A DNA stretch of 36,168 nucleotides from a bacterium (GTDB lineage: Bacteria; Patescibacteriota; Andersenbacteria; UBA10190; CAIZMI01): assembly GCA_030647555.1 (NCBI GenBank), contig JAUSJG010000007.1, forward strand, positions 1-36,168, given 5' to 3'. A program made the position numbers and the translations under genes. Of the stretch, positions 1 to 36,168 are shown one piece after another. The notes below the pieces were generated by a model. It ran no database searches and had not been told where the DNA came from. It saw only the letters and a program-made list of their open reading frames with translations. Within the stretch, counting starts at the first letter, position 1, and every line of letters begins with the position of its first letter.

Positions 1-46
1 TATTCTAAATCCGGCGCGAAAAGAAAGTTTTTCTGCGGTGTTGCGC

Positions 47-170
47 GCAGGGCGCGCGGTGGCGGGGCTGGCCTCCATTATTCGGTTACGTTCAGCCGTT
101 TCGCATAAAATGGGTTCGAGCCGTTTCAAAAAGACGCTCCAGAATCTGACTTTCCGTTTTTTGACCGCTA
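47..170. repeat. Dispersed ~125-bp repeat, copy A
   Basis: This is the first of three same-orientation copies of one repeat in the first 4.6 kb (B at 3320-3410, C at 4449-4567). A and C share about 120 bp, starting near GGCGCGCGGTGGC and ending at TTTTTTGACCGCT; B shares only the last ~90 bp. Inside each copy AGCCGTTTC occurs twice, about 25 bp apart. Read on the minus strand, one frame stays open in all three copies (it begins AVKKRKV and contains SVF, KRLEPI and ETAERN), so the repeat may be a coding remnant or a mobile module. In copy A this frame stays open to the window edge. Confidence 0.8.
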
Positions 171-215
171 GAATTTGACAAACTAATAACTTACGCCGAT
201 ACTAATCTTATAAAC

Positions 216-278
216 GTCCCCTCCTGATAACAAGAGCCCCTGGGCTCTGCCTCGCGAAAGCGAGGGTAGTCAGGGGGG
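216..278. other. Branched hairpin, possible terminator after the DUF3800 gene
   Basis: Two perfect hairpins (GAGCCC-CT-GGGCTC and CCTCGC-GAAA-GCGAGG) sit side by side and are enclosed by an outer stem between CCTGA near 223-227 and TCAGG at 270-274, giving a three-way junction. It begins immediately beyond the stop codon of the minus-strand DUF3800 gene, so it could end that transcript, although no clear T-run follows on that strand. Confidence 0.5.
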
Positions 279-983
279 TCATTGTTTTTTATACTGATAA
301 AATTCGGAATTACCTTTTTCGAAAATAGAAAATTGGGTTTTAATAATTTGATTTTGCTGAACAATGTCATATGAACGCGAATCGCCGGACTCCCACTTCC
401 GATAAATAGCCCAACCAAAATAATCTACCGCCTGATTGCACAAATCAAACTTTGAATCATGAAAATACAAAGCAAATGAGGTTTTTGCGTATTGTTTGAT
501 AAGTGACTTAAAAGTTTGTTTCAAAACTCCGCGTTTCTTTTTATCAAAGATGCTACTGAATACCAATACAACATGATCATATCCTTGCCATGTAGCGCGA
601 TTAAAAGAGTACTTTAACAACGCTTCGCCCATCTTCATGTATAACTCAACCGGTTGCTGATGAAACCGCGGGTTTGCCTTGTTTTTTTGCGCGATAACTG
701 AATCAATTCTCATTTGATGATCTGGCTTAACGATAATCGAAAAAACTTGATCTCGGACGGCCTGTGTATCTTCGGAGGCGTGAAAATATCCTCTTTCTTC
801 CATGCTTGTGCCACAACTGTAATTAGGCAGAAGATTGTAACGAAGATCTAAAAGCGGCGATGCAATATCAAATGGTTTTATGGCGCTTAGCGCCGTCAAA
901 ATAAAATATTTTGTCCCCGTCGGACTGAAATCAAAATTACCGGATTCATCAATGAAAATATAAAGGGTTTTTATATCTTCCAT
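279..983 (-). CDS. DUF3800 family protein
   Basis: The protein has 234 aa. The N-terminus carries the DUF3800 hallmark YIFIDESGNFDF (residues 8-19), with the Asp-Glu pair at 12-13. The C-terminal part has the matching acidic stretch (HDSKFD, then AVDYFGWAIYRKWESGD) that usually closes the domain. DUF3800 is regarded as having an RNase H-like fold and often lies on mobile or defence-related islands; its biochemical role is not settled, so a nuclease-like activity is inference. It is the last gene of a six-gene minus-strand run that starts at 3151, 47 nt downstream of the 131-aa membrane protein gene. A second DUF3800 protein lies at 4724. Confidence 0.8.
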   Translation of the reverse strand: MEDIKTLYIFIDESGNFDFSPTGTKYFILTALSAIKPFDIASPLLDLRYNLLPNYSCGTSMEERGYFHASEDTQAVRDQVFSIIVKPDHQMRIDSVIAQKNKANPRFHQQPVELYMKMGEALLKYSFNRATWQGYDHVVLVFSSIFDKKKRGVLKQTFKSLIKQYAKTSFALYFHDSKFDLCNQAVDYFGWAIYRKWESGDSRSYDIVQQNQIIKTQFSIFEKGNSEFYQYKKQ

Positions 984-1030
984 CTATCGTCAATAAATAT
1001 TTTATAGAGCATTTTATTCAATTATTAGAT

Positions 1031-1426
1031 TTACTTTTCTTTTTTCCTCAACTCATCTAGGTCAATATCTAAAATCATTTCAACTAAATCTTTTTGAGAT
1101 TGCCAAATGGTTTGTGTAATAGATATAACTTGTTCATTACTGCGGTCTTTGTCTAACTTCTCGGATAATTTATCGTTGCTTTCCATCACCATTTTTACAA
1201 GATTGCTTTCACGAACCAGTTGAATGTTCATCCTAAAACAAGAAAGCTTCCATGCCAAAATAAATAACGCTATTCCGATAACTCCAAATAAAATTTTACT
1301 CTTAAAATCACCAACAAATAAACCACCAAGGGAAACCAAACCCGCAACATACGTTAAAACTCCTATTGGTCCAAATTCTCTTAAAACTTTTATTAAACTA
1401 TCAGAAATTAATTTCCACATATTCAT
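1031..1426 (-). CDS. Small membrane protein with C-terminal coiled coil
   Basis: The family is not recognised. The 131-aa protein has two predicted membrane segments (about residues 20-38 and 44-62), then a charged helical tail (SNDKLSEKLDKD and onward) likely to form a coiled coil in the cytoplasm. Its start overlaps the stop of the preceding 62-aa gene by 4 nt, so the two are probably translationally coupled. The layout of two membrane helices plus an amphipathic tail resembles that of the 93-aa protein at 2870, though the sequences do not align well by eye. Confidence 0.75.
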   Translation of the reverse strand: MNMWKLISDSLIKVLREFGPIGVLTYVAGLVSLGGLFVGDFKSKILFGVIGIALFILAWKLSCFRMNIQLVRESNLVKMVMESNDKLSEKLDKDRSNEQVISITQTIWQSQKDLVEMILDIDLDELRKKEK

Positions 1427-1611
1427 ATCACAATTATTTTGCTAAAAAATAGCTCACCTGCCAATACGCCCTGTTTGTCCACAAATAATTTTTGTTCGAT
1501 CATATCTTTTATTGTTTCTTTTATAACCCCTTCTTCGAAAGACAACTTAGTGACTGTGTAGAGATACCCTCCGGCGGCCTCTATTTTATTAATTTTCAGC
1601 TCACGATTCAT
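1423..1611 (-). CDS. Small soluble protein, unknown
   Basis: The 62-aa product is not recognised. It begins MNRELKINKIE, has a charged helix in the middle (EEGVIKETIKDMIEQK) and ends hydrophobic (FFSKIIVI). No membrane segment or metal-binding motif is seen. It overlaps both neighbours by 4 nt, which is the best evidence that it is real and co-translated with the membrane proteins on either side. The helix followed by a short beta-like tail could be a small winged-helix fragment, but that is speculative. Confidence 0.65.
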   Translation of the reverse strand: MNRELKINKIEAAGGYLYTVTKLSFEEGVIKETIKDMIEQKLFVDKQGVLAGELFFSKIIVI

Positions 1612-2015
1612 CGCCTATTTAGAAGCAGATAAATCAATTCTAATACTAAGACAACAATTATTATTGAATTAATTGTTGACCAACCACTCTTTAAATAAAC
1701 AAAATACAATAAGCACAAAACGAGAAGACAGGGTATGCACCATTTTAGAAACTTTAGAATCCAAATAGAATATTTATACGCAAAGATCAAGATAAGATTA
1801 TTCGTTTCCTTTCCAGCTAATGTCCAACAAATCGGAGAACTTGATAAGATAATAAACTCAACAATTAAAAGGGTTCCTGGATATTGCGAATCTAGCACTC
1901 CTCTCAACAAGTAAACAGTTACGATGAGCCACCCAATCAATGGAATTAAGCCATAATCAAAATCGTAGTCATCAAGCACAACTTTATTCTTAGTAACAAG
2001 ATATGGGATGTTCAT
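1608..2015 (-). CDS. Four-helix membrane protein, unknown
   Basis: The 135-aa protein is dominated by four predicted membrane segments (about residues 23-40, 48-66, 85-106 and 113-131), with short loops and a basic C-terminus (LLNRR). No family is recognised. It starts 6 nt after the stop of the 253-aa gene and overlaps the next gene by 4 nt, so it belongs to the same minus-strand transcript. Base composition is visibly more AT-rich than the core genes further right. Confidence 0.7.
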   Translation of the reverse strand: MNIPYLVTKNKVVLDDYDFDYGLIPLIGWLIVTVYLLRGVLDSQYPGTLLIVEFIILSSSPICWTLAGKETNNLILIFAYKYSIWILKFLKWCIPCLLVLCLLYFVYLKSGWSTINSIIIVVLVLELIYLLLNRR

Positions 2016-2021
2016 ATAAAA

Positions 2022-2783
2022 TTATTTAATTCCAAAATTGTTCTTTAATTGTTTAACTTTTTCAGGATCTTCTGCTTTTTGAAGTTCTTTTTCGTATCTC
2101 TGTTTATTAATTTCCTTCTTTAATAATTCGAAATCTTTTAGCCAATCACCGTCTATGAAAGCCTCAACACCAAACTCACTCCACTCGCTGTCCATATCTG
2201 TATATTCAAGAGAGCAGTTTAAAGCTAATATTTTTGTTTCTTCTCTAAACAATTCGAGCAAGCCGTTCGTATTATTTTCTCCATCCGGTGTAACAAAAGT
2301 TGATTGATGAAATTCAAAACTGTAATTTTTTTCATTTAATACAATACTTGTAACTTCTTTTTCTTTCTTGTTTTCATTAGACTTCTTTCTAGACTTAGTC
2401 GCGTTAGTAATAATTTTTGGTACACACTCTCTTCCCTCATGTGCAATCCAGCTTGGATAGTATTTAATATCCCTAAAATAAAGTTTAGATATAAGTTCAG
2501 GAGCACCTTTCTGGTGGGCAATGTTTATACACTTCTCAACTTCCCCTTGAATCCGATATGCTTCTGTGCCCTCTCGAGGATTTGTACCAAAATAACTTAA
2601 AGGAAATTCATCGTCACTATTGTTTGTGTTACTTTTTTTAGCATTATTGTATCCATCGGTACCTGCATAAAAGAAAAAAGCAATCAACAAAGACCAAAAA
2701 ACACTCCAACCTAAACCGACTCCGAAGAATACCTCCAGTAAAAAAACAACTAAAAATACAATTATTGTAGCTAGTGAACGCAT
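2022..2783 (-). CDS. Membrane-anchored protein with large soluble domain, unknown
   Basis: The protein has 253 aa. Residues 5-45 form a hairpin of two membrane segments (LATIIVFLVVFLLEVFF, then WSVFWSLLIAFFFYAG). The rest is soluble, hydrophilic and rich in Lys, Glu and Asn, ending in a charged helix (KEINKQRYEKELQKAEDPEK). The family is not recognised. It is the largest product of the five-gene run and the most likely to carry its activity or recognition role. It lies 86 nt downstream of the 93-aa gene and 6 nt upstream of the 135-aa gene. Confidence 0.7.
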   Translation of the reverse strand: MRSLATIIVFLVVFLLEVFFGVGLGWSVFWSLLIAFFFYAGTDGYNNAKKSNTNNSDDEFPLSYFGTNPREGTEAYRIQGEVEKCINIAHQKGAPELISKLYFRDIKYYPSWIAHEGRECVPKIITNATKSRKKSNENKKEKEVTSIVLNEKNYSFEFHQSTFVTPDGENNTNGLLELFREETKILALNCSLEYTDMDSEWSEFGVEAFIDGDWLKDFELLKKEINKQRYEKELQKAEDPEKVKQLKNNFGIK

Positions 2784-2869
2784 GCCACTATAAACTTTCT
2801 ATCAAAATACATTTATTTATAATATTTCATAATTTTATACAACTAATTCACTAAAAGCAGGCTGTTGTG

Positions 2870-3151
2870 TTATTTACTTAACTGTTCATTTATTTTTGAA
2901 ATTTCTCTTTTCAGTGGTTCCACTTCCTCAGCTACCTGTTTTTTTACCATACGATTAAATTTTTCCATTAATGGTTTTCTTAACAACAAGGAGGTCACAA
3001 TGATTGCTATTAACCAAACACTTTCAGAAGAAAAATTCATTATTTCACTCATGAACGAAATAATAAAATAACCCACTAAAACCGGAATACCATATATAAA
3101 AATATACAACAACAGAAATGGCCAAATTTCGTAAAGTTCGCGTAGTTTCAT
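2870..3151 (-). CDS. Small two-helix membrane protein heading the cassette operon
   Basis: The family is not recognised. The 93-aa protein has two or three hydrophobic stretches (residues 11-34 and 44-57), followed by a basic and acidic amphipathic helix (KPLMEKFNRMVKKQVAEEVE and onward) likely to be a cytoplasmic coiled coil. It is the first gene of the minus-strand run 3151-279. A promoter with its -10 box 6 nt before the ATG points to a leaderless transcript beginning at this start codon. Confidence 0.7.
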   Translation of the reverse strand: MKLRELYEIWPFLLLYIFIYGIPVLVGYFIISFMSEIMNFSSESVWLIAIIVTSLLLRKPLMEKFNRMVKKQVAEEVEPLKREISKINEQLSK

Positions 3152-3157
3152 ATGTTT

Positions 3158-3186
3158 GGAATAACACTTAATGGGCAGAAATACAA
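3158..3186 (-). promoter_or_regulatory. Promoter of the membrane-protein cassette (leaderless)
   Basis: On the minus strand the sequence reads TTGTAT-17 bp-TATTCC followed by 6 nt and the ATG at 3151. Transcription would therefore start at or next to the start codon, as at many other genes in this window. Confidence 0.5.
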
Positions 3187-3319
3187 GAGACTAACTCATG
3201 TCATCCCCATCAAAAAGCGCCGTCGCTAAAAACCCGTTGCGTCCACGTTCGGATGTCGCGCGGGGGGGGCACGCTCGAACGACTACGAATGTTGCTCCAC
3301 TTTGTTCGCGGTTTGGTTT

Positions 3320-3410
3320 CGTTCAGCCGTTTCGGATAAAATAGGTTCGAGCCGTTTCATAAAGACGCTCCAAGACCTGACTTTCCGTTTTTTGACCGCT
3401 TTTGCAGACT
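3320..3410. repeat. Dispersed repeat, copy B (shorter)
   Basis: About 90 bp, from the TTCAGCCGTTTCG motif to TTTTTTGACCGCT, matches copies A and C with a few substitutions. The ~30 bp upstream part shared by A and C is missing and replaced by unrelated sequence. The spacer 3187-3319, between the cassette promoter and this repeat, holds no recognised gene and is GC-rich compared with the membrane genes. Confidence 0.8.
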
Positions 3411-3423
3411 TAGCGGGTTTGTG

Positions 3424-3429
3424 TATAAT
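3424..3429 (+). promoter_or_regulatory. -10 box of the 58-aa gene
   Basis: A perfect TATAAT lies 8 nt before the ATG at 3438, giving an almost leaderless transcript. The -35 region is weak (TTTGCA with 17-bp spacing). The same TATAAT-8-ATG arrangement precedes the DUF3800 gene at 4724, so both plus-strand cassette genes share a promoter layout just after a repeat copy. Confidence 0.5.
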
Positions 3430-3437
3430 AATGAATA

Positions 3438-3614
3438 ATGTCTAAACAAATTAGAAAGAAGCGAGAGGATGCTAAGATGGGTAATATTGAAAAGCAATAT
3501 AGCCGTGATTTTGGCGTTAGATCCGATAAAAAACTTGGCAACTACCTCAAGGAAAAAGGATTTCCCTCACTAAGTAAATTAATTGAAAACGCAAAACAAC
3601 CCCCCAAACGTTGA
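3438..3614 (+). CDS. Small basic protein, unknown
   Basis: This is a 58-aa open frame starting MSKQIRKKREDAK, with a C-terminal helix-like segment GNYLKEKGFPSLSKLIE and a stop at 3612-3614. It is highly basic at the N-terminus, and the YLKEKGFPSLSKLI stretch resembles the short helices of small DNA-binding antitoxins, but no family is recognised. Support for coding comes from the perfect -10 box just upstream and the protein-like composition. It lies directly before the broken HEPN-like gene, so a toxin-antitoxin or regulator-effector pairing is possible but unproven. Confidence 0.55.
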   Translation: MSKQIRKKREDAKMGNIEKQYSRDFGVRSDKKLGNYLKEKGFPSLSKLIENAKQPPKR

Positions 3615-3638
3615 GGTATTGGACGATCTTCACCCTTA

Positions 3639-3817
3639 GGCCTCGTCCATAAATAAATTTCCCATCTTATACTCACTGCATCTTTAACTGCAAGTACTTC
3701 TCAATCGTAAAACCTCTCACCGTACTGCTAGTACGCCTCAAGGTTTTACTCAATCAAAGTCCTCACATTTAAAGCGCATTGAGCATAATCTTGGGGAATT
3801 TATTTACGGACGAGGCC
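3639..3817. mobile_element. 179-bp MITE, family 1 copy 1
   Basis: This is a non-coding element that folds into one long hairpin. The termini are inverted repeats (GGCCTCGTCC... and ...GGACGAGGCC, continuing about 25 bp), and the centre is a small palindrome around GTACTGCTAGTAC. It is flanked on both sides by TTA (3636-3638 and 3818-3820), a 3-bp target duplication. A nearly identical copy lies at 8369-8547 with TAA duplications. TNA duplications with GG-starting ends are known for some IS5-family groups, so mobilisation in trans by such a transposase is a reasonable inference; no transposase is present in the window. Confidence 0.85.
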
Positions 3818-3821
3818 TTAG

Positions 3822-4439
3822 GAAATATTTGCGAAAAGGTTTTGTTTTATTGACAATGAGACGCTTAAAATTAATATTGCCATAGCTTTTGAGTACATCG
3901 TTTTTCTTATTGATACAGCAAGCAACGAAAGACACAAAAAATTAATTAAAAGTTCTTTGTATAAAGACGCAACCGTTTATACCGGGACGGTCGTTGAAGC
4001 TTGTTTACTCTATGTACTCACAAAATATTTAACACTTAATAAGGTAAGCAAGAGCAAAGTATTGACTCCCATCTGGAAGGAAGAGGCTTCTGGGATCATA
4101 TATGATTTCAGTAAAAGACGAAGAATAAGACATATCCGAGAAAAACTAAGTAATGAAAGTCTTAAAGATTCAGTAAATTTTATTGAAATAAATCGGGCGT
4201 GCAAGAGGTTAAAGATACTGTCAAAAAAAGAATTTGAACTTGCGGAAGAAATAAGGACAGCGAGAAACAAAATCCATGTTTCTGGCCTAAAGGAAATAGA
4301 TAATTCATACAGCAAGGAGCAACTTGATGCGATTTTTAATAAAGCAAACAAAATAATAAGAAAGGTGGAAAAAAAAATTAGGAAAACTAAAAAGAGGCAC
4401 TTCCACATAGCGTTGTCGTTGCATACATACAGGTTGATT
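3822..4439 (+). pseudogene. HEPN/DUF4145-like gene, damaged at both ends
   Basis: The frame is open from 3822, immediately after the MITE, with protein-like sequence well before the first conventional start (TTG at 3957). It includes FEYIVFLIDTASNERHK, then DATVYTGTVVEACLLYVL, and later the motif RTARNKIHV around 4258-4287. The pattern of a helical bundle with a late RN-x-x-H motif is that of HEPN/DUF4145-like proteins; HEPN domains are often RNases in conflict systems. The 5' end is cut by the MITE and the 3' end runs into repeat copy C, reading on to a stop at 4725-4727 through sequence that is not protein-like. I read it as a broken gene; a shortened functional product cannot be excluded. 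Confidence 0.6.
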
Positions 4440-4448
4440 GGAGGCGCA

Positions 4449-4567
4449 AGGCGCGCGGTGGCAGGGCTGGCCTCCGTTGTTCGATTACGTTCAGCCGTTT
4501 CGGATAAAATGGGTTCGAGCCGTTTCAAAAAGACGCTCCAAGATGTAACTTTCCGTTTTTTGACCGC
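4449..4567. repeat. Dispersed ~120-bp repeat, copy C
   Basis: This copy matches copy A over about 120 bp (GGCGCGCGGTGGC... to ...TTTTTTGACCGCT) with scattered substitutions, in the same orientation. It has replaced the natural 3' end of the HEPN-like gene and precedes the second DUF3800 gene by about 155 bp. Its 5' part with the bases just before it forms a GGAGGC...GCCTCC hairpin. Confidence 0.8.
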
Positions 4568-4570
4568 TTT

Positions 4571-4709
4571 TTTCGTTGGCAACGCCCGACGCCGAGTTTT
4601 GACCCATTCGACGCCACTCAGGGTTTACCCCGAGCAATCGTCGAGGGGTAAACAACCGCGCCTCCCAACGCGAACAGCGCGACCAAATCTGAACGGAACA
4701 CAAATAGTG
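4571..4709. other. Non-coding spacer with a 9-bp hairpin
   Basis: Between repeat C and the promoter of the next gene there is no convincing gene. It contains a hairpin GTTTACCCC...GGGGTAAAC (4623-4631 with 4645-4653). The frame running in from the HEPN-like gene is open here but looks random. Confidence 0.5.
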
Positions 4710-4715
4710 TATAAT
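4710..4715 (+). promoter_or_regulatory. -10 box of the second DUF3800 gene
   Basis: TATAAT lies 8 nt before the ATG at 4724, again giving a nearly leaderless message. No strong -35 box is seen. Confidence 0.5.
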
Positions 4716-4723
4716 TTCAGTAT

Positions 4724-5302
4724 ATGAATCAAACTATACAAAAACTATATTGTTATGTTGACGAAACGGGACAGGACGCCAGATCGAGTGTATTTATTGT
4801 TGCGGTGGTGGTGAGCGAACAAGAACAAAATACGGTACGTCAACAAATTTTGAAGGCTGAACAAGAATCGGGTATTGGTCTTAGTAAGTGGAGTAATGCC
4901 GGTCAAAACAGGAGAATCAAATTTTTAAACATTGCACTTGAGCGAAATATTGGCAGTGAAGATTTGTTTTACGCCTCCTACAAAAAACCTATTCCCTTCT
5001 TTTTTCCAATGCTTGATCTCACGGCTAAAGCAATAAGAGCAAAAACTAAAAAGGAATACAAAATTAAAGTGTACGTTGATGGTATTGACCGCAAAAAGGC
5101 ACGGGAACTGACAAACGCCCTGCGAATTGGAGGCATCTCGTTGGAGATGGTCAAAAGCAGACGCGACGAAAGTGAACCTTTTATTCGTTTGGCTGACCGG
5201 TGGGCGGGTTGCGTACGAGCCGGGCTAGAGGGAAACAAAGAAGCAAGGTTTTTGGTTGAAAAGGCAAAACAAGAAAAATATCTACGAGAAATCGAACACT
5301 AA
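4724..5302 (+). CDS. DUF3800 family protein, second copy
   Basis: The 192-aa protein has the N-terminal motif YCYVDETGQD (residues 9-18), equivalent to the DESG motif of DUF3800 proteins, then a hydrophobic strand SVFIVAVVV. The C-terminal signature EPFIRLADRWAGCVRAGLEG matches the family's usual closing helix with a conserved Asp. It shares little sequence with the DUF3800 protein at 279 beyond these motifs, so it is not a recent duplicate. Its start overlaps by 4 nt (ATGA) the chance extension of the HEPN-like frame, but its own -10 box suggests separate transcription. An RNase H-like nuclease role is inference from the family fold. Confidence 0.8.
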   Translation: MNQTIQKLYCYVDETGQDARSSVFIVAVVVSEQEQNTVRQQILKAEQESGIGLSKWSNAGQNRRIKFLNIALERNIGSEDLFYASYKKPIPFFFPMLDLTAKAIRAKTKKEYKIKVYVDGIDRKKARELTNALRIGGISLEMVKSRRDESEPFIRLADRWAGCVRAGLEGNKEARFLVEKAKQEKYLREIEH

Positions 5303-5304
5303 AA

Positions 5305-5365
5305 AACCTCGGCTATTCCCTTGCGGGACCAATCATCGCCGAAACGGGCGAGCCTTTGCCGAGGT
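5305..5365. terminator. Terminator between convergent units
   Basis: ACCTCGGC (from 5306) pairs with GCCGAGGT (5358-5365) around a loop with smaller pairings. On the minus strand the stem is followed by six T (complement of 5301-5306), so it can end the FtsB operon arriving from the right; it also follows the DUF3800 stop directly. Confidence 0.65.
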
Positions 5366-5411
5366 CTTATGAAGTTAACCTAGCCCAAATTACAAATCCT
5401 GTCAAGGTCGC

Positions 5412-5957
5412 CTATTTTGTCACCACGGTCTTACTCGCCTCGTCCCACTTGAGCCCCACATTCCACACTGTTACATTGGGGGCGTATTTGCTTTCCCAGG
5501 GGCTTATAATCCCCAACGCGGACATTTTCTCACGTAACAATATCGCACTAATTCCCTTTTCGGATAGATAAGTCGCCGAATTACCGCCATAAATCTCGTT
5601 CAACATATTTTTTCCGCCCGGAATAGCGTTAATTGTTTTTTCAACCGCCAAACTTGCCTGCTTGATATCCGCCTTGCTAATCCGCACTTTTTCATAATAA
5701 GCCGTTACTTGCGTCGCCTTATCCAGTAACAACGCGGACAAAAGCACCTCCGGTTTTTTACCAGAACCGTCTTTTTTTATCGCCTCGGTCCATTCTCGAT
5801 AAGTTACGCAATAATATCCCGCGCAGACAACCGGTATCGGCACCCATTTTTGCAAACCAAACGGCGCTGTTGGATACACGGACAAGCCAACCAAGCCAAA
5901 AACCACAACCACAATAATAAGCACAAACCACACAACCGATACAAGAATGTTTTTCAT
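5412..5957 (-). CDS. Membrane-anchored protein, possibly SurA-N-like
   Basis: I chose the start MKNILVSVVWF because its ATG overlaps the FtsB stop by 4 nt (ATGA); it gives 181 aa. Residues 4-25 form one membrane anchor, followed by an extracytoplasmic domain. The helical part (SALLLDKATQVTAYYEK, KADIKQASLAVEKTI, then LSEKGISAILLREKMSALG) resembles the N-terminal chaperone domain of SurA/PrsA-type proteins, but no PPIase domain follows. That assignment is tentative. It is the third gene of an operon with an HtrA-like protein and FtsB, which fits a role in the envelope. Confidence 0.6.
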   Translation of the reverse strand: MKNILVSVVWFVLIIVVVVFGLVGLSVYPTAPFGLQKWVPIPVVCAGYYCVTYREWTEAIKKDGSGKKPEVLLSALLLDKATQVTAYYEKVRISKADIKQASLAVEKTINAIPGGKNMLNEIYGGNSATYLSEKGISAILLREKMSALGIISPWESKYAPNVTVWNVGLKWDEASKTVVTK

Positions 5958-6355
5958 AACACCGTTGACGCAAAAAACAAATTCCACCACTGACGCGGTA
6001 TAGATATTTGCGCGTCAAAATTTTGTACCTGAATACCTTGCGCACCGGCCACGATTCCACTATTTGGAACAACTACGACATGTTCCCCGGGCGCTTGAAA
6101 ACCTAATTTTTCATGAGCCGTTCTTTCCACATAATCATCCGTTTTAAGGTATTCAAGCAGATTTCTCAAATCGGCGATTTTCTGATTATTGTCTGTAATT
6201 TCCTTTTTTAAGCCACTCACATGTTGCTGTCGCTCCACCCTGCGTCTTAACTCTTGGCCATAAGAGACCATCACCAAAACAATGGAAATTCCTACGACAA
6301 AAGCAATAATCAATCGTAGGGGCTTATTTTTTTTTACTTTACTGTTGTTTTGCAT
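5954..6355 (-). CDS. ftsB: Septum formation initiator family protein (FtsB/DivIC-like)
   Basis: The 133-aa protein has a basic cytoplasmic N-terminus, one membrane segment (about residues 14-31), a short coiled coil (GLKKEITDNNQKIADLRNLLEYLK), and the family's conserved motif YVERTAHEKLGFQAPGE followed by a beta strand VVVVP. FtsB/DivIC proteins sit in the cell membrane and link the FtsQ/FtsL division complex. The gene starts inside the end of the HtrA-like gene (17-nt overlap) and overlaps the next gene by 4 nt, so the three form one operon. Confidence 0.85.
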   Translation of the reverse strand: MQNNSKVKKNKPLRLIIAFVVGISIVLVMVSYGQELRRRVERQQHVSGLKKEITDNNQKIADLRNLLEYLKTDDYVERTAHEKLGFQAPGEHVVVVPNSGIVAGAQGIQVQNFDAQISIPRQWWNLFFASTVL

Positions 6356-7394
6356 TTAGGGCTTGGTTCAATACCGGAATCTTTAAGAAATCATTTCCCC
6401 TAATTACCCCCAATGTTACAGACTTACTTAAACGCGCGCCTTCGAGAAAAGTGCCCCAGAGCTGTACGGTTGGAAAAGTTTTGTCATTAATAGAATTAAT
6501 GATATCGCCGTTTTCCAAACCGGCTTTTGCAAAACTGGAACTCTTGCCAACCGAATCAAGTTTAAACGCCGGACTTGTTTTACCATCTAAACCCTGTTGA
6601 ATTGTCCACGCGCCATTTAGGTCGCTCAAAATAACAACTGCCTCTTCAGCACCATGCTTCAAATAATCTTGAAGCAAAAGATTAATTTCACTGGCGGGAA
6701 GGACGATCCCTTTTCCCGTATTTACGACGACTCCCAATAAATTACGCTGGGCGTCAAAAAATGGCGCTCCCAAATAGTTATTGCTTGGACGAGTAGCTAA
6801 AACAATTTGCCGCTCTCTAAAAATAAGATTATCCAAAGATTCCTCGGCCGAGAAATATTCTACCATCCCCGGAATTACAGTGGGGCCTGAACTACCGGTC
6901 GAACCAACAACGACACCTTGAGTTCCTGCCAAAATGGTTTCCACGGCCGGAAACTGGGGGGCAGAGAATGAACCTTCAGCACGATAAAACGAAATGCCTT
7001 TTTCAGGATAAACGCGCACCAATAAAGCATTAACGATTTTTCCATCAACAAGCATCACTGACATTGAACGCTTTTGATTGGCAATCATGGGCGTTATAAA
7101 AATTCCATCGACAGTTAATACTGTCCCAAATTGTACGAAATTATTATTTTCGTCTAAAACACGCACAACATTACCCTTTTCCGAATCAATTACGTCAAAA
7201 AACGAAGATGCGCCTTGTGTTTGAGTTTGAATTGTTTGAACAACACGATCGCCTTGTGGATTTTTTTTCAAGAACGCTTGCGTTTCCAGACGCGCCGTAA
7301 TAGTCCCGGTAATTAATCCCAATACTGTAATAACGACCAATGTAATTAAGAGCGCTTTTACTGTTATGGTGTATGGTTGCTTTTGTTCATTCAT
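6339..7394 (-). CDS. HtrA/trypsin-like PDZ protein lacking catalytic residues
   Basis: The 351-aa protein has an N-terminal anchor (residues 12-34), a trypsin-like domain (about 75-245) and a C-terminal PDZ domain (about 255-350, with KAGLENGDIINSINDK). The fold is that of HtrA, but the catalytic sites are gone: the His site reads GIFITPMIANQ, the Asp site region reads EKGISFYRAEG, and the Ser site reads NNYLGAPFFDAQRN instead of GNSGGPL. It is probably a pseudoprotease acting as an envelope sensor or scaffold. A complete HtrA is at 12088. It leads the operon with FtsB; a MITE ends about 10 nt before its start. Confidence 0.75.
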   Translation of the reverse strand: MNEQKQPYTITVKALLITLVVITVLGLITGTITARLETQAFLKKNPQGDRVVQTIQTQTQGASSFFDVIDSEKGNVVRVLDENNNFVQFGTVLTVDGIFITPMIANQKRSMSVMLVDGKIVNALLVRVYPEKGISFYRAEGSFSAPQFPAVETILAGTQGVVVGSTGSSGPTVIPGMVEYFSAEESLDNLIFRERQIVLATRPSNNYLGAPFFDAQRNLLGVVVNTGKGIVLPASEINLLLQDYLKHGAEEAVVILSDLNGAWTIQQGLDGKTSPAFKLDSVGKSSSFAKAGLENGDIINSINDKTFPTVQLWGTFLEGARLSKSVTLGVIRGNDFLKIPVLNQALNAKQQ

Positions 7395-7404
7395 AAAGTT
7401 TTTA

Positions 7405-7583
7405 GGGCTTGGTAATTAATAAACGCTTCAATATTATGTTCAATGCGCTTCAAAGACGACTGTCTTTGATTGAACAAAATCTTGAGACGTACTATAAGTA
7501 CGTTGAAAGATTTTTGATTGAGAAGCAGTTGTATTTGAAGATGGATTGGACATAAGATGAAGCGTTTATTAATTACCAAGCCC
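7405..7583. mobile_element. 179-bp MITE, family 2 copy 1
   Basis: It has exactly the same length and internal layout as the family 1 elements and aligns to them without gaps on the opposite strand, sharing the centre GTACTTATAGTAC and flanking blocks. Its ends differ: GGGCTTGGTAATTAATAAACG with the exact inverted partner. Flanks are TTA on the left and TAA on the right. Just beyond the right end, AATTACC(A/G)AGCCCT is tandemly duplicated (7571-7598), perhaps a footprint of an earlier insertion. It sits between the stop of one gene and about 10 nt upstream of the start of the next. Confidence 0.85.
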
Positions 7584-7596
7584 TAATTACCGAGCC

Positions 7597-8325
7597 CTAT
7601 ATTACCGCCCAACGAGCCGTTCCTAAAATTAAAGTAATGGCGACTGTCGCGAAAAGAAGGTATTCCGTCGCCAGCTTGAGCGTTAATGTGGCATAAATAT
7701 GGCTCTGGAGCAAATGAATTGCCACGTAAAATATGATGAAAAGTGCCCCACTAACCACCAAATAAGATAACGGCAAAAAAGAGAAAACACCCAAAAATTC
7801 ACACATCAATAACGCCAGCAAAATACTCCAAAAAAATACTCCCGAGCGAGACAATTTCGCTCTACCCAAAACATGCAGTGATAATAAAAATGTTGATGCG
7901 CCAACCAGAAGTAAAACAACCGCCAAGGAAATTTGCAAATGGAAACGAAGTCCATATGCGCCGGCGGTAATTAAAAAAAATGTAACCGATGTAAAAAACC
8001 AATTCCAGGTTGGAAACGCCCATTCTATTCCCCGCGCCACCAAAAAGAAAAACCCGACCGTGCTGGCGATAATAAAGACTTGTTGAAACAATCCTTGCGA
8101 CACGAAAAGATTAAAAAGAAAAACACTCGCGATATAGGCAAGAGGGAGAATCGTGACATAAAGCCCTCGTTCTTTTACATCCTCGCGTTGCGTTAAAACT
8201 GTCCCCAAAATCAGAAGTATGCAAAACAAAGCAAAATAACCCCAATAGTAATCAAGCCGAACCGTTAACAACTCAAGAAACAAAAAAAACATAATCGTTA
8301 GCGTAAGTGATGATTTGTCCGCCAT
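7597..8325 (-). CDS. Multi-pass membrane protein, unknown
   Basis: The start MADKSSLTLTI was chosen because longer versions run into the MITE upstream; a GTG 12 nt earlier, placed 6 nt after a TATGCT box, is an alternative leaderless start. The product has 242 aa and about eight predicted membrane segments covering nearly the whole length, including LLTVRLDYYWGYFALFCILL near the start and a hydrophobic C-terminus ending in ARWAVI. The family is not recognised; no transporter or enzyme motif is visible. The stop lies 13 nt from the family 2 MITE. Confidence 0.7.
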   Translation of the reverse strand: MADKSSLTLTIMFFLFLELLTVRLDYYWGYFALFCILLILGTVLTQREDVKERGLYVTILPLAYIASVFLFNLFVSQGLFQQVFIIASTVGFFFLVARGIEWAFPTWNWFFTSVTFFLITAGAYGLRFHLQISLAVVLLLVGASTFLLSLHVLGRAKLSRSGVFFWSILLALLMCEFLGVFSFLPLSYLVVSGALFIIFYVAIHLLQSHIYATLTLKLATEYLLFATVAITLILGTARWAVI

Positions 8326-8368
8326 ATGAAAATGCACCCTTACAGCATACCACAAAATGGGCACATAA

Positions 8369-8547
8369 GGCCTCGTCCGTAAATAAATTCCCCATCTTAT
8401 ACTCACTGCATCTTTAACTGCAAGCACTTTTCAATCGTAAAACCTTTCACCGTACTGCTAGTACGCCTCAAGATTTTACTCAATCAAAGTACTCACATTT
8501 AAAGCGCATTGAGCATAATCTGGGGGAATTTATTTACGGACGAGGCC
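8369..8547. mobile_element. 179-bp MITE, family 1 copy 2
   Basis: It is almost identical to the element at 3639-3817, same length and orientation, with about a dozen substitutions. It is flanked by TAA on both sides (8366-8368 and 8548-8550), a 3-bp target duplication. The terminal inverted repeats are GGCCTCGTCCGTAAATAA. It lies 43 nt upstream of the membrane-protein gene at 7597-8325 and has separated that gene from whatever preceded it. Confidence 0.85.
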
Positions 8548-8554
8548 TAAAAAC

Positions 8555-8587
8555 AAAATAGCCGACATGTTTAGTGTCGGCTATTTT
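8555..8587. terminator. Bidirectional terminator of the DUF5679-like gene
   Basis: A 13-bp perfect stem AAAATAGCCGACA...TGTCGGCTATTTT with a 7-nt loop is followed by T-rich sequence on both strands. It lies 16 nt past the stop of the small zinc-ribbon gene. Confidence 0.8.
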
Positions 8588-8603
8588 TTATTTTGTTGCG
8601 AAA

Positions 8604-8747
8604 TTACGCAGGCTTACCAATTCTAAACATCCCTGTGCCACAAACCGGGCATACGCCTTTTGTTGCAGGCTTACCATTCTTTAGGGTAACAGGTTCTGCA
8701 TTTTTAATTTCCTGTTTCGCCTTACACTTCACGCAATACGCTTCCAT
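8604..8747 (-). CDS. DUF5679-like zinc-ribbon protein
   Basis: This 47-aa gene begins MEAYCVKCKAK. Two CxxC pairs (Cys5/Cys8 and Cys33/Cys36) form a zinc ribbon; the stretch between them (NAEPVTLKNGKPATKGVCP) is characteristic of the small DUF5679 proteins seen in CPR bacteria and some archaea. The role is unknown; nucleic-acid binding is the usual guess for such ribbons. It is a single-gene unit with a strong promoter (8777-8805), a leader of about 30 nt and its own terminator, so it is likely well expressed. Confidence 0.85.
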   Translation of the reverse strand: MEAYCVKCKAKQEIKNAEPVTLKNGKPATKGVCPVCGTGMFRIGKPA

Positions 8748-8776
8748 TGGAATTTTACTTAAGAATCAATATGACA

Positions 8777-8805
8777 ATTATAGCACTATTGCAAAATCAA
8801 GTCAA
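8777..8805 (-). promoter_or_regulatory. Strong promoter of the DUF5679-like gene
   Basis: On the minus strand TTGACT-17 bp-TATAAT, close to the sigma-70 consensus, gives a leader of about 24-30 nt before the ATG at 8747. Confidence 0.7.
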
Positions 8806-8961
8806 ATATGTCTTAATCACCGTTTTTATGCTACAAAAATATCTAGCAATCAACGAACATTATCATGATCCCGAACACCAATTTTTAGGTCTTTCGTGGT
8901 ATAAATTAGCTATAGTTTCTAAACATAATATAATTTTGGCTATTATCCAGTTTGGCGTGTA

Positions 8962-8991
8962 GACGCATTTTACTGCGTCCTGTGGTAGAAT
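8962..8991 (+). promoter_or_regulatory. Promoter and possible operator of the histone-fold gene
   Basis: TAGAAT at 8986-8991 preceded by TGG makes an extended -10 box. A perfect inverted repeat GACGCA-6-TGCGTC (8962-8979) covers the -35 position, where no consensus -35 box is seen, so it may be an activator or repressor site. The rest of the space 8806-8961 is AT-rich and shows nothing else. Confidence 0.5.
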
Positions 8992-9039
8992 GAGCATAGA
9001 CAAGTAAAATGATAATTTTTAAAGAAGGAGGTGTTTAAA

Positions 9040-9225
9040 ATGGCAGAAGAAATAGAAGTACTAGTGGTGGTTAGTAAAGTTCGCGCTTTCTTGAAATCCA
9101 AGGACGCGATGATGTCGGGAGATCTGCTCGAAGCTTTAAACAAAAAAGTTTATGCACTCCTTGAGGACGCGGTAGCACGTTGTAAGGGGAATAAACGCTC
9201 CACAGTAAAACCACAGGACATCTAG
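9040..9225 (+). CDS. Bacterial histone-fold protein
   Basis: The 61-aa protein fits a single histone fold: helix 1 (VVVSKVRAFLKSK), long helix 2 (SGDLLEALNKKVYALLEDAVARCKG) and a short last helix beginning VKPQDI. The loop-and-helix signature NKRSTVKPQDI keeps the Arg...Asp pair (Arg53, Asp60) that clamps histone loops. Such single-domain proteins of about 60 aa are known from bacteria such as Bdellovibrio and Leptospira, where they bind DNA. The start at 9040 was chosen for the strong ribosome binding site AAGGAGGTG a few nt upstream, by far the best in the window. It is a monocistronic gene with its own promoter and terminator, consistent with an abundant chromatin protein. Confidence 0.8.
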   Translation: MAEEIEVLVVVSKVRAFLKSKDAMMSGDLLEALNKKVYALLEDAVARCKGNKRSTVKPQDI

Positions 9226-9249
9226 GTAACCACTGATTTCAATTAAACT

Positions 9250-9282
9250 AAATCAACCACGGATAATACCCGCGGTTGATTT
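9250..9282. terminator. Terminator after the histone-fold gene
   Basis: AAATCAACC pairs with GGTTGATTT, with an inner CGG/CCG pairing. Moderately T-rich sequence follows. Two further short hairpins (CCGCC-ATCA-GGCGG and CCCGCC...GGCGGG) lie at about 9308-9340. Confidence 0.65.
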
Positions 9283-9369
9283 GTATTTATCGACACCCAA
9301 AAATTTTCCGCCATCAGGCGGACCCGCCGTGTTGGCGGGCAAAACACACACTACACTCAATTGATTTTG

Positions 9370-10326
9370 TTATTCAAAATTCTGCACGTACTCTGCGGCG
9401 GATAGGGCGGCGGTGCATCCTGAACCGGAGGCAACTATTATTTGCTTATCTCGCAGATCACTTACATCTCCTGCCACAAAAAAACCGGGGATATTAGTTT
9501 TCATTTCACGATCAGTTTCGATTTCGCCGATTCGATTCATCGCCAGACGCAATTCTTTCACGGGACCAGTAATCGGTATCAATCCTATTTCCACAAAGAC
9601 GCCCTGCACGGCAATTTCCTCCATCACGCCCGTGTCCGTATGTTCAACAACAACTTTATCCACAAACTTTCCATTGCCTTTTACTTCCTTTGTTTTACCG
9701 TTCACGATCAGGCGCACCTTCCCTTCCGCCTGGGCTTTCTCCAGTTGCTTGATGCTGATTTGCTCGCCACTAAACTGCGGATTGATCGACACCACCGTGA
9801 CACTCTTGGCAATATTCAACATCATCAACCCGGCCTTCAGCGCGGAATTTCCACCCCCGATAATCGCAATATCTTTGCCGTGATAAAGCGGACCGTCACA
9901 AGTGGCGCAATAAGTCACTCCCTTATTGCGATATTCTTGCTCACCAGGAATGCTTAACTTTCGCGATTCACTTCCCGTAGAATAAATCACCGCCTTGGCG
10001 GAAAATTCCGTGCCGTCTTTATCTAGGACACGAAACAAATTCCCTTGCTTCTCAATTGTTTTGACAAGCGAACGCTTGATGCAGGATTCGTCGGGAGAAT
10101 AATGTTTAATTTGTTCCTCAAATTTTTCTGCCAATTCAAAACCGGTAGTATGCACAACTCCCGGCCAATTCTCAATTTCCCCCGAAACAAGCGTCGCCCC
10201 TCCAAAGGTTTCTCCAATCATCAAGGTTTTAAGATTATTGCGTAACGAATAAAGACCCGCGGTTGTGGCGGCCGGCCCGAGCCCGACAATAATAATGTCG
10301 TAGATAACACTTGATGAATCCTGCAT
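9370..10326 (-). CDS. trxB: Thioredoxin reductase-like flavoprotein
   Basis: The 318-aa protein has the usual length and layout of low-Mr thioredoxin reductases: FAD-binding GLGPAA (residues 15-20), the redox pair CATC (Cys140/Cys143) in TYCATCDGP, a second Rossmann motif GGGNSA (157-162) and the C-terminal FAD signature FFVAGDVSD. It passes electrons to a thiol-disulfide carrier. The HRR motif that normally binds the NADPH phosphate is missing; the site reads VTVVSINPQFSGEQ, so NADH or another donor is possible. It lies 10 nt downstream of a glutaredoxin gene on the same strand, so the two probably work as a pair. Confidence 0.88.
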   Translation of the reverse strand: MQDSSSVIYDIIIVGLGPAATTAGLYSLRNNLKTLMIGETFGGATLVSGEIENWPGVVHTTGFELAEKFEEQIKHYSPDESCIKRSLVKTIEKQGNLFRVLDKDGTEFSAKAVIYSTGSESRKLSIPGEQEYRNKGVTYCATCDGPLYHGKDIAIIGGGNSALKAGLMMLNIAKSVTVVSINPQFSGEQISIKQLEKAQAEGKVRLIVNGKTKEVKGNGKFVDKVVVEHTDTGVMEEIAVQGVFVEIGLIPITGPVKELRLAMNRIGEIETDREMKTNIPGFFVAGDVSDLRDKQIIVASGSGCTAALSAAEYVQNFE

Positions 10327-10336
10327 TTTTTTAATA

Positions 10337-10588
10337 TTATGCCGTTGCGACCAACGAAACCGTCAAACGTTCCTCGTCAAAACCAACAATTACTTCGTCT
10401 TTACCATCACCTGATATAAGCGTGACGGGAACGCCCATCTGCCCACTCTTATCAATCATTTCCTGCGCGGCGGCCTGATCTGTGGCAACATTTTTTTCCG
10501 TATACTCGATATTGTGCTCGGTAAAAAATTCTTTGGTCATTTTGCAGTAAATACAGGCGGAGGTTGTGTAAATTGTTACGTTTTTCAT
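10337..10588 (-). CDS. Glutaredoxin-like protein
   Basis: The 83-aa thioredoxin-fold protein has the active site CIYC (Cys12/Cys15) after the first strand VTIYTTSA, and the cis-proline motif MGVPVTLI before the last strands. The length and single-domain build fit glutaredoxin/NrdH-type carriers. The reductase gene follows 10 nt downstream, which suggests that this protein is reduced by that enzyme rather than by glutathione; no glutathione genes are seen. A TATCTA box 7 nt before the ATG may give a leaderless message. Confidence 0.85.
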   Translation of the reverse strand: MKNVTIYTTSACIYCKMTKEFFTEHNIEYTEKNVATDQAAAQEMIDKSGQMGVPVTLISGDGKDEVIVGFDEERLTVSLVATA

Positions 10589-10677
10589 CTTGTTTTAGAT
10601 AATTATTAGGATCCCTTTATTAAGGGGACGATGGACTAAGGATACTACTACCATTAAGAAGGGCAAGATGTATTCGC

Positions 10678-10705
10678 TTGTTTTTTTTCGCGAAGAATGT
10701 ATATT
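10678..10705 (+). promoter_or_regulatory. Promoter of the 84-aa gene
   Basis: TTGTTT-16 bp-TATATT, with the -10 box at 10700-10705, gives a leader of about 45 nt that contains the ribosome binding site AAAGGA. Confidence 0.45.
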
Positions 10706-10754
10706 GAAATGTCGTTTGTTTTTGATTAGTTCATTCTTTTGCAAAGGAAAAGCA

Positions 10755-11009
10755 ATGCTTCAATATCTCGTGATTCCGCTAAGTGAAGGATACGACGTGA
10801 AACAATGGGTAACCATCCAGCGTCTACATGAGATAATCCGTGTCAGACTAAAGATGGAACACGGACCAGCTGTGATAGCAAAACAATTTTACTTAGACAC
10901 CGGTGGTGAAGCAATAATTTACGAAAACGTCGGTGCTTTGGCCCACTCTTTGAGCTACTTCATCGCCGAACCAATCGTTCTCACGTTCGACGAAAACGAG
11001 CTACTGTAA
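10755..11009 (+). CDS. Small soluble protein, unknown
   Basis: The start at MLQYLVIPLSEGYDV was chosen because AAAGGA lies 6-10 nt upstream and the longer N-terminal extension looks random. The 84-aa product is not recognised. It has a mixed alpha/beta look: strand LQYLVIPLS, helix QRLHEIIRVRLKMEHGPAVIAKQF, strands EAIIYENV, and an acidic end (FDENELL). It is a single gene with its own promoter and a good terminator, divergent from the redox pair. Confidence 0.65.
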   Translation: MLQYLVIPLSEGYDVKQWVTIQRLHEIIRVRLKMEHGPAVIAKQFYLDTGGEAIIYENVGALAHSLSYFIAEPIVLTFDENELL

Positions 11010-11013
11010 CCCA

Positions 11014-11040
11014 CCGCGCCACCAACGACGCGGTTTTTTT
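11014..11040 (+). terminator. Intrinsic terminator
   Basis: CCGCG...CGCGG with a 10-nt loop is followed by seven T, directly after the 84-aa gene. It overlaps the last codon of the convergent Lgt-like gene. Confidence 0.75.
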
Positions 11041-11782
11041 ATTGTTCTTCGGAACGAACAATAAAATAGGCAAAACCCAAAATTACAAAAATTGAAACAT
11101 ACTGCATCAAGGACAACCCCGCATACTTCTCCACCCCGAATTGACCGCCATTTTCATATAAAAATTCCAACAAGAAACGTGCGACAAAATACCAAATTAA
11201 CGACAACCAACTAACCACACTAGCCGGTATTTTGCGGAATTTTTCCAAACTAATTATCACAATAAATCCAAATAAAGAAGATAAGGAAAAATACAAACCA
11301 AGATCGTGTCGTGAGATATCGCCAGTCCTAACTGCTAAAAAGAAGTTTGCTACGCGTCCAAGATGTTCATGAATCAAAAAACACCCTATACGATTGACAC
11401 CCTCCGTCAAAAGCAGGGGCGGGCCAAGAATTTTTATAATCGCGCTTGGTAAAACGCGGTACTTTCGAATAAAGAAAAAAGTGATAACTATCCCAACAAC
11501 AACTGCCCCCAAACTCGAAAAACCGCTTCCAGAACGTTCAACTAAGCCGGATAAGCTGAAACCCTTATTTAACAACACAAAAACCGCCCTACCGCCAACA
11601 AACGCACCAAGAGTTAACCAAAAAACCAGATCAACAATTGTTTTGGTTTTAATGTTGAATTCTTTTGCCCGTTTAATCGCGACCAATGTACCGGCAATTA
11701 TTCCCAACGCTAAAAACAAACCCCAAACCTGAACAACTAAAAACCCAAGCGTTATTTTATCGATATAAAAATACGGGATCAT
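11039..11782 (-). CDS. lgt: Lgt-like prolipoprotein diacylglyceryl transferase
   Basis: The 247-aa integral membrane protein has about seven membrane segments in the order typical of Lgt: WGLFLALGIIAG, FWLTLGAFVGGRAVFVLLN, and the signature region NRIGCFLIHEHLGR, then RHDLGLYFSL and a last Arg-containing helix FVARFLLEFLYE. Lgt transfers diacylglycerol from phosphatidylglycerol to lipoprotein cysteines. The usual HGG segment, with its essential His in E. coli, reads GFSSLGAVVVG here, so activity is not certain. The gene has its own -10 box and is cut off from the htrA operon by a palindrome carrying a terminator-like hairpin. Confidence 0.75.
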   Translation of the reverse strand: MIPYFYIDKITLGFLVVQVWGLFLALGIIAGTLVAIKRAKEFNIKTKTIVDLVFWLTLGAFVGGRAVFVLLNKGFSLSGLVERSGSGFSSLGAVVVGIVITFFFIRKYRVLPSAIIKILGPPLLLTEGVNRIGCFLIHEHLGRVANFFLAVRTGDISRHDLGLYFSLSSLFGFIVIISLEKFRKIPASVVSWLSLIWYFVARFLLEFLYENGGQFGVEKYAGLSLMQYVSIFVILGFAYFIVRSEEQ

Positions 11783-11788
11783 GACAAC

Positions 11789-11794
11789 AGTATA
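11789..11794 (-). promoter_or_regulatory. -10 box of lgt (leaderless)
   Basis: On the minus strand TATACT is followed by 6 nt and the ATG at 11782. No clear -35 box is seen. Confidence 0.45.
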
Positions 11795-11819
11795 CTCTTG
11801 GTGGTTAAGGTGACGTACG

Positions 11820-11939
11820 GCACCACGCCAAGTAATTCATTAAGCGGATTTAAAAACATTTTTCGCAAAAATGTTTTTACCTCGGAGACCGCCTTCAGGC
11901 GGTCGAGAATGAGTCTTAATGAATTATTTGGCGTGGTGC
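11820..11939. repeat. 120-bp palindrome with internal terminator hairpin
   Basis: The 25-bp arms begin GCACCACGCCAA and match at 24 of 25 positions. The interior holds the perfect hairpin AAAAACATTTTT-CGC-AAAAATGTTTTT and a smaller one, ACCGCC-TTCA-GGCGGT. This is MITE-like, but no target duplication is evident. It occupies most of the htrA-lgt space and probably ends transcripts in both directions. Confidence 0.75.
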
Positions 11940-11982
11940 TACAGATTGATCTCATCCAAATTGATTTTACGCACCCGCACGG

Positions 11983-12067
11983 ATCCCCTATGTCGCTCGA
12001 GAATTGGATCCCCGATCGCGGTCGGGGATGAAAATGCGAACTTGGATCCTCGATGTCGCTCGAGGAT
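11983..12067. repeat. Three tandem 22-nt hairpins
   Basis: Units at 11983-12004, 12008-12029 and 12046-12067 each follow ATCC-N-CGA...TCG-N-GGAT with a 6-nt loop. Unit 2 pairs CCCCGA with TCGGGG and unit 3 pairs CCTCGA with TCGAGG, a compensatory change. Unit 1 is partly decayed. The htrA stop codon lies in a further 9-bp hairpin, GATTTTGCG-AACA-CGCAAAATC, just beyond. Confidence 0.7.
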
Positions 12068-12087
12068 GATTTTGCGAACACGCAAAA

Positions 12088-13311
12088 TCACTTTGCTTCG
12101 GTGAGGAAAACGGTAATATTTTTTTCTACATCTTTCGACAACACCGTCAAGACTAACGTGTCGCCTGGTCGCTTATCGCCAACAAATGATTGTAGTGATT
12201 TTTCACTTGTAACATCTTGCCCTCCAACCTTAGTAATAATATCCCCCTCTTTTATTCCCGCCTTTTCCGCCCCGCTACCGAGAAGCACCGCCGGAGCTTG
12301 TGTTCCACCACTCACAACCAATGCACCATGATCAACCGCTAATTTATTTTGATCTTTAATTTCCGGAGTAATAGAAACATAACGAACGCCGAGAATCGCG
12401 CGGACAACACGCCCATCTTTCTTATAATCACTGATTGCTCTCGATGCCTCATTCGCGGGAATAGCGAAACTGATATTTTCCGCGCTTCCCGCCGTCGCAG
12501 AATTCACCCCCACCACCTGTCCACTCAAATCCAATAGCGGTCCACCGGAATTCCCGGGATTAATCGCCGCGTCGGTTTGAATCACAGAATTTAAGGTCTC
12601 CACTTCGCCTGTATACGAATTACCGGCCTGCACCTGTCTGCCGATACCGGAAACTATCCCCGCGCTAACGCTATTGGGAAATTCACCCAGAGGATTACCG
12701 ATTGCCACCACTATCTGACCAACTTTTATTTTACTCGAATCAGCGAACTGCAACGTTGGCAAGTTTGTCTTTTCCACCTTCAATATCGCCAGATCAAACA
12801 ATGGATCTTGCGCGACCACTTTTGCCTTCAGACGATCCCCACTCTTCAAAACAACCTCATAACTGGCGCTTTCATCGCTGACCACGTGTTTATTGGTAAT
12901 TATCAGACCACTGCTGTCAACAATAAACCCGGATCCGCCACCTACTTCTTGCGGAATCGGTGTGCCGGTAGGTTGTTGAACCTGAATTCTAAACGGCGAT
13001 TGCCCAAAAAATTGACTGTCAAATGGATCAACGGGAACATTCCGCACTTGTTGGATGTTTTTGATAATTGAAATTGCGACAACGGCAGGACTGGTTTGAT
13101 CAACAACATTAACAATCGAATCGCCACTTCCTCCACGCTGAGGCATCGCTGTATTCAAATTTACACCGGTATTAATTGGGTTTTTACTTACTCGCTGATT
13201 TACCACACCGGCACCGACCAAACCACCGATAAACCCGAGTCCCACACAAACCAAAAGCAACACCATCGTGCTACGATCATTTTTTACGCTAAGATTTTGG
13301 TCCTGTTCCAT
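12088..13311 (-). CDS. htrA: HtrA/DegP-type serine protease with PDZ domain
   Basis: The 407-aa protein has an N-terminal membrane anchor (residues 16-37), a trypsin-like protease domain with a complete triad (His142 in TNKHVV, Asp173 in FDLAILKV, Ser255 in NPGNSGGPL), and one C-terminal PDZ domain (about 310-405, with KAGIKEGDIITKVGGQD). It should degrade or refold damaged envelope proteins on the outer face of the membrane. It follows dacA by 19 nt with the ribosome binding site AAGGAAG, so it is the last gene of a zinc ribbon-dacA-htrA operon. Confidence 0.93.
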   Translation of the reverse strand: MEQDQNLSVKNDRSTMVLLLVCVGLGFIGGLVGAGVVNQRVSKNPINTGVNLNTAMPQRGGSGDSIVNVVDQTSPAVVAISIIKNIQQVRNVPVDPFDSQFFGQSPFRIQVQQPTGTPIPQEVGGGSGFIVDSSGLIITNKHVVSDESASYEVVLKSGDRLKAKVVAQDPLFDLAILKVEKTNLPTLQFADSSKIKVGQIVVAIGNPLGEFPNSVSAGIVSGIGRQVQAGNSYTGEVETLNSVIQTDAAINPGNSGGPLLDLSGQVVGVNSATAGSAENISFAIPANEASRAISDYKKDGRVVRAILGVRYVSITPEIKDQNKLAVDHGALVVSGGTQAPAVLLGSGAEKAGIKEGDIITKVGGQDVTSEKSLQSFVGDKRPGDTLVLTVLSKDVEKNITVFLTEAK

Positions 13312-13330
13312 TTCTTCCTTATGTTAATGA

Positions 13331-14290
13331 TTAATATATTGCCCCAACACTAACAGCCTCTCCTCTTTTTAATAATTGTAAAGTCTCCCTTTCGCTATCG
13401 ACCTTATCGGCATTGCCGAGTGTTACGGCAATTATCATACCGTCTGGAGTCAGTTTTGCCAGTACAAGACAATACAATGCCTCATCCAAATAGCCGGTCT
13501 TGCTGGCAAGAAATTGGCCAGGTGTTCGTTCAAACAAATCATCCGGATTTTTGATTGTGTGCTCTCGCTTGGTGTTTTGTGTAATTATTTTATATTCTTT
13601 TTGAGAGGCGGCATCCAAGATCAACGGGTAACGCGAAAAAGCATATCCCGCCATCCGCGCGATATCATATGCCGTACCGGTATTTTTCGGCGAAAGACCA
13701 CTCGCCTCTTGAAAATGTAATGACTCTAATTTCAACTCAACCGCTTTGCGATTCATCGCCGAAACAAAATCAGTCGCCGATAAATTAACATGCTTAGTAA
13801 TAGACAGCGCGGCATTGTTTGCCGAACCGGTAATACTCGCGTAAAAAAGATCTTTTACGGTAACCGTCTCTCTTCCTGCAACAATACGAAGATTGCCCCC
13901 GATTGTATAATCATCCTGTAGAATAGTAACAACTTTTTTTAATGGAATTTTGTTGTCTAGCGCGACCATTCCACTCATTAATTTTGTAATACTCGCCATT
14001 GGCAACACTTCAAAAGCGTTTTCGGCGTATATCACCCTTCCCGTATCGGCATTAATAACAATCCCCGCTTTAGAGTGAAGGGTTTTTACCACAGGAACTG
14101 AATCAAAATTTTCACTAATCCCAACCTCTGACACAGTGTCTGTTTTTTGTACACCTTCGCCAAATACCCCCCAATTATCTTGTCCAATGGTTTTTTGATC
14201 CCGAGAATAAACAATTTGTATCCCAAAAATTACAACGACAAACACCACCACGACCGCCATCACAAATTTCGTGATTGCTGCCAATCGCAT
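13331..14290 (-). CDS. dacA: D-alanyl-D-alanine carboxypeptidase (peptidase S11)
   Basis: The 319-aa protein has an N-terminal signal anchor (residues 9-28) and all three motifs of penicillin-binding peptidases: SITK (Ser100, Lys103), SAN (156-158) and KTG (264-266). Enzymes of this family trim the terminal D-Ala from peptidoglycan stem peptides at the outer face of the membrane. It is about the length of the catalytic domain alone and lacks the usual C-terminal beta domain. It begins 14 nt after the zinc-ribbon gene and precedes htrA, so the operon joins wall trimming with envelope protein quality control. Confidence 0.92.
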   Translation of the reverse strand: MRLAAITKFVMAVVVVFVVVIFGIQIVYSRDQKTIGQDNWGVFGEGVQKTDTVSEVGISENFDSVPVVKTLHSKAGIVINADTGRVIYAENAFEVLPMASITKLMSGMVALDNKIPLKKVVTILQDDYTIGGNLRIVAGRETVTVKDLFYASITGSANNAALSITKHVNLSATDFVSAMNRKAVELKLESLHFQEASGLSPKNTGTAYDIARMAGYAFSRYPLILDAASQKEYKIITQNTKREHTIKNPDDLFERTPGQFLASKTGYLDEALYCLVLAKLTPDGMIIAVTLGNADKVDSERETLQLLKRGEAVSVGAIY

Positions 14291-14304
14291 CTGACTATCG
14301 ATTA

Positions 14305-14508
14305 TTATTCGTCACCAAATTCAGCCTCTTCTTCTTTCTTTTCATCTTCATCTTCCACAACGGCGTGAACCCACTTACCGTTATCGTCTTCACAGGATGG
14401 ACACACCGAAAAGTCGTCATCCCGCTCAAACTCGGTCATTTCCCCGCATGATGTACAGACATATTCTCCAGTCTTTAGAGTTGTATCTGAAATATCATAT
14501 TCTGCCAT
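14305..14508 (-). CDS. Small zinc-ribbon protein with acidic tail
   Basis: The 67-aa protein has two CxxC pairs (Cys18/Cys21 and Cys36/Cys39) in the pattern YVCTSCGEMTEF...VCPSCED, a rubredoxin-like zinc ribbon, followed by a strongly acidic tail (EDEDEKKEEEAEFGDE). The function is unknown. It is the first gene of the dacA-htrA operon. The promoter at 14559-14587 gives it a leader of about 44 nt with only a weak ribosome binding site. Confidence 0.8.
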   Translation of the reverse strand: MAEYDISDTTLKTGEYVCTSCGEMTEFERDDDFSVCPSCEDDNGKWVHAVVEDEDEKKEEEAEFGDE

Positions 14509-14558
14509 TTTGTTTCTTTTTTAATAGTTATAGCCCCCAATTGTTTTAACTGTTTCGC

Positions 14559-14587
14559 ATAATAGCAATGAGTGGAAAAGAATACAA
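14559..14587 (-). promoter_or_regulatory. Promoter of the zinc ribbon-dacA-htrA operon
   Basis: TTGTAT-17 bp-TATTAT on the minus strand. The divergent space up to 14742 is AT-rich and includes imperfect direct repeats of AATTTTCAAT-like sequence at about 14670-14710; no gene is seen there. Confidence 0.6.
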
Positions 14588-14742
14588 CAGGGAACTTTTA
14601 TTTCTCAATTTTTTCGATGTAGTTCTATTAGATCCGAAATCTCTACAATATTAATTAGCCGCCCAAATTATCAATTTTCAATTCCCAATTTTCAATGAAT
14701 GATCAATTTTGATAATTATTAATAAGATAGAAAAATGTTTTC

Positions 14743-14771
14743 TTGTATGTTTTTTACGTGAAGATTAAACT
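14743..14771 (+). promoter_or_regulatory. Promoter of tsaC (nearly leaderless)
   Basis: TTGTAT-17 bp-TAAACT, with the ATG 8 nt after the -10 box. Confidence 0.45.
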
Positions 14772-14779
14772 TAGCCCAT

Positions 14780-15373
14780 ATGATTGACACCCTACCCATC
14801 CACCATCATTCACGGGTTTTATTTCTCTTGAATAAAAGTGAGATCGTAGCTTTTCCCACCGGCACATCATATGGCTTGGGGGTGAATGCGCTCGATAAAG
14901 TGGCACTTGAAAAACTAGCGGAACTCAAGGGTCGCACGGGAGAAAAAGCCTACAGCATTTTGCTCCCAACAAAGGATAAGAACAAATTTGTTGATATTAC
15001 GGAACAAGAAATAAAAGTTTTAGAAAAATTCAATGACAAACCGTTAACTTTGCTGGTAAAACCACAGGCAATCCTCGCGCACCTCGCAAAAGACGGTCGA
15101 ATCGGCGTGCGAACGGCAGATCACCCATTCACTAAGGGCCTTGTGGATTTATTGGAATTCCCCATTACCGCCACCTCCGCAAACCATACGGGTGAAAATC
15201 CCGCCTATTCCACTGATGAATTAACAAAAATGTTTACCAAAGAAACCTTTATGGCGGTTGATGGGGGAAAATTGCCGGTAAACGCCCCCTCCACGGTAGC
15301 AAAATTTGAAGATGGCAAATGGATAATTTTGCGCGAAGGTTCAATCAAGAAAAAAGAACTGGAAGCGATATAG
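14780..15373 (+). CDS. tsaC: L-threonylcarbamoyladenylate synthase (TsaC/Sua5 family)
   Basis: The 197-aa protein covers the YrdC-like domain only, as in TsaC, and lacks the extra C-terminal domain of Sua5. It shows the nucleotide and threonine-binding motifs IVAFPTGTSYGLG near the N-terminus, ELKGRTGEKAYSILL, and TATSANHTGENPA in the second half. The enzyme makes threonylcarbamoyl-AMP from Thr, bicarbonate and ATP, the first step of the universal t6A37 tRNA modification. It is a single gene, convergent with the next unit. Confidence 0.92.
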   Translation: MIDTLPIHHHSRVLFLLNKSEIVAFPTGTSYGLGVNALDKVALEKLAELKGRTGEKAYSILLPTKDKNKFVDITEQEIKVLEKFNDKPLTLLVKPQAILAHLAKDGRIGVRTADHPFTKGLVDLLEFPITATSANHTGENPAYSTDELTKMFTKETFMAVDGGKLPVNAPSTVAKFEDGKWIILREGSIKKKELEAI

Positions 15374-15410
15374 ACCCCACAAAATACCGCTCTCTATTTT
15401 CCGGTTTTGA

Positions 15411-16145
15411 TTATTTTAATGTTGTGATCGAATCGACAAGAGCCATAAATGCTGTTTCATCGAACAAGGGCTCTTCAGACCCGTAACTCATTTGCACCGC
15501 AACCAACCGACCATCAGCTAATTTTAGGTACACGACATCGTAGGGCGTCGATCCTTCTACTCGAACATAACGCGTTCCGGAAATTCCTTGTGCCGTAGTT
15601 ATCTTTTCCTGTCCTTTAGAGAGTTTAGCATCGGAATCTTCCGCGTTCTTTGATGTTGGATATAGAGATATTGTTTGACCGGGAAGAAATTGTGGTAATT
15701 CATTTGCGGGAGGAACTTCTGCACCACCCTGCAACCGATTGACCAAGTTCACATAATCACTCTCTTGTTGTTCGGTGCCTTTAGTAATAGTGAGCGCGGA
15801 AAAACCTTTTGGCGAATTTTTTTCATCCATTGCGACAATTTTTGATGCCACACGATACCCTACGGGTACCGAATAACTAAATTTTCCACTTGAAAAATAG
15901 TCCGAAACGGTTTTTGACACAGCAATACTTGAGGGACTAGTCGACGAAATTGGAGTTGGTGTATTCAATTGAACAACTGAACTGGCGTTTGGTGTTCCCG
16001 TAACAGGGGGTTTAATGGATACTTTATTTTCAACAGTCGCCCTATTTCCAGCGCCAATCATTGAGAGCACAAGAACGATTATTATTCCCCCAAAAAGCGC
16101 CCCCATTATTCCGTACAAAAAAAGGTTTCTTGTTGATTTGCGCAT
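15411..16145 (-). CDS. Membrane-anchored secreted protein, unknown
   Basis: The 244-aa protein has a short basic N-terminus, one membrane segment (residues 9-31), a Pro/Thr/Ser-rich linker (about 45-78) and a soluble extracytoplasmic domain with mixed strands (TITKGTEQQESDYVN, then YDVVYLKLADGRLVAVQMSYG) of the PsbP/photosystem-like or lipoprotein-domain type often unassigned in CPR genomes. The family is not recognised. It follows xseB by 11 nt and so may share the xseA-xseB transcript, but nothing in it suggests a link to DNA repair. Confidence 0.7.
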   Translation of the reverse strand: MRKSTRNLFLYGIMGALFGGIIIVLVLSMIGAGNRATVENKVSIKPPVTGTPNASSVVQLNTPTPISSTSPSSIAVSKTVSDYFSSGKFSYSVPVGYRVASKIVAMDEKNSPKGFSALTITKGTEQQESDYVNLVNRLQGGAEVPPANELPQFLPGQTISLYPTSKNAEDSDAKLSKGQEKITTAQGISGTRYVRVEGSTPYDVVYLKLADGRLVAVQMSYGSEEPLFDETAFMALVDSITTLK

Positions 16146-16156
16146 ATCTTTTTAGA

Positions 16157-16393
16157 TTAAGGCTCTTTTTCTTCCTGCGCCGTGTCGGTCTTCAAGTGAA
16201 ACGTGTTCTCAATTTTGCGAACGTGATTTTCCAGTTCCTTTAAACGGTCACGACAGCTTTTGGCGAGTTCCAAGCCTCGTTCAAATTTTGGCAAATCACG
16301 CTCTAAATCAATGTTGCCTGTTTCAAACTCCGCGACGATTTTTTCGAGTTCTTCGTAGGATTTGGTGAAATTTTGGGGGGATTTTGTAGACAT
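16157..16393 (-). CDS. xseB: Exodeoxyribonuclease VII small subunit
   Basis: The 78-aa protein is two helices of the XseB type: SYEELEKIVAEFETGNIDLERDLPKFERGLEL, then a Cys-Arg helix ending KLKELENH-like (RLKELENHVRKIENTF). It binds the large subunit to form ExoVII, which degrades single-stranded DNA. The gene starts 91 nt inside the end of xseA, an unusually long overlap, because the xseA frame continues past its conserved end. Confidence 0.9.
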   Translation of the reverse strand: MSTKSPQNFTKSYEELEKIVAEFETGNIDLERDLPKFERGLELAKSCRDRLKELENHVRKIENTFHLKTDTAQEEKEP

Positions 16394-17661
16394 TTTTCTG
16401 ATGAATTTATGATTGAATCAATTATACCACGATGTAATACTGTTCTAATACTATCACCATTTTTAAGTTCCAGCGCGTCCCGAATCACTTTGCCGGCACT
16501 GGTTTTCGTTATCGAATACCCGCGCGCCAAAGTTTTTTCGGGATGCATCGAGTTGAGTACCCGCTCAACGGCAACTACTTTCTGCCCATATCGGTTTAGG
16601 CTTTCCGTATAAGCTGTGCGCATATTTTTCTGCATATTTTGCAAGCCTGACGCATTTTTTTGCAATGATAAAGAAAATATACGCCCGACATTAACCATTT
16701 GTTGCGCTAAAAACTGAACCTTCTCCACGGAATTGGCAACGGATTCGTGCAATCTATTCACGGCCCTCTGCACACCTCGCTCTTTTGTGTTGATATTTTC
16801 TTGCACATTATCCGCCATACGCTTGGTTAATTGATTGATTGACGCAATCAAATCTTCTCTTGTTGGGGTAAGCAATTCCGCGCAATTTGACGGGGTTGAT
16901 CCTCGCACATCGGAAACATAATCGACTAGGGTCACATCGCGTTCATGGCCGACTCCGGTCATGGTTGGAATACGCGACCTGGCCAGCGTCCGCACGACAC
17001 CTTCATCATTAAAAGCGTGTAAATCCTCTATACTACCGCCACCGCGCACCAAAACCAACGCATCCAAATCAGGCAAACTTTCATTTAGCTGCTCAATCGC
17101 CGAGCAAATTTCTTTTGTAGCCTCACGTCCCTGAACGGCCACAGAGATAAAATTTATTTCGATCCCGCCCCGACGCGCTTTAAGCACTTTTATGAAGTCT
17201 GTATATGCCGCGGCATCTGAAGAAGTAATCAAAGCAATTTTCTCCGGAAAACGCGGAAGACGCCTTTTGCGTGCCGGATCAAAAAGCCCCTCTGCCTCCA
17301 TTTTTCTTTTTAATAACTCAAAAGCGCGCTTAAGTGCGCCTTCCCCGGAAGGCTCAACTATTTCAACGTTGATGCTAAATTTTCCAAATTTCGGGTAAAT
17401 TCTCGGCACACCCCAAACCCGCACTTTCATTCCTTCTTCAATCGGCGTCCGAACGCGAAAAAGCATCGCGAAACAATTCACGATTGACGCTTCGTCTTTC
17501 AAACTAAAATACATCCACTTGCCTTGTGAAATATGCAAATCACAAACTTCCCCCTCTACCCAGGCCACCTGATCGGCCATAACCGCGTTTACCTGTTCAA
17601 TAAACTCCGTAACCGTTAACGGTTTTACGGCTGTTTCTGCATTTTCATTTTGTCCAACCAT
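16303..17661 (-). CDS. xseA: Exodeoxyribonuclease VII large subunit
   Basis: The 452-aa protein has the N-terminal OB fold (about residues 12-110, with VEGEVCDLHISQGKWMYFSLKD), the catalytic domain with PEKIALITSSDAAAYTDF and LVRGGGSIEDLHAFND, GVGHERDVTLVDYVSD, then a long coiled-coil region and the terminal LARGYSITK motif. The last 35 residues (from about SSEKCLQNPP) are low-complexity and lie over the start of xseB in another frame, so they are probably a drifted tail. It is the second gene of an operon started by the 73-aa membrane protein 16 nt upstream. Confidence 0.92.
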   Translation of the reverse strand: MVGQNENAETAVKPLTVTEFIEQVNAVMADQVAWVEGEVCDLHISQGKWMYFSLKDEASIVNCFAMLFRVRTPIEEGMKVRVWGVPRIYPKFGKFSINVEIVEPSGEGALKRAFELLKRKMEAEGLFDPARKRRLPRFPEKIALITSSDAAAYTDFIKVLKARRGGIEINFISVAVQGREATKEICSAIEQLNESLPDLDALVLVRGGGSIEDLHAFNDEGVVRTLARSRIPTMTGVGHERDVTLVDYVSDVRGSTPSNCAELLTPTREDLIASINQLTKRMADNVQENINTKERGVQRAVNRLHESVANSVEKVQFLAQQMVNVGRIFSLSLQKNASGLQNMQKNMRTAYTESLNRYGQKVVAVERVLNSMHPEKTLARGYSITKTSAGKVIRDALELKNGDSIRTVLHRGIIDSIINSSEKCLQNPPKISPNPTKNSKKSSRSLKQATLI

Positions 17662-17677
17662 TCTGCTTTTGAAAAAA

Positions 17678-17899
17678 CTATTTTTCTTCGCTAGGCTTTT
17701 GGAAAAAAGCGAGATACAGTATTTCTAAAATGCCAAATGTATTAACTACCATAATCCCAATAAACCACGGCAGTTGTTTGTTGCGAGCAGAACGCCAAAG
17801 CGCGAAACCCTTCCAAGGGATCGTCCAAATAATTAGTAAAACCAGCCATTGCATTTTTGCCGGATCATTTAAAAGTGTGACAATAGCGTTAGTATTCAT
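17678..17899 (-). CDS. DUF5652-like small membrane protein
   Basis: The start MNTNAIVTLLND was chosen because a TATAAT box lies 7 nt upstream and the protein from here on is coherent; longer readings add random-looking sequence. The 73-aa product has two membrane segments (about residues 18-36 and 45-65) separated by a basic loop ALWRSARNKQLPW. The pattern WTIPWKGFALWRSA...PWFIGIMVVNTFGILEILYL matches small CPR/archaeal DUF5652 proteins as I remember them. The role is unknown. xseA follows after 16 nt. Confidence 0.75.
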   Translation of the reverse strand: MNTNAIVTLLNDPAKMQWLVLLIIWTIPWKGFALWRSARNKQLPWFIGIMVVNTFGILEILYLAFFQKPSEEK

Positions 17900-17906
17900 G
17901 GGGTCA

Positions 17907-17936
17907 ATTATACATCTCCCTGCTCTCTTTTTCCAA
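17907..17936 (-). promoter_or_regulatory. Promoter of the DUF5652-xseA-xseB operon
   Basis: TTGGAA-18 bp-TATAAT on the minus strand, with the ATG 7 nt after the -10 box. Confidence 0.6.
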
Positions 17937-18190
17937 TCTACCAAAGTGAAAACCGCCGTAATCACTCTGCCCAGGGGCAAAAAAAGCGATAAACGGCGGT
18001 GATTGGTCTCCTGACCGTTGCGACGGATTCTTCCATGGGCCGTCAAGGCTTAATCGACCATGGCCCCACTCCTTTCCAAAAAAATGTGCAGTTGTCGAAC
18101 ACGACGCGCAACCGGTGCTACTTCCTGTTTCCACCCTTTTCTCCTTTCGGGCTTACGCACCAAGTACCCACAACCGTAGCGGGCACAATC
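17937..18190 (-). ncRNA. Possible structured RNA or leader between the TrmB and xse genes
   Basis: This ~250-nt space has no convincing gene but is more GC-rich and structured than other spacers. On the minus strand CCAATC, then ACCGCCGT, pair in order with ACGGCGGT and GATTGG (about 17936-18006), and a GCCC-CT-GGGC hairpin lies inside. AATCAC next to the first arm can instead pair with GTGATT, a competing or pseudoknotted helix. A CCATGG...CCATGG pairing (18036-18064) and a GGTG...CACC hairpin lie upstream. A 76-aa reading with GTG start and a GAAAGGAG site (about 17904-18134, motif CASC) is the alternative explanation. I could not match it to a known RNA family. Confidence 0.3.
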
Positions 18191-18214
18191 AACCTAGCAC
18201 AATTATTTTTTCTG

Positions 18215-19009
18215 TCAAGTAGCCTTGTCCGTTTTTTCTTTATTGTCGCCTAATTGTTTCCAAGCAACATCAAAAATCGCTTTAAATGAGTCCGCGATAT
18301 CCACATGTTCAATCAAAACGCCGATTATTTTTTTTCTAAAAGAAACAATCGATAAAAGCGGTCCGTGCACGGAAAAATGCGCCTTGATCGGTAATTTTTC
18401 CTTTTCAATATAGCGACTTTCCCGCAAAGCTTTTTTATCAGATTCAGGTGACCGTTTTTCGCCGTCAGAAGTCGTGTAGATATTAAAAGATTTAATCCCC
18501 GCTTTAACCCGTACACCACGAATCTCTTCATCATACTCATTCGATGCCCTTGGAAAAAGATTTTCCATCACATCATCCGACCCCATTCCATACATCGGTT
18601 CACTGCTGATCTCAACAAACTCACGTTGCAGATTTTTTAGTCCTTCTTTACCCTCAAAAAGACGAATTGAGGGGCGTTCTTCCGACAGCGCATACAAAGC
18701 CCTTAGTTCCGGCAAAAGATGGTGCAATCGTACCCGTTGCTCGTGCGCGTCGCGTTCTCGCTTACGAATCAAATTATCAAGATCTTCCGGAGGTGAAGCG
18801 ATAAATACCGTCTTTTTCCCGATTAGTCCTTTTTTGCAAAGGCCTTTGTGAATAAGCGAATCCAAAACAACATAGGCCGTAGGACGAACAATATCCGCCT
18901 TTCTTGAAATGGTTTGAACCGGCGCTTGCCCAAGTTGAAGTAAAGCAAGATACACCGCCGCTTCTTTTTCAGTCAAACCAAGATTTTCAATATATGACTT
19001 TATTTCCAT
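18215..19009 (-). CDS. TrmB-family transcriptional regulator
   Basis: The 264-aa protein has an N-terminal winged helix-turn-helix of TrmB type (LTEKEAAVYLALLQLGQAPVQ, then IVRPTAYVVLDSLIHKGL), a charged helical linker (RKRERDAHEQRVRLHHLLPELRALY) and a C-terminal ligand or effector-like domain (about residues 120-250). TrmB proteins mostly regulate sugar genes in archaea; they are also common in CPR bacteria, where targets are unknown. It is a single gene with its own leaderless promoter and lies next to the polysaccharide operon, a possible but unproven target. Confidence 0.85.
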   Translation of the reverse strand: MEIKSYIENLGLTEKEAAVYLALLQLGQAPVQTISRKADIVRPTAYVVLDSLIHKGLCKKGLIGKKTVFIASPPEDLDNLIRKRERDAHEQRVRLHHLLPELRALYALSEERPSIRLFEGKEGLKNLQREFVEISSEPMYGMGSDDVMENLFPRASNEYDEEIRGVRVKAGIKSFNIYTTSDGEKRSPESDKKALRESRYIEKEKLPIKAHFSVHGPLLSIVSFRKKIIGVLIEHVDIADSFKAIFDVAWKQLGDNKEKTDKAT

Positions 19010-19015
19010 AGTCTT

Positions 19016-19044
19016 TAATTAACACACATCGGGCTATTTATCAA
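19016..19044 (-). promoter_or_regulatory. Promoter of the TrmB gene (leaderless)
   Basis: TTGATA-17 bp-TAATTA on the minus strand, with 6 nt to the ATG at 19009. Confidence 0.6.
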
Positions 19045-19080
19045 TGGCTCTTATTGTAAACACTCATTAGTTAAGGAAAG

Positions 19081-19243
19081 AATCGTCGCGTCCGATCACG
19101 GAACGGAGCAAGGTTGCTCCGTTCCGTGATCGGTGTTGGTTAGCGTCGACGACGAACACGGATTCCTGCTTGCGACAGGAATGACAACGCGGAAGTGGAC
19201 ACGACGGCTGTTTCCTTTTTTTCCTTGACCTGTGAGCGGTTAC
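19081..19243 (-). repeat. Composite hairpin element, copy 3
   Basis: Read on the minus strand it starts with GTAACCGCTCACAGGTCAAG, the same start as the element at 29836. It carries a 7-bp hairpin ATTCCTG...CAGGAAT (19162-19182), the spacer related to GGTTAGCGT...ACGAAC, and a 17-bp perfect hairpin GATCACGGAAC...GTTCCGTGATC (19094-19131). Spacers match the other copies; stems do not, yet still pair. Confidence 0.75.
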
Positions 19244-19246
19244 CGC

Positions 19247-19855
19247 TTATTTATTATTCTTAAACGCGTCTGCGATAATAACAGCATTAAAACCAAACAC
19301 GAGCACTACCAGGCCGGCAATTAACGCATCTAAATATTTATCTCTCTGATGTAACACAACCAACGGTTTACCAACCAATACGGAAAATATTAACGAGCTA
19401 TTCCCGTTATCATTAAGCAATTCAACGCGATCCTTTACGTTTACCACGATTGACTCTCCGATATCGTTTGCTTCTTTTGCGTTCTTCGCGGAAAAACTAA
19501 GATTAATAAATTGACCGGAAACTTTTTTAACGGTAAAAACTTTTTCCACATTACGAATTGAGCCCGTTAATAAAGGTACATTCGCTTTTTCATAAATTCG
19601 CGCGACAAAATCCGGCGATTTAAACCAACTGGCCAAAGTATTGGAAAATAAATCCGTCGCCTGCAAAGCATAATATCCATCATATTCGTAATTATTAGTC
19701 ACCGGTCTACGCGGAACAGGGATTGAAATATCAACCGAAACATCCTGATACTGTGAGAGACGCGGAATAATCAAAACCGTTGCGACCATCGCCAAAACCG
19801 CAGAAATTATTATCATCTTGACGCACTTGCCAATTAAAATGGAAAATGGCGTCAT
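19247..19855 (-). CDS. Wzz-like polysaccharide chain-length protein (short)
   Basis: The 202-aa protein has two membrane segments near its ends (about residues 12-30 and 178-197) enclosing an extracytoplasmic domain, the topology of Wzz/polysaccharide co-polymerases. The body contains SPDFVARIYEKANV and LSFSAKNAKEANDIGESIV, a pattern typical of Wzz domains. It is short for the family and lacks the tyrosine-kinase domain. The start overlaps the GT4 stop by 4 nt (ATGA), so the two are translationally coupled in an operon that starts with the WbaP-like transferase. Confidence 0.7.
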   Translation of the reverse strand: MTPFSILIGKCVKMIIISAVLAMVATVLIIPRLSQYQDVSVDISIPVPRRPVTNNYEYDGYYALQATDLFSNTLASWFKSPDFVARIYEKANVPLLTGSIRNVEKVFTVKKVSGQFINLSFSAKNAKEANDIGESIVVNVKDRVELLNDNGNSSLIFSVLVGKPLVVLHQRDKYLDALIAGLVVLVFGFNAVIIADAFKNNK

Positions 19856-20973
19856 ACAGATACTTGTTTTTCAACACGCTTTCGAGGAAATTTATTCCAC
19901 TCACGATTAATCATTTCCATAAAATTCACCTTAAATCTTTCGGTACTAAAAAGCAACGCTCTTTCGCGGATTTTATTAGGATCCAAATCCATTTTTAATA
20001 CTTTTTGCACTGACGCGCTTAAAGATTCGACCGTTTGATCCGCGAAGAAAATTCCGGTATCAGAAGTAACGGTTTCCAACGCGCCACCGCCGGCAAAGGC
20101 AATAACAGGTCTGCCCGAAGCGGCGGCCTCCAAGACTGTTAATCCAAAATCCTCCTCCTGCGGAAATATAAACGCCCGACATTCGGAAAACATTTTTTTT
20201 ATTTGTTCGTCGGACAGGAACCCATGAAACTTAATATCGGGTCCGGCAATTTTTTTAAGTTTTTCCTCCTCCGGACCGGTACCGACAATATCCAACGGTA
20301 ATCCTAATCTATTAAAAGCCTCGATGGCCAAATCGATACGTTTATATGACATTAAACGGCTCACAATCAAAAATCGATTACCGATTGTTTTAGCAATATA
20401 ATATGCTCCACAATCCACGGGCGGATAAACAACCATCGCGTCACGTTGATAATATTTCTTGATTCGCTTAGCGACAAAATTTGAAATTGCGACAAATGAA
20501 TCAACTCTATCCGCGGCAAAGGAGTCCCAGAGGCGAACATAAGTTAATGGGAACGGGATAAGAGATCTCAACCAACTCGGCACCGTAAACTCTCTAACAT
20601 AACGATGACTATCATCCCAAACATACCGCATAGGAGTAAAACAATACGAAATATGTAAAGTGTTTGGACCGGTAATAACTCCCTTACCGAAGGAGTGCGA
20701 CGCGGAAATTACTAGGTCATATTTCGATAAATTAAATTGCTCGATAATTATCGGCATAAATAGTGGAAACAATCGATGACGCGACCTTGCTAAAGGAATA
20801 TTTTGCAGAAAACTGGTTTTAATACGAGAACCATCTAATAACCCTTCAGTTACTTTTTTATCGTGCAATAAGGTATAAACCGGTGCGTTGGGAAACATAT
20901 CCATAAGAACCTTTAAAACACGCTCTCCCCCGCCAAATTGCGTCAAATAATCATGAACGAGAGCGATACGCAT
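19852..20973 (-). CDS. Glycosyltransferase family 4
   Basis: The start MRIALVHDYLTQFGGGERV was chosen because it is the classic GT4 N-terminus and a TATATT box lies 6 nt upstream; a longer reading adds 19 unrelated residues. The 373-aa protein shows the donor-site motif region RFLIVSRLMSYKRIDLAIEAF and the EX7E element PQEEDFGLTVLEAAASGRPVIAF. It should transfer a sugar from a nucleotide donor to a membrane-linked acceptor in the cytoplasm. Neighbours (WbaP-like enzyme upstream, Wzz-like protein overlapping downstream) point to assembly of a surface polysaccharide. Confidence 0.88.
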   Translation of the reverse strand: MRIALVHDYLTQFGGGERVLKVLMDMFPNAPVYTLLHDKKVTEGLLDGSRIKTSFLQNIPLARSRHRLFPLFMPIIIEQFNLSKYDLVISASHSFGKGVITGPNTLHISYCFTPMRYVWDDSHRYVREFTVPSWLRSLIPFPLTYVRLWDSFAADRVDSFVAISNFVAKRIKKYYQRDAMVVYPPVDCGAYYIAKTIGNRFLIVSRLMSYKRIDLAIEAFNRLGLPLDIVGTGPEEEKLKKIAGPDIKFHGFLSDEQIKKMFSECRAFIFPQEEDFGLTVLEAAASGRPVIAFAGGGALETVTSDTGIFFADQTVESLSASVQKVLKMDLDPNKIRERALLFSTERFKVNFMEMINREWNKFPRKRVEKQVSV

Positions 20974-20979
20974 ACAGAC

Positions 20980-20985
20980 AATATA
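20980..20985 (-). promoter_or_regulatory. -10 box of the GT4 gene (leaderless)
   Basis: TATATT on the minus strand, 6 nt before the ATG at 20973. This gives the GT4-Wzz pair its own transcript besides any read-through from the WbaP-like gene. Confidence 0.45.
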
Positions 20986-21014
20986 CTCTGACACACTTGA
21001 GTTTGCGAACCAAA

Positions 21015-21138
21015 AAATCCCAAACCCCAAATCCCAATGTCCAACAAAACCCTAATTTCCTAAAGCACAAAAGGCGAATTGTTGGTCATTTAGGATTTTA
21101 GAGTTTTGTTGGGATTTGGAATTTGGTCATTGGGATTT
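21015..21138. repeat. Imperfect 50-bp inverted repeat
   Basis: Arms at 21015-21064 and 21089-21138 (AAATCCCAA... with CAACAAAAC and CCTAAA) match at roughly three quarters of positions around a 24-bp centre. It fills the space between the WbaP-like gene and GT4. No coding potential is seen. Confidence 0.65.
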
Positions 21139-21140
21139 CG

Positions 21141-22526
21141 TTAGACGGCCGTCCTGTCCCACAACAATTTCCAAAGCGTGCGAAAAAATATTTGCAAATC
21201 CAGTTTCATATTCCACTGCTCAATATACTGTGTGTCCATTGTTGCCTCATCTTCAAAAGAAAGCTCCGAACTTCCACTGGCTTGAGCGAGGCCGGTCATC
21301 CCGGGCTTGATTGTAAACAAACGGCGATGTTCTTTGCGGTATTGCGCGATTTCCTCGGGTAAATGTGGACGCGGACCAATTAAACTCATCTCATTTCGAA
21401 GCACGTTCCAAAGTTGTGGCACTTCATCAATACGATATTTTCGCAAAATCCTGCCAATACGAGTAATTCTTGGATCGTTCCGCATTTTAAATAATGGGCC
21501 ACTTCTTTCGTTTTGAGACATCAATTCCTTTTTTTGTTTTTCCGCGTCACTGATCATTGTTCGAAATTTTACAATACGAAATATCTTCTTGTTTTTCCCA
21601 ATCCTTTTTTGTTTAAAGAAAATTGGACCGGTAGAATCCCACGCAATGATAAATCCAACCAAAGCAAGAAAGGGAGACAATAAAATTATTCCCAATATCG
21701 CGCCAAACAAATCAAAAGCTCTTTTAATTACCCGCCCCCAACCGTCCAACGGTGTACGTCTCAACTCTACAAGCGGATAACCGGCGAGCGTTCGCGTTAT
21801 AACATTGGACGTTCTCGTAGAATACAAATTTGGCACATATTTATATTCAATTTTATAATCTTCACAAAAATCCATTAACGTAAATGTTTCTTTCTCATCT
21901 AGATATGGATCACACTGGATAATCTCATCAATTAGGTGTTTATCGTGAAGAGCATTGAGTTTTTTTTCATCGACGTGCCGTAAATGAGCGATCACTTTAT
22001 AACCGATTCTTTTTTCATTTAAAAATCTTTTCTTAAGCTGTTCAGCAACGACAGTATCGCCCACCAAAACCACCAAATGAGCCCCAACGCCTTTTTCAAA
22101 CAATCTAATTTGAATATATCTGACGACACGCCTAAAAATTGTCACCAATAAAATTGAGGCCAACCAAGCGGCCACTAACAAAAACCGTGATTGAAACAAT
22201 TCCGCACGAAAAAACATCCACCCAATAACTGTCGCGACACTCAACGTCGCACCGGCACAAATTCTGGTAAATTCTTCAAATCCACGGCGCGTCGACCCCA
22301 TTGAATAAAGCCCGAGGATACCAAAAATTACGATCGTCAGTATCCCAACCACCGCCACAAGAAAAACAAATTGACGAAGTGGCAAATCAAATCTAAACAA
22401 CGCCGGTCTAATTGCGTTTAGAGTCGGACTAACACGAATTATATACGTCAAGATACTTGCCACCAAAATGGCTACTAAATCCAAAGGTACGAGGACTGCG
22501 TCAAAAAATATTTCTGAACGTTTCAT
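21141..22526 (-). CDS. Polyprenyl glycosylphosphotransferase (WbaP/WcaJ-like)
   Basis: The 461-aa protein has four to five N-terminal membrane segments (within residues 8-150), a nucleotide-binding-like middle domain (GAHLVVLVGDTVVAEQL), a further membrane helix (FDLFGAILGIILLSPFLALV) and the C-terminal sugar transferase domain with GPIFFKQKRIG, KFRTM, YRIDEVPQLWNVLRNEMSLIGPRP and KPGMTGLAQ. It should load the first sugar phosphate onto undecaprenyl phosphate to begin surface polysaccharide synthesis. It is the first gene of the operon with GT4 and the Wzz-like protein. A ribosome binding site AGGAG lies unusually far (15 nt) from the ATG. Confidence 0.92.
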   Translation of the reverse strand: MKRSEIFFDAVLVPLDLVAILVASILTYIIRVSPTLNAIRPALFRFDLPLRQFVFLVAVVGILTIVIFGILGLYSMGSTRRGFEEFTRICAGATLSVATVIGWMFFRAELFQSRFLLVAAWLASILLVTIFRRVVRYIQIRLFEKGVGAHLVVLVGDTVVAEQLKKRFLNEKRIGYKVIAHLRHVDEKKLNALHDKHLIDEIIQCDPYLDEKETFTLMDFCEDYKIEYKYVPNLYSTRTSNVITRTLAGYPLVELRRTPLDGWGRVIKRAFDLFGAILGIILLSPFLALVGFIIAWDSTGPIFFKQKRIGKNKKIFRIVKFRTMISDAEKQKKELMSQNERSGPLFKMRNDPRITRIGRILRKYRIDEVPQLWNVLRNEMSLIGPRPHLPEEIAQYRKEHRRLFTIKPGMTGLAQASGSSELSFEDEATMDTQYIEQWNMKLDLQIFFRTLWKLLWDRTAV

Positions 22527-22596
22527 ATAATGTGAAGGGTGCTCCTACTTAGAGATATTAAACCCCAATTTTACCGAAAACACAAGCATCATAAAT

Positions 22597-22658
22597 AGAT
22601 TTATGAATGATGATTTATGAAAAATGAAGCGTTCGCGTATTCATCATTCATAAATCAT
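22597..22658. repeat. Inverted repeat downstream of rnpB
   Basis: GATTTATGAATGATGA (left) and TCATCATTCATAAATC (right) pair around a 22-nt loop. It begins about 8 nt after the RNase P RNA 3' end and may help to end or trim that transcript, though it lacks a T-run. Confidence 0.6.
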
Positions 22659-22665
22659 TATTCTA

Positions 22666-23057
22666 CGTTGCTCCAGCGGAGGGCAGCTGTACGCCGGGTT
22701 CTGTTCCAAAGTTGCCTCGGAGCATAACAATCCTTTGGCGATAGCCATCTATCTTGAGTATACTTTGCAGTATACCTCTCCTATGAATTAGGAAGCTCGC
22801 TACCTTTGTTTGCGATTGCACTAGGTGGGGCTTGCCCCGTAACACTGTTGCCAGCGTCACGCGTGGTCTCTTACACCGCGATTTCACCCTTACTCCGCTT
22901 GCGCGAAGCGGTATGTTTCTGTTGCGCTATCCCGATCCCGTATCGAGTACGGGACGGTTGACGTTATCAACCACCATTGTCATTGCCACAGTAAAGTGAA
23001 CAAAGAGTGCCCGGACGTTCCTCCCTTTCGGGCGACCATCCACTGCCTTCCGCAACG
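22666..23057 (-). ncRNA. rnpB: RNase P RNA
   Basis: Read on the minus strand the ~390-nt gene begins GTCGTTGCGGAAGGCAG and carries the conserved CRI-III core region (GAGGAACGTCCGGGCAC near the 5' end), the conserved AGGGTGAAATCGCGGTGTAAGAG-type stretch, the internal ACAGTGTTAC region, and the 3' end with ACAGAACCCGGCGTACAG. The ends pair as P1 (CGTTGC with GCAACG). It is the catalytic RNA that removes tRNA 5' leaders. It lies just downstream of the RNase H-like gene but has its own promoter. End positions are accurate to a few nt. Confidence 0.95.
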
Positions 23058-23060
23058 ACT

Positions 23061-23089
23061 ATAATGACGTATTTTGTCTTTTTTGTCAA
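23061..23089 (-). promoter_or_regulatory. Promoter of rnpB
   Basis: A consensus TTGACA-17 bp-CATTAT on the minus strand, placed 3 bp after the RNase H-like stop codon, starts transcription at the first bases of rnpB. Confidence 0.7.
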
Positions 23090-23091
23090 AT

Positions 23092-23484
23092 TTAATTCGT
23101 GTCCAACGCCTTATTTACCAACTTATCCGCCGCCTTGTTTTTTTCTCTGGGAATTGAATAAAAAACAATAAAATCAAACGAATCTCTTAGAACAAAAACC
23201 CGACTGGCCAATTCGATCATCTTAGGATCTTTTATTCTATACTCCCCTTTTATTTGGCGAACCACCAACTCACTATCCAAATAACACTCTACTTCCGTTG
23301 CTTTGTTTTTTTGTGCTTCTTCCAAACCGCGAATGATGGCGCGATATTCCGCGACATTGTTGGTGGCAACACCGATCCTTTCGCCAATTTCAATTTTTTT
23401 GTCCGGCAGTTCAATGACAACGCCAATTGCCGCCGGCCCGGGATTGCCACGTGACCCACCGTCCGAATGAATCGTTGCTTTCAT
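23092..23484 (-). CDS. RNase HI-like protein
   Basis: The 130-aa RNase H fold protein begins MKATIHSDGGSRGNPGPAA, with the first catalytic Asp at residue 8. A Glu in NNVAEYRAIIRGLEEA and an Asp in CYLDSELVVRQIKGEY complete the usual three acidic residues, and KNKAADKLVNKAL supplies the last conserved Asp. It fits the bacterial/archaeal short RNase HI group (RVT_3 type) that cleaves RNA in RNA-DNA hybrids. It follows recJ by 51 nt on the same strand. Confidence 0.85.
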   Translation of the reverse strand: MKATIHSDGGSRGNPGPAAIGVVIELPDKKIEIGERIGVATNNVAEYRAIIRGLEEAQKNKATEVECYLDSELVVRQIKGEYRIKDPKMIELASRVFVLRDSFDFIVFYSIPREKNKAADKLVNKALDTN

Positions 23485-23535
23485 ATCTTATGGGACAATC
23501 TTAACATTTTTAGGCCCTCACGCCACCCTACAACA

Positions 23536-25200
23536 TTAATCTGAGACCCGCATATCAATAAGCATAATATCAACAGTAATGTTCCCTCTAAACTCATTTA
23601 TTTTCAGCTCACACAAAACATCAGTCATTTGACCGATAGATAAACCAACCTCTTTCTTCCAATTAAAAGCTACCCCCGCCAATATGCCATTACTGAAATC
23701 AGGATGGTAAAAAACAAATCTTTTATGTTCTTTAGCTGAACCAATATCTCGCATTTCCCTAATTTCCAAATTCCTGATCATAAATATCGGTTTACTATTT
23801 CCTTCTCCGTGTGGTTCAAGACATTTTAAGGCCTGAACAAAATCCAAATCAATTATTGATGTTCCAATCTCGAGGTCGTATGAAATTACTTTATTTTCAT
23901 TTGTTATGCCAAATTTTAATTCATTAAAATACTGTGAGAGCAACACTAAGTTCTTAGTCAAAAATGAAAAACCGCCAGCCGTAAAATGTCCGCCATATTT
24001 TGTGAGAATTTTTTTTGTTCCCGAAAGAATTTCCATAATATCGACTAATCCATCACCACGAATAGAGCCCGTACTTATTTCTTCACCGACATTTACAACT
24101 GCGGCTGGACGACCATATTCATCAGCCAGTTTTCCCGCAAGTATACCTAAAATACCAATTGGCCAATTACCTGCCACAAAAATGACACTCGAAAGATCTA
24201 TGACATGGTTTAATTTTTCCTTAATTTCTTCTATTGCGTCAGAAGTAATCGCTCGCCGACTGTTGTTTAAAGCATCTAATTCTAAAGTTAATTTTTCTGC
24301 CTCAAGATGATCTTTCGTTCTAATTAGAGTATAAGCAAGATCAGCATGTTGCATTCTTCCGGCCGCATTTAGACGGGGAATAATTTTGAAAGCCAAAGCT
24401 TCGGCATCTAAATTATTCTTATAAATTCCTGAACGTGCCATTAACGCAATCAAGCCCAAACGTTTTGTTACAGCAAGTACTTTAAGACCAAATTTCACAA
24501 TATGACGATTTTCCCCGTTCATGGGTACTCGGTCTGCAATTGTTCCTAAAGCGGCCAGATCCAGCAACCATTTCGCCTCATCTTCTCGATCAAAATGCGC
24601 CAGTAAGCTACGCGCAAATTTAAAAGCCAACCCCGCCGCACACAGATCAGGAAATGGGTATTTACTATCGGTACGGTGTGGATTAACAACTAAGGCATTT
24701 GGTAAAATTTCCGAAATAACATGGTGATCAATTACAACAACATCCACACCTCGCTTAACAGCCAAATTGATTGCTTGATGAGCAGAAGACCCATTATCGA
24801 TCGTGACCAATAAATCCGCCACTTTTGCAATCTTCTCCACGGCCGTAATATTTAATCCATAACCATCATACTCGCGATGTGGAAGAAACGCTTCGACACT
24901 AACCCCGATTTTTTCAAATGATTCAGCAAGAATCGCCGTTGATGTAACACCATCAACGTCATAATCGCCGTAAATTGCAACTCGCTCCTTTTCTTCTTTT
25001 GCACGAATTATTCGCTCAATACTCCGGCGAAAATCAGGAATATCGTTCGCTTCAAAAAAAGCGCCTTCATAAGGAGGAGAAAGAATTTCCCCATTTAATG
25101 TCGACAAGCCACGATTACTAGCCAAAATACTCAAAATGTCTTCTGTGGTACAACTTTTATCTGTGGGTACAAGACACTCCCACCCTCGTTTATTTATCAT
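23536..25200 (-). CDS. recJ: Single-stranded-DNA exonuclease RecJ
   Basis: The start MINKRGWECLVP was chosen because its ATG overlaps the GT2 stop by 4 nt and GGTGGGGAG precedes it. The 554-aa protein has the DHH-family motifs IYGDYDVDGVTSTA, VTIDNGSS, VVVIDHH and PHRTDSKYPF, the DHHA1 domain with GNWPIGILGILAGKLADEYGRP and GGHFTAGGFSF, and a C-terminal OB-like domain. RecJ degrades ssDNA 5' to 3' in repair and recombination. The coupling with a glycosyltransferase gene is odd in function and probably just compact packing. Confidence 0.93.
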   Translation of the reverse strand: MINKRGWECLVPTDKSCTTEDILSILASNRGLSTLNGEILSPPYEGAFFEANDIPDFRRSIERIIRAKEEKERVAIYGDYDVDGVTSTAILAESFEKIGVSVEAFLPHREYDGYGLNITAVEKIAKVADLLVTIDNGSSAHQAINLAVKRGVDVVVIDHHVISEILPNALVVNPHRTDSKYPFPDLCAAGLAFKFARSLLAHFDREDEAKWLLDLAALGTIADRVPMNGENRHIVKFGLKVLAVTKRLGLIALMARSGIYKNNLDAEALAFKIIPRLNAAGRMQHADLAYTLIRTKDHLEAEKLTLELDALNNSRRAITSDAIEEIKEKLNHVIDLSSVIFVAGNWPIGILGILAGKLADEYGRPAAVVNVGEEISTGSIRGDGLVDIMEILSGTKKILTKYGGHFTAGGFSFLTKNLVLLSQYFNELKFGITNENKVISYDLEIGTSIIDLDFVQALKCLEPHGEGNSKPIFMIRNLEIREMRDIGSAKEHKRFVFYHPDFSNGILAGVAFNWKKEVGLSIGQMTDVLCELKINEFRGNITVDIMLIDMRVSD

Positions 25201-26267
25201 TCTCCCCACCTTTTCTTTTCCCACCTCAACATATTATGAAATAACTTTCCAAATACAGACTCTATAAAAATTATGCGAATTTTATTAAATATTGATTTTG
25301 GAATCACTGTATATAAAATTGTATGCGTTCGAAAATAAATCCGATACGCAAATTGATACCTGCATTTCCTAAATATAATATTACCATATGTCAACACAAA
25401 CCACAACGCCTTTAGATTGTTCCCTTCATATTTTAGTATTTCAACCCGCAGTTTATTTTTTGATTGTTCCAACCTTGCAAGAACCAGCGAAACCTCTTTA
25501 TTCAATAATTTCGCGTGTTTTTCAATCTCACCCTGAAGTTTTACCGCAAAAAATAAATCCCTTTTAGTCGACTCTATTGACGCTGGATTATTTCCAACAG
25601 TATTGGTGCCATGAATTCTGTAGAAGTGCAAATATTTTGTAACATATGCCATTTTTCTAAAATACAAGGGTAATATATTCCACAATACAAAATCGGGGAA
25701 AACAACTTCTTCCGGGAGTCTACCGATTTGTTTTATGCATGAATTTCTCACTGAAATACCGCTGGTTGGTGGACAAAAAGGGGTTCTACCGGCTAAATAC
25801 TCTCGCAAGTGGTGTTCGGCCAAACATTCTTGATCTCCCTTAAATTCACCCGGTCGATGTTCTATTACACATCTATTTTCATCAACAACTTTATAATAAT
25901 TATATATGACATCAATAGTTTTATCACTTTCGAACGTATTAAATATTTCGCGCAATTTTTGTTTATCCCAATAATCATCGGAGTCCAAAAAACATACATA
26001 CTCCCCATTAACATATTCAAGCGCTGTATTAATTGCGGAAGTATGACCGCCATTTTTTCGAAATATATATTTAATTCTTCCGGCATATTTTTCATTCAAT
26101 ATCTTGGCCGTCCGATCTTTCGACCCATCGTCAACAACGACTATTTCGACACTCGAGGCTGGAAAATCTTGGTTAAAAACACTATCGATTGCTTGCTCGA
26201 TAAATCGCTCGGCATTATAGGCACAAATAACCACCGAAATTTTAATTTCTTTTTCCATAAATATCAT
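25197..26267 (-). CDS. Glycosyltransferase family 2
   Basis: The 356-aa protein has the GT-A fold start KISVVICAYNAERFIEQAIDSVFNQ, the nucleotide-sugar-binding VVVDDGSKDRT, and the DxD-type motif CFLDSDDYW. The C-terminal third is basic and possibly membrane-associated, without a clear membrane helix. It transfers a sugar to an unknown acceptor, probably for cell-surface glycans. It follows eno by about 45 nt and overlaps recJ by 4 nt. The first ATG was kept because GGGGAG lies about 10 nt upstream; a second ATG lies 9 nt downstream. Local sequence is more AT-rich than eno or recJ. Confidence 0.88.
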   Translation of the reverse strand: MIFMEKEIKISVVICAYNAERFIEQAIDSVFNQDFPASSVEIVVVDDGSKDRTAKILNEKYAGRIKYIFRKNGGHTSAINTALEYVNGEYVCFLDSDDYWDKQKLREIFNTFESDKTIDVIYNYYKVVDENRCVIEHRPGEFKGDQECLAEHHLREYLAGRTPFCPPTSGISVRNSCIKQIGRLPEEVVFPDFVLWNILPLYFRKMAYVTKYLHFYRIHGTNTVGNNPASIESTKRDLFFAVKLQGEIEKHAKLLNKEVSLVLARLEQSKNKLRVEILKYEGNNLKALWFVLTYGNIIFRKCRYQFAYRIYFRTHTILYTVIPKSIFNKIRIIFIESVFGKLFHNMLRWEKKRWGE

Positions 26268-26312
26268 TCAAAACCGACTCCCCGACATAAAACAGCAAGG
26301 TAACCGGAAATT

Positions 26313-27578
26313 TTAGGAACGTGATGAAAGTTCTCTTTCAATGACAAGCAATCGATTGTATTTTTCCACGCGCTCACTTCTGGACAGACTGCCGGTCTTG
26401 ATTTGACCAGCGTTGGTGCCCACTGCCAAATCGGCGATAAATGTATCCGCTGTTTCACCCGAACGATGAGAAATTATCACGCCGTAATTATTTTTTTGCG
26501 CAAGCGTTATTGCGGACAGCGTTTCCGACAACGTGCCGATTTGATTAACCTTAATCAAAATCGCGTTCGCTGCTTTGGTGTCAATACCTTTTTGCAGTCG
26601 TTCAATGTTGGTTACAAAAAAGTCATCACCAACAATTTGCAAACCTCCTCCTAATTTTTCTGTCACCTGCGTCCAACCCTGCCAATCATCTTGGTTTAAG
26701 GGATCTTCAATCGAAGAAATCGGAAACTTTTTCGCCCACTCACTGTAAAGTGAAATAAGACGTTCGCGTGATAGCTTTACCGCCGGCGCATTTAAAACAT
26801 AGGCATCTTCCGATTCACTGTAGAACTCGCTTGCGGCAACATCCAAACCAAATTTAATATCGGAATTAAGTTTATAACCGCCCTGTGCTACGGCTTCCGC
26901 TAAAACTTCTAGCGCCTCATCGTTGCGTTGCAATTTTGGAGCATAACCACCCTCGTCACCGACCGCCGTCGAATAACCTTTCTTTTTTAAAATACTTGCC
27001 AACGCATGAAAAATTTCCACGCCAACACGCAATTTCTGATTAAATTCCTTCGCTTGCGGAATAATCATAAACTCCTGTACATCCAATCCCGAATCGGCGT
27101 GCGCCCCGCCATTGATCACGTTCATCATCGGCGTCGGCAAAACAAAGTTTTTTGCTTTCAAGCCGGAAATACCGCGCAAGTAAACATACAATGGCACGTC
27201 TTGAAACTGCGCGACAGCGCGCGCCACGGCCAAAGATACACCAAGAATCGCATTCGCCCCCAGGCGTTCCTTGTTTCTTGTTCCGTCAGCATCAATCATT
27301 CTTTTATCCAATCTTTTTTGATCCCCTGCGTCTTCACCTGCAAGCAACTCGGAAATTTCTCCATTAATATTTTCTACCGCCCTCAAGACACCCTTGCCAC
27401 CGTAGCGTTTTTTATCTCCGTCACGCAATTCGTGCGCTTCATGGATCCCCGTTGAGGCACCGGACGGTACGGAAGCTTCGCCAATCGTTCCATCATCCAA
27501 AACAACGGTTGCCCTAACTGTCGGATTACCACGTGAGTCTAAAATTTCTTGAGCGTAAATATTTTTTATTGTTGACAT
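26313..27578 (-). CDS. eno: Enolase
   Basis: The 421-aa protein is full length with IYAQEILDSRGNPTV at the N-terminus, the substrate loop SGASTGIHEAHELRDGD, NVINGGAHADSGLDVQEFMI, metal ligands in FGLDVAASEFY, SIEDPLNQDDW and GDDFFVTN, and the C-terminal SHRSGETADTFIADLAVG. It converts 2-phosphoglycerate to phosphoenolpyruvate. It follows pgk by 14 nt and so belongs to the gap-pgk-eno operon. Confidence 0.97.
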   Translation of the reverse strand: MSTIKNIYAQEILDSRGNPTVRATVVLDDGTIGEASVPSGASTGIHEAHELRDGDKKRYGGKGVLRAVENINGEISELLAGEDAGDQKRLDKRMIDADGTRNKERLGANAILGVSLAVARAVAQFQDVPLYVYLRGISGLKAKNFVLPTPMMNVINGGAHADSGLDVQEFMIIPQAKEFNQKLRVGVEIFHALASILKKKGYSTAVGDEGGYAPKLQRNDEALEVLAEAVAQGGYKLNSDIKFGLDVAASEFYSESEDAYVLNAPAVKLSRERLISLYSEWAKKFPISSIEDPLNQDDWQGWTQVTEKLGGGLQIVGDDFFVTNIERLQKGIDTKAANAILIKVNQIGTLSETLSAITLAQKNNYGVIISHRSGETADTFIADLAVGTNAGQIKTGSLSRSERVEKYNRLLVIERELSSRS

Positions 27579-27592
27579 GAATTTTAAATATA

Positions 27593-28780
27593 TTAAGAAC
27601 GAAGTGCTTCGATGACCGGCATTTTATCTCCCTCTAGAAGTGCGATCATCGCCCCGCCACCGGTGGAAATATGCTGAAAACCGTCAATCAAATTCATCTT
27701 ATAAAGAGCAATCACCGTATCACCACCCCCAACGACGGCATAAACATGTGCCGCGTGCATCGCCTTGGCTAATTCCCTCGTTCCTTCCATAAAGTCCGAC
27801 AGTTCCGTCTTCCCCATCGGACCGTTCCAAACACAAGTACCGGCGCCATCGATAACTTTCGCGTAATCCTTACTTGTTTCCGGACCAATGTCGTAAATCG
27901 CGTCTTCCGACGTTACTTTTCCGCTTTCCAAAACCAACACTTTTTCTTCACCTGTTTTTGCGTCCGTTCGTAACACACGCACATCTTTCGGAATGTGAAT
28001 TTTACCATCGTATTGTTTCAATAAATCTTTCACAAAACTAAGCATTCCCGGTTCAGAAATTGAATTTCCGATCTGTGAACCTTGCGCTTGAATAAACATA
28101 TTGGCCACTCCTCCACCGGTGATTAACTGATCAACTTGTGGTAACAAATTTTTTAATAATGCCGCTTTTGTTTCAATTTTTGCGCCACTGATCGCCGCCA
28201 CTATCGGTTTTTTGGGATTGCTCATTGCCTTTTCAAGTACCGTCACTTCATTGGTGAAATGTAATCCCGCATAACTGGGTAAAAACTGGGTAATCCCCAA
28301 CACCGATGCGTGCGAGCGATGAGAATTGGCAAACGATTCGTTCACGTAAATATCGCCCAATACGGCCAATTCTTTGGCAAAACCGACATCATTTGCTTCC
28401 TCGCGTTTATCAAAACGCAAATTCTCCAAAAAAATTATCTCGCCGTCTTGCAACGCGCCTACTGCTTCCGTTACTTCCGCGCCAACAATTCCATTCATCA
28501 CCTTAATTGGCACGCCCAAATGTTCCGCTAATTTTTGCGCGATAATTTTGACCGACAATTTTTCATCCACTTTTCCACACGGACGACCCAAATGCGTCAT
28601 CAAAATAACACGCGCGCCACGACTGATTATATCCTTTATCGTATCCGCACAACTAAAAAGACGCACCTCACCACCCGGTTCCACTTCCCCATCTTCAATG
28701 GCGACATCCCCATCAATGCGCACCAGGATGCGCTTTCCTTTTACATCAACATTTTCGTTAATTGTTCTCAAACTCGGCAC
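27593..28780 (-). CDS. pgk: Phosphoglycerate kinase
   Basis: I chose the GTG at 28780 (VPSLRTINENVDVKGKRILVR) because it lies 4 nt after the gap stop and gives the normal family N-terminus and length (395 aa); longer readings run inside gap. Motifs include VRIDGDV, LMTHLGRPCGK, ENLRFDKREEAND, the hinge and nucleotide site PIVAAISGAKIETK, and the terminal GGGDTVIALYK and STGGGAMIALLEG. It makes ATP from 1,3-bisphosphoglycerate. The usual VDFNVP motif reads RIDGDVAI, a mild divergence in the substrate-binding loop. Confidence 0.95.
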   Translation of the reverse strand: MPSLRTINENVDVKGKRILVRIDGDVAIEDGEVEPGGEVRLFSCADTIKDIISRGARVILMTHLGRPCGKVDEKLSVKIIAQKLAEHLGVPIKVMNGIVGAEVTEAVGALQDGEIIFLENLRFDKREEANDVGFAKELAVLGDIYVNESFANSHRSHASVLGITQFLPSYAGLHFTNEVTVLEKAMSNPKKPIVAAISGAKIETKAALLKNLLPQVDQLITGGGVANMFIQAQGSQIGNSISEPGMLSFVKDLLKQYDGKIHIPKDVRVLRTDAKTGEEKVLVLESGKVTSEDAIYDIGPETSKDYAKVIDGAGTCVWNGPMGKTELSDFMEGTRELAKAMHAAHVYAVVGGGDTVIALYKMNLIDGFQHISTGGGAMIALLEGDKMPVIEALRS

Positions 28781-28784
28781 TGTA

Positions 28785-29789
28785 TTAGTTTCGATTACCA
28801 ATTGCGATCGCCTGCTCAACCAAACGATTGGTGTAACCCCACTCATTGTCATACCAAGCAACAACTTTAATTAAATTACCGGCAACCACATTGGTCAAAG
28901 CCAAATCAACAATCGCCGAATGCGGATCACCGATAAAATCACTCGAGACGGCCGGTTCATCGGTCACTGCGACAATTCCCGCATATCTTTCGCTTTCAGA
29001 AGCCTTTTTTAACACCTCATTTATTTCTTCCTTAGTAGTATCCCGTTTTATTAAAATACAATAATCCGCGATAGAAACTGTTGGCACCGGAACACGCATC
29101 GAAAGTCCGTCGAATTTACCAGTTAATGATGGCATCGCTTGCGCGGTCGCTTTTGCCGCACCGGTTGTCGCGGGAACGATGTTATAACCGGCCGCGCGCG
29201 CACGTCTTAAATCTTTACTTGGCCCATCGACCAAATTTTGTGTTGAAGTCATCGCATGCACCGTGGTCATCATCGCTTTTTCAATTCCAAAATTTTCTTC
29301 GATAATTTGCGCCAATGGTGTAATACAATTTGTGGTGCATGAACCGTTGGAGATAATTTTTTGATCAACCAACTTTTCTTCATTCACTCCCAAGAGAATA
29401 GTGTCCACACCTTCACCATCCGCGGGAGCAGATATAATCACGTGCTTAGCACCCGCCGTAATATGTGCTTGCGCTTTTTCACCTGTCGTAAAAAAACCGG
29501 TGCATTCTAATACCACATCAACACCCAATTTCGCCCAAGGCAAGTTTTTCGGGTCTTTTTCCGCCGTCACAGGAATCGCTTTGCCGTCAACAATCAAATT
29601 TGTTTCATCAAACGAAACCGGTCGGCCATAGCGACCATAGATCGTATCGTGCGACAACAAATGCGCCAGCGTTTTTGTGTCGGTTAAGTCGTTAATCGCC
29701 ACCACTTCCAAGTTCTCTTTTTCGAGCGCGATTTTCAAAGCCGCGCGCCCAATTCGACCAAAACCATTAATTGCAATTTTTGTAGTCAT
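28785..29789 (-). CDS. gap: Glyceraldehyde-3-phosphate dehydrogenase
   Basis: The 334-aa protein has the NAD-binding start KIAINGFGRIGRAALKIAL, the catalytic Cys in SNGSCTTNCITPLA (about residue 150), the catalytic His in TTVHAMTSTQ, and WYDNEWGYTNRLVE near the end. It is a type I phosphorylating GAPDH. It is the first gene of the gap-pgk-eno operon, and its strong promoter has the -10 box just 6 nt before the ATG. Confidence 0.97.
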   Translation of the reverse strand: MTTKIAINGFGRIGRAALKIALEKENLEVVAINDLTDTKTLAHLLSHDTIYGRYGRPVSFDETNLIVDGKAIPVTAEKDPKNLPWAKLGVDVVLECTGFFTTGEKAQAHITAGAKHVIISAPADGEGVDTILLGVNEEKLVDQKIISNGSCTTNCITPLAQIIEENFGIEKAMMTTVHAMTSTQNLVDGPSKDLRRARAAGYNIVPATTGAAKATAQAMPSLTGKFDGLSMRVPVPTVSIADYCILIKRDTTKEEINEVLKKASESERYAGIVAVTDEPAVSSDFIGDPHSAIVDLALTNVVAGNLIKVVAWYDNEWGYTNRLVEQAIAIGNRN

Positions 29790-29795
29790 GTCTAA

Positions 29796-29824
29796 ATTAT
29801 AGCAGGACGTATGTAATGTGTCAG
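29796..29824 (-). promoter_or_regulatory. Promoter of the gap-pgk-eno operon (leaderless)
   Basis: CTGACA-17 bp-TATAAT on the minus strand, 6 nt before the gap ATG. It is one of the best matches to consensus in the window. Confidence 0.75.
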
Positions 29825-29835
29825 GCGTCGTGATT

Positions 29836-30008
29836 GTAACCGCTCACAGGTCAAGGAAAAGACACGCCAATCACCTCCGAAGTGGAGCACGCTTGCTCTT
29901 CTTCGGAGGTGGTACCGGTTAGCGTTACGCGAACCTAAACCACATCGCAGGAGGTGCTGAAGCACCACCTCCGATGTGGCCGCTACGGCTATTTCCTCAA
30001 CCTGTGAG
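29836..30008 (+). repeat. Composite hairpin element, copy 1
   Basis: An outer inverted repeat CTCACAGGT...ACCTGTGAG encloses two 40-nt hairpins (29872-29911 and 29940-29979) separated by GGTTAGCGTTACGCGAACC, itself a short hairpin. The first hairpin has an 11-bp stem, a 2x2 mismatch, 5 bp and a CGCT loop. The rest of the space to 30135 is GC-rich near 30050 (a GATGAG...CATCCTC hairpin) and holds no gene. Confidence 0.75.
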
Positions 30009-30135
30009 GCCTCCCTTTCAGCGCCCCATATAACCTTGTGTGACGTGGGGATTCAAGGGCGGGGCGGGGATGAGTTCCGTCATCCTCACCGCAACACCAC
30101 ACCAAGCAATCGTTGTTTCAAAACCAACAGAACAC

Positions 30136-30657
30136 TCACCTTTCCAAATTAATCTCTTCCACTATATTCAGTACGGAATCTCGCATTTCTTTCGCTTTGG
30201 CAAGCGCTTGTAACATCTCTTCTTCCTCGTCTTTTTCGAAACCCGCAGTTTTTCCGGCTTCATAAGCTTTCTGCAAGTTTGTTACAATCGACTCGGCCGA
30301 CTTTTTCATTCCAACAGCGATCAATTCCGGCGTAATCGGTTCCCGTTTTAGTTCTTTTAGAAAATCACCGGTTCCACAAGCAAAACACTCCGCTTCGTCT
30401 TCCTGGTCATCGCTAGTCATCACCGTCTCACCGCAACCCTCGCACCGATAAGTAATAATCGTTTCCGGCATTTTAGTATTTTTCGCGTTCTCCGCGTTTT
30501 GTTCCGCGAAAACGTCCAAAAGTTCTTTTTCGCTCAACTCATATCCGCGCTTATCCGCCATCGCCATCGCGCGACAAATCGCGCAGTCATCACACTCCGC
30601 GAGCCCATCGTGTTGAATTTCATCAGCTGAATTATTGTTGATAATGTTTTTTGTCAT
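30136..30657 (-). CDS. Zinc-ribbon protein, unknown
   Basis: I chose MTKNIINNNSADE, the second of two close ATGs, because a TAAAAT box lies exactly 6 nt upstream of it, as in other leaderless genes here. The 173-aa protein has a Cys-rich patch ECDDCAIC (about residues 21-28), a zinc ribbon CEGC...CFAC (about 72-95), and a helical C-terminus (LAKAKEMRDSVLNIVEEINLE). The family is not recognised; a nucleic acid- or protein-binding adaptor is plausible. It is a single-gene unit. Confidence 0.75.
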   Translation of the reverse strand: MTKNIINNNSADEIQHDGLAECDDCAICRAMAMADKRGYELSEKELLDVFAEQNAENAKNTKMPETIITYRCEGCGETVMTSDDQEDEAECFACGTGDFLKELKREPITPELIAVGMKKSAESIVTNLQKAYEAGKTAGFEKDEEEEMLQALAKAKEMRDSVLNIVEEINLER

Positions 30658-30663
30658 AACCAT

Positions 30664-30691
30664 ATTTTATCACCAACAAAAAATATGGCAA
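30664..30691 (-). promoter_or_regulatory. Promoter of the zinc-ribbon gene (leaderless)
   Basis: TTGCCA-16 bp-TAAAAT on the minus strand, 6 nt before the ATG at 30657. The space 30692-30802 shows nothing else. Confidence 0.55.
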
Positions 30692-30802
30692 AGACCGATC
30701 TCGCCTTAAAGAGATACCACGTCATCATTTTAATCTATAAACAAACTAACACTAAATTCTGTAAACGGTTCTATGTTTTATTTTTTTTCGATGATAATAA
30801 CT

Positions 30803-31831
30803 TTACCTCCACCCTTGCTCTACTGCCCGCATCCCTACTTGCTCTTGCGGGACATTGATTGGCCCTTGCGGGGTTTGTTGGGCCATCATTACTTGCTGAC
30901 GGCGAAATTCCATTGTGATTGTGTATTTTTTCGGCAACACCGCGCTTTCAATCACGGCGATGGTGTAAGTTTTTTTGTTTTGGCTATTGTTGGCACCCAA
31001 CTCGTTTTCCGGATTCCAAACAGTATTTTGCAATTCCATTTCTTTTGCGTATTCCGCGTACAAATCCGACATCCACTGCGAAAGTTCCGCGTCGGCTTCC
31101 ACGACGGACTTCACGCCCAGTTCTTCCTTGGCTTCCTTTCGGCCAACAAAATAAGTGTGCGAATATAAATCTTCGGTAAAATACTTCACGACTTTATCGA
31201 TTTCGTCATCGCTCATTTTATTTTTATGACTCTTGAGCAGACGCTTGGCAATCAACCGGATTAAATTATGCGTGCGATTGACGTTACCGAGCGAAAGCGG
31301 ATGAATTTGCGGGTTGGCTTCCACAAATTTATTGAAAATTTTTGTCAGGTCTTCGTCGTTTTTAATGCCAAATTTTGTTTTTGCCAAATCAAAATAAGCA
31401 ATCACGTCTTCAACGGAAATGGGAATCCTGTTTTGCGGATTTACCGGATCGATTGGGTTAAAAACATTGGCCGTTGATGGGTCAATCGGCGAAATTTCCG
31501 AGAGATCGCTCATCACAATCTCGTCCGCTCCCAAAGCAATCATTGTTCCCGCGCTGTGCGCTTTATAAGGAATTATGACGGAATAAACATCGCAATACTC
31601 GCGAATCATCGAAACCAGGCGCCACGGAACCATTGTGTCCCCGCCGGCGGTGTAAAGAAACAAGTCAATTTTGGCGGTTTTACCGATTTTGCGAAGCTGT
31701 TCGCTCATAATCGGGATAATATCCATCGCCACGCGGGCGTTCACAGGGCCTTGTCTATCGCTTGTGACGTAGGTGATGACTTTCGAACCCCTTTTTGCCT
31801 CAATTTTTTGTAGAATTTGATTACGTTCCAT
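30803..31831 (-). CDS. Serine dehydrogenase proteinase family (ClpP/SppA-like fold)
   Basis: The start MERNQILQKIEAKRGS was fixed by a promoter whose -10 box lies 6 nt before it; longer readings run into a hairpin element. The 342-aa protein has the Clp/crotonase fold of SDH-type proteinases: IDLFLYTAGGDTMVPWRLV (oxyanion-type glycine turn), and the likely nucleophile Ser in PYKAHSAGTMIALGADEIVM, followed by SEISPIDPST. The C-terminal part is helical and ends with a flexible Gln/Pro-rich tail. No membrane segment is seen, so a cytoplasmic protease or a membrane-surface enzyme is likely; substrates are unknown. Confidence 0.85.
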   Translation of the reverse strand: MERNQILQKIEAKRGSKVITYVTSDRQGPVNARVAMDIIPIMSEQLRKIGKTAKIDLFLYTAGGDTMVPWRLVSMIREYCDVYSVIIPYKAHSAGTMIALGADEIVMSDLSEISPIDPSTANVFNPIDPVNPQNRIPISVEDVIAYFDLAKTKFGIKNDEDLTKIFNKFVEANPQIHPLSLGNVNRTHNLIRLIAKRLLKSHKNKMSDDEIDKVVKYFTEDLYSHTYFVGRKEAKEELGVKSVVEADAELSQWMSDLYAEYAKEMELQNTVWNPENELGANNSQNKKTYTIAVIESAVLPKKYTITMEFRRQQVMMAQQTPQGPINVPQEQVGMRAVEQGWR

Positions 31832-31837
31832 AAATTG

Positions 31838-31866
31838 AATGTACGCCCGAAACATCAAAAAATCAA
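31838..31866 (-). promoter_or_regulatory. Promoter of the SDH-type proteinase gene (leaderless)
   Basis: TTGATT-17 bp-TACATT on the minus strand, 6 nt before the ATG at 31831. This excludes an in-frame ATG 24 nt further upstream, which lies between the two boxes. Confidence 0.6.
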
Positions 31867-31878
31867 CGCAGACTGGGT

Positions 31879-32040
31879 GTAACTGCTCACTGGTAGAAAA
31901 TTTTTCGTAGCGATCACGTCGGAGGTGGTGCACGTTTGCACTTCCTCCGACGTGGATTACGGTTTGCGTTGACGTAAACCTTCTACCACTCCCGAAGAAG
32001 TGCCTCGGCACCACTTCGGGAGTGAGCGCGACGCGGACCC
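31879..32040 (+). repeat. Composite hairpin element, copy 2
   Basis: It starts GTAACTGCTCACTGGTAG, related to the other copies. The first hairpin (31915-31954) has an 11-bp stem CACGTCGGAGG/CCTCCGACGTG, a 2x2 mismatch TG/TT, 5 bp and a CGTT loop, the same layout as in copy 1 with different stem bases. The spacer is GGTTTGCGTTGACGTAAACC; the second hairpin (31987-32024) has an 11-bp stem CACTCCCGAAG. GGTAGAA and TTCTACC enclose the first hairpin. Confidence 0.75.
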
Positions 32041-32067
32041 TTTACGACGATACGACCACTCTTTCTC

Positions 32068-32382
32068 CTATTTTTGAATAATTATTTTACTAAGCAAACT
32101 TGGTGCTACACGCCAATTATGACCGTCTTCGGTAAAGATACCGGCCGTTCTTTGATTTAGTCGCACAATAACGCCGACAATCGTTCCATTTGCATGCTCA
32201 AAAGAAACCTTGTCGCCAATATGAAAATTAACCAAGCACCTTTGCGCTTCTTCCGTGTGGCGTTCTTTTATTTTTTCGTAAACTCGACGATTAAAAAATT
32301 GAAGTTCCTCATAAGAAAGCATATCCAAAAAACCGTCGATTTTCGAAATTATTTCCGGCCTTGGCAGTTGCTTATTGTTCAT
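32068..32382 (-). CDS. Small protein with SH3/KOW-like domain, unknown
   Basis: The 104-aa protein has an N-terminal helical half (SKIDGFLDMLSYEELQFFNRRVYEKIKE) and a C-terminal beta domain with HIGDKVSFEHANGTIVGVIVRLN...AGIFTEDGHNWRVAPSLL, typical of SH3/KOW-type barrels found in many short bacterial hypothetical proteins. RNA or protein binding is plausible; no enzyme motif is seen. A diverged MITE begins 17 nt upstream of its start, and no good ribosome binding site or promoter is visible in between. Confidence 0.75.
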   Translation of the reverse strand: MNNKQLPRPEIISKIDGFLDMLSYEELQFFNRRVYEKIKERHTEEAQRCLVNFHIGDKVSFEHANGTIVGVIVRLNQRTAGIFTEDGHNWRVAPSLLSKIIIQK

Positions 32383-32398
32383 CTGTCTTTCTGCGCTA

Positions 32399-32616
32399 TG
32401 GGGACTGACGTAAATAACCTGTTCATATTCTGTTCAAGTACGCTTAAGAATACGGTTACTACGATTGAATAAAATCTTGAGGCGTACTGTAAGTACGGTG
32501 AGAGATTTTGTGATTGAGTAGTAATTGTAGCCTGCCACCCTGTAGCTCCATCGGAGCGGAGGGTGGTCAGAGATGTAGTGGACATAAGATGGAGTGTTTA
32601 TTTATTACCAAGCCCT
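32399..32616. mobile_element. Diverged MITE with an extra inserted hairpin
   Basis: This copy has the family centre (TTGAGGCGTACT-GTA-AGTACGGTGAGAG) and, on the right, the family 2 end ATTACCAAGCCC. The left end is changed (GGGACTGACGTAAATAACC). It is 218 bp long, about 40 bp longer than its relatives, because of an extra segment with the hairpin CCACCCT...GGGTGG (about 32535-32566). It lies between the fic stop side and the next gene start. Confidence 0.7.
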
Positions 32617-32621
32617 TAATC

Positions 32622-33956
32622 TCAATCAAACAATCCTGCTACTTTTTCCGTAGCATAAAAATAAACGGTCCTACCGACTTTCTTAACGGTCAAAAATTTT
32701 TGTTTTTCAAGACTGCGCAAATCTTTAATCGCGGTAACTCTGGATGTTTCATAAACTTTCATATGCGTCACCACGGAAGTTGTAACATCTTTATTCTTAT
32801 AATAATAACGCAAAAGCTGAATTTGCCGATCGTTTAATTGATATTTATCCCGCGCAATTTTTGCCATCCGCGTATTCTCTTTCCATTTTCGCGCCGCATA
32901 TTCTTCAAACTCGTGCATCGCCTGGTTTATTTTACTGATATTGTATTCAATAAAATAAGTGAGATCGTTATCGTCTTGTTCGGAATAAATATAGGCGTCG
33001 CGATATTGCGCTGGTGAATTTTTTATCACTTTCGAAAGAGGAAGATAACCAAACGCCCAATACTTTTCGCGCAATAAATACCAGTAGAAAAGCGCGCGCG
33101 CCATTCTGCCGTTACCGTCAACAAAAGGGTGCAAATATCCAATCCAAAAATGAATGATGATCGCTTTTATCACGGGATGCGTAAAGCCACTATCCAATAA
33201 ATCACCATTGGCGTACGCGATAAATCTTTTAATTTCCTGCTTAACAAAAACCTCTTTGGGAGGGATATGATAAGTTTCATTCTTTGAACCATCGTCGCCG
33301 ACAATAATTTCATCCTCATCTTTGCGGTAGCGAGCAATATCCGATTCAGCTAGCGTATCCTTTGTAAGCGTTCTGTGAAGAGATAATAAAAGTTCCTCAT
33401 TCAGCTTTTTATCCTTTAATTCAGTTTCGATAAGTCGCATTGCCTGATAATTATTTACGATCATTTGTTCGTCTTTATTTTTTGGCTTTCTTCCCTCAAG
33501 CAAAATTTGCTTGGCGGCTTTACGACTGGTATGCGCTCCTTCAAGTTGCGATGACGCAATTGCTTCCTCCATTACACCACGACTCAAGAGACGGTGTTGC
33601 AAATCGTCATTAATCTGATTTCCCGGAAGAAACAAATTACCGCCCAATTTCATATCGATTTCATGAAGAAATTGTTCAAATTTTGGAAGATAAGAAGTCC
33701 AAGAAAATAAAGGACCCGCCTCCGCTTTTATCACACTATTTCGCCTGTCGATAACTTTGTTTCGTATTACTTTTATTACCGCCCACAGTTCCAAGTTGGC
33801 AACACCCTCCGTTGTCCAATGTTTAACCTTCTCCCAATGAACATAGGGAGAAAATGATTTTTGGATTAATGCCTGCACTTTTTCATTCTGAAAAAGCTCC
33901 GCAATCTTTTGGTTGGATACACCGGAAATATCCGGTTTTTCTATTTTTTTGAGCAT
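32622..33956 (-). CDS. Fic family protein (probable AMPylase) with winged-helix tail
   Basis: The 444-aa protein contains the full Fic motif HPFVDGNGRMAR (about residues 262-273), which transfers AMP or a related group to target hydroxyls. Upstream, SSQLEGAHTS (about 135-144) matches the inhibitory-helix motif (S/T)xxxE(G/N) that blocks ATP in autoinhibited Fic enzymes. The N-terminal domain is helical; the last ~85 residues (from about YQLNDRQIQLLRYY) look like a winged helix, suggesting DNA binding and self-regulation. The right end of a MITE lies just beyond the stop. An 11-bp repeat array upstream (34005-34049) is the obvious candidate operator. Confidence 0.9.
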   Translation of the reverse strand: MLKKIEKPDISGVSNQKIAELFQNEKVQALIQKSFSPYVHWEKVKHWTTEGVANLELWAVIKVIRNKVIDRRNSVIKAEAGPLFSWTSYLPKFEQFLHEIDMKLGGNLFLPGNQINDDLQHRLLSRGVMEEAIASSQLEGAHTSRKAAKQILLEGRKPKNKDEQMIVNNYQAMRLIETELKDKKLNEELLLSLHRTLTKDTLAESDIARYRKDEDEIIVGDDGSKNETYHIPPKEVFVKQEIKRFIAYANGDLLDSGFTHPVIKAIIIHFWIGYLHPFVDGNGRMARALFYWYLLREKYWAFGYLPLSKVIKNSPAQYRDAYIYSEQDDNDLTYFIEYNISKINQAMHEFEEYAARKWKENTRMAKIARDKYQLNDRQIQLLRYYYKNKDVTTSVVTHMKVYETSRVTAIKDLRSLEKQKFLTVKKVGRTVYFYATEKVAGLFD

Positions 33957-34004
33957 AAATTACTAAATAATGACTAATCCTATACCATCTTGAGTGTTTT
34001 ACTG

Positions 34005-34049
34005 ATGTGTATAGTCTATACACATTGTATACACATTGTATACACATTG
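34005..34049. promoter_or_regulatory. Palindrome plus three tandem 11-bp repeats upstream of fic
   Basis: TATACACATTG is repeated three times exactly (34017-34027, 34028-34038, 34039-34049). Its first copy forms a 21-bp perfect palindrome with the preceding bases (ATGTGTATAG-T-CTATACACAT, 34005-34025). An 11-bp period puts each site on the same face of the helix. It lies about 50-90 bp upstream of the fic start, where an operator would be expected. Confidence 0.7.
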
Positions 34050-34071
34050 TAAATAGCCACAAATGTAGCTC

Positions 34072-34213
34072 CTCACCGGTTTGAAAGTTCGTCTTTGCGA
34101 GCCCTTTCAAGGGCGAAGCAATCTCAGTGCATTTTGTTTCTCGCGGGAGATTGCTTCGGCATTGAAATGCCTCGCAAAGACGGCGTTTTTCGAATTACTT
34201 TCAGACGGGTGAG
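34072..34213. repeat. 142-bp nested inverted repeat
   Basis: Three nested pairings: CTCACC (34072) with GGTGAG (34208), GTCTTTGCGAG (34091) with CTCGCAAAGAC (34171), and CGAAGCAATCTC (34114) with GAGATTGCTTCG (34147). The GCGAAGCAATCTC / CTCGCAAAGACG type of palindrome is, from memory, widespread in unrelated bacterial genomes. The rest of the gap, 34214-34295, shows nothing. Confidence 0.7.
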
Positions 34214-34295
34214 GAATTACCCACAATTTACTCCCACGATTGGCAAATTACCGCTTACAATACAGCAATTTTACCAGAATTCCACATTAACCCAA

Positions 34296-34823
34296 TTATA
34301 CCACTCTCCACCGCACTGTGAACATTGGAGTGATATTTGTTTTTTGCTGAAGTTGCGCTTCTACTCTTTCCAATAGACCTTCTTTTTTCACATCCACTTC
34401 GTCCTGCGCCTTGTAGAGCCTTTGGCGCATTTCGTTACGCTTTTTTTCCAAGTCTTTAATCGCGCGCTGTTCTTTCACTTTTTCCGCCAAATTCAGGATT
34501 TTTTTGGCGTTTGTTTTCATCGTCTTAATATCAATGTCCGTTCGCTTGAGTTCTATCTCTAAACTCTTTTTTACGTCTTCCGCCCACTTATCAAGTTTAT
34601 CCACTTCGTCCTCAAAAAATGCACTGTTTCTTTCAAAAATACCCGAGGTCAGCGTGGCAATTTTTTCTTGTTCTTTTTGCCGTAACTCTTCATTATCAAT
34701 ATCCATGTTTTTTTGAATTATCTCCGCGTCAAGCGTAGATAATTTTTCTAAACTATCCGATGGACTCTTCTTTGTCAGCTCGTAAGCAAAGTATTTTGCG
34801 TGATAGGCGGTAATTTTAGACAT
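34296..34823 (-). pseudogene. Remnant of a SNF2-type helicase with the core deleted
   Basis: The 175-aa open frame joins two ends of a much larger protein. Residues 1-27 (with TAYHAKYFAYELTKKSPSDS) match the N-terminus of a SNF2/DEAD-like helicase group common in restriction and defence islands. Residues from about 66 on (RNSAFFEDEVDKLDKWAED, then YKAQDEVDVKKEGLLERVEA and the end TNITPMFTVRWRVV) match the coiled-coil C-terminus of the same proteins. The ~800 or more residues carrying the ATPase motifs are missing. The frame is intact, so a short product could still be made, but helicase activity cannot be. These matches are from memory of the family. It is third in a run with the two genes upstream. 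Confidence 0.65.
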
Positions 34824-34842
34824 AGTTTAACTGACAATTATA

Positions 34843-35343
34843 TTATTTTTTATTTTCTTCTTTTTTGTGTTCGCGGATCATTTGTTCCTGCTCTTTGTCG
34901 GTTATTGGACAATCTTCACAGCGATACGTACCCAAAAAAGACATATATCCGCCCTCGGACAAAATAATAAGCTTCTTGCATTTACCACAATAAGTCGGTT
35001 CAAACTTGGGCGGATTTTCCAATTTTTCAAAATTATATTTGTTCGTGCCGTACCAAACATACATTTCCAGATTGTGTGCAAAACCTTCTAAACATTTTTT
35101 ACACGTTTTCCAGTCTCCCGCATGTTCTTCTGTGTGATGATAACCACAGAGTGTATACTTACGATGGTTGCGAGAACAAATATCGCGCGAATATGAAAAG
35201 AGCTCATAATCACTTTCGTTGCCACAAATCCAGTTACCGCAACATTCGGTTTGAAATCGCTTTTTGCGCGAATTGCCACACAACCCGCACGGCGGGACAA
35301 TCTGGCGAGTTTTGGTAATTTTCTTAACCGGTTTTTTAGACAT
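34843..35343 (-). CDS. Cysteine-rich zinc-binding protein, unknown function
   Basis: The 166-aa protein is packed with Cys and His in ordered groups: CGLCG, ECCGNWICGNE, CSRNHRKYTLCGYHH, TCKKC, then YCGKCKK and YRCEDC, enough for several zinc sites. Conserved blocks such as WYGTNKYNFEKLENPPKFEPTYC belong to a recurring bacterial hypothetical family whose role I do not know. It starts 5 nt after the coiled-coil gene and lies 19 nt before the helicase remnant, so the three are probably co-transcribed. Confidence 0.75.
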   Translation of the reverse strand: MSKKPVKKITKTRQIVPPCGLCGNSRKKRFQTECCGNWICGNESDYELFSYSRDICSRNHRKYTLCGYHHTEEHAGDWKTCKKCLEGFAHNLEMYVWYGTNKYNFEKLENPPKFEPTYCGKCKKLIILSEGGYMSFLGTYRCEDCPITDKEQEQMIREHKKEENKK

Positions 35344-35348
35344 CTATT

Positions 35349-36168
35349 TTACAATCCAATTGTTTTTTGACGTTCTAACGCCGGTTTTTCTTCCGACGTT
35401 GATGATACCGCGCCGTGTCTAATTACCGTCACCGCCAATTCTTGCGCTTGAGCTGATGCCTGTTTGAGATCTTGCTGAAGTTTAGTGATTATTCCTTCCT
35501 GTTCGACTGATTTTTCCTGCAGGTGTTGAATTTTTAAATCTTGAATCGCTTTCGCGGAATCCCATTCCTTTCTTGCTGTGTTCATTATCGCGCCCTGTTC
35601 ATTGCGCACGATAAAACCAACGGCTTTTTCTTTTTCTGCCAACTGTTTTTCCAGGTTTTTCGGAAATTCTTCGGCTTGTTTTTGCAGAGTCACCAATTCC
35701 GTTTCGCGGGTTTTAAGCGCTACTTCTCGCTCCGCCAAACTTTTTTCTTTTTGCGTTAGCTCTTCGGAAACCTGCGTGTCCGTCCGCTTTTGTTTCAGTT
35801 TCGTGGCATACTCAAATTCTTCCTGTTCGCGCGTCCAATCGCGCTTTTGATTTTGTATTTCCGTTTCCAGCGCCAGTTTCTTTTGCGCGATGTCCGCTTC
35901 CAGTTCGTGCTTTTTCTTTTCCGCTTCTTCGATTATTTTCTTCAACGCGTCCGCGCCCACCTGCACATTATATTGCGTTTCCAAAACGGCGCGTGAAACT
36001 TCAATCGCCTTTTGCATTTCGGACAACCGTTGGGCTTCCGCCAACAACTTTTTCTCCAAATCGACAATCGTCGTTTCAATGCCGGTTTTCAATTCTCCAA
36101 CAGACTTGGAAATTTGTTCAGTTGTTTGTTCTTTGGTTTTGCCCAATACTTCTTGATTTTTCGGGTCG
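35349..36168 (-). CDS. Coiled-coil protein, cut by the window edge
   Basis: At least 272 aa are visible; the frame stays open to the window edge (upstream residues DPKNQEVLGKTKEQTTEQ), so the true start lies outside. An internal TTG at 36146 is an unlikely start. Nearly the whole visible part is a long Lys/Glu/Gln coiled coil (EKKKHELEADIAQKKLALE, EKSLAEREVALKTRETEL), with a short non-coiled break (VGFIVRNEQGAIMN). The tail is basic. It resembles a widespread group of uncharacterised coiled-coil proteins that includes the KTKEQTTEQ motif. It heads the visible part of the run with the Cys-rich protein and the helicase remnant. Confidence 0.75.
   Translation of the reverse strand, partial: DPKNQEVLGKTKEQTTEQISKSVGELKTGIETTIVDLEKKLLAEAQRLSEMQKAIEVSRAVLETQYNVQVGADALKKIIEEAEKKKHELEADIAQKKLALETEIQNQKRDWTREQEEFEYATKLKQKRTDTQVSEELTQKEKSLAEREVALKTRETELVTLQKQAEEFPKNLEKQLAEKEKAVGFIVRNEQGAIMNTARKEWDSAKAIQDLKIQHLQEKSVEQEGIITKLQQDLKQASAQAQELAVTVIRHGAVSSTSEEKPALERQKTIGL

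What the first reader, a model, noticed from the sequence alone, without database searches (positions are those of the whole stretch)
279..3151. Uncharacterised cassette: five small, mostly membrane proteins plus DUF3800
Six consecutive minus-strand genes (93, 253, 135, 62, 131 and 234 aa) are tightly packed, with 4-nt overlaps among the middle ones. Four are membrane proteins with cytoplasmic coils or domains, one is a tiny soluble protein and the last is DUF3800. None but DUF3800 is recognisable. The run is AT-rich, has one promoter at its head, and is bounded by two copies of a dispersed repeat. Membrane parts plus a possible RNase H-like nuclease is a layout seen in several anti-phage systems, so this is the best candidate for an undescribed conflict or stress system. 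Function is inference.
Basis: partly seen in the sequence, partly recalled or inferred. Interest (0 to 1): 0.7.

Follow-up and report, generated by a model that had tools for sequence, protein, structure and literature searches.

The report
DUF3800 nuclease with its own RNA
The supposed six-gene membrane cassette is not a conserved system; hidden at its end is a small, strongly structured RNA gene that travels with one of the proteins, a predicted RNA/DNA-cutting enzyme, across about twenty bacterial phyla and often sits inside anti-virus restriction operons.

Summary
The six ORFs are real, but the six-gene 'system' is not supported: none of the five small, mostly membrane genes lies near any other DUF3800 gene examined, and a 45%-identical relative of one of them occurs alone elsewhere. 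What is conserved was missed. At 212-280, on the strand opposite DUF3800 and overlapping its stop codon, lies a three-way-junction RNA. A covariance model of it matches 85 of 88 loci encoding close DUF3800 relatives (about twenty phyla, phages); 84 of 85 lie on the opposite strand, median 9 nt from the stop. In 380 genomes searched blind, its only 5 matches lie beside the five best DUF3800 hits. Base-pair covariation is strong. The nearest Rfam family, DUF3800-IX, scores below threshold, so this is a new class of a known, unexplained kind. The protein is predicted to fold like RNase HII. Relatives sit between hsdS and hsdR or after a prophage repressor. My best reading is a nuclease controlled, probably restrained, by its cognate RNA as an accessory anti-phage module. 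Pairing is near certain; defence is likely; RNA restraint is inferred. The five other genes are probably island passengers.

The parts
175..203 (+). Predicted sigma-70 promoter of the RNA gene (TTGACA-17-GATACT)
   Evidence: Joint-highest score in the block, 10 of 12, and correctly spaced for the RNA; promoter-like sites are enriched at this place in 84 loci: mean 7.56 against 6.55 shuffled, maximum 6.74
212..280 (+). DUF3800-associated three-way-junction RNA; its 3' end overlaps the DUF3800 stop codon (279-281) and is followed by TTGTTTTTT
   Evidence: Fold z-score -5.2; covariance model R2 59.1 bits; 85 of 88 homologous loci carry it; covariation; weak RF02968 match, 19.2 bits
279..983 (-). 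DUF3800 protein, 234 aa, predicted RNase HII-like fold
   Evidence: PF12686, 41.1 bits; AlphaFold mean pLDDT 91.9; best PDB match RNase HII 1eke, E 5e-6; D12, E13 and D187 invariant in 69 relatives
1031..1426 (-). 131-aa protein, two membrane segments plus coil; probable passenger
   Evidence: relative occurs singly in another genome
1423..1611 (-). 62-aa soluble ORF; probable passenger
   Evidence: no family match
1608..2015 (-). 135-aa protein, four membrane segments; probable passenger
   Evidence: only a weak partial hit in 230 genomes
2022..2783 (-). 253-aa protein, N-terminal membrane helix; orphan; probable passenger
   Evidence: model without confidence, pLDDT 48.7
2870..3151 (-). 93-aa protein, two membrane segments plus coil; probable passenger
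   Evidence: only a weak partial hit in 230 genomes
45..172 (+). Dispersed repeat copy 1 (att-like site containing CGCTCCA, the 3' end of tRNA-Gly)
3276..3403 (+). Dispersed repeat copy 2
4444..4571 (+). Dispersed repeat copy 3
4724..5302 (+). Second DUF3800 protein, 192 aa, distant from the first
   Evidence: PF12686 28.6 bits against cut-off 21
5299..5368 (-). Predicted RNA partner of the second DUF3800 gene: same place, same opposite strand
   Evidence: Stable fold; best Rfam match again RF02968, 19.2 bits, below threshold; not matched by model R2 at E 0.1, so a different class

Best explanation
The functional unit is not six genes but two: the DUF3800 gene (279-983, minus strand) and a small RNA gene (212-280, plus strand) that ends inside its stop codon. 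SHOWN: the pair is inherited together across about twenty phyla, the RNA folds into a conserved three-way junction, and it has its own promoter and terminator signals. PREDICTED: the protein has an RNase HII-like fold with invariant acidic residues. INFERRED: the two form a ribonucleoprotein in which the RNA controls the nuclease, most likely holding it inactive until a phage or another mobile element disturbs the balance, whereupon it cuts nucleic acid. It would thus be an RNA-restrained accessory defence layer, comparable in logic to RNA antitoxins (ToxIN) and in genomic position to PrrC inside type I restriction operons. The five upstream ORFs and the second DUF3800 gene are other cargo of the same serine-recombinase island at tRNA-Gly.
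For: Pairing: R2 matches 85 of 88 DUF3800 loci. In 380 genomes it gives 5 matches, exactly the five genomes with the best DUF3800 hits (E 3.9e-28 or better), and none in the 13 genomes with only distant DUF3800 genes. RNA and protein distances co-vary (Mantel r 0.51; maximum of 1000 permutations 0.23). RNA nature: 97.9% of cells paired against at most 61.4% when slid; 254 double changes against 63 shuffled; hairpin-loop types GNRA and UUCG interchange; promoter enrichment, and a T-run in 61 of 85 against 25 expected. Unit size: DNA similarity to the Gottesmanbacteria, Zixibacteria and Nitrospiraceae loci runs only from the RNA's 5' end to the DUF3800 start (209/211-971/975). Nuclease: pLDDT 91.9; RNase HII is the best fold match; D12, E13, G15 and D187 invariant. 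Defence context: HsdR is the next gene downstream in 10 loci checked singly (L077, L091, L103, L109, L110, L116, L136, L140, L145, L146), HsdS upstream in L083, L091, L120, L145 and L146, type III Mod and Res around L081, McrBC at L119. In Gordonia phages Kenna and Lutum the pair follows the immunity repressor; phage Morkie lacks it there. Decay asymmetry: three loci with a broken protein gene (L070, L125, L132) keep a good RNA, whereas of 87 testable loci only L149 and L151 have a weak, divergent RNA and none clearly lacks one.
Against: No functional data. Many relatives lie beside housekeeping genes rather than defence genes (L070 between rpe and ffh; L079, L100, L122, L129). The pair is rare on plasmids (3 records), unlike classic addiction modules. 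The RNA is downstream on the opposite strand and usually single copy, unlike type III antitoxins. The fourth candidate metal ligand (D143 in 56 of 69) is serine in the window's own copy, so that copy may be catalytically altered. Decay asymmetry also fits a cofactor RNA, and MAG errors can mimic broken genes.
Confidence: 0.45

Rival explanations
1. The RNA is an activating cofactor or guide: DUF3800 is an RNA-dependent nuclease (OMEGA-like or Cas-accessory-like) and the RNA licenses or directs cutting instead of restraining it.
For: RNase H-type fold; obligate RNA partner; DUF3800 proteins are reported with Cas12a2 and in VI-F and V-A2 loci (PMC10910872; PMC12669027).
Against: No room for a guide: the RNA starts 5-10 nt after the predicted -10 box, ends in a T-run, and its single-stranded parts are conserved rather than variable. 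One RNA per genome in the five genomes where it was found.
Confidence: 0.22
2. The structure is only a shared bidirectional terminator, or an antisense regulator of DUF3800 mRNA (type I-like), with no protein contact.
For: It lies at the 3' end of the gene on the opposite strand and has terminator features.
Against: Unpaired junction bases (AAA at the 5' end, the UAG near the 3' stem) are invariant or nearly so across phyla, which a terminator does not need. In L128 the RNA is inverted, on the gene's own strand, yet keeps 49.9 bits. L144 and L145 have two copies.
Confidence: 0.13
3. DUF3800 plus RNA is a selfish or homing element; the hairpin is mainly a DNA or RNA substrate for its spread.
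For: Very wide horizontal spread; insertion between housekeeping genes; minimal transferred unit.
Against: No conserved terminal sequences outside the RNA and gene; promoter, terminator and tetraloop swaps point to a transcribed RNA; one copy per genome.
Confidence: 0.1
4. The six-gene cassette as written by the first reader is a membrane-plus-nuclease defence system.
For: Two 4-nt overlaps, one strand, shared low G+C, and the block lies between two repeat copies, so the six genes and the RNA may have arrived together.
Against: None of the five genes near 24 plus 88 other DUF3800 loci; a p131 relative is alone elsewhere; DUF3800 plus RNA occurs without them at 79% identity.
Confidence: 0.05

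Closest known systems
DUF3800 RNA motifs of Rfam, nearest RF02968 (DUF3800-IX)
   Same: Small structured RNA with outer stem, two hairpins and a UA before the closing strand, next to a DUF3800 gene; 27.5 bits for a typical relative and 19.2 for the window copy.
   Different: Below the gathering score (36.8) in all 20 relatives scanned and in the window; conserved 5' AAAGGUUCC, GAUAA and UAGUC are not in the IX consensus. The window's copy belongs to a separate class defined here (88 matches).
DUF3800 proteins accessory to Cas12a2 / type VI-F CRISPR loci
   Same: DUF3800 domain with RNase H fold, linked to immunity and to RNA (PMC10910872, PMC12669027).
   Different: Here there is no TPR domain, no Cas effector and no CRISPR array; the protein is a lone 230-aa domain with its own RNA.
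PrrC / RloC anticodon nucleases embedded in restriction operons
   Same: Potential RNA-cutting enzyme nested inside type I R-M operons (PMC3874165, PMC2610378).
   Different: Different fold; PrrC is silenced by the restriction complex, not by a dedicated RNA; many DUF3800 copies are not in R-M operons.
Type III toxin-antitoxin (ToxIN)
   Same: Nuclease protein paired with a dedicated structured RNA (abstracts seen).
   Different: ToxI is a repeated pseudoknot co-transcribed with its toxin; here a single three-way junction on the opposite strand downstream.
RNase HII
   Same: Best solved-structure match to the predicted fold; N-terminal D-E-x-G motif in the same style.
   Different: About 12% identity, TM-score 0.46, no PDB relative by sequence.

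Membership tests
Pfam DUF3800 (PF12686) | Profile score above the curated cut-off | tested here: met
   41.1 bits (279-983) and 28.6 bits (4724-5302) against 21
Rfam DUF3800-IX RNA (RF02968) | Covariance score at or above the gathering score of 36.8 | tested here: not met
   19.2 bits in the window, 27.5 in L081, none of 20 loci at gathering
DUF3800-associated RNA (as a kind) | Conserved structured RNA consistently next to DUF3800 genes | tested here: met
   85 of 88 loci; 5 of 5 matches in an unconditioned search; covariation
Type III toxin-antitoxin | RNA upstream of and co-transcribed with the toxin, as a repeat array | tested here: not met
   RNA is downstream on the opposite strand; single copy except in L144 and L145
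Type III toxin-antitoxin | Protein toxic alone, neutralised by direct RNA binding | not testable with these tools
   needs expression and binding assays
RNase H-fold nuclease, RNase HII-like | RNase H fold | tested here: met
   Confident model; 1eke E 5e-6, probability 1.00
RNase H-fold nuclease, RNase HII-like | Complete set of four acidic metal ligands | tested here: inconclusive
   D12, E13 and D187 invariant; D143 in 56 of 69 but serine in the window; assignment of the fourth ligand rests on alignment only
PrrC-type restriction-linked effector | Gene between hsdS and hsdR | tested here: inconclusive
   Met in some relatives, both partners Pfam-confirmed in L091, L145 and L146; not in the window
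OMEGA / TnpB / IscB RNA-guided nucleases | Variable guide segment attached to the RNA scaffold | tested here: not met
   The whole RNA between promoter and terminator is conserved
Six-gene conserved system | The genes co-occur in other genomes | tested here: not met

The most novel reading that the evidence does not exclude
A widespread, undescribed class of RNA-restrained nuclease: a lone DUF3800 protein kept inactive by a 65-nt three-way-junction RNA, spread across about twenty phyla and phages as a roughly 770-bp unit and repeatedly plugged into restriction operons as a back-up suicide or anti-phage layer.
Probability: 0.35. Interest if true: 0.85.

Novelty: new variant of a known kind. Interest (0 to 1): 0.62.

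Why it matters
DUF3800 RNAs have been catalogued for years without a function. Here one protein subfamily and one RNA class, absent from Rfam at its thresholds, are tied together without exception in an unbiased search. They have a fixed geometry, a confident nuclease fold and repeated placement inside restriction operons and a prophage immunity region. That turns an annotation puzzle into a directly testable question: does the RNA restrain or activate the nuclease, and does the pair stop phages?

Tried and rejected
(1) A six-gene system: rejected by context searches. (2) The PHROG 'bacteriocin production or immunity' match of the 131-aa protein (E 0.0012): too weak, probably membrane-plus-coil similarity. 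(3) A viral-contig relative of the 253-aa protein (L064): a chance 27-residue stretch in a terminase-like ORF. (4) Structure of the 253-aa protein: no usable model. (5) The structure as a terminator only: rejected on conserved junction bases, tetraloop exchange and the inverted copy in L128. (6) The first promoter test used wrongly placed RNA starts and was repeated with covariance-model coordinates. (7) My first regular-expression extraction of the RNAs mis-assigned a few loci (L093, L113, L144, L150); model coordinates replace it. (8) The original paper on DUF3800 RNA motifs could not be read, so the claim of a new class rests on Rfam 15 only. (9) No PDB relative by sequence.
Full report
WHAT WAS CHECKED. 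The window is bases 1-36168 of a 172-kb contig (C7) of a 1.32-Mb genome; its relatives indicate Patescibacteria. Two 4-nt overlaps are real, but there are also gaps of 6, 47 and 86 nt. The block has 33% G+C against 42% for the rest. Pfam knows only DUF3800; PADLOC lists it as DUF3800_VII (E 8e-11). The other five have no convincing family. No promoter at the head of the run stands out; the well-placed one is on the opposite strand at 175-203.

THE SIX GENES ARE NOT A CONSERVED SYSTEM. The 253-aa protein has no credible relative in 380 genomes of the phylum, in plasmids or in phages; the single viral-contig hit is chance. The 135-aa and 93-aa proteins gave only weak partial hits in 230 genomes each. 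The 131-aa protein has a 45%-identical relative in G074, beside unrelated genes. None of the five occurs beside any of the DUF3800 genes in the loci fetched from the phylum or from genome and viral collections. DUF3800 itself is patchy (18 of 380 genomes) and its neighbours differ widely between loci.

THE MISSED PART: AN RNA GENE. A low-threshold Rfam scan of the first 5.6 kb gave three matches. The best is DUF3800-IX RNA at 218-283, plus strand, 19.2 bits, at the stop codon of DUF3800. Alone this is weak (gathering score 36.8), but the stretch folds into a three-way junction at -38.6 kcal/mol, z -5.2. The strand opposite other DUF3800 genes, just after the stop, shows the same kind of structure in most of 24 loci, and one of them is a genuine DUF3800-V RNA at 69 bits.

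HOMOLOGUES. A scan of 84,980 species with a seven-sequence DUF3800 alignment gave at least 286 relatives; the best 80 loci span about twenty phyla by record title, and viral contigs gave 8 more. The closest are 59-79% identical (Gottesmanbacteria, Nitrospiraceae, Shapirobacteria, Zixibacteria, Omnitrophota). I aligned 51 RNAs: AAA-x-GUUCC, outer stem, GAUAA, hairpin 1, hairpin 2, UAG, outer stem, GGUC. A covariance model (R2) finds the RNA in 85 of 88 loci. The three without a significant match are L153 (contig ends 3 nt after the stop), L149 and L151, and the last two keep weak remnants or divergent forms. All 85 are on the strand opposite the gene except L128; the median distance of the RNA 3' end from the stop is 9 nt. 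The model was built from many of these loci, so that count alone is partly circular. The independent test is the search of 380 phylum genomes without reference to the protein. It gave five matches, and these are the five genomes with the strongest DUF3800 hits. The thirteen genomes with more distant DUF3800 genes have none.

IT IS AN RNA. On 86 distinct sequences 97.9% of cells pair, against 38-61% when partners are slid; double changes number 254 against 63 in shuffles; pair 10-117 uses GC, CG, AU and UA about equally. The hand-set structure on the first alignment gives the same answer. Loops exchange among GNRA and UUCG types. Upstream sequence is enriched in promoter-like hexamers at the right place (mean 7.56 against 6.55 shuffled, 5.81 random), and a T-run follows in 61 of 85 against 25 expected. 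In the window the promoter is TTGACA-17-GATACT. In L128 the RNA is inverted to the gene's own strand yet conserved, and L144 and L145 have two copies, so a purely antisense role is unlikely. RNA and protein divergence correlate (r 0.51, permutation maximum 0.23).

UNIT AND CONTEXT. DNA similarity between the window and the loci of the same subclade is confined to the RNA plus the DUF3800 frame (209/211 to 971/975). This fits a minimal unit, though selection on both parts would give the same picture. In Zixibacteria the pair sits between rpe and ffh. Elsewhere HsdR lies directly downstream (ten loci checked singly), HsdS directly upstream (five checked), type III Mod and Res flank it (L081), McrBC is adjacent (L119), while some loci have only housekeeping neighbours. 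In temperate Gordonia phages Kenna and Lutum the pair follows the immunity repressor with a 4-nt overlap; phage Morkie has repressor and metalloprotease adjacent with nothing between.

PROTEIN. The model from 69 sequences is confident (pLDDT 91.9, pTM 0.90). Foldseek's only matches better than 0.001 are RNase HII structures. D12, E13, G15, R77, K100, Q184, D187 and W191 are invariant. A fourth likely metal ligand, D143 in 56 of 69, is serine in the window's copy; the window protein may therefore be catalytically altered. Published work already calls DUF3800 an RNase H fold 'with a catalytic rearrangement' and links it to ncRNAs and to rare CRISPR loci (PMC10910872; PMC12669027).

MECHANISM. 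Shown: obligate pairing, RNA structure, RNA-specific conservation, defence-linked placement of many relatives. Predicted: nuclease fold. Inferred: RNP formation, RNA control, anti-phage role. I favour restraint over activation because there is no guide segment, because three loci keep the RNA after losing the protein frame (L070 frameshift, L125 and L132 in-frame stops) while no intact protein clearly lacks RNA, and because nuclease genes nested in restriction operons (PrrC, PMC3874165; PMC2610378) are latent effectors. None of these is decisive; a cofactor model explains the asymmetry nearly as well, and MAG errors can fake broken genes.

ISLAND. Synteny with a congeneric and a confamilial genome suggests that C7 and C4 are neighbours and that the block lies in an island between a conserved hypothetical gene and tRNA-Gly(CCC)-tRNA-Thr-prfB-ftsE-ftsX. 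C4 starts with the same 139 bases as C7 and carries a large serine recombinase flanked by about 150-bp inverted repeats beginning at CGCTCCA, the 3' end of tRNA-Gly. The dispersed repeats contain the same core and separate blocks of cargo. The join itself is inferred.

VERDICT.

Noticed in passing
C4:1-1946 of the same genome (L008), adjoining window 1-172: A large serine recombinase gene is flanked by about 150-bp near-perfect inverted repeats that begin with the tRNA-Gly 3' end (CGCTCCA). Direct copies of the same core at window 45-172, 3276-3403 and 4444-4571 separate blocks of cargo, suggesting a serine-recombinase island with reusable att-like sites.
   Followed up: partly
window 4724-5302 (+) and 5299-5368 (-): A second, distant DUF3800 gene has its own structured RNA in the same geometry; best Rfam match DUF3800-IX, 19.2 bits, below threshold; not matched by model R2.
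   Followed up: partly
L034-L036, L038, L042 (DUF3800 loci of G100, G116, G082, G342, G334) and L012, L032, L043: More distant Patescibacteria DUF3800 genes have other recurring RNA shapes just after the stop on the opposite strand (one with GUGGGGCUCCGUAUGGUUCCUC, another with GCGAAAGUAGGCUUCAUGCCUUGCG); neither gave an Rfam match. They may be further undescribed DUF3800 RNA classes.
   Followed up: no
window 3638-3818, 8368-8548, 7402-7586: MITE-like elements of about 180 bp with 26-29-bp terminal inverted repeats (AGGCCTCGTCCGTAAATAAATTCCCC; TTAGGGCTTGGTAATTAATAAACGCTTCA).
   Followed up: no
L160 / L161 4641-4700 (Gordonia phages Kenna and Lutum): DUF3800 plus RNA directly downstream of the immunity repressor in temperate phages; phage Morkie lacks it at the same place.
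   Followed up: partly
L128 2322-2384; L144 3828-3897; L145 3920-3991: Natural variants: an RNA inverted relative to its DUF3800 gene (L128) and second RNA copies (L144, L145).
   Followed up: partly
L070, L125, L132: DUF3800 reading frame broken by a frameshift or an in-frame stop while the adjacent RNA is intact; sequencing error not excluded.
   Followed up: partly
L008 1861-1934, L019 5178-5249, L020 4196-4270: tRNA-Gly(CCC) is inverted relative to its neighbours in the window's genus compared with a genome of another genus in the same family.
   Followed up: no
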